From: Thermoflexibacter ruber
GTDB taxonomy: Bacteria > Bacteroidota > Bacteroidia > Cytophagales > Thermoflexibacteraceae
Assembly (NCBI RefSeq): GCF_900113045.1
Contig: NZ_FONY01000011.1
Span: 62,001-126,000, forward strand
Length of the DNA stretch: 64,000 nt
Direction of reading: 5' to 3'
Each line of letters begins with the position of its first letter. Position 1 is the stretch's first letter. The notes under the pieces are model-generated. The model did no database searches and was not told the origin of the DNA. It saw only the letters and a program-made list of their open reading frames with translations. The translations under genes were made by a program, and so were the position numbers. Positions 1 to 64,000 of this stretch are shown in pieces.

Positions 1-2
1 GT

Positions 3-2162
3 TATCCTTTTGGCATAGCACTCTCCCCTGACGAAAAGCAAGCCTATGTTGCTAATGTGGGAGTTTTTGAGTACAAATTCCTTAAAGATGTAGATTTGAA
101 AGATTTGAAAAATACTTCCAGACCTTACGCAAGCACAGGCTACAACACCAAAGAAATGCGAGAAGGTAATGACTCTCTGGGTATCCCTCCTCTTGGCGAC
201 CCCAATGCGCCAGAGGCTTTTTCTATTTGGGCGATTGACTTGGCAAAAAAAGAAACTACTGCCAAAATCAAAACGGGCTACTTGGTAGGGCAAAAAGTAG
301 AGGACTTCCCTACAGTGGGTGGTTCCAGCCCAAACTCGGTGGTAGCTACCGATAAGTATGTATTTGTCAGCAATGGGAACAATGATTGCATTTCTGTTAT
401 TGACATCAAAACTAACAAAGTAGTCAAAGATATTTTCCTTGTGCTTGATGAGCGATTAGGCAATTTGCGAGGAGTCATTCCCTTTGGCTTGGCTCTCTCT
501 CCTGATAACAAGCGATTGTACGTGGCAGAGGCAGGCATCAATGCAGTAGGGGTAATTGACGTAGAAAGTTTGAAACTGTTGGGTCATTTGCCCGTAGGCT
601 GGTTTCCTTCTAAACTCAAAGTAAGCAATGACGGTAAAAAACTCATCGTTGCCAATGCCAAAGGATACGGAAGCGGACCTAACGGGGGAAAAGATTTTCA
701 AGCAGGAGCAGAGGGAAGCTACATCGGTGCTTTGATGAAAGGCACAGTATCTATTTTTACTATCCCTCAAGATATTGAATTAGAAAACTTTACTAAGCAA
801 GTGGTAGAAAATAATTTTAAATTTGAGAAAATAACTAATCCCTCTGAACAAGCCAAAAAGCCTACTCTTAACCCCATTCCTCTCTATTCTAAGTATTCTG
901 AATCACCTATCAAGTACATCGTCTTTATTTCCAAAGAAAACCGTACTTACGATGAGGTTTTTGCCCAAAATACGAATGGCAAAGGCGATACTACTTTGGC
1001 GCGCTTTGGGCTTAATCGTACTTTTGCCAATAGAAAAGGGGACTTGAAACTCTCAGGAGTAGATGTCATGCCCAATCACCATGCCTTAGCAAAGCGTTTT
1101 GCTATGTCCGATAATTTTTACTGCGACTCTGATGTATCAGCCGATGGGCATAGGTGGCTGGTAGGAACTTACCCTAATGAATGGGTGGAAACCAGTACTG
1201 CCGCCGCTTATGGGGGGAAACGCAGTATGAGGATAGATTCTAAGGCAAAAGGAAATTTGGCTTTTGTAGGGGCGGCAGGAGCAATTTTCCCCGAGGATTA
1301 CAACGAGGCAGGCTCTATTTGGGAACATTTGGACAGAAATAAAATTGATTTTTTCAACTTTGGCTTTGGGGTAGAAATGGGAAGTGCCTTGTATAGCGAT
1401 AGCACGCTCAAATATGGCGGAGTAAAGTATATCGTGAACTATCCCCTGCCTGAACCTCTTTTTGCAAAAACTTCCAAAATTTATCCTACCTACAACATGG
1501 CGATTCCTGACCAGTTTAGAGTTGATATATTTAAAAAGGAATTTGAAGAAAAGTGGCTTAGCACGAACAAGCCCCTCCCCCAAGTCCTGACCATTATCAT
1601 TCCCAATGACCATGGAGCGAGAGAAAGACCTCATGCAGGATTTCCTTTCTTAGAAAGCTATATGGCGGATAACGACCTTGCGATAGGCAGGATAGTGGAG
1701 TATTTGTCCAATACACCTTATTGGAAAAATATGGCAATCATCATCACGGAAGACGACCCTCAGGGAGGACGCGACCATATAGACGCACACCGCAGTATTC
1801 TTATGGTGATTTCTCCCTATACCAAGAAAAACTATGTAAGCCATATACATTATAGTTTTGGTAGTATCTTTAAAACATTTTGGCATATCTTGGGCTTGCC
1901 CTATTTGAATCAATATGATGCTGGGGCTACCGACATGTCTGATATGTTTACCTCTGAGCCTGACTTTACGCCTTACAAAGCACTGCCCATAGACAAATGT
2001 TTGTTTGACCCTCAAAAAGCCCTTGACCCCTTTAACGAAAAATTTGACTGGAAGGCTTTTGAGGAATCAGAGGAAATGGACAAGGTAGAGGATATGCAAA
2101 GGCGAAGCAAAGAGGAAGAACAACTTAGCGTACCAAAGAATCAAGAAAAGAAAAAACAGTAA
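3..2162 (+). CDS. Beta-propeller (YncE/YVTN-like) plus phosphoesterase protein, 5' truncated
   Basis: The reading frame is open to the left edge. The first codons read PFGIALSPDEKQAYVAN, a propeller repeat that continues into the rest of the protein, so the GTG at 57 is internal and the true start lies outside the window. A second, similar repeat, PFGLALSPDNKRLYVAEAG, lies near 480. From about 920 the protein changes to a phosphoesterase of the alkaline phosphatase superfamily: SKENRTYDEVFAQ, then ADGHRWLVGTYPNEW, PNDHG and EDDPQGGRDHIDAHR, which carry the expected metal-binding Asp and His residues. Such fusions are usually exported, but the signal peptide would lie off the edge. The C-terminus is a short, charged, Glu/Lys-rich tail. 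The substrate is unknown. The NUDIX gene follows 29 bases downstream and may be cotranscribed. Confidence 0.85.
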   Translation, partial: YPFGIALSPDEKQAYVANVGVFEYKFLKDVDLKDLKNTSRPYASTGYNTKEMREGNDSLGIPPLGDPNAPEAFSIWAIDLAKKETTAKIKTGYLVGQKVEDFPTVGGSSPNSVVATDKYVFVSNGNNDCISVIDIKTNKVVKDIFLVLDERLGNLRGVIPFGLALSPDNKRLYVAEAGINAVGVIDVESLKLLGHLPVGWFPSKLKVSNDGKKLIVANAKGYGSGPNGGKDFQAGAEGSYIGALMKGTVSIFTIPQDIELENFTKQVVENNFKFEKITNPSEQAKKPTLNPIPLYSKYSESPIKYIVFISKENRTYDEVFAQNTNGKGDTTLARFGLNRTFANRKGDLKLSGVDVMPNHHALAKRFAMSDNFYCDSDVSADGHRWLVGTYPNEWVETSTAAAYGGKRSMRIDSKAKGNLAFVGAAGAIFPEDYNEAGSIWEHLDRNKIDFFNFGFGVEMGSALYSDSTLKYGGVKYIVNYPLPEPLFAKTSKIYPTYNMAIPDQFRVDIFKKEFEEKWLSTNKPLPQVLTIIIPNDHGARERPHAGFPFLESYMADNDLAIGRIVEYLSNTPYWKNMAIIITEDDPQGGRDHIDAHRSILMVISPYTKKNYVSHIHYSFGSIFKTFWHILGLPYLNQYDAGATDMSDMFTSEPDFTPYKALPIDKCLFDPQKALDPFNEKFDWKAFEESEEMDKVEDMQRRSKEEEQLSVPKNQEKKKQ

Positions 2163-2191
2163 GAACTTTCAATAAGCTATAAGAAAATATT

Positions 2192-2809
2192 ATGGAAAAC
2201 AAATGGTTAGCTTATATCAAGCGTATCCATGCACTTAGCCAAATAGGGTTAAATTTTACTCAAAGCCATTACGACCGAGATAGGTATGAGGAACTCTTAG
2301 ACCTCAGCCTCCAAATGATGCAAGACCTCACAGAGGTACCTCCTGAAAAAATCAAACTACTTTTTTCAGAAGAAAAAAACTATCTTACTCCTAAAACAGA
2401 CGTAAGGGCAATAGTATTCCAACAGAAGCAAATACTTTTGGTGCAAGAAGCTATAGACAACCGCTGGTGTCCGCCGGGCGGGTGGGCTGATATAGGCTAC
2501 TCGCCGGCGGAAGTAGCCGTCAAAGAAACTAAAGAGGAGGCAGGTTTAGAGGTAAAGCCTATTAGGTTGTTAGCTGTCTTAGATAAACAAAAGCAAGGAC
2601 ACCCCCCTTCACCTTTTTATGTTTACAAGCTATTTATTCTTTGTGAAATTATTGGAGGGGAGTTGAGAAGCGGAACAGAAACCAAGGGAGTAGGATTCTT
2701 TGCCTTAGACCAACTTCCTGAACTTTCTCAGGATAGAATCTTGCACTCGCAGATAGCACTCATGTTTGAGTTTTTGGAAAATCCTGAAAAGCAGACTGTT
2801 TTTGACTAA
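2192..2809 (+). CDS. NUDIX hydrolase with N-terminal helical domain (CDP-choline pyrophosphatase/ADP-ribose type)
   Basis: This 205-residue protein has a helical N-terminal domain (about 1-65) followed by a Nudix fold. The Nudix box is GGWADIGYSPAEVAVKETKE followed by EAGLEV. The first Glu of the classical box is Tyr here, and the RE pair is KE. That form, beginning GGWAD(V/I)GY, is known from NUDIX enzymes with this N-terminal domain, such as the Bacillus CDP-choline pyrophosphatase. The reaction would be pyrophosphate hydrolysis of a nucleoside diphosphate linked to another moiety, in the cytoplasm; the exact substrate cannot be told. It ends four bases before the end of convergent ribD, with no terminator hairpin visible between them. 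Confidence 0.85.
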   Translation: MENKWLAYIKRIHALSQIGLNFTQSHYDRDRYEELLDLSLQMMQDLTEVPPEKIKLLFSEEKNYLTPKTDVRAIVFQQKQILLVQEAIDNRWCPPGGWADIGYSPAEVAVKETKEEAGLEVKPIRLLAVLDKQKQGHPPSPFYVYKLFILCEIIGGELRSGTETKGVGFFALDQLPELSQDRILHSQIALMFEFLENPEKQTVFD

Positions 2810-2813
2810 GGTT

Positions 2814-3854
2814 TTACCACTCGTCCCCCCTTCTAAAAATGAGTAGGTCATTGTCTTGTATAGTAGCTCTATCAAAAAGTATCCCTCTAATTTGAGGGGC
2901 TTTGATGCCTTTTCCAAAGCAAATAGCTGTTCGGAAAACCCGAATCTCGTCCCATAAATCATTTTCTAACAAGGAGTTAATAAGTCCACTGCCTCCCTCT
3001 ACCAGTACTGATTGTATGCGTTTGGCATAGAGGTTTTCTATTACTTGCTTGATAAAGTTCCCTTCTTTGATTTTGATATGCTCTACGTTGGGGCTGATAT
3101 TATCTTTAATCGAGTTATAGCAGATAGTAGGCTGTTTACCGTCAAAAAGATGTAGATGTGCGGGAAGTCTTAGATTTCTGTCTATGACTATCCTAATAGG
3201 GTTGCGTCCTGTCCAATCTCTTACGTTAAGCTGGGGGTTGTCGTAAAAGGCAGTATTAGTCCCTACCATGATTGCATCTTCTTCACTTCGCCATTTATGC
3301 ACCAATCTTCTTGATAGCGAATTGCTTATCCATTTAGAGTCATAATTTTCTCTAGCAATATACCCGTCAGCTGTTTCTGCCCACTTCAAGATAATATAAG
3401 GACGCATACGTTTCATAAAGGTAAAAAAACGCTTGTTGAGGCTTTTCCCTTCTTTTTCCATAATCCCTATCTGGACTTCTATGCCAGCATTTTTGAGTTT
3501 TTGAATGCCTTTGCCCGCAACAAGTGGGTTGGTATCCAAATTGGCTACTACTACTTTTTTGATTTGATGCTTGATGATTAAATCGGCACAGGGAGGAGTC
3601 TTCCCAAAATGAGAGCAAGGTTCTAAATTTACATAAAGAGTTGATTCAGAAAGTAGTTCTTTGTTTTGTACCGAATGAATTGCATTCACCTCGGCGTGAG
3701 GTTCGCCGTATTTCTGATGATAGCCTTCTCCTATGATTTTGTCTTGATAAACAATTACACAACCTACCATAGGATTAGGGCTGACCTCTCCCCGTCCATG
3801 GAGGGCTAACTCCATAGCCCTGTTCATATACAAAGCATCTTTATCTAATGACAT
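2814..3854 (-). CDS. ribD: Bifunctional riboflavin biosynthesis deaminase/reductase RibD
   Basis: RibD carries out the second and third steps of riboflavin synthesis: deamination of the pyrimidine made by GTP cyclohydrolase II, then NADPH-dependent reduction of its ribosyl chain. The N-terminal deaminase domain (about 1-145) has the zinc site as PHAEVNAI and EPCSHFGKTPPC. The C-terminal reductase domain (about 150-346) has VEGGSGLINSLL near the end, where the nucleotide cofactor binds. The length of 346 residues is normal for the fused enzyme. It stands alone, without ribE, ribBA or ribH beside it, and I see no FMN riboswitch in the 106 bases before it. It diverges from the stress-protein gene. 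Confidence 0.95.
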   Translation of the reverse strand: MSLDKDALYMNRAMELALHGRGEVSPNPMVGCVIVYQDKIIGEGYHQKYGEPHAEVNAIHSVQNKELLSESTLYVNLEPCSHFGKTPPCADLIIKHQIKKVVVANLDTNPLVAGKGIQKLKNAGIEVQIGIMEKEGKSLNKRFFTFMKRMRPYIILKWAETADGYIARENYDSKWISNSLSRRLVHKWRSEEDAIMVGTNTAFYDNPQLNVRDWTGRNPIRIVIDRNLRLPAHLHLFDGKQPTICYNSIKDNISPNVEHIKIKEGNFIKQVIENLYAKRIQSVLVEGGSGLINSLLENDLWDEIRVFRTAICFGKGIKAPQIRGILFDRATIQDNDLLIFRRGDEW

Positions 3855-3960
3855 TTCAATAAAGCAAAAAATGACTTTTGAACTGCAAAGTAAACAAGTA
3901 ATATTTTAGTTTTTGAAATCTATTTGCCAATTTTGTAGTTTAAAGTTTTATCCGTTTTAT

Positions 3961-4833
3961 ATGAAAACTATTTTAGTTCCTACTGATTTTTCTCCCCATA
4001 CCTTGCAAGCCATGAAGTTTGCAGTGCGTATGGTTGCTAACAGAAAAGATGTAAAACTTATCTTCTTCCATGCTACTGAAACCCAAGTACCCGAGAGAAC
4101 ACCGCGCAATGTGTATCGCGATTTGGTAGAGTATGAACTTACTCAAAATTGGGAAAGGCTGCAAAATTTGAGTCAAAGGGTTCTGAACCGCTTGGGGTTA
4201 GAAAGACCACCTTTTGAAATTGATTGGATAGTAAAGCACGGAGAGTTTTTAGACAATGTATTGCACACTATCAACGAGCAAGCAGTAGATTTGGTCATTA
4301 TAGGAAAATCAAAATCCAATGGAATACAGCGTTTCTTTTATGGAAGCGAGTCAGCTAACCTTTTGGAAGAAGCCCCTTGCCCTGTGCTGATGATTCCCAA
4401 GAAATGCAAAATAAAAACAGTAGAAAAAATAAGCCTTGCTTCTATTACTTTGCAGGTAGATAGCTTTTTCCAAGATTTGCTCGACTTTGCCAAGTTTTTT
4501 AACGCAAGGATAGAGATTTTCCACTTGCACAGCTCGATTACTGATGTAGAAGCCTTTGATAAAGAGGGCTTTTTAAAAAATATAAAAGAAAAATATGGAT
4601 ATGAAAATATAGAAATGACTTTCGTAGCTACCGAAGACCAAGACGAGGAGATAGCAGAGAGCATAGAAGAATACGTAAACTATAGTAAACCTTCTATGCT
4701 GAGCGTAGCAAGTTATGAAAGACCTTGGTATGAAAAACTATTTAATGCCAGCATTACCAAATCACTTGCTTTTGAAACAAAAGTTCCCCTGTTGGTTTTG
4801 AAAAAAATAGCAGAAGAAGAAAAACAATCTTAG
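3961..4833 (+). CDS. Tandem universal stress protein (UspA family)
   Basis: Two UspA domains lie in tandem in 290 residues. The first begins MKTILVPTDFSPHTLQAMKF and ends with an ATP-binding loop of the form G-x2-G-x9-GS, seen in GKSKSNGIQRFFYGSESANL, so this half should bind nucleotide. The second half (about residue 150 onward) is more divergent and lacks an obvious copy of that loop. I start at the ATG at 3961 because UspA proteins begin with MKxILVPTDFS; an in-frame TTG at 3913 would add 16 residues with no family resemblance. Family members are cytoplasmic and associated with stress survival. The next gene on this strand encodes a RIC-like stress protein, but a candidate promoter and a hairpin separate them. 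Confidence 0.9.
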   Translation: MKTILVPTDFSPHTLQAMKFAVRMVANRKDVKLIFFHATETQVPERTPRNVYRDLVEYELTQNWERLQNLSQRVLNRLGLERPPFEIDWIVKHGEFLDNVLHTINEQAVDLVIIGKSKSNGIQRFFYGSESANLLEEAPCPVLMIPKKCKIKTVEKISLASITLQVDSFFQDLLDFAKFFNARIEIFHLHSSITDVEAFDKEGFLKNIKEKYGYENIEMTFVATEDQDEEIAESIEEYVNYSKPSMLSVASYERPWYEKLFNASITKSLAFETKVPLLVLKKIAEEEKQS

Positions 4834-4864
4834 CCTATTACTGATTTTACTACATAAAAAATCT

Positions 4865-4872
4865 TATATTTG
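4865..4872 (+). promoter_or_regulatory. Candidate -7 box for the RIC-like gene
   Basis: TATATTTG matches the Bacteroidota -7 consensus TAnnTTTG. No clear -33 TTTG is visible at the usual spacing. Transcription would begin near 4880, leaving a leader of about 100 bases that contains the hairpin at 4892-4924. Confidence 0.4.
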
Positions 4873-4891
4873 CATAAATTTTGAAATAGAT

Positions 4892-4924
4892 ATACCTATA
4901 AGGCTGCTCAAGTCTTATAGGTAT
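4892..4924 (+). terminator. Perfect 11-bp hairpin between stress-protein and RIC-like genes
   Basis: ATACCTATAAG pairs perfectly with CTTATAGGTAT across an 11-base loop, and AAGTTTT follows. It could terminate the stress-protein transcript. It could equally be a structured leader of the RIC-like gene, since a candidate -7 box lies just upstream. The U tract is short, so termination is not certain. Confidence 0.45.
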
Positions 4925-4979
4925 AAGTTTTAAGTAGTTTATCATTTAGTTGTTAAAGTAGCAAAAACAAAAGGCAAGT

Positions 4980-5735
4980 ATGTGGAGCAAAAGTTTAGCA
5001 GAAATTGTGGCAGAGAATTATAGCTTTGGTGCGGTCTTGCACCAATTTGGTATTGATTTTTTCAAATATCCCTATAAGACCTTAGAAGCCATGTGTATTG
5101 CTCGCCACATTAGCCCTACGGTGGTCTTGAAAGAATTGGAGTTAAAAACTTCTCAAAGCCAACAAAGCAAAGATTTTGAACGACTTTCTAAGTATCCTGT
5201 GGACATGGTCATAGACTATCTAAGACAGGCACATCGCGTTTTTATGCGTCGTCGCTTACCTTATATGCTCGATTTAGTAGTTCATACCAACCTACCTACT
5301 ACTGATACTTATTATGATGAGATTGTCAATGACTTAAAAATAGCTTTTCCTATCTTTGCAGAGGATTTTGTTCACCATATCTTAGAAGAGGAAGCAGAGA
5401 TTTTTAACTATATTATGCGTTTAGATGATGTAGTGTATCATCAGATGCCCCTTTCAAAGATTTATTTTGATATGGAAAAATACTCTATCCGCAAGTTTGC
5501 TACTACTCATACTACTGATGACGATGATATGGAGGGTATTCGTGAAATGACGAATAACTACGAAATCAAAGAAAACACACCGTTCATGCTCAAAGTGTTA
5601 TACACAGAACTCAGACAGTTTGAGCATGAACTGTCAGAACATGCACTCATTGAGAATCAGATTTTGATACCTAAAGCCCTCAAATTAGAGGCTAAGGTCA
5701 AAAAGATTTTCCAAGAAAGAGCCAAATACAATTAA
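4980..5735 (+). CDS. RIC/YtfE/ScdA-like di-iron (hemerythrin-like) protein lacking the N-terminal Cys pair
   Basis: Residues 1-54 match the ScdA N-terminal domain (KSLAEIVAENYSFGAVLHQF then GID), and the rest is a hemerythrin-like four-helix domain with likely iron ligands in QAHRVF, FVHHILEEEAEIF, and FEHELSEHALIENQILIPKA. The family repairs iron-sulfur clusters damaged by nitric oxide or oxidants in the cytoplasm. Ordinary members have GIDFCCGG in the N-terminal domain; here the segment reads GIDFFKYPYK, so the conserved cysteines are missing. Either the N-terminal domain has changed its role or this is a divergent paralogue. The spacing between helices also differs from the textbook pattern. 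It overlaps the convergent epimerase gene by four bases at the stop codons. Confidence 0.75.
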   Translation: MWSKSLAEIVAENYSFGAVLHQFGIDFFKYPYKTLEAMCIARHISPTVVLKELELKTSQSQQSKDFERLSKYPVDMVIDYLRQAHRVFMRRRLPYMLDLVVHTNLPTTDTYYDEIVNDLKIAFPIFAEDFVHHILEEEAEIFNYIMRLDDVVYHQMPLSKIYFDMEKYSIRKFATTHTTDDDDMEGIREMTNNYEIKENTPFMLKVLYTELRQFEHELSEHALIENQILIPKALKLEAKVKKIFQERAKYN

Positions 5736-6754
5736 TGGAGATTTGGAAGTAAGACTATCCCTAAGCCATTTCTGGGTGGAAAGGCAGTACCTTCTATGCT
5801 TAGTTTGACCCCGTCGGCAATGTCATTGCTTATCAGTAAGGGTCCGTCCATATCTACATAGTCTATCATAGGAGCGAGGTGTGCGATGGCAGATGTTCCT
5901 ACAGATGATTCGGTCATACACCCTACCATGACTTTCATTTGGAGTTGGCGTGCTTTCTGAATCATGCGAAGAGTTGGAGTAATCCCACCGCATTTCATCA
6001 GTTTGATGTTTATACCGTGAAAATGTCCGAAGCATTTTTCTACATCGCTTTCCCTAATGCAACTTTCATCTGCAATAATGGGAAGGGCAGTATGCTGATA
6101 CACTTCTTTCATACCTTCCCAATTGTCTGCTTTCATAGGTTGCTCTATGAACTCTACGTCTAACTTTCTCAATTCGTATGAGTTGCGTATAGTTTCTTCT
6201 ACACCCCAGCCACAGTTGGCATCAACCCTAAACCTTGCTTGGGTATGTTTCCTGAGTGCTTTGACAATTTCAATGTCGTGTGGCGTTCCCAGTTTAATTT
6301 TATAAATATTCCAAGGCATTTCTTTGAGTTTGTTTACCATGTTTTCTATGGTATCTATGCCTATGGTATAGTTAGTCTGGGGCATAGTACTGAGGTCTAA
6401 ATTCCAAACTTGATAGAGCGGTTTTCCCAACTTTTGGGCGTAGTAGTCGTAGGCGGCTTCATCTAAAGCACACTGAGCAAAAGAGTTAGAGTGGAAAATA
6501 TCCTTCAAATCTTCCCAAAGTTGAGCGGGCGTAGAAAAAGAATAATCTTTGAGAGTATCTCCTGCCTTTGCTAAGACCTCGGACATGTTTTCATACGTGA
6601 TTCCATAGTAAGTATTGGTGGTTGCTTCGCCGTAACCACTTATTTGTCCGTCAGATAATTCTACAATCAATGTGGGTTGTACGCTTCTTTCATCTCTTGC
6701 AATCTTAAAATGGTGTTTTAGTTTTAGTAAATATCTGTGTAGGTATATGTCCAT
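5732..6754 (-). CDS. Dipeptide (L-Ala-D/L-Glu) epimerase, enolase superfamily
   Basis: This is a 340-residue member of the muconate-lactonizing subgroup of the enolase superfamily. It has the catalytic KxK at 152-154 (YKIKLG), metal ligands D178 (RVDANCGW), E204 (EQPM) and D229 (ADES), the second base lysine at 251 or 254 (KLMKCGG), and the substrate-side DMDGPLL near 301-307. GCMTESSVGTSA before it is typical of dipeptide epimerases. The family inverts the stereocentre of L-Ala-D-Glu-type dipeptides, often during recycling of peptidoglycan peptides. Exact substrate preference varies and cannot be read here. It is the last of three minus-strand genes, 37 bases after the dioxygenase. Confidence 0.88.
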   Translation of the reverse strand: MDIYLHRYLLKLKHHFKIARDERSVQPTLIVELSDGQISGYGEATTNTYYGITYENMSEVLAKAGDTLKDYSFSTPAQLWEDLKDIFHSNSFAQCALDEAAYDYYAQKLGKPLYQVWNLDLSTMPQTNYTIGIDTIENMVNKLKEMPWNIYKIKLGTPHDIEIVKALRKHTQARFRVDANCGWGVEETIRNSYELRKLDVEFIEQPMKADNWEGMKEVYQHTALPIIADESCIRESDVEKCFGHFHGINIKLMKCGGITPTLRMIQKARQLQMKVMVGCMTESSVGTSAIAHLAPMIDYVDMDGPLLISNDIADGVKLSIEGTAFPPRNGLGIVLLPNLH

Positions 6755-6791
6755 GTGTGTTACTTCAAAATTCTAAACCTCAAAAAATATT

Positions 6792-7319
6792 TTAGCCTAC
6801 GGGCTGTGGCGGTTGCATGACTGCTCCACATTGTTTGCAGGTACGCAAGTCCTCTGAATCATAAAACTTTTTCATCACTACGGGGAGTTGCTTTACAATG
6901 TCGGTCAGTTCAAAATACTCCTCATAGAGTTTTTGATGGCATTTTTCGCAAAACCACATAAACCCATCTTTTTCTCCTTCTCTGCGGTAACGCTCTATAA
7001 CTAAACCTACTGTATTGGCTTTCCTTTGTGGGGAATGTGGCACTTTGGGAGGTAGTAGGAAGATTTCACCTTCTTTGATAGGAATATCTACGGGCTGTCC
7101 GTCCTCTATGATTTTCAAAGTAATATCTCCTTCTACTTGGTAAAAAAATTCCTCACTTTCGTTGTAATGGTAGTCTTTGCGTGCATTAGGACCTCCAACT
7201 ACCATGACGATATAGTCGTTGTTGCCTTTGTAAACTTGCTGATTCCCTACGGGAGGTTTGAGCAGATGGCGATGCTCATCTATCCACTGCTTGAAATTGA
7301 AAGGTCTTGTAATAGCCAT
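6792..7319 (-). CDS. nbaC: 3-hydroxyanthranilate 3,4-dioxygenase
   Basis: This 175-residue cupin opens the ring of 3-hydroxyanthranilate, giving the precursor of quinolinate in kynurenine-pathway NAD synthesis. Iron ligands are visible in DYHYNESEEFFYQVEGD (His, Glu) and PPKVPHSPQR (His). The C-terminus carries a second, rubredoxin-like metal site made of two CxxC pairs, FCEKC and TCKQCG, as in other bacterial members. The length is normal. No other kynurenine-pathway gene lies in the window; the neighbours are a dipeptide epimerase and a secreted coiled-coil protein, so the rest of the pathway must be elsewhere. It starts 27 bases after the preceding gene and is probably cotranscribed with it. 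Confidence 0.93.
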   Translation of the reverse strand: MAITRPFNFKQWIDEHRHLLKPPVGNQQVYKGNNDYIVMVVGGPNARKDYHYNESEEFFYQVEGDITLKIIEDGQPVDIPIKEGEIFLLPPKVPHSPQRKANTVGLVIERYRREGEKDGFMWFCEKCHQKLYEEYFELTDIVKQLPVVMKKFYDSEDLRTCKQCGAVMQPPQPVG

Positions 7320-7346
7320 AATATTTGCTTGTTTTGTCTAAAACTT

Positions 7347-8051
7347 TTAATTGCCTTTTAACTTAGCTTCCACTTTTTTGATGACTTCTTTTTGTCTTTC
7401 TATTTCGTCATTCTTATTTCTTTGTTGGTCTAAGTTGGTAATGATGTCCTGCTTTGATTTTTCTATGTTCTGCTTGGTTTGTGCTATTTTATTTTCCATA
7501 TCTTTGATGCTTTTCTCATCGCTGGTGATGTTTCTTTCCAATTTTTCCTTGTCTCTGGTGAGATTTTTCAAATCATTTTCCAATTCACTTAGCTTTTTTT
7601 GCTCTGCTTTCAGTTCATCTTCTATGCCTTTTTTGACCATGATTTTGGCAAATTCATTTAGCCATTTCTCTGCCTCCAAATACTTATCGGGGTGGCTTCT
7701 GGAAGACAGATAAGCCCCACCTAAGTCAAACCATACTGTAAGTACAGCTTTGTTCATGCCTTTCTCGGCTCTTGCGTAGATGTCTATGGTGTTATTGCCT
7801 CCTATAGATTTTATCAAGGCATTATCTGCAAAGAGTTCTCCTTTTTTGGTTTTAGTTTTGGCTTTGAAATCATTGACATATTTGTTGAATACCTCAAGCA
7901 CTTTGCTTGCATCAGCATAATCTAATTCCAACATAATAGCGTTGTTGTGTCCTAAACTCATGGAAGCAGAAGTTTCTCTGATGAGTTGGGCATATATCAA
8001 AGAAGTACTACTAATAAAAAAGATGGACACTAAGAAATATACTTTTTTCAT
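7347..8051 (-). CDS. Secreted protein with C-terminal coiled coil, function unknown
   Basis: I do not recognise a family. The protein has 234 residues and starts with a signal peptide (MKKVYFLVSIFFISSTSLIY, cleavage probably after AQ). A globular part follows (about 25-140), with alternating hydrophobic residues and the segment LGGAYLSSRSHPDKY. From about 143 to the end it is a long charged coiled coil rich in Lys, Glu and Asn with heptad spacing (for example LSELENDLKNLTRDKEKLE). It is probably periplasmic. It heads a minus-strand cluster with the dioxygenase and the epimerase, behind a good -7 box at 8101-8108. Nothing in it suggests a link to NAD synthesis. Confidence 0.7.
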   Translation of the reverse strand: MKKVYFLVSIFFISSTSLIYAQLIRETSASMSLGHNNAIMLELDYADASKVLEVFNKYVNDFKAKTKTKKGELFADNALIKSIGGNNTIDIYARAEKGMNKAVLTVWFDLGGAYLSSRSHPDKYLEAEKWLNEFAKIMVKKGIEDELKAEQKKLSELENDLKNLTRDKEKLERNITSDEKSIKDMENKIAQTKQNIEKSKQDIITNLDQQRNKNDEIERQKEVIKKVEAKLKGN

Positions 8052-8100
8052 AAAGTTAGGTGTTTAAGTTCAGATTTTGAAACTGTATTGTTGCAATTAG

Positions 8101-8108
8101 CAAATCTA
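8101..8108 (-). promoter_or_regulatory. -7 box of the coiled-coil/nbaC/epimerase cluster
   Basis: On the minus strand this reads TAGATTTG, an exact TAnnTTTG match, about 50 bases before the start codon at 8051. No -33 TTTG is seen at the ideal distance. It would serve the three-gene minus-strand cluster. Confidence 0.45.
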
Positions 8109-8137
8109 AGATAAGGAGTATTTTTCAGTATTTTATC

Positions 8138-8171
8138 AAGTCATGGTATAAAAAATGTTAAGCCATGACTT
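8138..8171. other. Inverted repeat in the gap after the diheme cytochrome gene
   Basis: AAGTCATGG and CCATGACTT form a perfect 9-bp stem with a 16-base AT-rich loop. On the minus strand it lies downstream of the cytochrome gene and upstream of the -7 box of the next cluster, so it may mark the transcript end. There is no U tract after the stem. Confidence 0.35.
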
Positions 8172-8243
8172 CAAAAGCACACTTGCTTTGTCTTAATCCG
8201 TTGATATACAAACAATTAAAATAAAAAATAATAACTATTTATC

Positions 8244-9299
8244 TTACTTCATTTGTTTTATCCATTCCTTGATAAGTGCAACACCTTCTTTGTGAACTAC
8301 TTTTCTTCCTATCTCGGGCATCATCTCTGAGGGGTCATTGGACTCAATGCGATATACTAAGATAGATTTATCGGGCTGTGCAGGAACGATGTCAAACTGC
8401 CGATTTCCAGAGCCTTTGCCTGCCGCTACAGGATTTTTGAAAATTCCTAAGGCAGTCGCATTGTCTTGATTATATTCTAAAAATAGCCCCGAAGTGCTTG
8501 CCGCTCCTTTGGGATTATGACAAAATGCACAGTTAATATCTAACCATGCCCTTGCTCTGCTGTTCAAATCACCTGAGTTGGCATCTGCCCATACGGGAAC
8601 TTGACTCACTTGCGAAAGTTCTGGTAGATTTTCTAAAATGCCTAATTTTTTCCATTTGAGCAGTTGGTTTTCTTCACCTTCTTTGTAAGGGAAGTTTCCG
8701 TTGAGTTGGCGAGCCACTAAGCCAATAGGTGTCATTTTTCCATCTTTTAAATGGCAACCTTTGCATTGGTTTACATTAGGGATAGTGTATTGCAAAACTT
8801 GTTTTTTCCCTTTTTCATCTTTCCAACTTACCTCTTTAGTATCACCTGCTACGTCTAAATAGGCTTCTGTTTGTTCCTCATTCCAAATGTAAGGCAAGGC
8901 TACCCAGCCTTCTTCTTGGTGAATCAGCAAGCGAGTTTCCAAAATACGTCTTCCTTTGCTTTTATCTCTGACATCAAAAGGATAGTAAAAATTTTTGATG
9001 AGTACCGTTCCTTTGGGAAATTGGAAAGTTTCTATGGCATGAAATTGGGCTGTAGTTCCTGAGGGTAATTTGATAAATCGTTGCTTCTCAGCATAATCTG
9101 AAAACAAAGGGGTATTGAGTTGATACGGAATTACTCCTTCGCTGGGGTTCAAGTCGGCTAACTTGCCTGCAAAGAACCCATAATCAGAAAGTTTTTCTTT
9201 GACTGCTACTTCCTTTGTATTTTTTTGAACTTTAAAAGCAGTAAGCATAAAAACCACACAACTTGCTAAGAAAATAATTTTTCTATATTTCATAGTCAT
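8244..9299 (-). CDS. SO2930-type diheme c-type cytochrome
   Basis: A 351-residue exported cytochrome. After an N-terminal hydrophobic signal (KIIFLASCVVFMLTAF) comes a conserved beta-rich region (LSDYGFFAGKLADLNPS, NTPLFSDYAEKQRFIKLPSG) and then two heme-binding CxxCH motifs, CKGCH and CAFCH, the second inside INCAFCHNPKGAAST. Near the C-terminus MMPEIGRK offers a possible axial Met ligand. This layout is that of the SO2930-type diheme cytochromes, whose electron partners are not known to me. It might be a lipoprotein (Cys in the hydrophobic stretch), but the lipobox is weak. It follows the histidine kinase by 19 bases and should be its cotranscript. The start could also be the Met two codons in. 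Confidence 0.88.
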   Translation of the reverse strand: MTMKYRKIIFLASCVVFMLTAFKVQKNTKEVAVKEKLSDYGFFAGKLADLNPSEGVIPYQLNTPLFSDYAEKQRFIKLPSGTTAQFHAIETFQFPKGTVLIKNFYYPFDVRDKSKGRRILETRLLIHQEEGWVALPYIWNEEQTEAYLDVAGDTKEVSWKDEKGKKQVLQYTIPNVNQCKGCHLKDGKMTPIGLVARQLNGNFPYKEGEENQLLKWKKLGILENLPELSQVSQVPVWADANSGDLNSRARAWLDINCAFCHNPKGAASTSGLFLEYNQDNATALGIFKNPVAAGKGSGNRQFDIVPAQPDKSILVYRIESNDPSEMMPEIGRKVVHKEGVALIKEWIKQMK

Positions 9300-9318
9300 A
9301 TTTATTTTAGTCCAATCA

Positions 9319-11247
9319 TCAGTAGGCTTTGGGTATCTTTACGTAAAAAGCACTTCCCTGCCCTTCTTTGCTTTCTACCCATATTTCTCCTTTGTGCATT
9401 TCTACGATTTGCTTACAAATAAACAAGCCTAAGCCGTTAGTGGGTTCGCCTTCTGTACCTTTTCTTTTAGCTTTGGTAAATTTATTGAAAACAATAGCTT
9501 GGTTTTCTAAGGGTATCCCAATGCCGTTATCTTGCACAATAATTAGGTGATGCAAATTGCCTGCGTGCAGTAAAAGGGATACTCTACCACCTTTGGGCGT
9601 AAACTTAACGGCATTGGTCATCAAGTTTTCTATGATTCTTTCAAATTTAGTAGGATTAATGTCAGCGTACAATTCTTGTTGATAAAAATTATGTGTTAAT
9701 TGGATTTGTTTGTTTTTTGCTTTGGCTTCAAAAGAATTGAAAATGGGGTGGATAAAATCATTTAACTCTACTTTCTCTACTATAAGAGCAGTTGCTTTTT
9801 CTGCTTCTAATTTGATAGTTTCTAATAAATCTTGGATAATGTTGTGGGCATGCTTTTGAGATTGGGTAATCAGTTCAGCATACATCTCAATTTCAGCCTT
9901 TACCTCTGGGTCTTGTATCCTATCAGCCTCATTTTTTATCACATCGCAGGCAGTAATCGTTCCACTGATTGGGTTTTTTAAATCATGGGCTAAAATATTT
10001 AATATCATATCCTTAGCTTCTAAAGACTGAGTGAGTTGTGCATTCATTTGCTTGCGGGCGGCTGTTTCTATGGCTAAGGCGGCAATACTGGCGATGCTTA
10101 GTCCAAATTCTTTTTCATTGATTGTCCAGTCCTTTTTTTCTTTGGTCTGCTCAAAGCAAATAATTCCCTGCATTTTTCCTTCTATCTTGATAGGAATGTC
10201 CAATAGAGAGTAAATGTCTGCGGGTTCTAAATAAGATTCTTTAAACTCTTTGGTAAACTCGTCATTTCTTGCATCAACAGCTGTCGTTAATTCTGCTTGG
10301 GATAGATGCTGAAAATAAATGGGATAATCAATAGCTTTTATTACTGTTCCAATTATATTTTCTTTTTGCTCTAAATCGTAGTGGGCTAAGCAAGTAATTT
10401 GTGTATAATTTTCATCAAACTGCCAGATATTGACCCGACTGACTTGCATAGTTTCTGAGGCAACTTTTGCTATTACGTTCAAGGCTTCTTGCAAACTCCC
10501 TGTGCGTATGACAGTACTCTGCGTAAGGTAGAGGTTTGCCTGATGATATTTAGCTAATTCTACTTCAGATTGTTGGGCTTTTTTGATTTCTTTGGCGAGT
10601 AGGGAGGAGGTTCTGTCATTTTCTAAAAACATGTAATAAACCAATATCAGGCATACGACGAATAGCTCGGTTGCTATTACTTTGTTCGCTAAATCTGTAC
10701 TTTGTTGATTGATAGTAGGTACATTAAAGATTTCTATACTCAACCAAACTCTTGTTATAAATAATATAAAAGAAAGTAAAACAGCAAAAACAATAAAAAC
10801 ATATTCTTTTTTGCGAAAGACAACAAAACCTAAGAAAGAGATAGGAATGAAAAAAAGATAGGTAAAAGCATGAATAATGTGAAAAGAAAATAAGAAAGCT
10901 ATTATGTTTACTGAACATATAAGCAAGACTTTGGCAGTACGATATTTTAAAAAGCGATTAAAAATGATACTGCTGGCATAAAGTAAACAAGCAACACACT
11001 CTGCTATGGTTGCGGTAATTGATACTTGTCCACCTAACCAAAGTCCTAATAAAGTGTTGATAATAAGAAAAATAGCAATAATATTTGTTCTTCTGATGCG
11101 AGAACTCTCTCTGATAGAAAGTTTTTCAGTTACACCTTGATTGACAAGGAGATATACAGGACTTGATAATGATTTGAATAGTTTTTTTATAATCTTGGCA
11201 TTTTTTAACAAAGATAACATTTTCAAGTCGATTTTTAGTATAACCAC
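9319..11247 (-). CDS. Membrane sensor histidine kinase with GAF domain
   Basis: This 642-residue protein has five or six membrane spans (about 55-208), a GAF domain (about 245-395), and a kinase core: the phosphoacceptor H421 in ILAHDLKNPISGT, the N box NLMTNAVKF, the G1 box QDNGIGIP, and the G2 box GLGLFICKQIVEMHKGEIW. It should autophosphorylate in response to a membrane- or GAF-sensed signal. No response regulator gene is adjacent, so it is an orphan kinase here. It lies 51 bases after the M16 gene and 19 bases before the diheme cytochrome, suggesting a shared transcript. An internal Met at residue 10 is an equally good start. Confidence 0.9.
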   Translation of the reverse strand: MVILKIDLKMLSLLKNAKIIKKLFKSLSSPVYLLVNQGVTEKLSIRESSRIRRTNIIAIFLIINTLLGLWLGGQVSITATIAECVACLLYASSIIFNRFLKYRTAKVLLICSVNIIAFLFSFHIIHAFTYLFFIPISFLGFVVFRKKEYVFIVFAVLLSFILFITRVWLSIEIFNVPTINQQSTDLANKVIATELFVVCLILVYYMFLENDRTSSLLAKEIKKAQQSEVELAKYHQANLYLTQSTVIRTGSLQEALNVIAKVASETMQVSRVNIWQFDENYTQITCLAHYDLEQKENIIGTVIKAIDYPIYFQHLSQAELTTAVDARNDEFTKEFKESYLEPADIYSLLDIPIKIEGKMQGIICFEQTKEKKDWTINEKEFGLSIASIAALAIETAARKQMNAQLTQSLEAKDMILNILAHDLKNPISGTITACDVIKNEADRIQDPEVKAEIEMYAELITQSQKHAHNIIQDLLETIKLEAEKATALIVEKVELNDFIHPIFNSFEAKAKNKQIQLTHNFYQQELYADINPTKFERIIENLMTNAVKFTPKGGRVSLLLHAGNLHHLIIVQDNGIGIPLENQAIVFNKFTKAKRKGTEGEPTNGLGLFICKQIVEMHKGEIWVESKEGQGSAFYVKIPKAY

Positions 11248-11298
11248 TTGGCTTGTTTGTAATTTTTGGTTTTCAGATGTGCTATAATCTAATAGAGC

Positions 11299-12567
11299 TT
11301 ATCCTACCATTACCTCAAGAAGGTCGTTTTTATAAAGACGCTCAGCTAACGCTAAAACTTGTTCGGCAGTAACCGCATCGATTCGCTGTATATGGTAATC
11401 ATAGTAATCTTCGGAAAGCCCAAAACTATAAATCGTTTTGAACTTGTCTGCAATAGCAAAGGGGGTATTCAGTGAGTTTACAAATGTTCCTTTCATATAG
11501 TTTTTGACTAAGTCCAACTCCTTTTGGCTGACAGGTTCTTGTGTTAGTTTTTGAATTTCCTTATAGATTTCATTCAAAGCAACTTGCCTTTGCTCTTTTT
11601 TTACGTCAGTACCTATCATCATGTAAGTAGCATTTTTCAAAATACTAAGTTGAGAAGAAATCCCGTAAGAAAGCCCTTTGTCTTCGCGGATATTGCTCAT
11701 TAGGCGAGAGCCAAAGTAACCACCTAAAATTGTATTTAGTACAAGTTGTACAGTAAAATCTTTTTCCTGCCTTTTCAAAATTTCCTTTCCTATGCGTATA
11801 GAGGTTTGTACGGCATTGGGCTTTTCTATATAGACGGCTTCGGTTTTTGAAACCTTTAAGTATTCCTTTTCATTTTTAGTCCATTCGTGTTCAGTAGGTA
11901 AATGTTCCAAATAATCCCCGATGAGCTTCATTTCTTTCTCGGCGAAAGCCCCAGCCACAATTACCCGAAAAGGCTTTTGATAAAAAATCTTGTGAAAATG
12001 CTGACGTAGTATTTCTGTATCCAGTTGATTAACAGCTTCTTCTGTGGTAGTATATCCGTAGGGGTGGTCTTCTCCAAAAAGATTGGCTCTAAACTTATTG
12101 CTGGCAATAAAACTGGTTCTTTCGTTGTTGATTCGAATATTTTGTATAGCTATGCTTTTGAGTTTTTCTAATTCATGCTCAGGGAAAGTAGGATAAGAAA
12201 GTAACTCTATCACCAAATCTAATAAGTGATGTAAGTATTTATTCAAACAGTGAAAATCGGCATAAGCCTCTTCTATACCTGCGCCAATATCCAAAGCAGC
12301 CCCATATTTATCTATCTCATTAGTAATCTGAGAGGCTGTTTTTTTCTCTGTACCCTCTAATAGCATCTTGGCTGTAAAATGGTTAACTGTAGGATTATCA
12401 GCTAAGTATGCGCCTTGAGAAAAAATCAGCTGCACACTAAGTACAGGCTGTACCCCTACATTGACAAAATGTAGAGGTATTTGATTTTTAAGGACTTGCG
12501 TAATAGGTTTTTTCAGAGAAAAATTTTGAATCGAATAAATAGGTGGCGGTACGCTTCTGTCTAACAT
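11299..12567 (-). CDS. M16 (insulinase-like) peptidase homologue with degenerate zinc site
   Basis: The 422-residue sequence aligns by eye with the two-domain M16B subunits of processing peptidases. Where active subunits have HxxEH, this one has HFTAK at 63-67 (in VNHFTAKMLLEGTEKKTAS), losing the catalytic Glu and one His, so it should not bind zinc. The C-terminal half keeps the Arg/Tyr substrate-clamp segment, SNIREDKGLSYGISSQ. This is the pattern of a non-catalytic partner that works as a dimer with an active subunit. Such pairs are normally adjacent genes, but neither neighbour here is a peptidase. I see no signal peptide at the annotated start. It sits between the twin-AAA+ gene (30 bases upstream) and the histidine kinase. 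Confidence 0.87.
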   Translation of the reverse strand: MLDRSVPPPIYSIQNFSLKKPITQVLKNQIPLHFVNVGVQPVLSVQLIFSQGAYLADNPTVNHFTAKMLLEGTEKKTASQITNEIDKYGAALDIGAGIEEAYADFHCLNKYLHHLLDLVIELLSYPTFPEHELEKLKSIAIQNIRINNERTSFIASNKFRANLFGEDHPYGYTTTEEAVNQLDTEILRQHFHKIFYQKPFRVIVAGAFAEKEMKLIGDYLEHLPTEHEWTKNEKEYLKVSKTEAVYIEKPNAVQTSIRIGKEILKRQEKDFTVQLVLNTILGGYFGSRLMSNIREDKGLSYGISSQLSILKNATYMMIGTDVKKEQRQVALNEIYKEIQKLTQEPVSQKELDLVKNYMKGTFVNSLNTPFAIADKFKTIYSFGLSEDYYDYHIQRIDAVTAEQVLALAERLYKNDLLEVMVG

Positions 12568-12597
12568 AAAAAATTTGCCTGTGATAATTTTTGTGAA

Positions 12598-15213
12598 TTA
12601 CTCTGCTTGTGGTCTGAAGCCAATTTTTCGCTGATTACCTGCTTCTTCTTCAAAGTTCAAATCTTTCAGGTCTGCCAGCGTCAGAGTAGTTAGCATTTCT
12701 TCTGTACGACTTGATTTGTCTAAGGAAGCCATGCGCAAGTGCTGCTTTCTTATTCCTTGACCTATTATTTTTCTCACGGAACGAGCATTACCAAAGTATT
12801 TATCTCGGCGTTCATAAAGGTACTTCATGTACTTTCTCAGATATTCCTCTGCTTCTGCATCTGGCGTAAGCTTTTCTTGGTGAAGCATATACGTAGCTAT
12901 TTGGAAAAGTTCCTCAGCGGTATAGTCCTCAAAATTGAGTGTTCTGTCAAATCGAGATTTAAGACCGGGATTGGATTCTATAAATCTGTCCATAGGTTCG
13001 GTATAACCTGCCACAATGACGATAAACTTTCCTCTTTTATCTTCCATTTGTTTGAGGATAGTTTCCAATGCCTCATTGCCAAAATCATTGACCACTCCTT
13101 GTGGAGAGAGTGCATAAGCCTCGTCTATGAAAAGTACTCCACCCATAGCTTTGTCTATTCTTTCTTGGGTTTTGATAGCTGTTTGTCCAATATAGCCTGC
13201 TACCAAACTTTGCCTATCGCACTCTACCAAATGCCCTCTTTCTAAGATACCCAGTGCCTTGTAAATCTTGGCTAAAATCCTTGCTACAGTAGTTTTGCCT
13301 GTTCCCGGATTGCCTTTGAAAACAGTATGCAAGGAAAAACGCCCCAATACATCTCTGCCCATATCCCGATAAAAGCGCACTAACTTGATGAGTTCAAAAA
13401 TTTGGTTCTTAACCTCTACCAAGCCAATCATGCTATTCAGTTCGGTCATAGCCTCGTCCAAGAGTGCATTGTCTTCCTCAATTAGAGGGAGTTCCTGTAT
13501 CTCTTCTTTAAAGATTTTTTGTACGTCTTGCAGTTCTACTTTTTTAAGCATCTCAGCCGTAACTTGCGAAAGATCTGCGGATTTCATCACGCGCAAGCCC
13601 ATATTCATTTTGGCTTCGTCGACTAAGGAATTAACCAGACGAGCATTGCCAAAGGTTTCATCTCTATTTCGGTAGTTTTCCGTAATTTTCTTGTTCAGAT
13701 AAGCTAAGGCTTCTGGGGTAAACTCTATATCTCTTTTTCTTGCCGAAAGTTCTACGATTTGGCTGAGTTCCTGAGGCAAATAGTCAGGGAAGTCAAAGTA
13801 AATATTGAAACGCGACTTGAATCCGGGATTGGAGTCCAAGAAAATATCCATTTCCTTAGGATAGCCTGCTACGATAATTGCTATGTCGCCTGGACCGTCA
13901 GACATCTCTTTGACAAGCGTTTCCACTACTTCCTGTCCATAGTCTTTGCTGTCTTCCTTACTCCTAATAAGAGAATATGCCTCGTCAATGAAGAGTACGC
14001 CGCCTCTTGCTTTGTCTATCATTTCTTTGACTTTGGGAGCGGTTTGTCCAATATATTGCCCTACGAGTTCTGCCCTGCCAACCTCATGCACCTTACCATT
14101 GCTTAGCAAGCCCATTTGCTTATATATTTTGCCTAACATCTTAGCAATCGTAGTTTTACCTGTTCCCGGATTACCACGAAAAACAGAGTGAAGGTTAATT
14201 TTTTGATATTCATCAAAACCTTGCTCTTTACGAAGTTTGAGGAAACGTAAGTAACTGATGTAGTCTTGGATTCTCGTTTTGACCTGATTCAAGCCAATCA
14301 TCTCGTTAAGTTTGGCAAGTAACTCCTCTAAGGTTTCTTCAGGTTCTTCTGTCTTTTGATGATAATTTTCTGTACGCAATAAGTCATTGCCTACCAGCAG
14401 CGTACTTTCTCCTTTTTGCCAGTCGTCGCCTGCTTCAAAAGGGACAACGGCAATGAGTTGGTCCATAAAAATGACCTCTAAGCGGTATTTGTCCTCATAC
14501 CAAGAACCAGGCGTGTCTGACCCCCAGCCAGTGGTGATGACGACTGTTTCTTCGTTAGGGTTTACTTTTCTTAACTCTACTGTTCTGCCTTTGAGCTGAC
14601 CAGCATCATTATAAAAGTTAAAGAAAAGTTCAGCGTACCAAGAAGAAGATTGCAAGTTATTAAAACAAAACTCTACCCATATATAACGTGTATCTTTGGC
14701 TTTGAAGCAAGTGTAATAGCTACGTTCTCCTTCAGTTACTCCTTTATTGGGACCTTCATAGAGTTTGATATAGCTAATTTCAAAGTAAGGGTTGTCATCA
14801 TTTAATACGGGTCCCCCACTTTCGACATAAAATCTTTTCCTACCTACTAACTCTTCGTCTATGTAGGCTTCCCACAGGTAATCCCCTCTTGACCAGAATG
14901 CACCTGCTTCCTTATTTCCCCAGCCCTCACGTATTTGCACTATATTGTCTTCCTTAGAAACCTTGTATTTTTCCAGTTTTATATCGCAGAGTTCATCTTT
15001 TCGTCCTTTCTCATTAAGTCGGTAGGCTTTTAGCCGTATAGAAGTTTCCCAGTCCTCCTCGTCAAAAAGTTTGTTATAAAAGGAAAGCTCTGCGTATAAG
15101 TAAGTTGTTTCTATATTTTCAAAAACGGTACGATACTTCTTCTTGCCATCAGCAAGCCATTCGGTAGAGGAATATACTTTTAAATCTTTGAATTTGTATT
15201 TTTTATCTAACAC
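12598..15213 (-). CDS. Twin AAA+ ATPase of CbxX/SpoVK type with duplicated N-terminal beta domain
   Basis: The protein has 871 residues. Residues about 300-570 and 585-850 are two complete AAA+ modules of the CbxX/CfxQ/SpoVK family: Walker [10 protein letters not shown] at 347 and again at 634, Walker B LFIDEAY in both, and sensor/arginine segments FGNAR in both. Before them are two copies of a domain of about 125 residues I cannot name (1-130 and 140-265). Each copy contains a GWG followed by a Trp and a Tyr-rich strand, as in [18 protein letters not shown] and [17 protein letters not shown], and looks beta-sandwich-like. Family members remodel other proteins; the substrate is unknown. No signal peptide, so it is cytoplasmic. 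It leads the M16, kinase and cytochrome genes. Confidence 0.88.
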
Positions 15214-15381
15214 CTTATTAATATTTGAAAAATCATTTTACAATATATGGAAATACACACCTTCAAAAGCTAAGCAAAGCAAATATTTTGCTTAAAAATT
15301 TCCAAAACATAAAGTATATAAAAAAATAAATTATATGCAAGGTATCAATAATTTTTCTTAAAAAAATACTTTTTTTTCTTG

Positions 15382-16140
15382 TCAGTGAACATAGCTTGCC
15401 GCATTGATGTCAATAGTTGCGCCTGTGGCATGGTCTGCCCAGCCACTTGCCAAAAAAACGACCAGAGGGGCTATGTCTTCAGGCTCTGTCAGTCTATCTA
15501 AGGCGATGTCGTTCATAGCATAGAGTTCGCCGTACTGGTCAATAAAGCTACGTGCCATATCAGTTCGGGTAAAACCGGGAGCAATATTAAAGGCTTTGAT
15601 TCCTTGCTTCCCATAAGCCCTTGCAATAGAGCGTGTTAAGGCAACCATTCCCCCTTTGGAAGCGGCATAGGCTATGTACTCAGCGGTATCTCCTCTGAAA
15701 GCAGCGCGTGAGGTAATATTAATAATCCTGCCCGATTGATGAGTGAGAAAATGAGTAATAGATTTTTTGCAAAGCAAGCCTGTTGCACTAAGATTGACAG
15801 CCATAGTGAGTTCCCAGTCTTTTAGCCAAAGTTGGTCATCTTTGGTCATCGCCGAGCTGATGGCAATGCCTGCATTATTGACTAAGACATCTAACTTGCC
15901 AAATGCTTTGATGACTGCCTCAAAAAGACCAACTACCTCTTGGGGGTTGGCTAAGTCTGCTTGGAAAGCTACGGCGTGTTCTGGATAAGCCTTGACAATT
16001 TCTTGGGCGGATTGCTGGTGTTGTGAGTAGTGAATAGCTACTTTTGCCCCTGTTTCTATTAGTTTCAGTGCGATGGCTTTCCCTATTCCTCTGCTTGCCC
16101 CTGTTACTAAAATGTGTTGTCCTGTAAGATTAATGTGCAT
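15382..16140 (-). CDS. SDR family oxidoreductase (FabG-like)
   Basis: This is a 252-residue classical short-chain dehydrogenase/reductase. It has the dinucleotide-binding TGASRGIG near residue 14, the structural NNAG, the catalytic Ser in NITSRAAF, and the YxxxK active site in YAASKGGM. The C-terminal segment GATIDINAASYVH is typical of the fold. NADP preference is suggested by the Arg in TGASRGIG, but this is inference. The substrate cannot be assigned; it is probably not the main FabG because it stands outside a fatty-acid cluster. It follows the lipoprotein gene by 17 bases on the same strand. Confidence 0.9.
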   Translation of the reverse strand: MHINLTGQHILVTGASRGIGKAIALKLIETGAKVAIHYSQHQQSAQEIVKAYPEHAVAFQADLANPQEVVGLFEAVIKAFGKLDVLVNNAGIAISSAMTKDDQLWLKDWELTMAVNLSATGLLCKKSITHFLTHQSGRIINITSRAAFRGDTAEYIAYAASKGGMVALTRSIARAYGKQGIKAFNIAPGFTRTDMARSFIDQYGELYAMNDIALDRLTEPEDIAPLVVFLASGWADHATGATIDINAASYVH

Positions 16141-16157
16141 CTTGAATTGAATGTATT

Positions 16158-17441
16158 TTACTTATTTATCTTTTTAATAGCACGCATCAAATTATTATCC
16201 TTTTTTCCCCAGTGATAGCCTAAGTCAAACGGCATAGGTTTGACTGCTCCAAGAGATTTCAGGCTATCATAAAAATTTTTTAAGTCCTTCTGCTCCATTC
16301 TTTTAAAATCTTTGATAGGCTTGTCATACACCCCATACACTGCTAAGTCCCACTTTGCCCTATCAAAAAATCTGAAAGGTACGCCTGTATCATCTTGCAA
16401 AATACTCTTACTTTTTTCTAAAATCAAAGGTCTTAAATCTGTAAAATAAGGATAATGCAGCAAATAAGAAGCAGACTTAAAATAAGTATTGCAAGATGGC
16501 AAGTTTTGAAGCATCTTCATAAAATTAGGATTTTGTTTTAATCCATTATTGGACAAGTCTTGGCGAAAATAGTAAACAGTTTTTAGCTGATTGTCCTGTG
16601 GATTGAAAAAGCTAATTTTCACTCCTTTGAGTTTGACATTTACCGTATCTATGGCAGAGGCTAAGATTTCTCCCTGCTTGTTAATTTCTAACTTTTCTAT
16701 GTCAGCAATGGTATGCCCTGTACGAACAATAAATAGGCAAAGTACGGGCAGTATGCCTTCGGTTCGCCCTTTCTGGAAATCTTTGGACATTCTGCGCGTA
16801 AAGAAATAGCTTTTTTCAAATAAATCATCAACCGACTCTAAAATAGAGATAAAATAATTGTCTATCATTTTAGCAGTAAAAGTACGAAAGTCTGGAAAGG
16901 GCATAACCGTTTCTAAGCCAATCAATAAATAGCTTTCTGCATTGGGAAAAAATTGATAAGCATTGACAAAATCGGGACCTGAAAAAGGATAGAACAAAAG
17001 AGCATTATCTTGATTGGCTGTGCTTAACTCGGTTTTTGCCCAAGAGCGCATCTTAGCAAAACGGTCTGCATCTACCTTTGCCCAAGCCTTGTCTAAGTCC
17101 ACCACCATTTTCTTATATGCCTCTGATTGGGTGTATCGGGTCAAGCTACTTCCCTCTTCCAGAGGTAAACCTGCGACTAAACGAGCAAAATCGTTGTACA
17201 ACCTGTGTTTAACTTTGATAGGTTCAAGCCCCTTAGTTATATTATTTTCTGAGGAAGTGATAGGAAGTTCTATACCTGTATTCTTATCATCATTTTCTTG
17301 CAGACTGCCCTCTCGCTCTTTGGGGGAACTTGGCTGACAGCTTTGCATAAATAATACAATCAAACCTATACTAACAACGATACTCCTTTTCCAAAATGAA
17401 GAGTAAAGTTTATAAAAAGGCGAAATATATAGGTTGTTCAT
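16158..17441 (-). CDS. Predicted lipoprotein, function unknown
   Basis: I do not recognise this family. From the ATG at 17441 the product has 427 residues and begins with a basic stretch, a hydrophobic run (SIVVSIGLIVLF) and a lipobox ending MQSC, so it should be a lipoprotein. An ATG at 17492 would add 17 residues before the same signal and is less fitting. The mature part starts with a Ser/Glu/Asn-rich linker. It then shows aromatic-rich segments such as LLFYPFSGPDFVNAYQFFP and YLLIGLETVMPFPDF and many lysines. No catalytic motif is evident. It is cotranscribed with the SDR gene and diverges from the BlaI-type regulator. It may be a conserved Bacteroidota envelope protein. Confidence 0.7.
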   Translation of the reverse strand: MNNLYISPFYKLYSSFWKRSIVVSIGLIVLFMQSCQPSSPKEREGSLQENDDKNTGIELPITSSENNITKGLEPIKVKHRLYNDFARLVAGLPLEEGSSLTRYTQSEAYKKMVVDLDKAWAKVDADRFAKMRSWAKTELSTANQDNALLFYPFSGPDFVNAYQFFPNAESYLLIGLETVMPFPDFRTFTAKMIDNYFISILESVDDLFEKSYFFTRRMSKDFQKGRTEGILPVLCLFIVRTGHTIADIEKLEINKQGEILASAIDTVNVKLKGVKISFFNPQDNQLKTVYYFRQDLSNNGLKQNPNFMKMLQNLPSCNTYFKSASYLLHYPYFTDLRPLILEKSKSILQDDTGVPFRFFDRAKWDLAVYGVYDKPIKDFKRMEQKDLKNFYDSLKSLGAVKPMPFDLGYHWGKKDNNLMRAIKKINK

Positions 17442-17579
17442 AGGAGAAGATAAGATTTTAGATTTCTTTGTATCAACTAATATCCTCAACATAAAATAAA
17501 TTAGAGTATTTTAAGGCTTAAATTTACACGTAAAATCAAAGCATATTATCAACTACATCTAAAAATTTTTCATAAAAAA

Positions 17580-17611
17580 TTTGGATATTAACTACAAGTG
17601 TAGTAGATTTG
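17580..17611 (+). promoter_or_regulatory. Promoter of the BlaI-type regulator operon
   Basis: TTTG at 17580-17583 and TAGATTTG at 17604-17611 are separated by 20 bases, matching the Bacteroidota -33/-7 promoter TTTG-N19/20-TAnnTTTG. Operator 1 lies inside the spacer and touches the -7 box; operator 2 lies over the expected transcription start near 17618. This geometry fits repression by the encoded regulator. Confidence 0.7.
17591..17604. promoter_or_regulatory. BlaI-type operator 1
   Basis: ACTACAAGTGTAGT is a palindrome of two ACTACA half-sites with a 2-base spacer. It contains the TACAnnTGTA core of known BlaI/MecI operators and lies between the -33 and -7 boxes. Confidence 0.75.
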
Positions 17612-17612
17612 T

Positions 17613-17626
17613 GCTACGCTTGTAGT
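17613..17626. promoter_or_regulatory. BlaI-type operator 2
   Basis: GCTACGCTTGTAGT is an imperfect copy of the same palindrome. Its centre is 22 bases from that of operator 1, two helical turns, so bound dimers would face the same side of the DNA. Confidence 0.6.
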
Positions 17627-17663
17627 AAGTGGTGTCAAAACCACTTTTTTAATCTTTATATCT

Positions 17664-17677
17664 ACTACGATTGTAGT
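17664..17677. promoter_or_regulatory. BlaI-type operator 3
   Basis: ACTACGATTGTAGT has perfect ACTAC/GTAGT arms. It is followed by TGATTTG (to 17684), just as operator 1 is followed by AGATTTG, so operator plus -7-like box appears duplicated. It lies 46 bases before the regulator's start codon. Confidence 0.7.
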
Positions 17678-17722
17678 TGATTTGTATAAAAACTTAAACT
17701 CCATTTAAACAAATTTGAAAAG

Positions 17723-18079
17723 ATGAAATTAGACGATTTGCAACTTGCCGTAATGAAGGCTCTTTGGCGACTTGGTGAGGCATCAGTAGCCCAAGTGCGC
17801 GACGAGTTAGAAAAAGACGACCGTGATTTAGCCCTTACTACTGTGGGGACAGTACTTTCCCGCTTAGAGAAAAAGGGTGCAGTAAGCCATGAAACAGAAG
17901 GTAAACAGTACATCTACAAGCCTTTGCTATCAGAGGCAGATACCCGAAAGTCTATGTTAGGCTCGCTGATAGAGCAGTTTTTTGGAGGAAGTCCTAAGGC
18001 TTTGGTCAATCACTTGGTCAATGAAGGAGAATTTGACAAAAAGGAAATCCAAGACTTGAAAAAGTTATTGGAGGAGTAG
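17723..18079 (+). CDS. BlaI/MecI/CopY family transcriptional repressor
   Basis: The 118-residue protein has the N-terminal winged helix of the BlaI/MecI family (KLDDLQLAVMKALWRLGEAS, then LALTTVGTVLSRLEKKGAVS) and a C-terminal dimerisation segment (LIEQFFGGSPKALVNHLV). Such repressors bind palindromes as dimers and are inactivated when a partner membrane peptidase cleaves them. Three matching palindromes lie in its own promoter region, so it should be autoregulated. It is followed after 38 bases by a serine hydrolase and then by a BlaR1-type M56 peptidase gene, completing a BlaI/BlaR-like unit. In Bacteroidota such pairs often have no link to beta-lactam resistance. Confidence 0.93.
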   Translation: MKLDDLQLAVMKALWRLGEASVAQVRDELEKDDRDLALTTVGTVLSRLEKKGAVSHETEGKQYIYKPLLSEADTRKSMLGSLIEQFFGGSPKALVNHLVNEGEFDKKEIQDLKKLLEE

Positions 18080-18117
18080 TTTATGGTAGTAGTTATATTC
18101 AAATTAAAATCGTTAAT

Positions 18118-19563
18118 ATGAAAAAAAATATTCTCTTTCTCCTTTTAACTCTTGCATCTACAATCAATGCACAGAGTCTTTTAGAACGCTTTGACAGCCT
18201 TACTCATGCCTATTCAGAAAAAAACTTTCAAGGTGTGATTTTGGTTGCAAAGGGAGATTCCATTATTTATAACAAAGCATGGGGCTATGCTGATTATGAA
18301 AAGAAGACCAAGCTAAGAGTTAATACGCTTTTCAAAACGGAATCCACTGGGAAAATGTTTACTGCTACCGCTATTATGCAACTGGTAGAAACTGGGAAAC
18401 TAAACCTAAATAATACAGTAAAAGAAATATTACCCGAATTAGATTTAAAAAATGCAGACAAGATAACAATTCATCATCTCTTGACGCACACATCGGGTTT
18501 GACAAGTCCATGGGAAACTCCTGATTATCATTTCAAAAAAGATTATTCCCACAAGGAAATGGAAAAAATTATCTGTAGCGCACCCCTTGTATTTGATACT
18601 CCCGGGAAAGAAATGTATTACAGCAATTCAGGATACATCATACTCAGTTGGATAATTGAAAAAATAAGTGGACAATCTTTTGATGATTACTTCTCTACTC
18701 ATTTTTTTCAACCGAGTCAAATGACAACTATACGGCATCTGAACGATACTATCATGCCTACAAAGGATGCACAACCTTACCAGTTTCTAAGCAGTAAGCG
18801 ATATGTTTTAAGAAACGAAACAATAAGCCCAAAAGCAAGTGGTGCAGGTGGTTGGCTGGCTACTGCAAATGACCTTTACCGATTTATGCTTGGCATTGAC
18901 CAAAATAAATATTTGCAGCCATCTACCTTAAAGATAATGCGAACTGCAAATGGTACAAAATCTCTTGATAGCACCTTTCAAGGCTTCGCTTATGGGTTAC
19001 AAGTGTATAACAACCAACCCGTGAAGGGTATTAGCTATTTTGGACATAGCGGTGGGGGGGCAGGATTCTCGATTGATGCTATCCTTGAACCAGTTAACCA
19101 TATTATTGTAATTTTTTGCACCAATACCTATATGAATAGCCGTGAGATAAGCAGTAATTATCTTAGAATAGCACTTGGAAAAAATGCTACTGAAATAAAT
19201 ACCCCAGCAAGTATAAAGGTTTATGATATGATTGATGCCAAGGGAATTGAAGATTTTGTCAAAAATGAAAAACACTACTTCAAATCATTAAGTACTGTTC
19301 CAGACGAATGGCTTTTTATAAGAGTTGGTGAGGCAATGGAAATGGTGGAGGATAACAAAAACTTGGTTCAATGGGCTGATTTAGGAACACGCTATTTCCC
19401 GAACAACGGTTTTCTATTTCTAATGAAGGGAAGTGCTTATAAAAGGTTGAATAAAAAGGCAGATGCAATAAAATGTTTTGAAATAGCAAAGAATATAGCT
19501 ATTAAAAATAATGAAACTCGTATGATTGAGGAAGCAGAACGAAGAATTAATTCGAGTAAATAA
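18118..19563 (+). CDS. Exported serine hydrolase, beta-lactamase class C/PBP-like fold, with C-terminal helical repeats
   Basis: The protein has a signal peptide (MKKNILFLLLTLASTINAQS) and a hydrolase domain with the nucleophile S76 in ESTGK (SxxK), YSNSGY (YxN) and FGHSGGGAGF (the HxG-type third motif). After about residue 370 comes a helical tail with a TPR-like segment, LMKGSAYKRLNKKADAIKCF. The fold covers class C beta-lactamases, DD-peptidases and esterases. The lack of a dedicated beta-lactamase signature and the tail favour a peptidase or esterase. Its position between repressor and M56 peptidase genes implies control by that unit, so it is the likely effector. Some residue use, such as many Asn and Lys codons, is slightly more AT-rich than in neighbouring genes. 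Confidence 0.85.
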   Translation: MKKNILFLLLTLASTINAQSLLERFDSLTHAYSEKNFQGVILVAKGDSIIYNKAWGYADYEKKTKLRVNTLFKTESTGKMFTATAIMQLVETGKLNLNNTVKEILPELDLKNADKITIHHLLTHTSGLTSPWETPDYHFKKDYSHKEMEKIICSAPLVFDTPGKEMYYSNSGYIILSWIIEKISGQSFDDYFSTHFFQPSQMTTIRHLNDTIMPTKDAQPYQFLSSKRYVLRNETISPKASGAGGWLATANDLYRFMLGIDQNKYLQPSTLKIMRTANGTKSLDSTFQGFAYGLQVYNNQPVKGISYFGHSGGGAGFSIDAILEPVNHIIVIFCTNTYMNSREISSNYLRIALGKNATEINTPASIKVYDMIDAKGIEDFVKNEKHYFKSLSTVPDEWLFIRVGEAMEMVEDNKNLVQWADLGTRYFPNNGFLFLMKGSAYKRLNKKADAIKCFEIAKNIAIKNNETRMIEEAERRINSSK

Positions 19564-19693
19564 AAATCTGCCTTACTATTGGCTTTTGTGCATAATAGGA
19601 AGATTAGTGTTACTAAGTCCGTACTTCACAAATGCTTTTGTTTGCTGATTTATGAGTTATCATTTGAATCACATCTTAGAAACTCTTTGGATT

Positions 19694-19782
19694 AACTCTG
19701 TAGGAGTGAAATATTGGTAGAAAATAGATTTTTGAGATGAAAAGAACCCTGTAGGGGTGAAATATGCCACTCCTACGGAGTT
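19694..19782. repeat. Repeated CTGTAGGRGTGAAATAT motifs in the serine hydrolase-M56 gap
   Basis: The gap from 19564 to 19905 holds no gene I can support. CTGTAGGAGTGAAATAT (19698-19714) recurs as CTGTAGGGGTGAAATAT (19749-19765). AACTCTGTAGGAGT (19694-19707) is also nearly complementary to ACTCCTACGGAGTT (19769-19782), so the region can fold as a long hairpin. This looks like a dispersed intergenic repeat rather than a gene or a terminator. It splits the regulator operon between the hydrolase and the M56 gene. Confidence 0.55.
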
Positions 19783-19905
19783 ATTTTAGCCTAATGATTT
19801 TAAGAATCTCTACCAAGAGACTACTCCTAACGGAATTAAAAATTAACTCAAACAACTTTTCAAAATGTTTAAAACTAAATTTATAGAAACTTCAACTTTT
19901 ATTTT

Positions 19906-22128
19906 ATGGAAACATTTGCAATAATTCTTTCCTGTTGGTTGCTTACCTATCTCCTGCATAGCACCGCGTTTTATGGATTAGCCAAATTGCTTGTCAAATT
20001 TCCTGCTTTTGCCCACAACCGAGCTAAAGAAATCCTTTGGAAAGTGGCTCTATGTGGCGGCTTATTGACCGCAAGTATTCAGGTTTTTACAGGGGCGGGT
20101 GTGTTTACAAGCAATTTTTCCGCACAAAATGAAGTATTTACTAATGCTGCTATGGCAGAAAAGCCTCAGAATTTAGCAGAAATAAATACAGAAAAACTAC
20201 CTGAAAATCAGGAAGTAAGCGACGACATGGCAACAAGCGACCTAAGCAATCCTACTGCCTCTAACCCAATAGGAAACGAAAATGTAGCGAGGGAACTTTC
20301 TATTTTTGAAATCGCTGTGATTGCTTGGTTGGCAATAGTAGGTTTGCTTGTAGTAAGGCTATTTATTCAAAAACATCTATTCTTTAAGGCTATTTTGCCG
20401 AGAGAAAAGGTAAAAGATGAAAACTTGCTTTTTACCTTGTTCAAACTGTGCAGTTGGGGAGGTATAGAGCAGAAAATTGTGCTTACGTCTTCTGAAAAAT
20501 TATACAGTCCGTTGGCGATGGGTAAAGGCGAAATTTGCTTGCCAGCGCGCACTTTTACAGAACTTTCCCCTGAGCAACAGCAAAGTATGCTTGCCCATGA
20601 GTTAGCCCATGTAGTTCGCAAAGATTACCTTTGGCTAAAGTTTTTTAACTTTTTAGAAACAGTTTTATTTTTCCAACCCTTGAACCGCCTTATGCGGATA
20701 GAGTTACAGGAAGTTACCGAACAGCGTTGTGATGAGTGGGCTATCCGCAGTACAGGGAATGCTAAACCTTTGGCAGACACTTTAGTAAAAGTGGCAGAAT
20801 GGATAACCGAACCCAATGCCTTGCGTTTTGCTTCTGGTATGGCTTTGCACCAATCTTCTTTGCGTCAGCGCATTATGAACATCTTAAAAAATCAATACCT
20901 TACCCAAAAAGAACTAAATCGTATGAAAGTCATCGTCATCTTAATTTTATTATTTGTTTTTACAACTTTTGTTTTACCGGGAAAAACTTGGTTGTCAATA
21001 AGTTTTGCCCATAATAGCAAATTTGCCAATCTATTTCACCACCAAGAAATTGGCATAGGTGATGACTCTAATGGTGAAAAAGAAATGCCTCCTCACTCTT
21101 TACCTCCCTTAGAAGAAGTAGAGGAAATGGAACTACCAGAACCGCCAGAGCCACCTACTCCCTTAGCGGCAGTGGATTTGCCTGATGTATTAGCGCACAC
21201 ACCAGTTGCTGCGGCAGATACCCTCCGTTTCGGTAGCAACTTTATGCTTATTACCAAGGGCAATGGGAATTTTGAAATCTACAAAGATGGAAAACTCATT
21301 GAGGAAGAAGACTATGAAAAATACAAAGACGATTTCATAGTGAGAAATGATAGAAGTGTAGAGATAGTCGCTAAAAATGGGGTAGTAGTAAGTACAGGAA
21401 AAGAAGAGGAGTTTCCTAAGGCATGGGCTTGGAGTAGCCCCAGAGTGATTACTATTCCCTCTTTTCCTCCTGCAAGAGTGTGGAGCGATGCTTTTGGAGA
21501 TACTTGGAGTAGAGGATTTGGCTACGGCTTTTTCAACGATGATGAGGGTTATTCGCACCATTGGGAAGAGAAAGGCGATAGGATAGAAATGGATTTTGAT
21601 AAAGACGATAATTTGATACGCCTCAAAATCAATGGGAAAAAGATAGAAAAGACAGATTTCCCCAAGCACCAAAAACTTATAGACAAGGCAAAGGAAAACA
21701 TCGAGAAAGACAAATCTCGTAGTAAAAGATATCAAGACCAAATGCTTGATTATAAGGCAACAATAAGAGATGCAATGCGTAAGAGCGAAGAGGAAATTCA
21801 AAAAGCCCAAAGAGAATTGGAAAATTTGCAAAGAGGATTACAAGAAATGGCAAATGAGAATCAACTTAGCGCGCGCAAATTAGAGGAAAAAGCAAGGGAA
21901 CATGAAAGGAAAGCTCGCGAAAACACGGATAGAATCTTAGAGGAATTAATCAAAGATGGGCTGATTGAAGGCAAAGACGCTCGCTATGAGGTGCGTATGA
22001 ACAAAAGAGGACTTTTTATAGACGATGAGAAGCAGTCAGATACCTTATTTAAAAAGTATAAGAATTTACTTAAAGACCTCATGGGAATAAACATAGAAAA
22101 TGGTGGCAATTTTATGCTGAGCAATTAA
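19906..22128 (+). CDS. M56 family membrane metallopeptidase (BlaR1/MecR1-like) with coiled-coil periplasmic tail
   Basis: The 740-residue protein has membrane spans at about 1-30, 45-65 and 130-152, then the zinc peptidase domain with HELAH at 231-235 and a downstream third ligand in EVTEQRCDEW. Another span at about 335-357 (VIVILILLFVFTTFVL) leads to the exterior. The tail has a Pro/Glu linker (LPEPPEPPTPLA), a beta-rich region and a charged coiled coil (about 600-690). It should cleave the BlaI-type repressor encoded two genes upstream. It has no penicillin-binding domain of the classical BlaR1 type, so the inducer is not expected to be a beta-lactam bound covalently. A 342-base gap with repeats precedes it; a strong terminator follows. 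Confidence 0.88.
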   Translation: METFAIILSCWLLTYLLHSTAFYGLAKLLVKFPAFAHNRAKEILWKVALCGGLLTASIQVFTGAGVFTSNFSAQNEVFTNAAMAEKPQNLAEINTEKLPENQEVSDDMATSDLSNPTASNPIGNENVARELSIFEIAVIAWLAIVGLLVVRLFIQKHLFFKAILPREKVKDENLLFTLFKLCSWGGIEQKIVLTSSEKLYSPLAMGKGEICLPARTFTELSPEQQQSMLAHELAHVVRKDYLWLKFFNFLETVLFFQPLNRLMRIELQEVTEQRCDEWAIRSTGNAKPLADTLVKVAEWITEPNALRFASGMALHQSSLRQRIMNILKNQYLTQKELNRMKVIVILILLFVFTTFVLPGKTWLSISFAHNSKFANLFHHQEIGIGDDSNGEKEMPPHSLPPLEEVEEMELPEPPEPPTPLAAVDLPDVLAHTPVAAADTLRFGSNFMLITKGNGNFEIYKDGKLIEEEDYEKYKDDFIVRNDRSVEIVAKNGVVVSTGKEEEFPKAWAWSSPRVITIPSFPPARVWSDAFGDTWSRGFGYGFFNDDEGYSHHWEEKGDRIEMDFDKDDNLIRLKINGKKIEKTDFPKHQKLIDKAKENIEKDKSRSKRYQDQMLDYKATIRDAMRKSEEEIQKAQRELENLQRGLQEMANENQLSARKLEEKAREHERKARENTDRILEELIKDGLIEGKDARYEVRMNKRGLFIDDEKQSDTLFKKYKNLLKDLMGINIENGGNFMLSN

Positions 22129-22138
22129 AACAAAACTT

Positions 22139-22174
22139 GCAAAGTGCTACTCAAAAAGTAGCACTTTGCTTTTT
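22139..22174 (+). terminator. Strong intrinsic terminator after the M56 peptidase gene
   Basis: A perfect 13-bp stem (GCAAAGTGCTACT with AGTAGCACTTTGC), a 5-base loop and five T residues lie 10 bases after the stop codon. It closes the BlaI/hydrolase/M56 transcript. Confidence 0.9.
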
Positions 22175-22251
22175 ACATATAGTGAAGGAATTGTACAAGA
22201 CCCTGCCACCAACATAGCACTTAGCTTTGAGGAGATTTTCAAATACCTCGT

Positions 22252-24780
22252 CTAAAAACTCACCTCTATCCCTCCTAAAATCCTTCTTGGGTCTTGGGGA
22301 GCCAAGGGCATGATGTCATCTCTTCCAAAACTTGTGTGATAGTAGCGATTGTCCAAAAGATTTTCAATCGTAGTGAAAAAAGTAAAATTGTACTTTTTCT
22401 TGGTTTTTACATTGTATCTGGCTGTCATATTCAAGCGAGCATACATAGGGTTTTGGTAAGAGTTGTACCCCCACCAATTTGTTCCTACTCCTCTTGCATT
22501 TCCTGCGATTAGTAGCCTCGTAGCCAAGCTAAAACGCTCTTGTGCTAAGGTCAGTACAGACTTCAAGGAATGTGGAGAGTGCAAAATTACCCCACCTGCT
22601 TGGGCGGGAATGGTGTCTGTATAAAGGTCTAACAAGTCGTCATTGGAAAAGCCATTTCGGATATTTTGTCCAAAGAGTGCAAAATAAGAACTTCCTGTGA
22701 AGCGAGGTCGCTCAAATCGCCCACCTACATAGCTATACCCTACAAAGCCGTCTAAATGCCACTTTCCCAAAGGAATACGAAAATTTGCATGGGCAGTTAC
22801 GGTAGTAGAGCGCAAATTCCCCTCGTTGCGAGAGGTTTCCAAGCGATAAATCTCGGCATCTAATCGCGGGTCTTGGTAGCGTCTCCAAAAAGCAGTAGGC
22901 TCGTACAACCTCAGCGAGTCCACCGTAGCAAACTGATTGATTAAATCGCTTACTTCTGTATAGGCTACGCCTAAGTTGAAAGACAAATTGTTTGTAATCA
23001 GTACGTTTACGCTACTTTCAAAGGCTTGTAGCTTCTCAGGTCGCAAGTCCCTATTGGGAAGTCTTGCATTGTCCAAGATGAGCAACATGCCTCCTGTAGG
23101 TCGAGAAGAAGAAGGAGAATAGAACAATATCTGAGAAATATAACCATCTTGCCTAAAAGCCTTCTCAGGCGAAGGGGCTAAAAAAGAAGTGCCATATAAT
23201 AGCTTGATATTTACTTTTTTGTGAGGGGAAAGCACAGCCCCCAGTCTTGGATTGATGCTACCCCCAAAGCGTGTATTGTAGTCATAGCGAGTACCCAAAG
23301 TTAGGTTTATCCATTTTTTAGGCTGGTATTGGGCTTGTGCATAGCCTCCATAGTTTTGGAAGTTCAAGTAAAAAGGGATAACAGGTGTTTCGGCTACTTT
23401 GACCAAATCGCGAATCCCCGCAGGAATAAATCTTGGGTCATAAATTCGCGAGCCTATCAGGTAAAGTTCTTGGTCTTGGAAAGGGCGAGCAGGGTCGACT
23501 GGCTTCGGTAATGGGGGAGTTCGCGGCACAGCCACAATATTCTCCAGCATTACGCCACCAATGATAGAAAGTTTATTGGAAGCAGTGTAAGAAAACTGCT
23601 CTTGAAGCCTTACACTCTGTCCATTGGCATAAGGATAGCCTCTCTGCCAACGAGAAATTGCCCCATAAAAATTGCTTTGTGGGCTGATTTGGTAAAAGTT
23701 ATAAGAAAGTTGCGAAGATAGCTGCCACCTCTGATTAAAAGAAGTGAAGTCGTGGCGAAAATACATGATTTGATGCGAACGACCTATGAAAGCGTCAGGT
23801 TCGTAAGCCGTATAGCGGGGTTGAAAGCCATAAGCACTGCTATGCCTTTCGTAATAATGCACAAAACCTGCCGTAAAGTCCCCAAAATTCACCTGTGGGT
23901 GAATGTAGCGTGCATGAGTAGGCATTTGGAAAGTGCCTGTGAGCGAATCACCTGTGAAATCTGGTAGTTTCCCAAAAGGGGGATAGCGGTACAAAAAATT
24001 GATTTGAGGCGAAAAAGCAATGAAGCCTTTGTCTTTGAAAGCGTGATTGTACCAGCCGTATTCTTTGGGATAAACTTGGGCGTAGTTGGGTTCTTTGGAA
24101 AAATACCCCGAAGCAGAGAGCGAAATTCGCAACTTATCTGCCCTCATTCGTAAAAATAATTGATTATCAGTCGTATTGAAACTTCCAAATAAACTGGACA
24201 CTCGCCCCCCTACCTTGAACTGTTCTCCTTTTTCTGAGGCAGTGATGATATTGACTACCCCGCTAAAAGCATCTACCCCATACAATGCCGAAGCAGGACC
24301 TATGACTACCTCCACCCTTTGGGCATCAGCCAAAGCAAAGTTATGCCCAATGGTATAAGTATCCCCCGTAGCAGGCGTAATTCGGAAACCGTCCAATAAA
24401 ATCAACAGTTTCTCACTGCCAGCTACTCCTCTGATAGAGAGTATATTGCGAGTATCTGGATTGACATTCCTTTGTACGTCTATTTCTGGAATATCCTCTA
24501 ACAAATCCAATAAATTTCTGTAGCCTCTTTCTCTAATCTGTTGGGCAGTAATCACGTAGGCGGTAGCTGGGGCTTCTAATACGCTTTGCTTTTTTTGCGA
24601 AGCAGACACCATGCCCACGTTGAGCAATTCTTCCATAGAGGCTTTAAAAAAGTTCTCTATTTCAAGGAGTTCAGGTGGTTTCTGTTGAGCAAGAGTAGGC
24701 TGGGCTGTAGCAACCGATAGGATAAGAAATAGCCAATAACAAAGTTTTTGAGCAGAAAAAGATGAGTAGATAGATTTCAT
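22252..24780 (-). CDS. TonB-dependent outer-membrane receptor
   Basis: This 842-residue receptor has a signal peptide (LCYWLFLILSVATAQPTLAQ) and a plug domain of about 120 residues (APATAYVITAQQIRERGYRN, then NILSIRGVAG, ALYGVDAFSGVVNIITAS). A long beta-barrel follows, ending in the aromatic outer-membrane signature GGIEVSF. A region just after the signal (FFKASMEELLNVGMVSASQK) is the TonB-box-like lead of this receptor class, known from colicin I receptor-like members. It has no N-terminal carboxypeptidase-like domain and no SusD partner gene, so it is not a SusC-type glycan importer. Substrate unknown; iron complexes or cobalamin are the usual candidates. It is alone on the minus strand and diverges from the helicase gene. 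Confidence 0.9.
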   Translation of the reverse strand: MKSIYSSFSAQKLCYWLFLILSVATAQPTLAQQKPPELLEIENFFKASMEELLNVGMVSASQKKQSVLEAPATAYVITAQQIRERGYRNLLDLLEDIPEIDVQRNVNPDTRNILSIRGVAGSEKLLILLDGFRITPATGDTYTIGHNFALADAQRVEVVIGPASALYGVDAFSGVVNIITASEKGEQFKVGGRVSSLFGSFNTTDNQLFLRMRADKLRISLSASGYFSKEPNYAQVYPKEYGWYNHAFKDKGFIAFSPQINFLYRYPPFGKLPDFTGDSLTGTFQMPTHARYIHPQVNFGDFTAGFVHYYERHSSAYGFQPRYTAYEPDAFIGRSHQIMYFRHDFTSFNQRWQLSSQLSYNFYQISPQSNFYGAISRWQRGYPYANGQSVRLQEQFSYTASNKLSIIGGVMLENIVAVPRTPPLPKPVDPARPFQDQELYLIGSRIYDPRFIPAGIRDLVKVAETPVIPFYLNFQNYGGYAQAQYQPKKWINLTLGTRYDYNTRFGGSINPRLGAVLSPHKKVNIKLLYGTSFLAPSPEKAFRQDGYISQILFYSPSSSRPTGGMLLILDNARLPNRDLRPEKLQAFESSVNVLITNNLSFNLGVAYTEVSDLINQFATVDSLRLYEPTAFWRRYQDPRLDAEIYRLETSRNEGNLRSTTVTAHANFRIPLGKWHLDGFVGYSYVGGRFERPRFTGSSYFALFGQNIRNGFSNDDLLDLYTDTIPAQAGGVILHSPHSLKSVLTLAQERFSLATRLLIAGNARGVGTNWWGYNSYQNPMYARLNMTARYNVKTKKKYNFTFFTTIENLLDNRYYHTSFGRDDIMPLAPQDPRRILGGIEVSF

Positions 24781-24936
24781 TCAGATTTAATAAGTTTAAT
24801 GCACTAAATATACATAAGAGGAAAATAACTACAAAATAAACGTAAAAAATCAAAAATCAGACAAAAATCAGAAAGTAAGATATGCAAAGCACATGAAATA
24901 ATTAGCACTTCCCTTTACTTTCTCCCATTTCTGCCT

Positions 24937-24944
24937 TATCTTTG
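24937..24944 (+). promoter_or_regulatory. -7 box of the SNF2 helicase gene
   Basis: TATCTTTG matches TAnnTTTG and lies 24 bases before the start codon, giving a very short leader. No ideal -33 TTTG precedes it. Confidence 0.5.
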
Positions 24945-24967
24945 CGTTTTTCCATTTCGAGAGCAAT

Positions 24968-27900
24968 ATGTCCAATAAAAATAAAGCAGAACTACTGGCA
25001 CAGTACAAAAAACTTTCTCCCAAAGAAAAAAATATTGTAGAAATTTGTGGGTTGTTGTATGAGGCTATCAGCCAAACGCTCTTGGTAGAGCTATTGCGAG
25101 AAATCGGTGTGAAAGACGAGAAAGGCACATCTTATACCTCTACTACTTTAAGAACTACCAAAGAAAAATTGTTAGCTTCTCACTTATTAACTTTCATAGA
25201 ACCAGCTTCTTCTACTTATTTTAAGTGTAACGAAGCTATAGCAGACGAGGTAGCAGAGAACTTGATTAACAACAAAAAAGAGGCAGAAAAAGCCTTAGAG
25301 GTGATTCGCAGGAAATTTCCTATGATACATTCCTATTGGTACACTTCCCAGCCTACGCATTTTATTCGCTGTATAAGAGAAGCCCGAATTGGACTTTTCC
25401 AAGGAGATGTAAATTTGATAGACGAAGCCCTTAGCTATGCAAAAAGATACTTCCCTGAGCAAGTAAGAAACTATCATTTCTTTCTTGATTTTTTCAATAA
25501 TCCTTTTGATTTAGAAAAACTAAAAAAATATTCCCTTCCTATCCAAGTTTCAGCAAGTATAGAAATAACTAATCAGTCTTTAGCCCAGCTCCTGCCTTGT
25601 GATGGGTTTATAGATTATTTATATTCTTGCAAAGATTTTTCCGATGAGAACTATGGAAGAGTCTTTAGAGATTTGTTAGCTACTTTGCTGATTTTCAAGG
25701 GAAATCTCAAAGAAGCAGAGAAAATTTGTCAAATAGATAAAGAACACAGCACCAATGCCAATGCACGCTTGGCAACTATTGAGTTCCTCAAAGGTAATAA
25801 TGATACAGCCATTCAAATATTTTCAACTGCCTTAGAAAGTTATAGACAAAAAAACAACAACAAAAAACTCTTTTTTCCGCAAATCACAGGTGTATTTTTT
25901 ATTTTAGCCTTGATAAAAAAAGGAGAAATTAGCTTATTACCAATCATTTATGCTTATATAAAATCTATAGAAAAAGACAATGCCTACCTGCCCCTGTACA
26001 ACTTGCTTTATGCCTTGTTAAAAAACCAAGAAAGCCAAACCATAGAAGCTAATAGGGTCTTAGATGTGCTTGTGCCTAATTCTGCCATAGAAAGATTGCT
26101 TAAAATATTGGTTGTGTATTGGGGGAAAGCGGAAAAAGCAAGGTTTTTTTCTTCTATCGCAAGGGACAATTACAATCTGGCACTAAAAAATGGCTATGAT
26201 TGGTTTACTTTTGAATACGCCAATATTCTTACGCAAATTTCCAATTACGACCAAAACTATGCAGGGAAAATAGAAGAAATCAAAGAGCGAACAGGTTTTG
26301 AAAGCCTCTTGCAAGTTGTTCCCAAAGAGGAAGAGTGGAGCAGGATAATCAAGGCATTAGAATATTTAGGCTCAAATGTTAAAAATAAAAGGAGCGATAA
26401 TCAATCTCGCTTGGCATGGTTTATTGACTTTGAAAGCAAGCAAATTACCCCCAAAGAGCAAAAAATGTCTAAAAGTGGTTGGTCTGCGGGGCGTAACGTA
26501 GCCCTAAAAAGGTTAAGAGAAGGAGATTTGGACAGCATGACTGCCCAAGACCTGAGAGTGGCGGGAGCGGCAATCATGTATGAAAACCACGGATACTATG
26601 GTGGAAATCAATATTATATAGATTTTTCCAAAGCTATTGTTCATTTAGTTGGGCATCCTTTGCTTTTTTTGGAAAACTCAGGTGTGCTGTGCGAACTGGT
26701 CAAAGTAGAACCAGAACTTTTAATAGAAAGTAAGGGGAAAAATTATGAGGTTGGTTTTTCTATCCCTATTGAGGGAGTAGGGGTGAATGTTATCAAAGAA
26801 ACGCCTACACGCTACCAAGTAGTGGAGGTGTCTGAAACACACGCCAAAATCGCAGAAATTCTTGGCAAAAGAAGAATTACTGTTCCAGAGCAAGCCAAAG
26901 ACCATTTAGCAAGGGCAATTACCAACATTGGAGGTTTGGTAACTGTTCACTCCGTCATAGGGGAGCATGGTAAGGAAATCCCCAAAGTAGAGCCAGATAA
27001 CCGTATTCACGTACACCTATTGCCGTACAACTTAGGTTTTAAATTAGAGTTTTTTGTCAAGCCTTTCGCTTCTGTACCTCCTTATTTCAAACCTGCCATA
27101 GGGAATCACAATGTTTTTACCACCATTGATGGGCAAAAAACACAAACTATTCGCGATTTTAAAGAAGAAAAAGCCAATGCCCGCGAAGTCATCAAAGCAA
27201 GTGCAACCCTATCTAACTACGATGATGGCTCTTACGAATGGCTTTTCGAGGAGCCAGAGGATTGCCTCAATGTGCTGTTGGATTTAGATTTGATAAAAGG
27301 AAAAATAGTGATAGAGTGGCCCGAAGGCGAAAAATTAAGAATTACAGGCAAAGCCTCTTTTGAAAATTTGTATTTGAAAGTCAATCAGGGGAAAGATTGG
27401 TTTGATGTAAGCGGAGAATTGCGACTTGACGACAAGGTAATTTCCATGCAACAGCTCTTGCAACTTATGGAAAATTCCAAAGGACGCTTTATCCAATTGG
27501 ACGATGGAAAGTTCTTGGCTTTGACAGAGGAGTTTCGCAAGCGACTCAAAGAAATTGGGGCATATTCTGATACGACCAAAGACGGTTTGCGCTTCCACAA
27601 CTTGGCAAGTTTAGCCTTCCAAGATTTTGCCGATGAGCTAAAAAACATAGAAGTTGATAAGAAATGGAAAGAGCAAATCAAAAAAATCAAAGAGGCGCAG
27701 TCTATCCAACCCCAAGTTCCCTCTACTCTCCAAGCAGAACTTCGTCCTTACCAAGTAGAGGGCTACCAGTGGTTGGCGCGATTGGCACACTGGGGAGTGG
27801 GGGCTTGTTTAGCCGATGACATGGGCTTAGGCAAAACGATTCAAGCCTTAGCCATCATCTTAGACCGAGCCGAGAAAGCACCTACATTGGTAGTAGCCCC

Positions 27901-29110
27901 TGCTACGGTTACGCGAAATTGGGTCAGTGAAGCCGAGAAGTTTGCCCCGACCTTAAAGCCTATTTTATTTGGTGGAAAGGACAGAGAGGGCTTGCTCAAA
28001 AACTTACAGCCCTACGACTTAGTGATATGTAGTTACGGCTTGTTACAACAAGAAGCTGACTTTTTCTCCGAAACTTCTTGGGCAACAGTAGTACTCGATG
28101 AGGCGCAGTACATCAAAAACATGAACACCAAGCGTTCCAAAGCGGCAATGTCCTTGCAAGCTGATTTTAAAATCATCACCACAGGAACACCCATAGAAAA
28201 TCACTTGGGCGAATTGTGGAATTTGTTTAAATTTATCAATCCAGGTTTGTTGGGTTCGTTGGAAAAATTCAATGAACGCTTTGCCATTCCGATAGAGAAA
28301 AATTTAGATAAAGAAAAACGCAAGCAACTACAAAAACTCATTCAGCCTTTTATCCTTCGCCGCAGGAAAAGCCAAGTGCTTGACGAGCTACCAAGCAAAA
28401 CGGAAATCACTTTGACCGTAGAAATGAGCGATGAGGAAATGGCTCTCTATGAGGCTCTAAGAATCAACGCCATTCAGAAAATCAATAATGTAGAAGGTAA
28501 TGACAACGACAAGAGATTCCAGATTTTGGCAGAGATTATGAAGTTGCGCCGTATGTGTTGCAATGCCAAATTGGTCATGCCCGATACGCAAATAGAAAGT
28601 TCCAAACTCAACTTACTTTCAGAAATAGTAGATGAGCTTTTGGAAAATGGGCATAAAGCCTTGATTTTTAGCCAATTTGTAGGGCATTTGGAGCTTATCA
28701 AAGAGCAGATTAGCAAAAAAGGCATCAAATACCAATACTTAGACGGAAGCACCCCACTCAAACAACGCCAAGACGCTATCAATGCCTTTCAGAGAGGCGA
28801 GGGAGAAGTTTTCCTTATCAGCTTAAAAGCGGGTGGAGTAGGGCTAAACTTGACTGCGGCAGACTACGTAATCCACATGGACCCATGGTGGAATCCTGCC
28901 GTAGAAGACCAAGCCTCAGACAGAGCGCACCGCATAGGGCAACAGCGACCTGTAACTATTTATCGCCTTGTTACTAAGGGTACCATAGAGGAGAAAATCG
29001 TCAAATTGCACCAAGATAAACGAGATTTGGCAGATAGCCTCTTAGAAGGCACAGAAGTAAGCGGAAAAATGTCCACAGAAGAGTTATTGGCACTGATTCA
29101 GGAAATGTAA
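24968..29110 (+). CDS. SNF2/DEAD-box family helicase with large N-terminal region
   Basis: The C-terminal 450 residues of this 1380-residue protein are a complete SNF2 ATPase: DDMGLGKTIQALA (about 950), DEAQYIKN (about 1043), TGTPIENHLGELWNLF, then KALIFSQFVG, ISLKAGGVGLNLTAADYVI and DRAHRIGQQRPVTIYRLV. Such motors translocate on double-stranded DNA and remodel bound proteins. The first 900 residues hold helical, TPR-like segments (for example RLATIEFLKGNNDTAIQIF near 270) and then a more beta-rich part, none with a motif I recognise. Bacteroidota commonly encode such helicases as single genes. There is no neighbouring methylase, nuclease or defence partner apart from a broken Uma2 gene just downstream, so a DNA-repair or transcription role is as likely as defence. 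Confidence 0.92.
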   Translation: MSNKNKAELLAQYKKLSPKEKNIVEICGLLYEAISQTLLVELLREIGVKDEKGTSYTSTTLRTTKEKLLASHLLTFIEPASSTYFKCNEAIADEVAENLINNKKEAEKALEVIRRKFPMIHSYWYTSQPTHFIRCIREARIGLFQGDVNLIDEALSYAKRYFPEQVRNYHFFLDFFNNPFDLEKLKKYSLPIQVSASIEITNQSLAQLLPCDGFIDYLYSCKDFSDENYGRVFRDLLATLLIFKGNLKEAEKICQIDKEHSTNANARLATIEFLKGNNDTAIQIFSTALESYRQKNNNKKLFFPQITGVFFILALIKKGEISLLPIIYAYIKSIEKDNAYLPLYNLLYALLKNQESQTIEANRVLDVLVPNSAIERLLKILVVYWGKAEKARFFSSIARDNYNLALKNGYDWFTFEYANILTQISNYDQNYAGKIEEIKERTGFESLLQVVPKEEEWSRIIKALEYLGSNVKNKRSDNQSRLAWFIDFESKQITPKEQKMSKSGWSAGRNVALKRLREGDLDSMTAQDLRVAGAAIMYENHGYYGGNQYYIDFSKAIVHLVGHPLLFLENSGVLCELVKVEPELLIESKGKNYEVGFSIPIEGVGVNVIKETPTRYQVVEVSETHAKIAEILGKRRITVPEQAKDHLARAITNIGGLVTVHSVIGEHGKEIPKVEPDNRIHVHLLPYNLGFKLEFFVKPFASVPPYFKPAIGNHNVFTTIDGQKTQTIRDFKEEKANAREVIKASATLSNYDDGSYEWLFEEPEDCLNVLLDLDLIKGKIVIEWPEGEKLRITGKASFENLYLKVNQGKDWFDVSGELRLDDKVISMQQLLQLMENSKGRFIQLDDGKFLALTEEFRKRLKEIGAYSDTTKDGLRFHNLASLAFQDFADELKNIEVDKKWKEQIKKIKEAQSIQPQVPSTLQAELRPYQVEGYQWLARLAHWGVGACLADDMGLGKTIQALAIILDRAEKAPTLVVAPATVTRNWVSEAEKFAPTLKPILFGGKDREGLLKNLQPYDLVICSYGLLQQEADFFSETSWATVVLDEAQYIKNMNTKRSKAAMSLQADFKIITTGTPIENHLGELWNLFKFINPGLLGSLEKFNERFAIPIEKNLDKEKRKQLQKLIQPFILRRRKSQVLDELPSKTEITLTVEMSDEEMALYEALRINAIQKINNVEGNDNDKRFQILAEIMKLRRMCCNAKLVMPDTQIESSKLNLLSEIVDELLENGHKALIFSQFVGHLELIKEQISKKGIKYQYLDGSTPLKQRQDAINAFQRGEGEVFLISLKAGGVGLNLTAADYVIHMDPWWNPAVEDQASDRAHRIGQQRPVTIYRLVTKGTIEEKIVKLHQDKRDLADSLLEGTEVSGKMSTEELLALIQEM

Positions 29111-29203
29111 GTATCTGATAGAGAGTAATATGTTTTTTAAAATATAGTATCAATTGGGTAGATTAAATCTGTATTTACCTGCATTACTAGTAATCCTTGT
29201 GGG

Positions 29204-29618
29204 TGCGAGATTTATGATTCGCCCCTTGATGTACGTTTCCCTACCAATCCGCAAGCTAAAAGATAAAAAGATATTTATACTGTTGTGCAGCCAGACCTTT
29301 GTGTGATTTGTGATGCTAAAAAATTAGATGAAAGAGGGTGTTTGGGTGCGCCAGACCTCATCGTTGAGATAATCTCACAAGGAACACAAAAAAAAGACAT
29401 AGAGATAAAAAAAAACGCTTTATGAAGAATTTGGAGTAAAAGAATTTTGGATAGTCTATCCCCAAGACCGATGGGTAGAAGTTTTTTTTTTACAAGAAAA
29501 TGGGAAATACATAGAAGCAGGTATCTACGATGATACTGACATGATTACCACACTGACTCTTCCGCAGCTAAGTATAGATTTGAAAAAAGTTTTTGCTGAT
29601 ACAGTACGAATCCAATAA
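29204..29618 (+). pseudogene. Broken Uma2 family (DUF820) endonuclease-like gene
   Basis: Two reading frames together spell a Uma2 protein: CEIYDSPLDVRFPTNPQAKR, a stop (TAA at 29264), VVQPDLCVICDAKK, GAPDLIVEIISQGTQKKD, then a frame change and LYEEFGVKEFWIVYPQD onward to a TAA at 29616-29618. Family features present are the QPD, the GAPDLxVEI core and the Lys of the nuclease-like site. The frame change lies in a run of nine A residues (29407-29415) and is explained by one extra A. The N-terminal 50 or so residues are not recognisable upstream. An internal stop plus a frameshift plus the missing start make it a remnant. Uma2 genes are often numerous and mobile. This remnant fills most of the gap between the helicase and kinase genes. 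Confidence 0.85.
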
Positions 29619-29626
29619 ATAAAACC

Positions 29627-30508
29627 TCATTCATACCTTTTCAGTACTCTTTCTACTCCGCTTAGGTAGCTTGTGCCAAAGAGATTCACATGCACCAATA
29701 GAGGATATAAGTTATAAATTTCTACCCGCTTATCAAACTCAGGTAGCAAAGGGAAACTTGCTTGGTAAGCATAGTAAAAGTCATCATCAAAACCTCCAAA
29801 CAGTTGTGTAAAAGCGAGTTCTATTTCTCTATTCCCGTAATACACTGCGGGGTCTATCAGGCACGGCAAACCTTGACTATCCACCATGACATTCCCACTC
29901 CACAAATCTCCATGTAATAGTGCTGGCTGTTCCTCTGGCAACATCGAGGGTAGTTTTTCGTATAGCTTTTCCATTTTTTTTAGCAAATCCTTTCCTACTA
30001 AGCCGTTGTAGTAAGCCAACCCTGCTTGCACTTTTAACCTTTTTTCTATAAAAAAATCAACCCAAGAAGGCAAGTATTCGTTGCTTTGTGGTAATGCACC
30101 AATAAAATTATTGAAGTGCAAGCCAAAATAGGAATGGGTGTTTCTATGTAAGTCAGCTAACTGCCCTCCCAAACGCTCCCAGTAGTTTTTTTGGCGATAA
30201 GCAGAGGAGATAAACTCTAAAAGTAAATAGGCTTTGCCATTATTATTCCCATATTTAATCACATGAGGAATCGTAATCGCTTGTTTATCAATCAATAAAC
30301 TTAAACCATTTGCTTCTGCCTCAAACATTTCTTCTGACTGCTTGGAGTCGTTCCATTTGAGGAAAAATTTGCCCATAGCAGTATCTAACTTTACCGCATT
30401 GTTGATACAGCCTCCCCCTAAAAATTGGTACTTGTTTACTTCTACATCTTTGCCAAAGGCTTCAAACAATACAGATTCAAAAAAAGGAGTATAATCTGCG
30501 GAAAACAT
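29627..30508 (-). CDS. Fructosamine-3-kinase-like protein
   Basis: The 293-residue protein has the fructosamine kinase pattern: FLGGGCINNAVKLDTAMGKFF with the ATP-site Lys in FFLKWN, the catalytic loop LLHGDLWSGNVMV, and the metal-binding DPAVYYGNREIELAFTQLFG. The family phosphorylates protein-bound or free ketoamines so that glycation can be reversed, and is distantly related to aminoglycoside phosphotransferases. It is cytoplasmic. Length is normal. It lies 32 bases downstream of the giant AsmA-like gene on the same strand and could be translated from the same message, although no functional link is evident. Confidence 0.9.
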   Translation of the reverse strand: MFSADYTPFFESVLFEAFGKDVEVNKYQFLGGGCINNAVKLDTAMGKFFLKWNDSKQSEEMFEAEANGLSLLIDKQAITIPHVIKYGNNNGKAYLLLEFISSAYRQKNYWERLGGQLADLHRNTHSYFGLHFNNFIGALPQSNEYLPSWVDFFIEKRLKVQAGLAYYNGLVGKDLLKKMEKLYEKLPSMLPEEQPALLHGDLWSGNVMVDSQGLPCLIDPAVYYGNREIELAFTQLFGGFDDDFYYAYQASFPLLPEFDKRVEIYNLYPLLVHVNLFGTSYLSGVERVLKRYE

Positions 30509-30540
30509 GTTTAGTGGAGTTTGTAGTTTTGGAATTGATT

Positions 30541-33500
30541 TTATAAAGCATTTTCTTGTATCTTCTGGTTTCGCATCTTTAGCTTTTTATGTTTGAGGAA
30601 ATTATTTTTTTCAAATTTAGATTTTTTCTGTTGCTTTTTTCCGCGTAATCCTATACTCGTTTTGAAACCATTAAGCACAGAATACCCCCAATAGCTAAAG
30701 ATACTGCGAGAGAGATTGCGTCTGCTCTTGATTTCTCCAACACGCAAAGGAGCAAATCTGCGAGAAGGATTGTGATTATTCACGACAAAGCTATTAGCCA
30801 CGAAAGATGCAAACTTGCGATTAATAACCTCTACTTTTAAGTTATTGTATCTCAATAGCATACGTCCTCTTGCATTCTTGTAGTTCAGTTTTAAGTCAAA
30901 ACTTCCATGCTTAATCACTCCACTGGTAATTCTCACCGGAAAGACGTATTCCAGCATCTCATTAAAGGCAGTCATGTCCATTTCCCCTATTTCTCCTTTG
31001 AGAAAGTGCAAGTTTTTAGGGTCGCTCAGGAAAAAACGCGCTTGCAGGCTAAGTTTTCCCTGTCTCATTACTTGAGTATGAGCAGAGAGAATGGGCTGGA
31101 AATAATAACTTTGCAAAGAATCCTTGTGATTGGTAAGCGGGGATAAGCTAATTTCTGTTTTTTCAAAAGTAAGCCTTCCCGGTCTTGGTTTCTCTGGAAG
31201 CTGCTCCTCATAGATAAAATCTGCATTTTTGACCTTGACTGAGTCTATTTTTACATAAAAAGGCAGTTCTCTCAGCAAGTCTTGAGGCATAGGCGGGTAG
31301 TAGTCTGGTCGGTCAGGAAGTCCTCTATCTCTATAAATTTCAAATTTTACCTTATCAAGTTCTAACTTCTTCATTTTCAACTCCTCATGATGCAGTAGGC
31401 TATAAAAGTCAAACTTTTGTAAAGTCAATTTGCTAATTTGGGGATATAGCCAAGCCTTTTTGTATGCTTGTTGTTGAGAAAATGTAATTTTGTCCAAAGA
31501 AGGTATAAAATCCACATTATCTGCTTCTAAAAGAGAATCTTTGATAGATAAGTAGATAGACTTTGCTTTTAGCGTGTGTATTTTGTCTGGTAGCTGGAAA
31601 GTATAGTTTTTAAGACTAACTATCAGATTTTCAGAGTTCAAGAAATGATAAGGGGTAGGGTCAAATACAAAGGGAGGAGGGAGTACTTGCTTGCTTTCAT
31701 CTATCAGTATGGGTTTAATCGGGTGAATATCAAATTTTTTTGCATAAACAGAAATCCTATCTAAGGTGAAGCGATTAGTTCGGTCAAAGTGGTGAGTCAT
31801 CAATACCAAATTTGCATTATTGATTTTGAAATCATTGATTTTTAGTGTATTTAAGAAAGGAGAAATAAAATAATGTAAGCTATCTGCTCGCAGTTTTTGG
31901 GTAAAATCTCTTAACTTTTTGGTAGTATCTGGGCGATGGATTTGGAGGTTCAGTTGGGGCATCTCCAAACTTGCCTTGCTCAAACTCAGCTCTCTCTTTT
32001 CCAAAAAACTAACCAAATCCCATCCTTTCAAGTAAAGTTGAGGGATTTTGACATCTATTTGGTTTTGTTTGTCTTGTTTCTCTAAGCTATAAGGGATAAG
32101 AGAACTTTGAGGAGTGATACTCAACTCATTGACTATCAATAAAGAATCTTGTGAAAAAAGTTTAATATCTTTTGTAGTAATATGATGGGTATTATCAGGT
32201 AAAATATGATAATAGTTAGCTACGCTAAGGTTAATATACTTTAAATCAAAGAGTTGTTCCCAATGATGCTTAGCTGAGTCTATTTCAAAATGAGATAGGT
32301 ACAAGCCAAGATTGTCGAGTTTGATAACATGTGTTTTCTCATTGGCTTGCCTGTAAATGAGTTTGGCAAAACAACTGTCTATTTCAAAGTTGTTGATAGA
32401 CAATTTGTTAAATGGGGTTTTGCTAAATAAATCAGCGAATTGCAAATCTTTGGTTTTCTCTGACTGCCTGCTTGGAGACGCCACTGGGGGAGTGAGGTAA
32501 ACATCTATTAAAGGCTTATGAACGCTCAACTGCTCCACTACCCAATTTTTATCCTCAAAAATATGGCTTATATCTTTGATTTTCAGATGAATAAAAGGTA
32601 CTTCAGCTTGATAGACAGACTCTTTGCCTTGCTTTAGATTTTTAGGGATAATATAGATGCCTCTCAGACTTGCAGAGGACTGTGTATAATCTAAATTTAT
32701 TTTTTTTACTTTAATGGTGTGGGAATTGTCTGGAAAGGTAAAAGAGTAGTCCTCTATATCTATCTTCCCTTCTCCCAAAGACCAGTTCAATCCAATATTT
32801 GTTTCTAAGCGTTTGACTGATTTGGGTTTTACGTAGCTATCAAAATTTAGGATAACTTGTTTAAGTTGAGCAGAAAGTTTTTCTGAGGAGTGCATATTTT
32901 GAAATAAATCATTGCTTTTTTTGTGTATATTTATTCTGCCATTTTCCATATATACCTCTTCCAACTCTATACTTTTTAATGGACTTTTGCCTTGCTTTGT
33001 GGAGGTAATGATTTCTTCTAACTCTTGAATTACTTTTAAAGAAGGGTTTTGCAAAGTCAGTTTTTGTGCTTTGAGGATTCTTTCACGATAAACTTGGTGA
33101 ATATCAAACTGTTCTAATAGCAACTCTGAGAGGTTTGCGTCCATTGCCAATGCCTTATTTGTTAAATTTTTAGGAAAAAAACGCAAATTACTCATGCGTA
33201 ATTGCTGTTTGGCAGAGGAGAAGTCCAGATTTCCTATTTGAAAGTTATGTTGATTATCAGATAAATATACATTCAAGTTTTGTCCATTGACTAAGAGATA
33301 ATCAAAGTATTTTTCTTTATCTATCTGCAAGCCATGCAACTTAGCAGAGAAATTGGGCGAGTAAATTATTTTGCTCAGAATGGGCTGCTTCTCTGTTTTT
33401 TCCCATTGATAATAGGCGATGTCGGCATTTTCTATGTGAATTTTCTGCACTGAAAAAGGAAGAGGTTTAGGAGAACTTTCCTCATTAGCTTCTGAAGCCA

Positions 33501-34956
33501 ATTTTTTAAAAACTTGTATATGAGGAGTTTTTATCCACAATTCTTCAAATTTGAGAGAAGCAGTAAGCAGATTCTCCCATAAATTTTTAGCTTTCAGACT
33601 TAGTTTAGGTATATTCAAATGAAGTACGTCCTGTTGAGGTGAAACAACGTTTTGTATTTCTTCCAAAGTTGTTATAGATACATTTTCTGCTTCAAGCAAA
33701 GACTTTTTAGTAGAAATTTCTAAATTTTTTACTTTCGCAAAGTGCAGATTATCACTAAGTAAGAGTTCATAATCGCTTATTTTTGCTGTAATATCATCAA
33801 TGAAAAAATGTTTTGCTCTTTGATTTTCCGTCAAAGAATCCAAGTAAAAACGATGAAGTAGAATGGATAGATTTTTTGGTAAAGCTACCTTAGAGGGAAA
33901 AGGAGCAAGATTTATCTTTTCTAATAAAATATGACTAATCTCTAAGGAAGTTAAAAACTTGGAAATGAGGCTATAAGACTTAGATAGTACATTTGAGAGC
34001 TGGGCTTGGTCTTTCTCCTGATGGCTTGTCAGGTGCCACTCTTTATGTAGCCTAAAATGAGGTTTTTGTAGCCATAGATTATTAATTATCAGTTTTTTGG
34101 TGTAGTAAAGTGTATGAAAATCAATGCCACTTAGCCTAAAAAGTGGCATCACCAACTCCCAATCCTTGCTTTTAAGTTGGATATGAGAAATGCTCGCCAG
34201 CATTTTTTTTGTAGAAAGATACAACTTCCCCATGCTGATTTCATGCTCACTTTCAGGGATTTGTAAGGAGTTTCTCTGGATAGCTAATTCAATATCTGCT
34301 ACTTCAAAAGGCTTGGTCGAGTACTGAGGCTGATGCGTAGAATCTACTTTAAAATTACTGATAATCAGAGAGATACTATCTATTTTACAAAGTTGCCTGC
34401 TAAGGTCTTTGGGAAGTGCGGCAGTGAAAGAACCATTGTCTATGGTGAGATTTTCTACCCTGAAGAAAGTAAGATAATCAGAAATAAAGCGATATAAGTT
34501 ATTGACTTTCAGCCTTTCTTCTCTTTTTCGCTCGTTAGGATAATCCAAGATATGGACATGAGGAGTCTGTACATATAAGTTTTTGATTTGTAGTTTCTTA
34601 TGTAAGAAAACCTCCCAAAAATTGATGCCCTCTATTTCTACTTGGGGAATTTTTGCTTCGAAAAGTCCGCTCTTTACTAAATTGTGGTTTTTTCGCTGTC
34701 GGTAGCGGGTGGTATCCGCTTTGATTTGTAGGTGATGAATTTGTAAGCGACTTCGCAATAAGTTGATTTTTATTTTGCCGTAGGTCAGGCGATAAATTCC
34801 ACCGCTACGATAATCTACCAACGTGCGAGCAGTACGCCCTATAACCCTGTCTAAGTGATAGTTAAGCAAAAAATGTAAAGCAAGCAGACCTACTAAAAAT
34901 AAGCCTGACAGAATCATTAATCCCTTTCTAATCCTATGCTTTACAATGTTATTCAT
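30541..34956 (-). CDS. Giant AsmA/YhdP-like (DUF748-like) envelope protein with internal repeats
   Basis: The 1471-residue protein has one N-terminal membrane anchor (about 12-30) and then a very long beta-rich region. At least five segments repeat the pattern of a strand, a D-x-x-H turn, a strand, then SLLxAxNxxxxP: for example LPDKIHTLKAKSIYLSIKDS, FPDNSHTIKVKKINLDY, LPDNTHHITTKDIKLF, LSDNQHNFQIGNLDFSS and LSDNLHFAKVKNLEIS. The C-terminus (GEIGEMDMTAFNEMLEYVF, then ITSGVIKHGSFDLKLNYKN) resembles the end of AsmA/DUF748 proteins. AsmA-type proteins (YhdP, TamB, YdbH) span the periplasm as hydrophobic grooves and move phospholipid to the outer membrane; assigning that role here is inference. 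It ends with a basic tail rich in Lys. It follows the Ycf48-like gene by 76 bases. Confidence 0.72.
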   Translation of the reverse strand: MNNIVKHRIRKGLMILSGLFLVGLLALHFLLNYHLDRVIGRTARTLVDYRSGGIYRLTYGKIKINLLRSRLQIHHLQIKADTTRYRQRKNHNLVKSGLFEAKIPQVEIEGINFWEVFLHKKLQIKNLYVQTPHVHILDYPNERKREERLKVNNLYRFISDYLTFFRVENLTIDNGSFTAALPKDLSRQLCKIDSISLIISNFKVDSTHQPQYSTKPFEVADIELAIQRNSLQIPESEHEISMGKLYLSTKKMLASISHIQLKSKDWELVMPLFRLSGIDFHTLYYTKKLIINNLWLQKPHFRLHKEWHLTSHQEKDQAQLSNVLSKSYSLISKFLTSLEISHILLEKINLAPFPSKVALPKNLSILLHRFYLDSLTENQRAKHFFIDDITAKISDYELLLSDNLHFAKVKNLEISTKKSLLEAENVSITTLEEIQNVVSPQQDVLHLNIPKLSLKAKNLWENLLTASLKFEELWIKTPHIQVFKKLASEANEESSPKPLPFSVQKIHIENADIAYYQWEKTEKQPILSKIIYSPNFSAKLHGLQIDKEKYFDYLLVNGQNLNVYLSDNQHNFQIGNLDFSSAKQQLRMSNLRFFPKNLTNKALAMDANLSELLLEQFDIHQVYRERILKAQKLTLQNPSLKVIQELEEIITSTKQGKSPLKSIELEEVYMENGRINIHKKSNDLFQNMHSSEKLSAQLKQVILNFDSYVKPKSVKRLETNIGLNWSLGEGKIDIEDYSFTFPDNSHTIKVKKINLDYTQSSASLRGIYIIPKNLKQGKESVYQAEVPFIHLKIKDISHIFEDKNWVVEQLSVHKPLIDVYLTPPVASPSRQSEKTKDLQFADLFSKTPFNKLSINNFEIDSCFAKLIYRQANEKTHVIKLDNLGLYLSHFEIDSAKHHWEQLFDLKYINLSVANYYHILPDNTHHITTKDIKLFSQDSLLIVNELSITPQSSLIPYSLEKQDKQNQIDVKIPQLYLKGWDLVSFLEKRELSLSKASLEMPQLNLQIHRPDTTKKLRDFTQKLRADSLHYFISPFLNTLKINDFKINNANLVLMTHHFDRTNRFTLDRISVYAKKFDIHPIKPILIDESKQVLPPPFVFDPTPYHFLNSENLIVSLKNYTFQLPDKIHTLKAKSIYLSIKDSLLEADNVDFIPSLDKITFSQQQAYKKAWLYPQISKLTLQKFDFYSLLHHEELKMKKLELDKVKFEIYRDRGLPDRPDYYPPMPQDLLRELPFYVKIDSVKVKNADFIYEEQLPEKPRPGRLTFEKTEISLSPLTNHKDSLQSYYFQPILSAHTQVMRQGKLSLQARFFLSDPKNLHFLKGEIGEMDMTAFNEMLEYVFPVRITSGVIKHGSFDLKLNYKNARGRMLLRYNNLKVEVINRKFASFVANSFVVNNHNPSRRFAPLRVGEIKSRRNLSRSIFSYWGYSVLNGFKTSIGLRGKKQQKKSKFEKNNFLKHKKLKMRNQKIQENAL

Positions 34957-35032
34957 CTACTTTAGTTGGGCAAATGCAAATGCTTTCAAAGGTAACAAAA
35001 AATATGCTCATTTTGTGTTTTTTGGGTGGGGC

Positions 35033-36067
35033 TTATTTCAAATCAAATTGCTTGTCGAATTTGCTAACTACCCCTTTCCCACTTACTGCGAAACCTACAT
35101 TTCCCGAGAAACTAACGGCATGAAATACGGAATCATCTATTTTTGTCCATGTCTTACCAAAGTCCTTAGAATAGCACGTTCCGTTGCCTACGCACAAAAG
35201 TATTTTTTCTTTGTAAAGACTAACCGCTTCTTTCAAACCTTTGGGGTCTGTGGTGGTAATTACACTCCAACTTTTCCCTCCGTCATAAGTGATGCTGACA
35301 TTGGGAGCAGCGTCTTTAGTATTGATGTAGTCGCCTCCTACCGCAATTCCTGTGTTCTTATCCCAAAATCTCAAACCAAAAATACCTGCACTTTTCCCTG
35401 CTTGGAGTGCAGTTTCGCTTACTTGCCAAGATTTTCCTTGGTCGTGAGTGTAAAAAATTCTCCCTACTTTCCCCCCTCCAGTACCTATCCAAGCACTTGT
35501 TTTCCCATAAGTTACTATGCTTGTGCCACTTGCGGCAAAGGCGGCTTCTCCTTCTTGTATCGGGGGAAGAAGGTCAGGATTCACTCTTTGCCAACTTTCT
35601 CCTCCGTCTTTGGTAATCAAAATATAAAATTTGTTCTCTATTGGGTCGCCAAAAGCGATTCCGTTTTTTTTATCCCAAAAATCTATACCATCTAAAAATA
35701 CACCTTTTTCTTGGGTAGCAAAAACTATTTTCCACGTTTTCCCTCCGTCTATAGTTTTGTAAATCTTGGCTTTGCCTTTTTCTGCTTCTCCCGCACTCAT
35801 CAAAAAAGCTACTTTGTTATCAAAAGCATATACATCTCTAAAATCCAAGCTATCTGCCTTAGCTACTTTTTGTACTTGCCAAGATTTTCCGCTATTAGTG
35901 GTTTTGAGAAAAGTTCCTTGTGAGCCACCAATCCAGCAAACTTTGGGGCTAACCGTATGCACAGCCCTAAAATTGGCTTTGGTCGCCACTTCTTGAGGAA
36001 TCCATTGGGCATAGAGCTTGAACATCGACAAAAAGCACAGCAAAAAAATATAGAATTTATGTGTCAT
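35033..36067 (-). CDS. Exported Ycf48-like BNR-repeat beta-propeller protein
   Basis: The 344-residue protein starts with a signal peptide (FYIFLLCFLSMFKLYAQW). It then has repeated BNR/Asp-box motifs: TTNSGKSW, TIDGGKTW, TKDGGESW, THDQGKSW, TYDGGKSW and SKDFGKTW, the mark of a Ycf48-like propeller. I place the start at the ATG at 36067 because it opens the signal peptide directly; an ATG at 36121 would add 18 residues of no signal character. The Ycf48 name comes from photosystem assembly, but Bacteroidota have many unrelated relatives; no enzymatic Asp/Glu/Tyr set of sialidases is evident. It is probably periplasmic or surface-exposed. It leads the AsmA-like gene. Confidence 0.85.
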   Translation of the reverse strand: MTHKFYIFLLCFLSMFKLYAQWIPQEVATKANFRAVHTVSPKVCWIGGSQGTFLKTTNSGKSWQVQKVAKADSLDFRDVYAFDNKVAFLMSAGEAEKGKAKIYKTIDGGKTWKIVFATQEKGVFLDGIDFWDKKNGIAFGDPIENKFYILITKDGGESWQRVNPDLLPPIQEGEAAFAASGTSIVTYGKTSAWIGTGGGKVGRIFYTHDQGKSWQVSETALQAGKSAGIFGLRFWDKNTGIAVGGDYINTKDAAPNVSITYDGGKSWSVITTTDPKGLKEAVSLYKEKILLCVGNGTCYSKDFGKTWTKIDDSVFHAVSFSGNVGFAVSGKGVVSKFDKQFDLK

Positions 36068-36140
36068 GGTATTCTTATATATTTTAGAAAATTGTAGTTT
36101 CAAAGACTTATCAACTATCAAGTGTATTACTTAAAGGTAT

Positions 36141-36168
36141 AAATTTTCATAAGTAAATTTTCATAAGT
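36141..36168. repeat. Perfect 14-bp tandem repeat upstream of atpB
   Basis: AAATTTTCATAAGT occurs twice in direct succession in the divergent gap between the Ycf48-like gene and atpB. A small palindrome, TTAACAG/CTGTTAA (36220-36240), followed by TTTT, lies further toward atpB. Either could be a regulatory site; neither matches a known operator that I can name. Confidence 0.6.
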
Positions 36169-36293
36169 TATTTGAAATTAAAACTTTGTTGTCTAAATTG
36201 CGGCACGATTCAGCAATTTTTAACAGTTATTAGCTGTTAATTTTCTGATTATTAACAAACTACGCTTGTTTTGCAGCGAATCAAAAATTAGAA

Positions 36294-37358
36294 ATGAAAA
36301 CATATACGCAGAAATTTTTATTCTCATTTTTCTTGCTTCTTTTATCTTTATGGGCAGTTAGTCCACTTGCGAAGGCGGAAGGCGGGCATGGCGACAGTGA
36401 AAAGTTCAATCCTAAGGACATGATTATGCACCACGTTATGGATAGCTATGAGTGGCATATCTTGGACTATAAAGATGCCAACGGAGAGGAACACCCAGTA
36501 AGTATTCCCCTTCCTGTGATTCTTTTTACTGACGGTAGCTTAGATATTTTCATGTCAAGTGCTTTTCATCATGGGAAAGAGCAGGTAATCAAAGGAACAA
36601 ACGTGTATCGCATGGACGAGCATGGGCATATCAAAGAAGCTAATGGTAAGAAAATCATTGACTTGTCTATTACCAAAAATGTGGCTTCTATGCTAATAAG
36701 TGCCATTATTTTGATTTGGGTGTTTACTTCTGTAGCAAAAGCTTACGTAAAGCAAGCAGGACAAGCCCCCAAAGGTGCGCAAAACTTCTTTGAAATGATT
36801 ATTGTATTTATTCGCGATGAGGTAGTCATTCCTAACATTGGTGAAAAACATTACAAGAAATATCTGCCGTATTTGCTTACTTTATTCTTCTTTATTTGGA
36901 CAAATAATCTACTTGGCTTAGTTCCGGGTGGGGCGAATACCTCTGGCAACATTGCCTTCACTATGACTTTGGCATTAATTACTTTCTTGGTAACAAATAT
37001 TTCAGGCAACAAGGAATATTGGGGGCATATTTTTTGGACTCCCGGTGTACCTAAGTTGCTTATGATTATCTTAGCTCCTATCGAGTTCATAGGTATTTTT
37101 ACTAAGCCTTTTGCCTTGATGATTCGTCTTTTTGCCAATATTACAGGTGGACACATCATCATATTGAGCTTGGTAAGTTTTGCTTTTATTTTCAAAAGTA
37201 TCACTGTAGGTTTTGCGGCTTCTGCGGGTGTGGTAGTGATGATGTTTTTAGAACTATTTGTTGCCGCTTTACAGTCTTATATCTTTACGCTTTTGACTTC
37301 CCTATTCATAGGCATGGCAATCGCAGAGCATGAACACGAACACGCAGAACATCATTAA
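36294..37358 (+). CDS. atpB: F-type ATP synthase subunit a
   Basis: Subunit a forms the proton half-channels beside the c ring. The 354-residue form is long because of an N-terminal extension starting with a signal-like segment (FLFSFFLLLLSLWAVSPLAK) and a His-rich periplasmic part (MIMHHVMDSYEWHIL), as is usual in Bacteroidota. Five or so membrane helices follow from about residue 130. The essential Arg lies in FALMIRLFANITGGHIIIL. A His/Glu-rich tail ends the protein. It is first of five atp genes on this strand; no atpI-like gene precedes it. Confidence 0.95.
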   Translation: MKTYTQKFLFSFFLLLLSLWAVSPLAKAEGGHGDSEKFNPKDMIMHHVMDSYEWHILDYKDANGEEHPVSIPLPVILFTDGSLDIFMSSAFHHGKEQVIKGTNVYRMDEHGHIKEANGKKIIDLSITKNVASMLISAIILIWVFTSVAKAYVKQAGQAPKGAQNFFEMIIVFIRDEVVIPNIGEKHYKKYLPYLLTLFFFIWTNNLLGLVPGGANTSGNIAFTMTLALITFLVTNISGNKEYWGHIFWTPGVPKLLMIILAPIEFIGIFTKPFALMIRLFANITGGHIIILSLVSFAFIFKSITVGFAASAGVVVMMFLELFVAALQSYIFTLLTSLFIGMAIAEHEHEHAEHH

Positions 37359-37410
37359 AATCTGGAATCTGGCATAAAATAATTGTGATTGACATTTCTA
37401 ATTCCAGATT
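37359..37410 (+). other. Hairpin between atpB and atpE
   Basis: AATCTGGAAT directly after the atpB stop pairs perfectly with ATTCCAGATT at 37401-37410. The loop is 32 bases. There is no T tract, so it is more likely an intercistronic RNA structure (stability or translation of atpE) than a terminator. Confidence 0.5.
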
Positions 37411-37452
37411 CCTTATTCTTAATTCATAATTTATTATTAAATTTTTAAAACT

Positions 37453-37704
37453 ATGTTAGCTAATTTATTATTGGAAATCGGTGGTAGCATGAGTACATTG
37501 GGAGCTGGTATCGGTGCTGGCTTGGCGGTGATAGGTGCAGGTGTAGGTATCAGTGGAGTAGGTGGTCGCGCTATGGAAGCAATGGCTCGTCAGCCTGAAA
37601 TCTTCGGCAAATTGCAAACTGCGATGATTATTGCGGCGGCTTTGGTCGAAGGCGCGGCGCTATTTGCTATCGTTGTTTGCTTGCTTATCGCAGGTAACGC
37701 ATAA
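37453..37704 (+). CDS. atpE: F-type ATP synthase subunit c
   Basis: The 83-residue proteolipid has two helices. The first carries the Gly-rich packing motif (GAGIGAGLAVIGAGVGISG), the loop has ARQPE, and the second has the ion-binding Glu in AALVEGAALFAIVV. The residues around that Glu do not show the Gln/Thr-Tyr set of sodium-coupled rings, so proton coupling is likely (inference). Eight to fifteen copies form the ring, so its expression must exceed that of its neighbours; hairpins flank the gene on both sides. Confidence 0.96.
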   Translation: MLANLLLEIGGSMSTLGAGIGAGLAVIGAGVGISGVGGRAMEAMARQPEIFGKLQTAMIIAAALVEGAALFAIVVCLLIAGNA

Positions 37705-37714
37705 TCTCAGCAAT

Positions 37715-37751
37715 ACAGGACATTCAGGCGGCTTGCGTCTGATAGTCCTGT
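37715..37751 (+). terminator. Terminator-like hairpin between atpE and atpF
   Basis: ACAGGAC pairs with GTCCTGT and an inner TCAG pairs with CTGA; TTTGTTTTG follows. It lies 10 bases after atpE, inside the operon, in a 181-base gap. It could act as a partial terminator or an RNA 3' end protecting the atpE message. Confidence 0.55.
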
Positions 37752-37885
37752 TTGTTTTGATTTAATTTTTTAAATAGTTAGATAGTTGAAAGTTTAGATA
37801 GATGTGTTGTATTTTGATTATTAAATATTTAAGCATTTATAATTCATAATAAATAACTCATAACTTATTACTCATCACTAAAAAT

Positions 37886-38380
37886 ATGGATTTAGTAACA
37901 CCGGGCGTAGGGCTAATATTTTGGACAGCATTGACTTTCGTTGTTGTACTCGTCATTCTCCGCAGATTTGCTTGGAAGCCTATCTTAGGAGCGTTAGATG
38001 AAAGAGAAAAAACAATAGCTGATTCTTTGGCAGCGGCAGAAAAAGCAAAGGAAGAAATGGCAGCTTTGAATGCTCAAAATCAAAAACTTCTGCAAGAAGC
38101 CATAGCGGAGAGAGAAAAAATTTTGAGAGAGGCAAAAGCAGTGGCAGACAGATTTGTGAACGAGGCGAAGGAAAAAGCCATAGAAGAAAGCAACCGTATC
38201 ATCGCCTCTGCCCAAGAAGCTATCCGCAATGAAAAGCAAGCAGCAATGACCGAAGTGAGAAACCAAGTCGCAAATCTTTCGCTGACCATTGCTGAGAAAT
38301 TGCTTAAAAACGAATTGAGCAACAAGAATGCTCAAATAGAGTTGGCAAAATCTTTTATGAACGAAATTAAAGCAAACTAA
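37886..38380 (+). CDS. atpF: F-type ATP synthase subunit b
   Basis: The 164-residue protein has one N-terminal membrane helix ([19 protein letters not shown]), the conserved basic turn [19 protein letters not shown], and a long charged Ala/Glu/Lys-rich coiled coil forming the peripheral stalk. The length is standard. It ends 12 bases before atpH. A 181-base AT-rich gap with a terminator-like hairpin precedes it, so its transcript level may be lower than that of atpE. Confidence 0.95.
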
Positions 38381-38392
38381 AATAGGCAAACA

Positions 38393-38950
38393 ATGTCAGA
38401 AATTAGAGTAGCTTCAAGATATGCAAAATCTTTGCTTGAATTGGCAGAAGAAAAAGGTGCATTGGAAGTAGTGCATAACGATATGCAACTTTTTTCTAAT
38501 ACTTGTGATAATTCAAGGGAATTGAAATTGATGTTGCGAAATCCAATTATCAATCATGACGTAAAATTAAAAGCATTACGCCGTCTTTTTTCAGATAAAT
38601 TTCACACGATTACGCTTTCATTCTTTGAGATTTTGACTAAAAAACAAAGAGAAAATCTCTTAGATGTAATCGCCAAAGAGTTTCATAAGCAGTACAATGC
38701 TTTGATGAAAATAGAAAATGCTTTGGTAACTACACCCTTTGAACTCACAGAAGATTTGCGGGCGAGTTTCAGAAAAGCAGTAGAGGAAATCTCAGGCAAG
38801 CAAGTAGAGTTGAAAGAAAAAATAAATCCTGAGTTGATTGGTGGCTTTGTTTTGCAAATCAATGATAAGCAAATAGATACTTCTATTAGCAGTCGCTTAA
38901 AAGAACTAAGGGTGAAGTTTTCTGAAAATCCATATATCAAGGAGTTTTAA
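38393..38950 (+). CDS. atpH: F-type ATP synthase subunit delta
   Basis: This 185-residue subunit links F1 to the stalk. It starts with VASRYAKSLLELAEEKGALE, the usual N-terminal helical bundle, and ends with INPELIGGFVLQINDKQIDT and SSRLKELRVKF, the conserved C-terminal signature. It is normal in length and lies between atpF (12 bases) and atpA (130 bases of AT-rich sequence). Confidence 0.95.
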   Translation: MSEIRVASRYAKSLLELAEEKGALEVVHNDMQLFSNTCDNSRELKLMLRNPIINHDVKLKALRRLFSDKFHTITLSFFEILTKKQRENLLDVIAKEFHKQYNALMKIENALVTTPFELTEDLRASFRKAVEEISGKQVELKEKINPELIGGFVLQINDKQIDTSISSRLKELRVKFSENPYIKEF

Positions 38951-39080
38951 TATTAAATTGCTAATTTATAATTACTAATTAATAAACTTTAATTGGTATT
39001 ATAAATTAGGGTTGTTTTTCATCGTTTAGATTTACAATTCATAATTAATTAGTCATTAGTAATTAAAATATATAAATAAC

Positions 39081-40664
39081 ATGGTGCAAATTAGACCTGA
39101 TGAGGTTTCTGCAATATTAAGAGAGCAGTTATCTAACTTTAAGACAGAGGCAGAGTTAGAAGAAGTCGGTACGGTGTTGCAAGTCGGCGATGGGGTGGCT
39201 CGTATTTATGGGCTTACCAAAGTGCAAGCTGGTGAGTTAATAGAGTTTGCCAACGGTTTGAGAGGTTTGGTACTCAACTTGGAAGAGGACAATGTAGGTG
39301 CGGTAATTTTTGGGGACTCCAGTGGTATCAAAGAAGGTGATACTGTCAAGAGAACACGAACTATTGCCTCTATCAAGGTGGGCGAAGGTATGTTAGGACG
39401 GGTAGTAGATACTTTGGGAAACCCTATTGATGGCAAAGGACCTATTCAAGGCGAATTGTTTGATATGCCTTTGGAGAGGAAAGCACCAGGTGTTATTTAT
39501 CGCCAGCCCGTCAATGAGCCTTTGCAAACAGGAATCAAAGCCATAGATGCCATGATTCCTATTGGTAGAGGGCAGCGAGAACTTATCATTGGCGACCGCC
39601 AAACAGGAAAGACGGCAGTAGCGATTGATACGATTATCAACCAAAAAGAGTTTTACGAAGCTGGGAAACCTGTTTACTGCATTTATGTAGCGATTGGGCA
39701 AAAGGCTTCTACAATTGCGGGTATCGTCAATGCTTTAGAAAGAGCAGGTGCCATGCCTTATACCGTTATAGTAGCGGCTTCTGCGGCAGACCCTGCACCT
39801 ATGCAGTTCTACGCTCCTTTTACAGGTGCGGCGATAGGCGAATATTTTAGAGATACAGGAAGACCTGCCTTAGCCATTTATGATGACCTTTCTAAACAAG
39901 CTGTAGCTTACAGAGAGGTTTCTCTCTTGTTAAGAAGACCTCCTGGACGTGAGGCGTATCCTGGGGACGTATTTTACCTGCACTCACGATTGTTGGAGCG
40001 TGCTGCTAAAATCAATAACTTTGATGAAGTTGCCCAGCAAATGAATGACTTACCACCTTCTTTGAAAGGTAAAGTAAAAGGTGGTGGGTCTTTGACTGCC
40101 TTGCCAATTATCGAAACGCAAGCAGGGGACGTTTCTGCTTATATCCCTACTAACGTAATTTCTATTACTGACGGTCAGATATTCTTAGAGTCTAACCTTT
40201 TTAACTCTGGTATTCGTCCTGCGATTAACGTGGGTATCTCTGTATCAAGGGTAGGTGGCTCGGCTCAAATAAAGTCAATGAAAAAAGTAGCTGGTACGCT
40301 CAAACTTGACCAAGCCCAATTCCGTGAATTAGAGGCTTTTGCAAAGTTTGGCTCTGATTTAGATGCTGCTACTAAATTGACTATTGACAGGGGAAGAAAA
40401 AACCAAGAAATCTTGAAGCAAGGTCAATATTCACCTGTCCCTGTGGAAAAACAAGTAGCTATTATTTATGCCTCGACAAGTGGTTTGCTAGATACTGTTC
40501 CTGTAAATAGAGTAAAAGACTTTGAAAATGAGTTTTCTGTGAGATTAGATGATGCTTCTTACAGCGAAGTACTTGCAAAGTTAAAGAAAGGAGTGTTAGA
40601 CGATAGTGTAACAAGCCCTCTGAGGTCTTTGGCGTTAGAATTGGCTAAGAACTATGCCAAATAA
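39081..40664 (+). CDS. atpA: F-type ATP synthase subunit alpha
   Basis: The 527-residue alpha subunit has the Walker A loop GDRQTGKT, the family signature region around [14 protein letters not shown], and the ordinary N-terminal barrel. It holds the non-catalytic nucleotide sites and shapes the catalytic sites shared with beta. The gene for gamma (atpG), which usually follows atpA, is missing: after 86 bases, which contain a terminator, comes metX on the opposite strand. Genes for gamma, beta and epsilon must therefore lie elsewhere. Confidence 0.97.
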
Positions 40665-40712
40665 GGTTACATAGCTCATAAATCGCAAACCCAAAAATGG
40701 TTTGAAAATGAG

Positions 40713-40745
40713 AACCCTAAGAGTTTTAAAAAATTCTTAGGGTTT
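40713..40745. terminator. Bidirectional terminator between atpA and metX
   Basis: AACCCTAAGA (40713-40722) and TCTTAGGGTT (40735-40744) form a perfect 10-bp stem. T residues follow on the plus strand and A/T-rich sequence on the other side. It lies between converging genes and ends just before the metX stop codon at 40751. Confidence 0.75.
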
Positions 40746-40750
40746 ATTTG

Positions 40751-41821
40751 TTATAATGATTCATTCAAGAATTCTTTCAAAACTTCTGAAATTTTTTCTG
40801 TTTCTACTAAAAATCCGTCATGCCCATAAGGTGAATCTATCTCCACATATTGAGCATCAGGAATATGCTTTGCCAAAAACTGCTGCTCGAAAGGCGGGAA
40901 CAGAATATCAGAAGTAATGCCTATTACTAAGGTCTTTGCTTGGATTTGATGAAGGGCTTTTTCTTTGCTTTCTCTTCCTCTTCCCACATTGTGAGAGTCC
41001 ATTGCCTTGCTTAATATCAAGTAAGACAGTACGTTAAATCTTCTTACTAACTTTAAGCCCTGATAGCGTTGGTAGCTTGAAGCCTTGAAGTCATCAATTT
41101 TTTCGTTAGTTTCTTCACTTTGGCGGCTTTCATAAGTTTGATAGTTGCGATAAGAAAGCAAAGCGATTGACCTTGCAGCACTTAGCCCTGCCTGCCCTGC
41201 GTCGTGCCTGCGCTCACTCCAAGTCGAGTCTGCATAAATTGCCAAACGTTGCGATTCATTAAAAGCAATTCCCCATGGTGAATGTTGGGCATTAGTAGCC
41301 AATAAAACTAATTTTTTAAACAAATGAGGTTGCAAAATTGCCCATTCCATGGCTTGCTGACCACCCATAGAGCCACCAATGCAAAGTGCTATTTCTTCAA
41401 TGCCCAAATGCTGACGCAATAAGTCGTGTGCTTTTACCATGTCTCTAATCGTAACTTGAGGGAAATCAATAAAGTAAGTTTCATTAGTTATGATATTGTG
41501 TGTAGTAGGGCTGGAAGTGCCGTAGCAAGAACCCAAGATGTTGGCACACACAATAAAATATTCTTCAGGATTGATTAAAAAGCCTTCACCTACCAGTCCT
41601 TTCCACCAATCTGCTACATCAGCATTGGCAGTGAGGGCGTGGCATACCCAGACTACATTGCTTTTCTCGGCATTGAGTTTGCCGTAAGTATGATAAGCAA
41701 TTTGTAATTCGGGTAACACTGCTCCACTTTCTAATTCAAAAGGTCTTCTATAGTGGAAAAACTGCGTTTTCACTGAGGTTGCATGGCTTATTTGGTTAAA
41801 GGAAAAGGTCGGGTTTTGCAT
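40751..41821 (-). CDS. metX: Homoserine O-acetyltransferase MetX
   Basis: MetX acetylates homoserine with acetyl-CoA in methionine synthesis. The 356-residue alpha/beta hydrolase has the nucleophile S151 in ALCIGGSMGGQQAMEWA, the oxyanion region VCHALTANADVADWW, and the catalytic Asp and His in GITSDILFPP and SPYGHDGFLVE. It works with MetY, encoded 152 bases upstream on the same strand. A structured element between the two genes may set its level relative to metY. An acyl preference of acetyl versus succinyl cannot be read with certainty; the pairing with MetY supports acetyl. Confidence 0.95.
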   Translation of the reverse strand: MQNPTFSFNQISHATSVKTQFFHYRRPFELESGAVLPELQIAYHTYGKLNAEKSNVVWVCHALTANADVADWWKGLVGEGFLINPEEYFIVCANILGSCYGTSSPTTHNIITNETYFIDFPQVTIRDMVKAHDLLRQHLGIEEIALCIGGSMGGQQAMEWAILQPHLFKKLVLLATNAQHSPWGIAFNESQRLAIYADSTWSERRHDAGQAGLSAARSIALLSYRNYQTYESRQSEETNEKIDDFKASSYQRYQGLKLVRRFNVLSYLILSKAMDSHNVGRGRESKEKALHQIQAKTLVIGITSDILFPPFEQQFLAKHIPDAQYVEIDSPYGHDGFLVETEKISEVLKEFLNESL

Positions 41822-41900
41822 TATCTTAATTTAGTTATAAGTGATAAGTTATGAATGATGAGTTAGTTTTATAAATTTAGTTTTTTATGTGATAACGCAT

Positions 41901-41945
41901 AAAAAATTGATTTATCAATGCTTCATGTGTTATCACATGAAGCAT
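41901..41945 (-). terminator. Intercistronic hairpin and T tract between metY and metX
   Basis: On the minus strand, ATGCTTCATGTG and CACATGAAGCAT form a perfect 12-bp stem with a 4-base loop, followed after an overlapping ATTGATAAATCAAT palindrome by six T residues. It could be a (partial) terminator after metY. GTGATAAC at 41889-41896 is complementary to part of the stem (41929-41936), so a competing fold exists. Confidence 0.6.
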
Positions 41946-41973
41946 GTAATCTGCGAAACAAACTCATAACTAT

Positions 41974-43296
<1,323 letters not shown>

Positions 43297-43331
43297 TTAT
43301 GAGTTATGAATGGAATTACTAATTTTTAATT

Positions 43332-43378
43332 ACTAATTACTTTGATGTTTACAAGAAATCAACTCTTTAGTAATTAGT
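43332..43378 (-). other. Hairpin between Cys-rich leader frame and metY
   Basis: ACTAATTACT (43332-43341) and AGTAATTAGT (43369-43378) form a perfect 10-bp stem, with a possible inner TTGAT/ATCAA stem. It lies 60 to 106 bases upstream of the metY start and about 30 bases after the leader stop codon. The same AT-rich words recur in other gaps here, so function is uncertain. Confidence 0.4.
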
Positions 43379-43404
43379 CATTATGAATTGGTAATTAAAC
43401 GGGA

Positions 43405-43530
43405 TTAACAGCAACAACAACACATCATACAGGATTGTATGTGCGCTTGTGTAGAAAGAAAGATAAGAGAAAAGAGTCTTTGTGAGAAAGACAAGTCAGG
43501 ATTAGAAGATGTAGAAAGCGAATTTTTCAT
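43405..43530 (-). CDS. 41-codon leader peptide ending in a Cys/Met cluster (candidate sulfur attenuator)
   Basis: On the minus strand an ATG at 43530 opens a frame of 41 codons that ends at TAA (43405-43407). The product begins MKNSLSTSSNPDL, has a hydrophobic middle (RLFSLIFLSTQAH), and ends IQSCMMCCCCC. Six of the last eight residues are Cys and two are Met. The start lies 13 bases after the SAM aptamer's closing helix and the stop 132 bases before metY. A run of codons for the very amino acids the operon serves is the mark of leader peptides that sense charged tRNA; polycysteine leader frames are known from mycobacteria. No SD sequence precedes the ATG, as usual in this phylum. Whether it is translated is not shown. 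Confidence 0.6.
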   Translation of the reverse strand: MKNSLSTSSNPDLSFSQRLFSLIFLSTQAHIQSCMMCCCCC

Positions 43531-43542
43531 GTTTTGTAATTA

Positions 43543-43650
43543 ATTTATATTTCCCTAAACTTAAATTTGGGTTAGGATGTAGCACCTTGCGTTTTGGCGT
43601 AGGTTGCTAAGGGTTCAGTGAGCCTAATCTCTCCCCCTTTCTTTATAAAT
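43543..43650 (-). promoter_or_regulatory. SAM-I (S box) riboswitch of metY-metX
   Basis: Read on the minus strand, the region has the SAM-I core in order: GGGGGAGAGATTAGGCTCAC, TGAACCCTTAGCAACC, then AAGGTGCTACATCC. ATTTAT (43645-43650) and ATAAAT (43543-43548) can close P1. SAM-I aptamers bind S-adenosylmethionine and switch methionine genes off. I see no terminator stem with a T tract directly after the aptamer; the leader reading frame begins there instead, so the expression platform may act through translation or through that frame. Confidence 0.88.
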
Positions 43651-43697
43651 CAACTACCTTTGGTGGAGTTGATAGAAAAGTGTTTTTCTTTACAACG

Positions 43698-43728
43698 CAA
43701 ATAAATAAGATAAGTTTTAGAATTGCAA
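43698..43728 (-). promoter_or_regulatory. Candidate promoter of the metY-metX leader
   Basis: On the minus strand TTG (43726-43728) precedes TTTATTTG (43698-43705) by 20 bases, close to the -33/-7 pattern although the -7 box departs from TAnnTTTG at one base. Transcription would start near 43690, about 40 bases before the riboswitch. Confidence 0.4.
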
Positions 43729-43803
43729 GATTTTTTGGTAAATTTTGAGTAATACGAAAAATTATTGTGGGACATCATAAAATTTAACTTCGTTTTGATA
43801 TAC

Positions 43804-43829
43804 TATCTTTGAAAAAGCTGTTATCTTTG
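43804..43829 (+). promoter_or_regulatory. Two -7 boxes upstream of carB
   Basis: TATCTTTG occurs twice, at 43804-43811 and 43822-43829, each an exact TAnnTTTG match. Transcription from the second would start near 43836, giving carB a leader of about 265 bases that contains a terminator-like hairpin. Confidence 0.5.
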
Positions 43830-43961
43830 CAAGATTTTTTAAGGAATATGCCTTCGTCTTTTGATGAAAGGAAATAAAAATAATACTTTTCACATCAAAG
43901 CAAATGTGTCAAAAGTGAAGATACCTACAATTACCGATTTTAATAAAACGAATAAATACAA

Positions 43962-44004
43962 GGCTTTACCGAACTTGATAAAAGTTTAGTAAAGCCAATT
44001 TTTT
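43962..44004 (+). terminator. Terminator-like hairpin in the carB leader
   Basis: GGCTTTAC pairs with GTAAAGCC, the inner AACTT with AAGTT, and six T residues follow within two bases. It sits 130 bases after the -7 boxes and 98 bases before the carB start, on the coding strand. It is either an attenuator or the end of a small transcript. Confidence 0.7.
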
Positions 44005-44102
44005 GAAATTTGAAATAGTTAAAAAATTAAACAGTTAAAATTATTTATAGATACTTAATCATTAACTATTCAACTATCAAACTATTCAACAATTTAATAA
44101 AA

Positions 44103-46916
44103 ATGCCAAAAAATCCAAATATCAAATCCGTACTCATTATCGGCAGCGGTCCCATCGTGATTGGGCAAGCCTGCGAATTTGACTATTCTGGCTCGCAAGC
44201 CGCTCGTTCTCTCAGGGAAGAGGGGATAGAAGTTATCTTGATTAACTCCAACCCTGCGACTATCATGACTGACCCTGTTACTGCTGACCATGTGTACCTG
44301 AAACCTTTGGAGAAAAAGTACATCAGGGAAATCTTGGAAAAACATAAAATAGATGCGGTTTTGCCAACTATGGGTGGGCAAACGGCTCTGAACTTGGCGA
44401 TTGAGTGCGAAAAAGCAGGGATTTGGAAGAAATATGGAGTGCAGATGATAGGCGTGGACGTTGGGGCGATTAATACCACAGAGGATAGGGAACTTTTCCG
44501 TATGAAAATGTTGGAGTTAGGCGTTGGCGTATGCAAGGGACGTACTGCAAAATCATTTTTAGAAGGCAAAGAAATAGCCCAAGAGATTGGTTTCCCCTTA
44601 GTAATCAGACCTTCATTTACGCTGGGAGGCACAGGTGGTGGCTTTGTAGATGACCCTGAAAAGTTTGATGAAGCACTTAATAGAGGGCTGCATGCTTCGC
44701 CCGTGCATGAGGTTTTGGTGGAGCAGAGCATATTTGGCTGGAAAGAATTTGAGTTAGAATTGTTAAGAGATAATGTGGGAAATGTGGTGATTATCTGTTC
44801 TATTGAGAACTTTGACCCTATGGGCGTACACACAGGCGACTCTATTACGGTTGCACCAGCTATGACCCTGCCCGATACGGTTTATCAAGAAATGAGAAAC
44901 TTAGCTATTAAGATGATGCACGGCATAGGGCAATTTGCTGGTGGGTGCAACGTACAGTTTGCCGTCAATCCTGATACTGATGAAATCATAGCGATAGAAA
45001 TAAATCCCAGAGTTTCAAGGTCTTCTGCATTGGCTTCTAAAGCTACGGGCTATCCTATCGCCAAGATAGCGGCAAAGTTGGCAATTGGCTATAACTTAGA
45101 TGAATTAGAAAATCAAATTACTAAAACGACTTCTGCGTTTTTTGAGCCTGCCTTAGACTATGTGATTGTCAAAGTCCCACGTTGGAACTTTGACAAATTC
45201 AAAGGTTCTGATACCAAATTAGGGCTTCAAATGAAATCAGTAGGGGAGGCAATGGGAATAGGGCGGAACTTCCAAGAGGCACTGCAAAAAGCCTGTCAGT
45301 CTTTGGAAATCAAGCGAAATGGCTTGGGGGCTGACGGTAAAGAACTCACCGACCAAAATGTAATTTTAGACAAATTGGCAAATCCTTCTTGGGACAGGTT
45401 GTTTAGAATTTATGATGCTTTTAAATTGGGGATTTCTTTTAAGACTATCCAAAAACTCACCAAAATAGACAAGTGGTTTTTGTATCAAATCGAGGAGTTG
45501 GTTTTGCTGGAGAAAGAAATTCAAAAATATACTGTTCATGATATTCCCAAAGATTTATTACGCACTGCTAAGCAGAAAGGCTATGCTGACCGACAAATTG
45601 CTCACTTGGTAAGATGTTTAGAAAGCGAGGTATATAAAAAACGTACTGAATTGGGAATCAATAGGGTATTTAAAATTGTGGATACCTGTGCGGCAGAGTT
45701 TGAAGCGAAAACGCCTTATTATTACTCTACTTTTGAGGAGGAGAACGAATCTATCGTTACAGACAGAAAGAAGGTAGTAGTATTGGGTTCTGGTCCTAAC
45801 CGAATCGGGCAGGGCATAGAGTTTGACTACTCTTGCGTGCATGGAGTTTTAGCGGCAAAAGAGTGTGGTTATGAAACGATTATGATTAACTGCAACCCAG
45901 AAACGGTTTCTACTGATTTTAATATTGCGGATAAGTTGTACTTTGAGCCTGTTTTTTGGGAACATATTTATGACATCATTCAGCACGAAAAACCCGAGGG
46001 CGTAATCGTACAGTTAGGAGGGCAAACTGCCTTGAAAATAGCAGAGAAATTGCACCGCTATGGCATAAAAATCATAGGAACAAACTATGAAAGTCTTGAT
46101 TTAGCCGAAGATAGAGGCAAGTTTTCAGACCTTTTGAAAGAAAATAATATTCCGTATCCAAAATACGGAGTCATACAAGATTCTGACCAAGCCATAGAGC
46201 TTTCCAAAGAATTGGGCTTCCCGCTTTTAGTGCGACCTTCCTACGTTTTGGGCGGGCAAAGTATGAAAATCGTTATCAATGAAAAAGAATTAGAACAACA
46301 CGTAGTCAATATTTTGAACGACAATCCTGAGAATAGGGTATTGCTTGACCATTTCTTAGACGGAGCGATAGAGGCAGAGGCAGATGCTATTTGCGATGGG
46401 GAAGATGTCTATATCATTGGTATCATGGAACATATAGAGCCTGCGGGGATTCACTCTGGCGACTCCAATGCAGTGTTGCCTCCTTTTAATTTAGGAGATT
46501 TTGTAATGACACAAATCAAAAATCATACTCGCAAAATTGCTTTGGCACTCAATACTGTTGGGCTTATCAATATACAGTTTGCAATTAAAAACGATATTGT
46601 CTATGTCATAGAGGCAAACCCAAGAGCCTCTCGTACAGTGCCTTTTATCTGCAAAGCATACAAAGAACCCTATGTAAACTATGCCACCAAAGTTATGCTT
46701 GGCGAGAAAAAACTCAAAGATTTTGACTTCAATCCATATAAAAATGGTTATGCTATCAAACTTCCTGTGTTCTCTTTCAACAAATTCCCCAATGTAAACA
46801 AGGAACTCGGTCCTGAGATGAAATCTACAGGTGAGGCGATTTACTTCATAGATGACCTCACAGACGACTATTTTATGGATTTGTACTCTAAAAGAAACTT
46901 GTATTTGAGTAGGTAA
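44103..46916 (+). CDS. carB: Carbamoyl-phosphate synthase large subunit CarB, lacking the C-terminal allosteric domain
   Basis: CarB makes carbamoyl phosphate for pyrimidines and arginine from bicarbonate, two ATP and ammonia delivered by CarA. Both ATP-grasp halves are complete: the first opens [19 protein letters not shown] and the second [19 protein letters not shown]. The length is 937 residues. E. coli CarB has 1073; the sequence stops just after [16 protein letters not shown], where the other enzyme enters its MGS-like domain that binds UMP and ornithine. So that allosteric domain is absent, which I believe is usual in Bacteroidota. carA is not next to it. Confidence 0.95.
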
Positions 46917-46953
46917 GGAGAAGTTAAGAGTTTTTAACATAAAATTTTATTCA

Positions 46954-47730
46954 ATGCAAAAGACAATTTTCATTACAGGAGCGGCACAGGGCATAGGAAG
47001 AACTACTGCACTCATGTTCGCAGCAAGAGGGTGGTTTGTTGGGCTTTTTGATGTCAATAAAGAAGGTTTAGAAATATTGGCAGAGCAAATAGGTAAAGAA
47101 AATTGTTGTTATATCGCAATGGACGTTACTGAGCCTGAAAGCGTCAAAGCCGCAGTAGAACTTTTCATTTTTCGAACAAGGGGAAGGTTTGATGTGCTTT
47201 TTAATAACGCAGGCATAGTAGAGGTAGGAGATTTTGAAACTATTAATATTGAGGTGCATAGGCGCATAGTAGAGGTAAACTTTTTAGGAGTAGTGAATTG
47301 TATCACTTTTGCCCTTCCATACCTGAAAGAAAACAAAAGTGGCGCCAAGATTATCAATATGAGTTCTGCCTCAGCGATTTATGGAAATCCTGAAATTAGT
47401 GTGTATGCCGCTACTAAGAGTGCTATTAAGAGCTTAACTGAAGGTCTGAATATTGCTTTGGAAAAGTACAATATTAAGGTATGTGATATTTTACCTATCT
47501 ATGTAAAAACAAATATGGTAAGAGATTACTATCAAAAATATCGAAATGTGAAATTAGAAAAAGTCAAACTTACCGCTGAAGATGTGGCAGAAACAGTATG
47601 GAAAGCAGCACATAAAAATCGCCTCCATTGGCTGGTGGGAACGGATACTAAACTATTTTTCTTTTTAGCAAAACTTTTACCTACTTCAATAGTCAAAATG
47701 ATGACTAAGAAAATTTTAAAATACGAATAA
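46954..47730 (+). CDS. SDR family oxidoreductase
   Basis: This 258-residue classical SDR has TGAAQGIG near the N-terminus, NNAGIVEVGDF, the catalytic Ser in INMSSASAIYG, and YAATKSAIKSL with the Tyr and Lys. A C-terminal stretch (FFFLAKLLPTSIVKMMTKKI) is hydrophobic and basic, suggesting membrane association as in lipid-metabolising SDRs (inference). It starts 37 bases after carB and ends two bases before the WbuC gene, so those two are probably translated together. Substrate unknown. Confidence 0.88.
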   Translation: MQKTIFITGAAQGIGRTTALMFAARGWFVGLFDVNKEGLEILAEQIGKENCCYIAMDVTEPESVKAAVELFIFRTRGRFDVLFNNAGIVEVGDFETINIEVHRRIVEVNFLGVVNCITFALPYLKENKSGAKIINMSSASAIYGNPEISVYAATKSAIKSLTEGLNIALEKYNIKVCDILPIYVKTNMVRDYYQKYRNVKLEKVKLTAEDVAETVWKAAHKNRLHWLVGTDTKLFFFLAKLLPTSIVKMMTKKILKYE

Positions 47731-47732
47731 GA

Positions 47733-48203
47733 ATGATGGTAAAAATAGACCAAGTGCTTATAGATGAGTTGGTTACGAAAGCAAAAAACTCTCCAAGGAG
47801 GCGTGCTATCTTTCGGTTTCATGAAAAAGACGAAGATACGATGCACAGAATGTTAAATGCCTTAGAGCCAGATACCTATGTCCAGCCACATTTCCACCCT
47901 GATAAACATGAGGCTTTTATTATACTGCAAGGGAGCATATTATTTGTTATTTTTGATGAAAATGGGAAAATAATGCAATACTATCTTTTGAAAGCTGGAA
48001 CTTCGGATTTTGGATTGGAAATTTCTCCTAAAACTTATCATACGCTTATCTCCTTAGAGTCTGGGACAGTTATTTTTGAAATCAAACACGGTCCTTACGA
48101 TGCCCAAACAGACAAAACCTTTGCCACTTGGGCTCCAAAAGAGGGAGAGGCTAATTGCTTGGAGTTTAATGAAAATATTATCAGAAAGTTGGGATTTTCA
48201 TAA
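47733..48203 (+). CDS. WbuC-family cupin metalloprotein
   Basis: The 156-residue protein has an N-terminal helical segment (RRRAIFRFHEKDEDTMHRML), then a cupin with metal ligands in QPHFHPDKHEAFIILQG and a second motif around PKTYHTLIS. WbuC proteins are known from O-antigen loci; their reaction is not established. Here no sugar-transferase genes are near, only the SDR just upstream. It begins with two successive ATG codons at 47733 and 47736; either could be used. Confidence 0.85.
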   Translation: MMVKIDQVLIDELVTKAKNSPRRRAIFRFHEKDEDTMHRMLNALEPDTYVQPHFHPDKHEAFIILQGSILFVIFDENGKIMQYYLLKAGTSDFGLEISPKTYHTLISLESGTVIFEIKHGPYDAQTDKTFATWAPKEGEANCLEFNENIIRKLGFS

Positions 48204-48204
48204 T

Positions 48205-49032
48205 TTAGAATATATACTCTGGGTCAAATTCTAACAAATGCTTGCCAAGTAGTTCTGAAACTGCTCCTTCGCTTAAGTTTTCTTCTTTGAGTTTGGCTAA
48301 GTGCCGTTCAGCAAAGAGATTTAAATATTTGAGTAAGTTGAGTTTGTAGTTAGTATCTACTACACCACTCACTACGGCAACGATGTAGTAGCGGTAGCTG
48401 TTTTGTATGATAATCTTAAAAGTACCGTACTCTATCATATCCAAATTCCCTCCTTTTTGTTGGAAAGCATCTTCTACAAAGGACTTGATAGCTGTGAGCA
48501 TACCTGCAATCATATCTTGGTCGACTGTATCTTTGCGGGTATAGTGTCCGATGAGCAAACCTGAGTTTTGGTAAATGACGTACCCTTCCTCAATGACAGG
48601 GGCAAGTGCATCTTTCATCAGTTGGTCTTTTTCTTTGATGCCAAAAAGGGCTAAAAACTCTCGTTTGATAGCTTTCCAAGAGAAAGTATCGTCTATCTGT
48701 TTATTAATATTTTCCGATAATCTTTCTAACTCTACTTGGATATATTTACTAATCAGACTACCCATAATGGGATATAGCGCATCTATAATATCATCTCTGT
48801 TGTTGCGTATTTGTGTTCTGATAGCTTCGCCAAGTGCCTCTCCAGAGAGAGCTGTCATGTTATTTTTTATTTCATTGACTTTGTTATCGACAATAGGTTC
48901 TAAGTGGGAATTGATATGCTCAGGTGAAATCTCCTCTTTTAAAGACAAGACTTCCCTTTCCAAAAGTGCGCGTCTTTTGACTTCTTCTTCTAATAAAATA
49001 TCTTTTAGTTTTTGAAGTATTTTGTCTTCCAC
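48205..49032 (-). CDS. Roadblock/longin-like domain protein of an OmpA-associated type
   Basis: The 275-residue protein has a helical N-terminal half and, from about 130, a domain I recognise from the N-terminal parts of large OmpA-family proteins of cyanobacteria and Bacteroidota: ALYPIMGSLISKYIQ, then EEGYVIYQNSGLLIGHYTRK, QDMIAGMLTAIKSFVEDAF and LDMIEYGTFKIIIQNSYRYY. In those the pattern is ALFPVIGPAIRKAI, VFLIHRxTGLL and DMVSGMLTAIxDFV. Here no OmpA domain, signal peptide or membrane span is present, so it is cytoplasmic. The fold resembles small-GTPase-associated roadblock/longin domains (inference). It is last of a three-gene operon with two coiled-coil proteins that carry the matching N-terminal motif. 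Confidence 0.7.
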   Translation of the reverse strand: MEDKILQKLKDILLEEEVKRRALLEREVLSLKEEISPEHINSHLEPIVDNKVNEIKNNMTALSGEALGEAIRTQIRNNRDDIIDALYPIMGSLISKYIQVELERLSENINKQIDDTFSWKAIKREFLALFGIKEKDQLMKDALAPVIEEGYVIYQNSGLLIGHYTRKDTVDQDMIAGMLTAIKSFVEDAFQQKGGNLDMIEYGTFKIIIQNSYRYYIVAVVSGVVDTNYKLNLLKYLNLFAERHLAKLKEENLSEGAVSELLGKHLLEFDPEYIF

Positions 49033-49044
49033 CTGCTTTTCTTA

Positions 49045-49695
49045 TCAAACTTTAATTTTTTCGCTTACTTCGTCCAAGAAACTGCTAAATATTTTTCTGT
49101 GTGCTTGGTGATGGTCATTTTTAGCCAATGCTTTTGAAATTTCCTCACTAAGCCTCGCCAATACGTTGTTTAGTCGGTCTATAGTAGCTTTTAGTTCATT
49201 GGTTACATCTTGACCTATTTCGTGGAGATGATTTATATGTGCTTCATAGTCAGCATCTAATTGCTGATTTACTTTGTGAGCCTTTTCATTCATCACTTCC
49301 ATATCGTAGCCTAAGATGATTTCTTTGACGGCATCGATTTTGCTCATGCGAATTTGCTCTTTGCGTTCACTTTCGCTGGCAACTAAGATGAACTCCTCTT
49401 GTGCTTGCTTGTTAATTGTTTTTTGTATCATCTGAGGCAAGGCACGCTGTATTTCTTCCAATTGCTGTTTAAATGTATTACGATTCTCTTCTAAAATATT
49501 GACAAACAGTTGTTTCATGTCATTGACTTGTCTGTCATACTCTTTTTTGTTCTCAATAAGCATAGAAGTAAATAATTCTTTCATGCCTGTAATTTGGGCA
49601 TCTATCTCCTTGCGGTCTTTCCCAACGATGAGTTCTCTGACCAATTCTACTTTGGATACTTCTTCCTCTTGGATTGGGTCATTTATTTCCTCCAT
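49045..49695 (-). CDS. Coiled-coil protein with two LRxLLLG-like motifs
   Basis: The 216-residue protein carries the same short motif twice: VSKVELVRELIVGKDRKEID near the start and MSKIDAVKEIILGYDMEVMN near 118. The rest is coiled coil with heptads (for example VNDMKQLFVNILEENRNTF). The motif also opens the neighbouring 106-residue protein. It resembles the LRELLLG segment at the head of large OmpA-linked proteins. No signal peptide. Its start is 21 bases from the end of the preceding gene and its end 12 bases from the start of the next. Function unknown; a scaffold for the longin-like protein is a guess. Confidence 0.65.
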   Translation of the reverse strand: MEEINDPIQEEEVSKVELVRELIVGKDRKEIDAQITGMKELFTSMLIENKKEYDRQVNDMKQLFVNILEENRNTFKQQLEEIQRALPQMIQKTINKQAQEEFILVASESERKEQIRMSKIDAVKEIILGYDMEVMNEKAHKVNQQLDADYEAHINHLHEIGQDVTNELKATIDRLNNVLARLSEEISKALAKNDHHQAHRKIFSSFLDEVSEKIKV

Positions 49696-49716
49696 AATTT
49701 TTTAACTATTTGAAAA

Positions 49717-50037
49717 TTAGATATTTCTGGCTATTTGGCTAAGGATACTACTTAAATTTTCTTTGCTTATATGGGCTTCGTTCTGGCGATTCAGCTCTGC
49801 TTCGGTAGCACGGCGGACTTCCTCTATTTGTGCTAACATACGGCTTTCCATATTGGCAATATTTTCCAATAATTGGGAGCGAAGGCTATTCATTTCACTT
49901 TGGATTTGACTGTTCTGCTGTCCCATTTTAGCGTAAATCGCCTGTATTTTCTCCTCATACTCTCTAAGGTTTTGCCCAAAGATAAGGTCTTTGACTGCAT
50001 CAATGCGTGAATTTGTGTAGCTGTCGTAGTTTTCCAT
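49717..50037 (-). CDS. Small coiled-coil protein with LRxLLLG-like motif
   Basis: The 106-residue protein begins YTNSRIDAVKDLIFGQNLRE, the third copy of the motif shared with the next gene, and continues as one coiled coil (IYAKMGQQNSQIQSEMNSL) rich in Gln, Glu and Arg. No signal peptide or membrane span. It is first of the three-gene operon, behind a promoter-like -7 box at 50078-50085. Its function is unknown. Confidence 0.65.
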   Translation of the reverse strand: MENYDSYTNSRIDAVKDLIFGQNLREYEEKIQAIYAKMGQQNSQIQSEMNSLRSQLLENIANMESRMLAQIEEVRRATEAELNRQNEAHISKENLSSILSQIARNI

Positions 50038-50077
50038 ATTTTTAAAATTAAGAATTGTTTAATCTGGAATGAAAACG

Positions 50078-50085
50078 CAAATTTA
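50078..50085 (-). promoter_or_regulatory. -7 box of the coiled-coil/longin operon
   Basis: On the minus strand this reads TAAATTTG, a TAnnTTTG match, with TTTA at about the -33 position (one base off TTTG). Transcription would start near 50071, 35 bases before the first ATG of the operon. Confidence 0.45.
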
Positions 50086-50146
50086 CCATATTAGGCGTAT
50101 TCTAAATTTTGTGATTGCTTCTCATTCGCTATTCCTACATGGTAGA

Positions 50147-50776
50147 TTATTTGATTAAAAGTTTAAGGGTTTTTGTATCAGCTATCCCTGAGGGATATAT
50201 TTTCTGACTTTTTTGAAATTCTTTGATAGCTCCTTCGGTTTTATCAGAAAAAAAGCCATCTACGGGAATTTCATATCCTGCTTTGACCAAAAGACTTTGT
50301 AACTCCCAAACTGCTTCGGACTTTTCTCCATTTTTTAATGGCTTTCCTCCGAACAGTTGATAAAGTAGAAAATTTTTCTCAGAAACTCCATTCTCCTCCA
50401 TGTATTTAATATCCAAGTTATTATAACCTAAGTCTTTGAGACGTTTGGATTCTCTGAGTTTACCTTCCAAAAACTTGACCTTAGCCAAAAGTTGATTGTA
50501 AGCTAAGGTCGCGCTTACGCTTTGAGGGTCGCTCTTGTCGACTAATTTAACATCTATGCCATGATTGAACCACATTTCTCTTGCCAAACTTCCTATTTGA
50601 TAAGCGGTAGTGTAGTAATCAGATAATAGGCTGACATCGTGGTAGTTCGCATCTATGTCCTCAGCTACCTTGTAGTCGTAATCATTAGGAATATTGAATT
50701 TCTTGTATTTCAAATACTGAGAAAAGGCAATAATGACTAAGCTAATGAATACCAATAAAATGATAATGCGTTTCAT
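50147..50776 (-). CDS. Membrane-anchored peptidoglycan-binding domain protein
   Basis: The 209-residue protein has an N-terminal membrane segment (KRIIILLVFISLVIIAFS) that is probably an uncleaved anchor, a helical middle of unknown type, and a C-terminal peptidoglycan-binding (PG_binding_1) domain: GEKSEAVWELQSLLVKAGYE, VDGFFSDKTEGAIKEFQKSQ and GIADTKTLKLL. It should tether something to the cell wall from the inner membrane. It lies 109 bases upstream of the coiled-coil operon on the same strand, so a shared role is possible but the gap holds a separate promoter-like box. Confidence 0.82.
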   Translation of the reverse strand: MKRIIILLVFISLVIIAFSQYLKYKKFNIPNDYDYKVAEDIDANYHDVSLLSDYYTTAYQIGSLAREMWFNHGIDVKLVDKSDPQSVSATLAYNQLLAKVKFLEGKLRESKRLKDLGYNNLDIKYMEENGVSEKNFLLYQLFGGKPLKNGEKSEAVWELQSLLVKAGYEIPVDGFFSDKTEGAIKEFQKSQKIYPSGIADTKTLKLLIK

Positions 50777-50879
50777 TGCAAAGCGTTAAGGTTTTGAATA
50801 ACAAAGTTGTTAATTTTTTTATTAATTCAATCAAGTTATAGAGAAAATAGATTTTGTAGGTAAAACAGATTAAATTTTA

Positions 50880-50887
50880 CAAAAGTA
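50880..50887 (-). promoter_or_regulatory. -7 box of the peptidoglycan-binding protein gene
   Basis: On the minus strand this reads TACTTTTG, a TAnnTTTG match, about 100 bases before the ATG at 50776. No -33 TTTG at ideal distance is seen. Confidence 0.35.
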
Positions 50888-50989
50888 AGTTTTCTAATAA
50901 TTATTCAGGGTAAAATTAGTAATAAATCAAAAATATACAAATTTATTTGCTTTTACCTTACTAAATAAAAAGTAAGTACGTAGCAAATA

Positions 50990-52285
50990 TTACAGTTTCA
51001 CCTGCTCCATTTTGGGGGCAAAAAAGTGCATAACTACCCATGCCAATAGGTATGCCAAGCCACATATCGTAAATAGTATATTGTAGCCTGCCGTAATGTC
51101 CCCTGCTGCTTTGTAGCTATCTAATAGTTTCCCCACAAAGAGAGGAAACAGAATGCCGCCTACTGAACCTGCCATTCCCCCAATGCCTACCACCGAACTT
51201 ACAGCTTTTTTTGGAAACATGTCAGATGCCGTAGTGAAAATATTGGCACTCCAAGCCTGATGTGCTGCTGCGGCTAAGCTAATCAACGCTACTACCAGCC
51301 ATACATTGCTGGCAAACTGAGCGGTAACGATTGGAACTACACAAAAGGCAAAAATAAGCATAGCTGTTTTTCTCGCTCTATACACTACCCAGCCTTTACT
51401 AATCAAGTAAGAGGACAAATACCCGCCGCCTATGCTCCCAATCGTTGTAGCAGTATAGACAATAGCCAAATGAATGTTGGGCTTTTTGAAATCAATCTGG
51501 AAAGTAGTCGCAAAGTAAGAAGGTAGCCAGAAAAGGAAAAACCACCACACAGGGTCTGTCAATAGCTTGCCGAAAACGAAAGCCCAAGTTTGTCGAATTT
51601 GGAAAAGCCTGAGCCAACTCACTGGTTTATCTTTACTTACTTCATTAGCAGGCTCATTATCGCTATGTATGTACTCATACTCAGCCTTTGAAAGCCTCTT
51701 TTGCTTAGTAGGAATGTCGTAGTAAATCCACCAAAAAATTAGCCAAACGAATCCAATAGCCCCTGTGATGATAAAAGCCTCTTCCCATCCATAAATGCCT
51801 ACTATCCAAGGCACTAAAATAGGGGCTATGACTGCTCCTATATTTGTTCCTGAGTTAAAAATACCTGTGGCTAAGGCTCTTTCTTTTTTAGGAAACCACT
51901 CTGCGACAGCTTTGATGGCGGCAGGGAAATTGCCTGCCTCGCCCAGTCCTAATGCCGCTCTTGCTATACCAAAGCCTAAGGTACTTCGGGCGGCGGCATG
52001 AAACATAGCCGCAACGCTCCACACTACAATAGAAATAATATAGCCCAATTTCGTTCCTATCACATCAATAAATCTCCCAAATAAGAGCAGACCTATAGCA
52101 TAGGCACCCGAGAACGCCATGACAACATTGCTATAGTCTGATTCTGACCAGTTAAAGGTTTTTTCTAACTCGGGCTTAAGAAAGCCTAAGACTTGGCGGT
52201 CAATGTAGTTGATAGTGGTAGCAGAGAAAAGCAAGGCAACAATAACCCAACGATACCTCCCAATAGGATTTGTTTGTTTTTTCAT
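50990..52285 (-). CDS. MFS transporter, hexuronate/ExuT-like (ACS family)
   Basis: The 431-residue protein has twelve membrane spans. It opens RWVIVALLFSATTINYIDRQ, the signature of anion:cation symporters such as ExuT, and has the family loop FGRFIDVIGTKLGYIISIV and LGLGEAGNFPAAIKAVAEWF. The family imports hexuronates or other organic anions with protons or sodium. No hexuronate catabolic gene lies nearby, so the substrate is open. The 490-base gap before it has no gene on either strand. Confidence 0.87.
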   Translation of the reverse strand: MKKQTNPIGRYRWVIVALLFSATTINYIDRQVLGFLKPELEKTFNWSESDYSNVVMAFSGAYAIGLLLFGRFIDVIGTKLGYIISIVVWSVAAMFHAAARSTLGFGIARAALGLGEAGNFPAAIKAVAEWFPKKERALATGIFNSGTNIGAVIAPILVPWIVGIYGWEEAFIITGAIGFVWLIFWWIYYDIPTKQKRLSKAEYEYIHSDNEPANEVSKDKPVSWLRLFQIRQTWAFVFGKLLTDPVWWFFLFWLPSYFATTFQIDFKKPNIHLAIVYTATTIGSIGGGYLSSYLISKGWVVYRARKTAMLIFAFCVVPIVTAQFASNVWLVVALISLAAAAHQAWSANIFTTASDMFPKKAVSSVVGIGGMAGSVGGILFPLFVGKLLDSYKAAGDITAGYNILFTICGLAYLLAWVVMHFFAPKMEQVKL

Positions 52286-52512
52286 CTTTGTTTTTTAAAG
52301 TATAAAATAAAAAGAATACATACAGTGGACAAGTATGACTTTTTATGTCAGGATAATTAATCTTTTTTTACTTTGCTCAAAAATAGCAACTCTGAGGGAA
52401 TAGAAAAAAAATTTGAGATTTTTCCTCTACTAAAATCCAAGATAGTTCTATCTTTTACCTAATACGAAATGGTGGTGCTTTCAAATGTATGATAATTTTA
52501 TGTGTTTAAAAA

Positions 52513-52597
52513 AATCCGTTCTCATCGGTACAATCTGTGTCATCAGTGTTCCAAAATAGAACACTGATAATACGGATTTGGCTGATAAACACAGATT
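52513..52597. repeat. Palindromic repeat cluster in the MFS-HipA gap
   Basis: The gap 52286-52775 holds no gene. It has a perfect hairpin, ATCAGTGTTC/GAACACTGAT (52542-52551 with 52559-52568), between two further inverted pairs: AATCCGT (52513) with ACGGATT (52572), and AATCTGTGT (52532) with ACACAGATT (52589). The last two pairs cross rather than nest. This is like the TCTGTGTT/ACGGATT type of dispersed intergenic repeat. The rest of the gap is plain AT-rich sequence. Confidence 0.6.
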
Positions 52598-52743
52598 TTT
52601 ATTCAAAAAAACACTTTTCTCATCAAATTGATAACAGTAGATAAAATACCATCACATCATACAATTGGAATCATCACCTACGAAATTGTTGTATAAGTTA
52701 TTCTTTTCTAAATATATACTCTCCACAAAACAAGGAAATTTAC

Positions 52744-52751
52744 TAAGTTTG
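52744..52751 (+). promoter_or_regulatory. -7 box of the HipA-like kinase gene
   Basis: TAAGTTTG matches TAnnTTTG, 24 bases before the ATG. It lies inside the 15-mer ATTTACTAAGTTTGT, which occurs again in front of mutS. Confidence 0.45.
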
Positions 52752-52775
52752 TGAGTTAGAAAAAGTGATGAAAAC

Positions 52776-53624
52776 ATGATTCCTAAAGTAGAAACCGTTA
52801 CGCTCATAGAGGAAATGAGAACAGATGGACACAGCCCTATGAAGTTTATTTGTTCTGATGGAGATATTTATTATGTGAAGTACAGGAGTGGTAAAAGTTT
52901 CAATAAGAATGAATTAGTTTTTCTTTTTTATGAAATACTTTGTTCTAAGTTACTTCAAACTCTCCGTGTTCCTACTCCTCTGACAGCCCTTGTTTATATT
53001 AGCGAAGGAAGTTTTAGCCCTGAGAGTTTGAAAGCCAATAAGCGATATGCCAAACCTAATATTATTGCCTTTGGCTCAAAAGAAATACCTAATAGTCATT
53101 TGATTACAGATTTTGAAGTAATAGAAAAAGAACAAGATTTCCATAAAATTATAAACCCACTCGATTTAATTAAGATAGCTATTTTTGACTTATGGGTGGA
53201 CAACAATGATAGAGGGAAAGCATTAAAAATTGGAGGGTATAACTATAACCTTTTGTTTGCCCCTTTTCTGAGCAAGCAACAAATTTTTGCTTTTGACCAT
53301 GCTTTTACTTTTGGCGGAGAGCAAAGTATTGGAATATTTTCCAAAGATTTACCAATTTCTATTATCAATAAACTGCCAAATTCTCCTTTATTTAGTTCCA
53401 TAGTAAGATTTTTGGATAAAAAAGAAATTCAAGATACAATACAAAATTTTATTCAAGAGTGTAAAAAGATTAATTTACACGAAATTCTTGTTTCCTTACA
53501 AATCGTTCTACCTGCCGAGTGGTATGTTTTCCCACAGCTGTCTGCACATATAGAAGAATTTTTAGGTTCACATCAGCGTTTGGATAGCATAGAAATCATC
53601 ATAAAAAATGCCTTGAAACTATGA
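52776..53624 (+). CDS. HipA-like family kinase
   Basis: The 282-residue protein has the features of HipA-type kinases: a glycine-poor ATP site with K35 in DIYYVKYRSG, the catalytic FDLWVDNNDRGK (D142, N143, D145), the metal Asn in YNYNLL, and a DFG-like FAFDHAFTF (D174). It matches a HipA-like group whose members are usually paired with a small DUF3037 protein, and is shorter than toxin HipA (about 440 residues), lacking that toxin's extra N-terminal subdomain. No HipB-like regulator precedes it; the next gene overlaps by four bases. Whether it phosphorylates a tRNA synthetase, as HipA does, is unknown. Confidence 0.75.
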   Translation: MIPKVETVTLIEEMRTDGHSPMKFICSDGDIYYVKYRSGKSFNKNELVFLFYEILCSKLLQTLRVPTPLTALVYISEGSFSPESLKANKRYAKPNIIAFGSKEIPNSHLITDFEVIEKEQDFHKIINPLDLIKIAIFDLWVDNNDRGKALKIGGYNYNLLFAPFLSKQQIFAFDHAFTFGGEQSIGIFSKDLPISIINKLPNSPLFSSIVRFLDKKEIQDTIQNFIQECKKINLHEILVSLQIVLPAEWYVFPQLSAHIEEFLGSHQRLDSIEIIIKNALKL

Positions 53625-54376
53625 AGAACAATTATTATATTCCCATTTATTTTCAGACTAATTCTTACAGTGCTGAAAAGTTAGTAGGTGGCATCTTGTT
53701 TTTTTCATCAGAGCAAATTTTCTTAAGAATTGCGGAGAGTAAAATCAAAGCAACGGCTCAAATAGGCAATGCCAGCAGTGTCTTAGTAATACGGCAAACT
53801 GTAAGAATGCTTTTAGAAAAAATAGAGAGCCAAAAGCACTTATTTACGCATCAATATTTAGAATATTTACATAACTATAGCAATGGTGTAGTCCAATTTG
53901 GGGAGGCAAAGCCCTTACATTTATCGTCACAAAAGTTTAGCGACTTTGCTTTCAAATTTTTGGGTGAAAGAATAAACTTTCATAAAGTTGTAAACCAAAA
54001 GATAAATAACATCAAAAAGTTTTCAGAAAAAATAGTTAGTCCTTATATTTTTCAAGTCCCTTCTTTAAAAAAATTATATAAAGTTACTCTAAAAATTCTT
54101 GTAAATAAGGAAGAAAGTTTTATTATGCAAAGCATTGATTTTCAAAACTCAATGAGGACGATAAAAGAAGCCCTTAATTTATATGGGAAAATAATAAAAG
54201 AATTAGAGAGCCAAGCAAATGAAAAAAATAAGTTTGCTTTGGTTGTTGAGAAACCTACCGAAGACCAGCAAAAAGAAATGCTATTAAATGACTTTCAAAT
54301 TAAAAATCCAAATTGTGAAATTATTAGTTTGAACGTACTTGATGAAAGACTCAAAGAAATAGTGATGTACTTTTAA
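53621..54376 (+). CDS. Partner protein of the HipA-like kinase (DUF3037-like position)
   Basis: The 251-residue protein overlaps the kinase gene by four bases (ATGA), so the two are translationally coupled. The N-terminus, YYIPIYFQTNSYSAEKLVGG then ILFFSSEQIFLRIA, resembles the start of DUF3037 proteins, which begin with a similar beta-strand pair (phrased xNVGVxLF in that family); the match is loose. The rest is helical and charged, with no motif I recognise. No signal peptide or membrane span. By position it is the regulator, substrate or scaffold of the kinase. Confidence 0.6.
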   Translation: MKNNYYIPIYFQTNSYSAEKLVGGILFFSSEQIFLRIAESKIKATAQIGNASSVLVIRQTVRMLLEKIESQKHLFTHQYLEYLHNYSNGVVQFGEAKPLHLSSQKFSDFAFKFLGERINFHKVVNQKINNIKKFSEKIVSPYIFQVPSLKKLYKVTLKILVNKEESFIMQSIDFQNSMRTIKEALNLYGKIIKELESQANEKNKFALVVEKPTEDQQKEMLLNDFQIKNPNCEIISLNVLDERLKEIVMYF

Positions 54377-54400
54377 TTTAATAATGAAACAATGATTTAC

Positions 54401-54408
54401 TAAGTTTG
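54401..54408 (+). promoter_or_regulatory. -7 box of mutS
   Basis: TAAGTTTG, inside the same 15-mer seen before the HipA-like gene. It overlaps the TTG at 54406, supporting the ATG at 54457 as the mutS start. Confidence 0.45.
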
Positions 54409-54456
54409 TCCTCTCAAAAATTAGTAATTATTCATTACCCATTAGTAGCTACTAAC

Positions 54457-57075
54457 ATGACTCCTGACAAAGAAACGCCCTTGATGAAGCAGTACAACGC
54501 ATTTAAAGCAAAATACCCTGGAGCAATTTTGCTTTTTAGAGTGGGCGATTTTTACGAAACCTTTGGCGAAGATGCCATCAAAGCAAGCAAAATCTTGGAC
54601 ATAGTGCTGACCAAGCGAGCCAATGGCGCAGCGGCTTTTGTAGAGTTAGCAGGTTTCCCTCACCACGCCTTAGACAACTACCTGCCCAAGTTAGTCAGAG
54701 CAGGCGAAAGAGTAGCCATTTGCGACCAGTTGGAAGACCCTAAGTTTGCCAAAGGAATCGTCAAACGTGGTGTTACTGAACTCGTTACGCCGGGAGTTTC
54801 TTTCAATGACAATGTGTTGGAAGGCAAAAAAAATAACTATTTGGCTTCCTTACACTTCGGTAGTAATCAAATGGGGGTGGCATTTTTAGATGTTTCCACA
54901 GGGGAGTTTTTAACTGCACAAGGGGAGCAGAACTATATAGAAAAATTGCTGCAAAGTTTCCAACCTTCCGAAATCATTTTTAACAAAAAATACAAGGCAG
55001 ATTTTGAAGAAAAATTTGCAGACAAATACAATACTTACTCTCTTGATGATTGGGTGTACCAATTTGATTATGGGTATGAAAAACTCACAAGGCATTTTGA
55101 AACTAACTCTTTGAAGGGTTTTGGCATAGAAAACTTGAAGGAAGGCATTACGGCGGCGGGTGCAATTCTGTACTATTTGGAACTGACCGAGCACAAGGAA
55201 ATTCGCCACATTTCTGCCATTGCTCGTATTGCCGAAGAGCGCTATGTGTGGTTAGACAGGTTTACCATTCGCAATTTAGAACTCATTTTCCCACAGCAGG
55301 AAGGAGGCGTACCCTTAATAGATATTTTGGATAAAACCGTTACGCCCATGGGTGCAAGGCTGATGAGAAAGTGGGTAGTGATGCCTTTGAAAGATAAAAA
55401 TGAAGTAGAAGAACGCCACCAAATTGTGCATTTTTTTGTTGAAAACGAAGAAGATAGAGAAAATTTATTAAAGTATTTAAGACCAATTGGCGATTTGGAA
55501 CGCTTAATTTCCAAAGTTTCCGTAGGTAGGATTAATCCAAGAGAAATGCTCCAACTCAAAAGGGCATTAAAAAGCATTTTACCAATTAAAAATTTGTTAG
55601 CCAATAGCAAGACCCAAAGTCAGCAACTACTAAAAAAGTGGGCGGATAAGATTAACCCTTGTGAATTTTTATTGGAAAAAATTGAGGCAGAACTCAAAGA
55701 TGATGCCCCGATGGTCAGCAATCAAGGCAACATCATCAGAGATGGAATCTACCAAGAATTGGACGAATTGCGAAAAATTGCCTTCTCTGGCAAGGATTAT
55801 TTGGCAAAACTCGAGGCAAAAGAGGCAAACAGAACAGGCATCAGCTCGTTGAGAATCTCTTACAACAACGTTTTTGGCTATTATTTGGAAGTGCGAAATA
55901 CCCACAAAGACAAAGTTCCCAACGACTGGATTCGCAAGCAAACCCTCACCAGCGCAGAGCGTTACATCACGCCTGAACTGAAAGAATACGAGGAAAAAAT
56001 CTTGACCGCAGAGGAAAAAATCAATTCCATAGAGCAGAATTTGTACTTGAAATTGGTGCAAACTGCCACAGAATACGTCAGTTATGTCCAAGATAATGCT
56101 CGCATCTTGGCAATGCTCGACTGCTTACTTTCCTTTGCAGAAGTCGCTGTGCATCAAAAATATACACAGCCACAAATGACTGACTCCAACGTGTTGAATA
56201 TCAAAAATGGTCGTCATGCAGTCATAGAAACCCAACTGCCTCTGGGCGAGGCTTACGTACCCAACGATATATTTTTAGATGACGAAAGCCAGCAAATTTT
56301 GGTGATTACGGGACCCAATATGGCGGGAAAATCTGCCTTGCTTCGCCAAACCGCTTTAATCGTCCTCATGGCACAAATGGGCAGTTTTGTTCCTGCGGAA
56401 AGTGCGGAGATAGGTATGGTCGACAAGGTTTTCACGCGTGTAGGGGCTTCGGACAACTTGGCTCGTGGCGAATCGACCTTCATGGTAGAGATGACAGAAA
56501 CCGCAAGTATTCTCAATAATTTGAGTGAAAAAAGTCTGGTGCTGATGGACGAGATAGGCAGAGGGACAAGCACTTATGACGGTATTTCTATTGCTTGGTC
56601 TATTGTAGAATACCTACACAACCACCCTAAGTATAGAGTAAAAACATTGTTTGCTACTCACTACCACGAACTCAACGAGTTGGCAAATGACCTACCCAGA
56701 GTCAAAAACTTCAACGTAGCGGTCAAAGAAGTTGGCAACAAGGTCATTTTCCTCCGCAAACTCAAAGAAGGTGGAAGTGAACACAGTTTTGGGATTCACG
56801 TAGCGCAAATGGCAGGAATGCCCAATCAGGTAGTTATCCGAGCCAGTGAGGTTTTAGAAGGCTTGGAAGAAGAAAAAATGAAAGATAAAAATAAGCTCAA
56901 AATCAGGGAGTTACCTAAGAACACTTTTCAATTCAACCTCTTTGAAGCAAAAGACCCCAACTACAATGTAGTGAAAGAGATGCTGAAAAAATTGGACATC
57001 AATACCATTTCGCCTGTGGAAGCACTGCTGAAATTGAATGAGATTAAGAGCTTGATAAGTAATTCAACAAATTAA
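54457..57075 (+). CDS. mutS: DNA mismatch repair protein MutS
   Basis: MutS binds mismatches and starts repair with MutL. The 872-residue protein begins with the mismatch-binding Phe-x-Glu motif in LLFRVGDFYETFGEDAIKAS, continues through connector, lever and clamp domains, and has the ABC-type ATPase with Walker A GPNMAGKSALLRQTA, the Walker B VLMDEIGRGTS and signature STFMVEM. I use the ATG at 54457; an in-frame TTG at 54406 would place the start inside the promoter-like -7 box and adds residues not typical of MutS. mutL is not adjacent. Confidence 0.97.
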   Translation: MTPDKETPLMKQYNAFKAKYPGAILLFRVGDFYETFGEDAIKASKILDIVLTKRANGAAAFVELAGFPHHALDNYLPKLVRAGERVAICDQLEDPKFAKGIVKRGVTELVTPGVSFNDNVLEGKKNNYLASLHFGSNQMGVAFLDVSTGEFLTAQGEQNYIEKLLQSFQPSEIIFNKKYKADFEEKFADKYNTYSLDDWVYQFDYGYEKLTRHFETNSLKGFGIENLKEGITAAGAILYYLELTEHKEIRHISAIARIAEERYVWLDRFTIRNLELIFPQQEGGVPLIDILDKTVTPMGARLMRKWVVMPLKDKNEVEERHQIVHFFVENEEDRENLLKYLRPIGDLERLISKVSVGRINPREMLQLKRALKSILPIKNLLANSKTQSQQLLKKWADKINPCEFLLEKIEAELKDDAPMVSNQGNIIRDGIYQELDELRKIAFSGKDYLAKLEAKEANRTGISSLRISYNNVFGYYLEVRNTHKDKVPNDWIRKQTLTSAERYITPELKEYEEKILTAEEKINSIEQNLYLKLVQTATEYVSYVQDNARILAMLDCLLSFAEVAVHQKYTQPQMTDSNVLNIKNGRHAVIETQLPLGEAYVPNDIFLDDESQQILVITGPNMAGKSALLRQTALIVLMAQMGSFVPAESAEIGMVDKVFTRVGASDNLARGESTFMVEMTETASILNNLSEKSLVLMDEIGRGTSTYDGISIAWSIVEYLHNHPKYRVKTLFATHYHELNELANDLPRVKNFNVAVKEVGNKVIFLRKLKEGGSEHSFGIHVAQMAGMPNQVVIRASEVLEGLEEEKMKDKNKLKIRELPKNTFQFNLFEAKDPNYNVVKEMLKKLDINTISPVEALLKLNEIKSLISNSTN

Positions 57076-57092
57076 AACGTTTTTTATTCAGT

Positions 57093-57236
57093 GCCGTAGG
57101 TACGGCGGCTTTGTAGTGAATAGTAGTCAAACAGGTTTATCAAAGTCCCGTTAAGGACGATACATGAATTTTATAATCAATTAGTTATGTCCCTAACGGG
57201 ACTTTCATGATTATTTCTTATGATTTACTACAAAGC
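57093..57236. repeat. Nested inverted-repeat element after mutS
   Basis: GCTTTGTAGT (57108-57117) and ACTACAAAGC (57227-57236) form an outer 10-bp stem. Inside, AAAGTCCCGTTAAGGAC (57142-57158) and GTCCCTAACGGGACTTT (57189-57205) pair over 17 bases with one mismatch. GCCGTA-GG-TACGGC sits just before the outer arm. The size, about 140 bases, and symmetry suggest a small non-autonomous or REP-like repeat. It may also end the mutS transcript. Confidence 0.65.
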
Positions 57237-57301
57237 GGTCATTCCTAAGGAACTAAAAGAACGCTTGAAAAAGTTGATATGCTTAGCTGTTAAGGATAAA
57301 T

Positions 57302-58600
57302 CTAATCATTAATAGCTTGATAAACCAATGTCTTAAAAACCTTATCTACTTCAGCTACCCCAGGACTCCATATTTGACGGTATAATATGACCACCATGTT
57401 TTCCTTAGGGTCGACCCAATAAGTAGTTGAAAATGCGCCCCCCCAACTGTAAGTTCCTGCTTGATTTGGTGCTAATCTGCTTCCACTTTCTGTAATAAGA
57501 GAAAAGCCAAAACCAAATTTGTTTTCAGGTCTGGTAGCAGAATCTATAAATAAATCTCCAATCTGGTTCATAGTCATCATGCGGACAGTATTACGAGCTA
57601 AAAGTCTTACCCCATTGTATTGACCATTGTTCAATAACATCTGAAGAAAAATAGCGTAATCATAAATAGTAGAACTTAAACCTCCGCCCCCCGAAAAATA
57701 AGTGGTTTTATTGAGTGGGTAGTTCATATCCAGCGTACCTCCAAAGGTTTTGGCTTGCTTTTTTATGACTCCTTTTTGGTCAGCTTGAAAGAAATTGACC
57801 AACCTTGATGCCTTATCAGGAGGAATATTGAAGTAGGTATCTTTCATGCCAAGAGGCTCGAAAATTCTTTTGTTGAAAAATTCTTCTAAAGTCATACCTG
57901 ACCATATCTCAATGAGATAGCCCAATACATCAGTCCCTAAGCTGTATTTCCACTTTTCCCCAGGTTGGAAAAATAGGGGAAGTTTCCCTAAATTACTCAT
58001 CACCTCTCCTATTTTTTGATTATTTACACCCAGCCCACCTGAAATCCAATTTTTAGCATAAATCGCATTTTCCATCGGGGTTCCTATGCCAGCATAGCCT
58101 AAGCCAGAAGTATGGGTGAGCAAGTCCCGTATGGTAATAGGTCGTTTTGCAGGTACAGTAGTATAGCTTGTATCGGCTGGATTATAAGTAGCAATTACTT
58201 TTTGATTGCTAAAGGTAGGAATAAATTTAGCTACTGAATCTTCCAATGAAAACTTTCCTTCTTCCCAAAGCATCATAGCGGCTACTGTAGTAATCGCTTT
58301 GGTTTGTGAGGCGATACGAAAGATTCCGTTTTTATCTAATGGGGCTTTTGTTTCCAAGTCATTGTATCCTTCAGCTTTATGAAATGCAATCTTTCCATTT
58401 CGGGCTATCAGCACCAAAGCACCATTTATCCAATTGTTTTTTACCCAATCAGACATGGCATTCTCGAGTCGAGCCAGTCTTTGAGAAGAAAGTCCTGCTT
58501 CTTCTGGAGCAGTATTTTTTAAAGTTTGAGAATAAGCAATTTCTGAAAGCAAGATAAATAAAACGAGAAACAACTGTACTAATCTATTATAGCGCATCAT
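57302..58600 (-). CDS. Exported serine hydrolase, class C beta-lactamase/family VIII esterase-like
   Basis: The 432-residue protein has a signal peptide (LVQLFLVLFILLSEIAYS), the nucleophile in FRIASQTKAIT (SxxK), a Tyr in KWKYSLGTDVLGYLIE, and YSWGGAFSTTYWVDP, where family VIII esterases have WGG in place of the beta-lactamase KTG. That points to an esterase or peptidase rather than a drug-resistance enzyme. It is alone on the minus strand, next to an MFS transporter in the same orientation but 112 bases apart. Confidence 0.86.
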   Translation of the reverse strand: MMRYNRLVQLFLVLFILLSEIAYSQTLKNTAPEEAGLSSQRLARLENAMSDWVKNNWINGALVLIARNGKIAFHKAEGYNDLETKAPLDKNGIFRIASQTKAITTVAAMMLWEEGKFSLEDSVAKFIPTFSNQKVIATYNPADTSYTTVPAKRPITIRDLLTHTSGLGYAGIGTPMENAIYAKNWISGGLGVNNQKIGEVMSNLGKLPLFFQPGEKWKYSLGTDVLGYLIEIWSGMTLEEFFNKRIFEPLGMKDTYFNIPPDKASRLVNFFQADQKGVIKKQAKTFGGTLDMNYPLNKTTYFSGGGGLSSTIYDYAIFLQMLLNNGQYNGVRLLARNTVRMMTMNQIGDLFIDSATRPENKFGFGFSLITESGSRLAPNQAGTYSWGGAFSTTYWVDPKENMVVILYRQIWSPGVAEVDKVFKTLVYQAIND

Positions 58601-58712
58601 GGGTTTATTTTTTTAGTTTTTCAAATATATTAAGCAATTATGTATTTTGAATTAAAATATACCTCAGCGTGCTTAACTCATTATTGAATACTGCACACTC
58701 TAATTAGTATAT

Positions 58713-59975
58713 TTACTTCCCAATATCTTCTTCTAACTTTTTTGATGCAATAAAAAATAAAACACTTGCTACCACACCTACTAACATGGCTATAGACATC
58801 GCCCATCTTAATGATTCATTTTGCAAAGAGGGGGCTAACCAATCACTCATCCAACCTACCATTAAGGGTCCAAACCCCAGCCCGATAAGATTGAGTAAAA
58901 AGAATAAGATAGCTGAGGTAAGTGATCGCATAGAGGCTGGGACTAAAAAGTGAGCAATGGAGATTGAGGGACCTAAATACATACTTTGGAACAGTACACA
59001 AATTCCTAAGCAAATCACCGACAAAGTAGTAGTTTGGAACAGTAAACCACCAACTGCAAAAATACTGGATAGTAGGGTAGTATAAGCTGGCAGTTTTAAA
59101 TACCACTGTTTATTGGATTTGCCCAAGTAGTCTGTAAAATACCCACCAACATAAGAGCCTATAGCCCCGCCTATTCCAAAAAATATACCTAATATCAAAC
59201 CAATTTTATCCGTAGGCATACTATGCAATCTTGTAAAAAATGAAGGTGCCCAATTCGCAATTCCATAGATGCAAAATACATGTAAACTTGCAGCGAATCC
59301 TAAGAAGGGAAAGGTTTTGGTACGAAACAAATACCTTGCTACAGCTAACAAAGATGGGCTTTTTGTTATCAAAGACGTATTTGCATCTGTAGCTCCTCTC
59401 ATTGGTTCTTTTACTAAAAAATAAACCAATAAGGAGAAAACTACTCCCGGCAAGCCTACTACAAAGAATGCCACCCTCCAGCCCAATTCTTGATTCAAAT
59501 AACCGCCCATCAGAAAGCCAATCATGATTCCAAAATAAATACCTGCGGAGTAAATAGAAAGAGCTGTCGATCTTTTTTCAGGAGGGAAATAGTCTGAGAT
59601 AATCGCATGAGCAGGAGGGCTTCCGCCAGCTTCCCCTATGCCTACTCCAATTCGTGCTAATACCAATTGAAAAAAATTGATAACTAAGCCTGAAAGTACT
59701 GTCATTATGCTCCACAATGCCAAGGAGATAGATACAATGTTTTTCCTATTCCCTTTATCTGCCAATCGTGCAATAGGAATCCCCAAAGTAGCATAAAATA
59801 TAGCAAAGGTAAACCCCGATAACAGTCCAAGCTGTGTATCACTCAAATTCAAATCTTTTTTAATAGATTCTTGCAGAATAACAAGCAATTGCCTATCTAT
59901 AAAATTGAAAATATAGACAATCGTCAGCATGGTAAGCACAAAGTTTCTGTATGAATTAGCTTTTAAAATCGACAT
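58713..59975 (-). CDS. MFS transporter, spinster-like
   Basis: The 420-residue protein has twelve membrane spans. The start at 59975 gives MSILKANSYRNFVLTMLTIV then YIFNFIDRQLL, the normal N-terminus of spinster-type transporters; the upstream ATG at 60053 would add 26 residues. LGIPIARLADKGNRKNIVSI and GIGEAGGSPPAHAIISDYF are the family's loop 2-3 and helix 5 motifs. Spinster homologues in bacteria are often fosmidomycin- or lipid-type transporters with unknown substrates. It lies 112 bases upstream of the serine hydrolase gene; cotranscription is possible. Confidence 0.88.
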   Translation of the reverse strand: MSILKANSYRNFVLTMLTIVYIFNFIDRQLLVILQESIKKDLNLSDTQLGLLSGFTFAIFYATLGIPIARLADKGNRKNIVSISLALWSIMTVLSGLVINFFQLVLARIGVGIGEAGGSPPAHAIISDYFPPEKRSTALSIYSAGIYFGIMIGFLMGGYLNQELGWRVAFFVVGLPGVVFSLLVYFLVKEPMRGATDANTSLITKSPSLLAVARYLFRTKTFPFLGFAASLHVFCIYGIANWAPSFFTRLHSMPTDKIGLILGIFFGIGGAIGSYVGGYFTDYLGKSNKQWYLKLPAYTTLLSSIFAVGGLLFQTTTLSVICLGICVLFQSMYLGPSISIAHFLVPASMRSLTSAILFFLLNLIGLGFGPLMVGWMSDWLAPSLQNESLRWAMSIAMLVGVVASVLFFIASKKLEEDIGK

Positions 59976-60213
59976 GATGTTATTGGTTTCTTTAGATATT
60001 TTACAGGAAAGGCAATTTAGAAAGCTGAAAATAATAAAATTGTCAAAAAACATAGAACAGTTTGCAAAAACATAAATCTTGTATGTAATTGTCTATAAAG
60101 TTAAAACTGTCAGTAATTGCAAAATGAAATGATAAAAATTTTCCTCTCATTCCTTTCTCAATCAAATTCTTTGCTAATTTACGGCAATTTTCATTTTAAC
60201 AATATTTTGGCTC

Positions 60214-61518
60214 ATGGAAATCATCAGAGGACTGATAGGATTGTTTTTTTTGATAGCTACGGCGTATCTTTTTTCTGCCAATCGCAAAGCCATAGATTGG
60301 CGTTTAGTAGGGGTGGGGGTATTGTTGCAAGTGAGTTTGGGCGTTTTACTCATCAAAGTTCCTTTTGTTAATGAGTTGTTTCAAAAAATTGGGGACGGCT
60401 TTGTTATTTTTCTTAACTTTACCAGAGAGGGAGCAAGATTTTTATTTTCAGATTTAGCTATCAATAGTTTCAATGATGCCAATGCTAAGCACAGCTTCGG
60501 GCATATTTTTGCTTTTCAGGCACTTCCTACGGTGATTTTCTTTTCTACCATTACAGCAGGTTTGTATTATTTGGGAATTTTACAAAAAATAGTCATGGGC
60601 ATTGCTTGGGTCATGGCTCGCTCTATGCGACTCTCAGGAGCAGAGAGCCTTTCTGCCGCAGGGAATATTTTTTTAGGACAGACAGAAGCCCCCTTGCTCA
60701 TCAAACCCTTTATCGCTAATATGACCAAATCAGAGCTACTTTGCCTAATGACAGGCGGCATGGCGACCATTGCAGGAAGCGTATTAGGGGCTTATGTAGG
60801 CATGCTTGGTGGGAACGACCCCGAAGAGCAGGCAAAGTTTGCGGCGCATTTGCTAAGTGCTTCCATTATGAATGCCCCTGCTGCTATTGTGATTTCAAAA
60901 ATTCTTTTACCTCAAACAGAAAATATTGATATTGAATTAAAAGTAAACAAGGAAAAATTAGGAGTAAACCTCATAGATGCCATGTCTATGGGAGCGGCAG
61001 ATGGGTTAAAATTAGCTCTAAATATTGGAGGAATGTTGTTGGCATTTATCGCAGTGATAGCTATGCTGAACTATGTTTTGCAAGATTTGATAGGGAGTTG
61101 GACGGGACTGAACGAAATTATTAAAAATACCACCAATGGACAGTTCAAAGGACTTTCTCTGGAATATTTGTTAGGGCAAATATTTAGGTTAGTGGCTTTT
61201 GCCATAGGGGTAGATTGGCAGGACTGCTTACAGATAGGTAGTTTATTGGGGCAGAAAACAGCTATCAATGAGTTTGTGGCTTATGCTAACTTAGGAGCAA
61301 TAAAGAGTGCTAATCTAATTAATGAAAAATCTATCCTCATTGCTACTTATGCTCTCTGTGGTTTTTCCAATTTCAGTTCTATTGCGATTCAAGTGGGTGG
61401 CATTGGCAGTATGGCACCTAACCAACAAGCAAATCTTTCTAAGTTAGGCATGAAGGCACTGCTTGCTGCAAGTTTAGCGTGTTTGATGACGGCTACGATT
61501 GCAGGAGCGGTAGGATAA
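60214..61518 (+). CDS. Concentrative nucleoside transporter (NupC/CNT family)
   Basis: The 434-residue membrane protein has the CNT motifs NIFLGQTEAPLLIKP, MTGGMATIAGSVLGAYVGML, and CGFSNFSSIAIQVGGIG near the C-terminus, which carry the nucleoside and cation contacts. It imports nucleosides with protons or sodium. Length and topology are normal, with about eight or more membrane spans. It ends 13 bases before the end of the convergent MscS gene. Confidence 0.93.
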   Translation: MEIIRGLIGLFFLIATAYLFSANRKAIDWRLVGVGVLLQVSLGVLLIKVPFVNELFQKIGDGFVIFLNFTREGARFLFSDLAINSFNDANAKHSFGHIFAFQALPTVIFFSTITAGLYYLGILQKIVMGIAWVMARSMRLSGAESLSAAGNIFLGQTEAPLLIKPFIANMTKSELLCLMTGGMATIAGSVLGAYVGMLGGNDPEEQAKFAAHLLSASIMNAPAAIVISKILLPQTENIDIELKVNKEKLGVNLIDAMSMGAADGLKLALNIGGMLLAFIAVIAMLNYVLQDLIGSWTGLNEIIKNTTNGQFKGLSLEYLLGQIFRLVAFAIGVDWQDCLQIGSLLGQKTAINEFVAYANLGAIKSANLINEKSILIATYALCGFSNFSSIAIQVGGIGSMAPNQQANLSKLGMKALLAASLACLMTATIAGAVG

Positions 61519-61531
61519 AAAAGAAAAATCT

Positions 61532-62632
61532 TTATTTTAAATCTTGGTATAAGTTAGCCAATAGCTCATCTTTGGCATAGCTGTTTAGTTCTATTTGGCG
61601 AATCGGTTTGGCGATTTTGATGTTATGCTTCCTAAATTGCTTGTAAATCTCTAAAAATATTTCTGTACGTACCGCGGCATGTGCTTCATGTGGATTGACA
61701 TAGTACCTGAACTTTACTAACAGAGCATGCTCTGTCATAGTATCAAACGAAATAGCACATACATTGGCAACTTTGGGGTTGGCAAGGACGATTTCTCTCA
61801 AAATGTCAAAGGCAAAAGCGAGTTGTGTTTCATCTACTTCGTAAGAAATAGGAATAATGGTTTCCTCAGTGATGCCTGCACCTTCTGAATAGTTTTCTAT
61901 GGTTGTATTTACTAAGTCAGAGTTAGGAATAGTTACCAAAGTGCCTTTATCGGTTCGGAAGCGAGTGCTTCTGATACCCACTTCCTCTACTTTAGCTCGA
62001 TAGCCTTTTACCAAAATCCATTGATTGGCAGAGAAAGGTCGGTCTGCCACAATGGTAACTCCTGCAATAAAATTGGCTAAGGTTTCTTTTGCGGCTAAGG
62101 CAAATGCCAAACCACCTATACCCAAACCTGCAATCAAAGTATTCAAATCGTAGCCAGCATTATCCGCAGCGATAATAACTGCGACTATCCAAAGCGTAAT
62201 TCTAATACTTTTTCTGAATAAAGGTAGGATATGGTCGTCCAAATCAGAGCGTGTTCTACTTGTCCATGGTACAGCATACTCTTGGATTAGGGCATCACTC
62301 AGGCGAGCAGTGAACCATGTGGCATTAAAAATGATAAGAATATAATAAGCCCTATGAATCCAATTATTTACCTCTGCTGGGGTTTGTAAGATAGAAATTG
62401 CATACCAAATCCCTGCCAATACGATAGCAAGTACGACAGGCTCTTCCAACATATCTATCAGAATATCATCTAATTTGCTTTTTGTTCTGTGAGTAATTCG
62501 CTTGATTACCTTGGAGAAAAACCAATAAATAGCCTTACCAAAAAGCAAGGAAACAATGATAATAGCTCCTGCAACTAACCAAGTAAATAAAGTATTACCA
62601 TAAAAGGCTTTACTGAAAAACTCTTCAAACAT
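61532..62632 (-). CDS. MscS-type mechanosensitive ion channel
   Basis: The 366-residue protein has four or so N-terminal membrane spans, then the pore helix and beta domain: AGLGIGGLAFALAAKETLAN and FIAGVTIVADRPFSANQWIL, where conserved glycines and alanines pack the pore. LVTIPNSDLVNTTIENYS follows in the beta domain. It opens on membrane tension to release solutes after osmotic downshock. No extra sensor domain is present. Confidence 0.92.
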   Translation of the reverse strand: MFEEFFSKAFYGNTLFTWLVAGAIIIVSLLFGKAIYWFFSKVIKRITHRTKSKLDDILIDMLEEPVVLAIVLAGIWYAISILQTPAEVNNWIHRAYYILIIFNATWFTARLSDALIQEYAVPWTSRTRSDLDDHILPLFRKSIRITLWIVAVIIAADNAGYDLNTLIAGLGIGGLAFALAAKETLANFIAGVTIVADRPFSANQWILVKGYRAKVEEVGIRSTRFRTDKGTLVTIPNSDLVNTTIENYSEGAGITEETIIPISYEVDETQLAFAFDILREIVLANPKVANVCAISFDTMTEHALLVKFRYYVNPHEAHAAVRTEIFLEIYKQFRKHNIKIAKPIRQIELNSYAKDELLANLYQDLK

Positions 62633-62716
62633 AATAAGGGAGTAAGGGATATTTCAAAAAATTGGTAACGATGTCAGACTGCTGACTTTAAAATAACAAG
62701 CATCTATGATAATTTA

Positions 62717-62724
62717 TATTTTTG
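62717..62724 (+). promoter_or_regulatory. Candidate -7 box of the UbiA-like gene
   Basis: TATTTTTG matches TAnnTTTG in the divergent gap and points toward the prenyltransferase gene, with a leader of about 115 bases. No clear -33 box is seen. Confidence 0.3.
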
Positions 62725-62846
62725 AGATGCTTATAGGCAATAATACGAAAAATAGTTGATACAGGTAGAAAAATTACAAAGAATTTATGTTTTTAGAAGA
62801 TTCTCAGTAAGTTTATGCCTAAAATTGATGTAAAACTAAAAACCGT

Positions 62847-63791
62847 ATGGAAGCAGAAGATACAAGGTCTATTAAACCATACCTACAACTCATGCGTCCT
62901 GCCAATATCATTACTGCGATTGCAGATATTTTAGCGGGGATATCCGTAAGTTTTTATTCTCCTTTTGCAACCGTAGTAGGTTCTGTCCTCCATGATTTTT
63001 GGAGAAGTTTCCGAATGACTTTTGCCTTACTCGATGTTTTTGCTTTGGTTATTGCTACAATAGGGCTTTATGGAGGGGGAGTCGTCTTAAATGATTACTT
63101 TGATGCAGACTTAGACAAGGTAGAGCGTCCAGAAAGACCTATCCCAAGCGGAAAAGTCCCCAAAGAAAATGCCCTATTTTTAGGAGGAGGTTTATTACTG
63201 ATAGGAGTAATATTTGCCTTCAAGGTTTCTTGGCTAAGTGGTGTAATAGCTCTTGCAATAGCTTTGTTAGCAGTATTTTATGATTACAAAGGCAAGCACA
63301 TCGTTTGGTTTGCCCCTTTGAATATGGGGCTTTGCCGAGGTGGCAATCTTTTGTTAGGAGCGAGTATTCTTTCTAATAATGTGTATTCCTATTGGTGGTT
63401 GGCTTTTATTCCTGTGGTATATATCTCTGCGATTACCCTGATTAGCAGGGGAGAGGTGCATGGCGGCAATAAAAATACTCTACTCAAAGGCTTGGGAATG
63501 TACCTCGTAGTGATAGGGGCTTTGGGGGGCTTGCTGTATTTTTCCAGACATCCTTATACGGTGATTCCCTTCTTTTTTCTTTTTGCGTATTTTATTTTTC
63601 CCCCATTGATGAAGGCGATAGACCAACCTAAACCTGCCAACATTCGACAAGCAGTAAAGAGTGGGGTCATTTCATTAATCCTATTGAATGCTACCTTAAC
63701 GGTGATTTTTTCTAATATTTGGTTCGCATTGCTTGTCTTAGCTTTGTTACCTATATCCAGAGGATTAGCTAAAAAATTTGCTGTTACATAG
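62847..63791 (+). CDS. UbiA-family prenyltransferase, EboC-like
   Basis: The 314-residue protein has seven to nine membrane spans and both Asp-rich motifs: NDYFDADLDKVERPERPIPS near 93 (the NDxxDxxxD prenyl-diphosphate site) and a second less regular site around VFYDYKGKHIVWFAP. The opening LMRPANIITAIADILAG and the first motif fit the EboC group of UbiA-like proteins, which in other bacteria sit in the ebo cluster for exporting scytonemin or other metabolites to the periplasm. No ebo partner is visible before the window ends, so this is a family-level call. Confidence 0.75.
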   Translation: MEAEDTRSIKPYLQLMRPANIITAIADILAGISVSFYSPFATVVGSVLHDFWRSFRMTFALLDVFALVIATIGLYGGGVVLNDYFDADLDKVERPERPIPSGKVPKENALFLGGGLLLIGVIFAFKVSWLSGVIALAIALLAVFYDYKGKHIVWFAPLNMGLCRGGNLLLGASILSNNVYSYWWLAFIPVVYISAITLISRGEVHGGNKNTLLKGLGMYLVVIGALGGLLYFSRHPYTVIPFFFLFAYFIFPPLMKAIDQPKPANIRQAVKSGVISLILLNATLTVIFSNIWFALLVLALLPISRGLAKKFAVT

Positions 63792-63837
63792 CTATTTTCG
63801 GATTATCTTAACAATTATGTTTAGTATAAGATAAGTT

Positions 63838-64000
63838 ATGAGTACGGAACTAATCAAATATCTCACTGTTTTTGCTTGGACAATGGTCAAGTTCATTTTT
63901 GGACCTGTTTTGTCTGCTCTTTTTAATATTTCTTTTCTCCCCGCAGTGCTTCTTACAGTAGGGGGTATGATGGCTTCGGTTGTTCTTTTCACTTTTGCGG
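63838..64000 (+). CDS. Small membrane protein, 3' truncated by the window edge
   Basis: An ATG at 63838 opens a frame that runs to the right edge without a stop (54 full codons). It reads MSTELIKYLTVFAWTMVKFI then FGPVLSALFNISFLPAVLLT and GGMMASVVLFTFA, that is, two hydrophobic spans. I cannot assign a family from this fragment. An AT-only 8-bp inverted repeat (TTATCTTA/TAAGATAA) lies just upstream. Confidence 0.5.
   Translation, partial: MSTELIKYLTVFAWTMVKFIFGPVLSALFNISFLPAVLLTVGGMMASVVLFTFA

Follow-up and report, generated by a model that had tools for sequence, protein, structure and literature searches.

A SAM-I aptamer followed by a cysteine-tailed leader frame, a probable two-input regulator of sulfur assimilation genes in Thermoflexibacter ruber and its relatives

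The leader of metY-metX in Thermoflexibacter ruber is likely, though not beyond doubt, to be a two-input RNA regulator, in which a SAM aptamer gates the translation of a short leader frame and the Cys/Met tail of that frame senses Cys-tRNA, the two acting in series. With less assurance, and only somewhat in favour of the idea, we extend this to much of the Cytophagales/Sphingobacteriales/Saprospirales side of Bacteroidota, where opening of a Cys-sensing leader would be the only platform of SAM-I. A serial SAM-then-Cys gate would there span the whole sulfate assimilation and homocysteine pathway, with an A-rich initiation signal built into P1 for ribosomes that ignore Shine-Dalgarno sequences. 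Support for joint sensing of SAM and cysteine is comparative only, as neither ribosome stalling nor any effect of cysteine or SAM has experimental backing. The locus lies in a stretch of 64,000 nt (hereafter the window), and its features are listed in Table 1.

Table 1. Positions of the features of the metY-metX locus in the window and of the other leaders in the genome
Feature	Position	Strand	Basis or remark
SAM-I (S-box) aptamer	43542..43651	minus	Rfam RF00162, 72.5 bits, gathering score 44.4
Aptamer P1, 5' strand	~43651-43644	minus	
Aptamer P1, 3' strand, UAUAAAUU	~43549-43542	minus	
Leader frame, 41 codons, ATG to TAA	43405..43530	minus	Sequence and ORF list
Putative sensor tail CMMCCCCC, final eight leader codons	43408..43431	minus	Sequence
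Spacer, 132 nt, leader stop to metY start	43273..43404	minus	
metY, O-acetylhomoserine aminocarboxypropyltransferase	41974..43272	minus	TIGR01326, 684 bits, E 5e-206
metX, homoserine O-acetyltransferase	40751..41821	minus	NF001209 above cut-off; TIGR01392 E 7e-112, below cut-off
Other three SAM-I/polycysteine leaders with genes	L420 3458-7907 and L419 4808-13707		Contigs C73 and C64

In the covariance model search the score of the window aptamer far exceeded the curated RF00162 threshold, and its core columns are invariant in 31 aligned aptamers, itself included. The leader ATG lies 11 nt past the aptamer end and opens a frame encoding MKNSLSTSSNPDLSFSQRLFSLIFLSTQAHIQSCMMCCCCC-TAA, with the C-terminus IQSCMMCCCCC; no NCBIfam family matched this peptide. 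The first-pass annotation had described six Cys and two Met in the final eight residues of a frame between a SAM-I aptamer and metY, and both the composition and the position, the latter from the RF00162 and TIGR01326 matches, were confirmed. Elsewhere in the window (53717-53828, plus strand) a very weak SAM-I-like match was obtained (20.2 bits, E 0.077), which is probably due to chance.

The 5.5 Mb genome contains five SAM-I elements, four of them strong (70.1-74.5 bits). Behind each of these four an ATG 8-12 nt downstream opens a frame of 35-44 codons, and the frames end in CCCCCCC, CCCCCC, CMMCCCCC and CCCCCC; only the tail is common to all four leaders, which are otherwise unlike. The string (TGY)5-TRA occurs exactly four times in the genome, always behind a SAM-I aptamer, and the backward-read control pattern had no match in the same 5.5 Mb. 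Apart from metY-metX, the leaders precede PAPS reductase (cysH)-cysD-cysN-TauE, a NirA-family sulfite/nitrite reductase with genes for uroporphyrinogen-III methyltransferase and a siroheme synthase N-terminal domain, and a TonB receptor with a putative sulfate transporter of YeiH type behind it, the labels NirA and YeiH being best matches that score under the curated cut-offs. Cys-run frames are thus found ahead of cysteine and sulfate assimilation genes, namely cysH-cysD-cysN and the sulfite reductase with its siroheme genes. Going by these assignments, the four loci together account for the greater part of sulfate activation, sulfite reduction and homocysteine formation. The earlier proposal of SAM and Cys control at metY-metX is supported by comparison, and the arrangement extends beyond these two genes. 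The fifth element (contig C50, 71313-71444, in G000; L005) is weaker (49.2 bits) and lies upstream of a GNAT acetyltransferase gene; it has a GATAAG-type P1, and no Cys-tailed leader frame was found behind its aptamer.

To follow the arrangement across the order, 153 SAM-I loci (the best-scoring aptamers, from 83 of 148 genomes) were collected regardless of any frame, and with a further 40 from the class and 20 from the rest of the phylum the survey reached 213 loci. One locus with a cut contig (L016) was excluded from the order census, and the phylum sample leaves out 30 SAM-I loci (L269-L298). A Cys frame was scored when an ATG or GTG 3-14 nt past the aptamer opened 12-80 codons with at least three Cys in the final 12 residues, a rule that was fixed only after examples had been seen; a locus with eight Cys but a start 15 nt off (L022) was scored as frameless. 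The P1 of the 31 aligned aptamers is either CTTATC/GATAAG or TTTATA/TATAAA. Among the matches listed for the order, 57 of 94 loci with a TATAA-type P1 carry a Cys frame, where dinucleotide shuffles lead one to expect 0.87; a start is in range in 81 of the 94, and 37 have no Cys tail, 13 of these without a start in range. Loci with a GATAA-type P1 have a Cys frame in 5/56 cases (0.07 expected) and a start in range in 12/56, and other P1 types have a Cys frame in 1/3 (0.02 expected), again among the matches listed. The class sample gave 2/7 for TATAA-type and 0/33 for GATAA-type aptamers, and no Cys frame was found at the 20 phylum loci outside the class, so that the whole survey holds 65 Cys-tailed frames among 213 loci (all among the matches listed). 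At least one Cys leader is present in 42 of the 83 census genomes of the order, with the same restriction to matches listed. When 85 TATAA-type leaders are read out of frame, 2 satisfy the Cys-tail rule in each of the two wrong frames. The excess over shuffles is no formal probability, because the rule was set post hoc and the loci share ancestry, and P1 type and Cys tail are not strictly tied, since five GATAA-type aptamers have Cys tails.

The two kinds of aptamer were also compared by the genes that they precede. Among the matches listed for the order, 36 of 56 GATAA-type loci lie upstream of metH, as identified by a protein motif, and a Cys frame was found at only 1 of 41 metH loci compared with 28 of 40 metY-like loci; the frame at the single metH locus (L260) is weak and probably accidental. 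According to Pfam, the 65 Cys-tailed loci include 32 of metY type, 8 PAPS reductases, 7 amino-acid permeases, 3 HPP, 2 NIR_SIR, 2 TonB plug, 2 alpha/beta hydrolases (metX-type) and 1 homocysteine methyltransferase. The tally of tail-less loci, which covers 87 of 145 available proteins, those of the order only, and counts L022 as tail-less, comprises 37 homocysteine methyltransferases, 16 metY-type proteins and 16 alpha/beta hydrolases.

Organism names could be attached to 80 metY loci retrieved using the window MetY, a set that is not independent of the order census because some loci overlap. A covariance model derived from the aptamer alignment detected 73 SAM-I aptamers in 72 of these loci, and 53 of the 73 are followed by a Cys tail (same tail rule, start 3-16 nt). 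The frames end in ...RMCMCCCCC in Pontibacter, ...GICCCCR in Rufibacter, ...ICMCCCCACCC in Chryseolinea, ...QMCCCCM in Thermonema, ...RMCCCCACCC in Hymenobacter, ...LMCCCCC in Lewinella, ...CCCCCCFN in Haliscomenobacter, ...CICMCCCC in Mucilaginibacter and ...CMCCCIQ in Pedobacter. Start spacing, frame and Cys/Met tail are also kept in Saprospiraceae, Mucilaginibacter, Pedobacter and Hymenobacter, the last with GTG starts. Two of these genera were sampled more deeply; among Mucilaginibacter-type leaders 28 of 30 pass the tail rule, as do 27 of the 28 Pedobacter-type leaders found (30 loci, two of which yielded no leader by the pattern used). The sister species, the sole other SAM-I-bearing genome of the genus, retains the aptamer and a ...MMCCCCCC tail ahead of metY, and its frame body and spacer differ from those of the window. 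Relatives of Algoriphagus, Cyclobacterium, Pleomorphovibrio and Lunatimonas have a frame with only 0-2 Cys, in Sphingobacterium the frame ends in ...TRMR with one Cys among its final twelve residues, and behind four GATAA-type aptamers ahead of metY in the named set no frame was found. Conservation of the Cys/Met codons, start and stop in relatives, which had been put forward as a check, was borne out in the TATAA-type loci of the order, in four of the five SAM-I loci of the genome itself, in the named metY set and in both genera. Loss of the codons in close relatives would have spoken against the idea, and such loss concerns some lineages only, namely relatives of Algoriphagus, Cyclobacterium and Sphingobacterium. 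As a separate observation, several Hymenobacter-like genomes (L196, L200, L212, L214, L217, L251, L265 and others) have GTG-start Cys leaders in a conserved CCGTG context, and several of these leaders precede amino-acid permeases, possibly a regulon for cysteine or methionine uptake.

The tails consist of 45.5% Cys and 6.0% Met and the frame bodies of only 1.4% and 1.1%, and therefore Cys would be the main sensed residue and Met a secondary one. Cys is encoded by TGT (260) and TGC (118), and Met and Ile interrupt the run, the frame being nevertheless held. In the final two codons of the Mucilaginibacter leaders, TGT and TGC were counted 16 and 13 times and 15 and 14 times, with one exception each; in these aligned tails the base changes and the amino acid is retained. 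Differences in the frame bodies are distributed over codon positions 1/2/3 as 262/211/195 and 447/420/527 in two genera (related pairs, not independent). Since change is nearly equal at the three positions, selection does not act on the peptide as such, and the variation is like that of a leader and unlike that of a working protein. A comparison of indel lengths in the frames rests on pairwise alignments that are full of arbitrary gaps and does not bear on whether the frame is held.

In S-box switches, binding of SAM stabilises P1. The start codon lies 7-12 nt past the aptamer in 59 of the 65 Cys leaders, and A is found at positions -12, -13 and -14 in 71, 68 and 77% of them, nearly all of it contributed by the 3' strand of P1. 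According to the available text, translation in Flavobacterium johnsoniae initiates better with A at -3, -6, -12 and -13, A at -12/-13 being a measured positive determinant, and the mRNAs with such residues lack Shine-Dalgarno sequences (PMC6847099). As the A residues at -12 to -14 come from P1 and A favours initiation, a SAM-bound P1 would hide the initiation stretch. P1 thus probably gates the leader start, which is inferred without structure probing. The earlier description of aptamer and frame as stacked in tandem holds for their adjacency; they are probably not merely stacked but in series, as P1 can mask the start.

Aptamer and leader might be independent, with a P1 that does not mask the start, some other platform for the aptamer and a separate, adjacent cysteine attenuator. 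Riboswitch-free cysteine leaders do exist elsewhere, as far as the accessible parts of two reports tell (PMC1262725; PMC8632094), and some TATAA-type aptamers lack a frame; however, the window leader yielded no terminator, the start spacing is narrow with the A-rich stretch inside P1, and presence of the frame tracks P1 composition (TATAA-type against GATAA-type loci of the order, among the matches listed). We regard independence as unlikely, although it is the strongest of the competing accounts. Still less probable is an arrest peptide or a metal or redox sensor, in which the tail would act as a nascent peptide, through metal binding or oxidation in the exit tunnel, and not through Cys-tRNA supply. 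Cys plus Met is a metal-binding composition too, the tail sits at the extreme C-terminus, and some Hymenobacter tails add Arg-Met repeats. Against this, tails vary freely (CICMCCCC, CMCCCIQ, CCCCCCC, CCCCACCC) without a fixed arrest motif, the bodies are unconstrained, the tail is only just leaving the peptidyl-transferase centre, and the target genes serve the formation of sulfide and homocysteine.

That the frames look translatable and that most end with at least three Cys would also suit a small Cys-rich protein acting in trans and merely co-regulated by the riboswitch, but the four copies in one genome are alike in the tail only and body differences are spread equally over the codon positions, albeit in pairs that are not independent; we give this very little credence. 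The least credible account is that of chance, in which TGY triplets would be nothing but a simple repeat mistaken for a frame. The tract TGTTGTTGT is of low complexity, and in the order a SAM aptamer was found upstream of (TGY)5-TRA at just 4 of 30 loci examined, most strings lying elsewhere. It is refuted by the counts, both the four strings in the T. ruber genome, all behind SAM-I, and the 57 frames where 0.87 were expected (among the matches listed), and TGT/TGC interchange and Met/Ile interruptions leave the frame intact.

For a regulator in which the SAM aptamer opens a Cys-sensing leader, the step after the leader was sought in the spacer. No terminator-like site was detected in window positions 43200-43850, and a terminator with a U-run and a competing antiterminator is absent in the window. 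A long A/U hairpin is located at ~43397-43315, and the fold of 43427-43262 is no better than shuffles (z -1.20). In Pedobacter metY leaders (L389-L413), three successive conserved hairpins lie around and after the leader stop, the first inside the Cys codons, the second CTTCC/GGAAG and the third CCCG/CGGG, with two-sided changes in the third and no U-run. Mucilaginibacter has a different conserved hairpin past the stop, also with two-sided changes and likewise lacking a U-run; no hairpin past the stop common to several clades was found, Pedobacter and Mucilaginibacter each having their own type, and the Hymenobacter and Saprospiraceae alignments gave nothing clear there. A TTAGTAATTAGTAATT-like intergenic repeat makes up part of the metY spacer (8 window matches, 0.28 expected), and sites of this repeat were located at 43314-43382, 38963-39064 and 54421-54436 of the window.

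Pairing of the Cys tract was analyzed as well. Sequestration of the metY start by the tract, as in erm-like systems, does not hold up as a general mechanism and was rejected: across 50 metY leaders, duplex energy was -9.07 with the own start, -8.95 with the starts of others (mean z -0.05) and -9.37 for a shuffled tract. Pairing of the tract with positions +15 to +55 past the stop favoured the own locus only marginally (z -0.25), which is not convincing. In a Chryseolinea-like group, a CAGCAACA-like segment faces the Cys codons, which is no more than a lead. An unconstrained fold of the window leader pairs the 5' part of the aptamer with the leader body; over 64 loci this pairing gave no locus-specific signal (z -0.06 and 0.02) and was discarded. 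From what remains, Rho-dependent termination is inferred to be the best candidate for the output step, followed by translational control. As far as the available texts go, mycobacterial cys leaders without a terminator have been proposed to undergo Rho-dependent termination (PMC1262725), and such termination has been reported at a riboswitch-uORF of Mycobacterium tuberculosis (PMC12810186).

The proposed regulator would work as follows. The SAM-I aptamer, whose sole visible downstream element is the leader frame, would be the first sensor. With SAM bound, P1 would hold the A-rich stretch 10-18 nt ahead of the leader start, the place at which ribosomes of Bacteroidota read the initiation signal, and the leader would remain untranslated; at low SAM, P1 would open and the leader would be translated. 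The Cys(/Met) tail would be the second sensor, at which the ribosome would halt when Cys-tRNA is scarce and otherwise pass on to terminate at the stop. The state of the ribosome would then set the expression of the downstream sulfate assimilation or homocysteine gene, the last step probably relying on leader RNA structure and/or Rho and not on an intrinsic terminator. Low SAM together with low Cys would be expected to give full expression. Genome comparison establishes the aptamer, the constant spacing to the start, the maintenance of the frame, the Cys/Met tail and the gene context. P1 gating, SAM binding, SAM-dependent translation of the leader, stalling, the response to cysteine, the on/off direction and the last step are inferred, without transcript, footprint or ligand data.

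An intrinsic terminator is a common expression platform of SAM-I in Firmicutes, though not an obligatory one. The elements described here resemble SAM-I (S-box, RF00162) in their high score, conserved core and position before sulfur and methionine genes, and differ in that the window leader has no intrinsic terminator, that P1 is followed first by the beginning of a Cys-tailed leader and that P1 consists of A/U only (TTTATA/TATAAA). The leader shares control codons of the relevant amino acid with trp-type attenuators, here the CMMCCCCC tail, while their U-run terminator and antiterminator are not seen in the window. Polycysteine leader ORFs of mycobacteria and other Actinobacteria were reportedly described by Canestrari in 2020. 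Such leaders are known from these organisms in the accessible text of PMC1262725, and they are called leaderless in a title cited by PMC9094748 and PMC13236596. With the mycobacterial leaders ours share, as far as these texts extend, a short frame, a Cys run at the stop, a place before cysteine or sulfate genes and the lack of an obvious terminator. In contrast to the mycobacterial ones, which that title calls leaderless and for which the same texts mention no riboswitch, these frames lie directly 3' of SAM-I, belong to another phylum and often include Met; the window leader starts just past a 110-nt aptamer and would not count as leaderless provided that its transcript, whose 5' end is unmapped, contains the aptamer. 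In Rhodobacterales the leader frame uORFC-8-2 ahead of cysS likewise has tandem Cys codons that are conserved, and ribosome-mediated attenuation has been proposed for it; in the text at hand, it differs in having two Cys codons, which lie within the frame, an intrinsic terminator and no riboswitch (PMC8632094).

Riboswitch-controlled uORFs of M. tuberculosis, B12/ppe2 (PMC11260477) and Mbox/rv1805A (PMC12810186), similarly have a translated small ORF between switch and main gene and a translational platform, and in the available parts of these reports they are not described as amino-acid sensors, whereas the leader tail here looks like a second sensor. The feature expected of a riboswitch-gated uORF, a start within reach of the closing stem, is present (59/65 Cys leaders, and 11 nt in the window). 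A SAM riboswitch at metA of Sinorhizobium meliloti is also predicted to target a first AUG that precedes a second element; that switch belongs to the SAM-II class, and no cysteine leader is mentioned in the portion of the source consulted (PMC9373788). In the open full-text literature, which leaves out subscription papers and bioRxiv, neither a cysteine leader behind a SAM riboswitch nor one in Bacteroidota was found, in agreement with the first-pass annotation, which knew of no tandem case in this phylum. Within that literature, what is new is the proposed serial fusion, at regulon scale, of two kinds of element that are each already known.

If the proposed regulator is real, a single mRNA leader would read first SAM, the end product of the pathway, and then cysteine, a branch product, as charged tRNA, forming a natural serial two-sensor gate. 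This would apply to a large set of environmental bacteria in which no cysteine-responsive control by RNA was found to have been described, and would explain how small RNA elements could tune sulfate assimilation there. Many unannotated small genes are predicted, at least one in each of 42 of the 83 census genomes of the order (among the matches listed). It would further show that a translational riboswitch is workable in a phylum without Shine-Dalgarno pairing.
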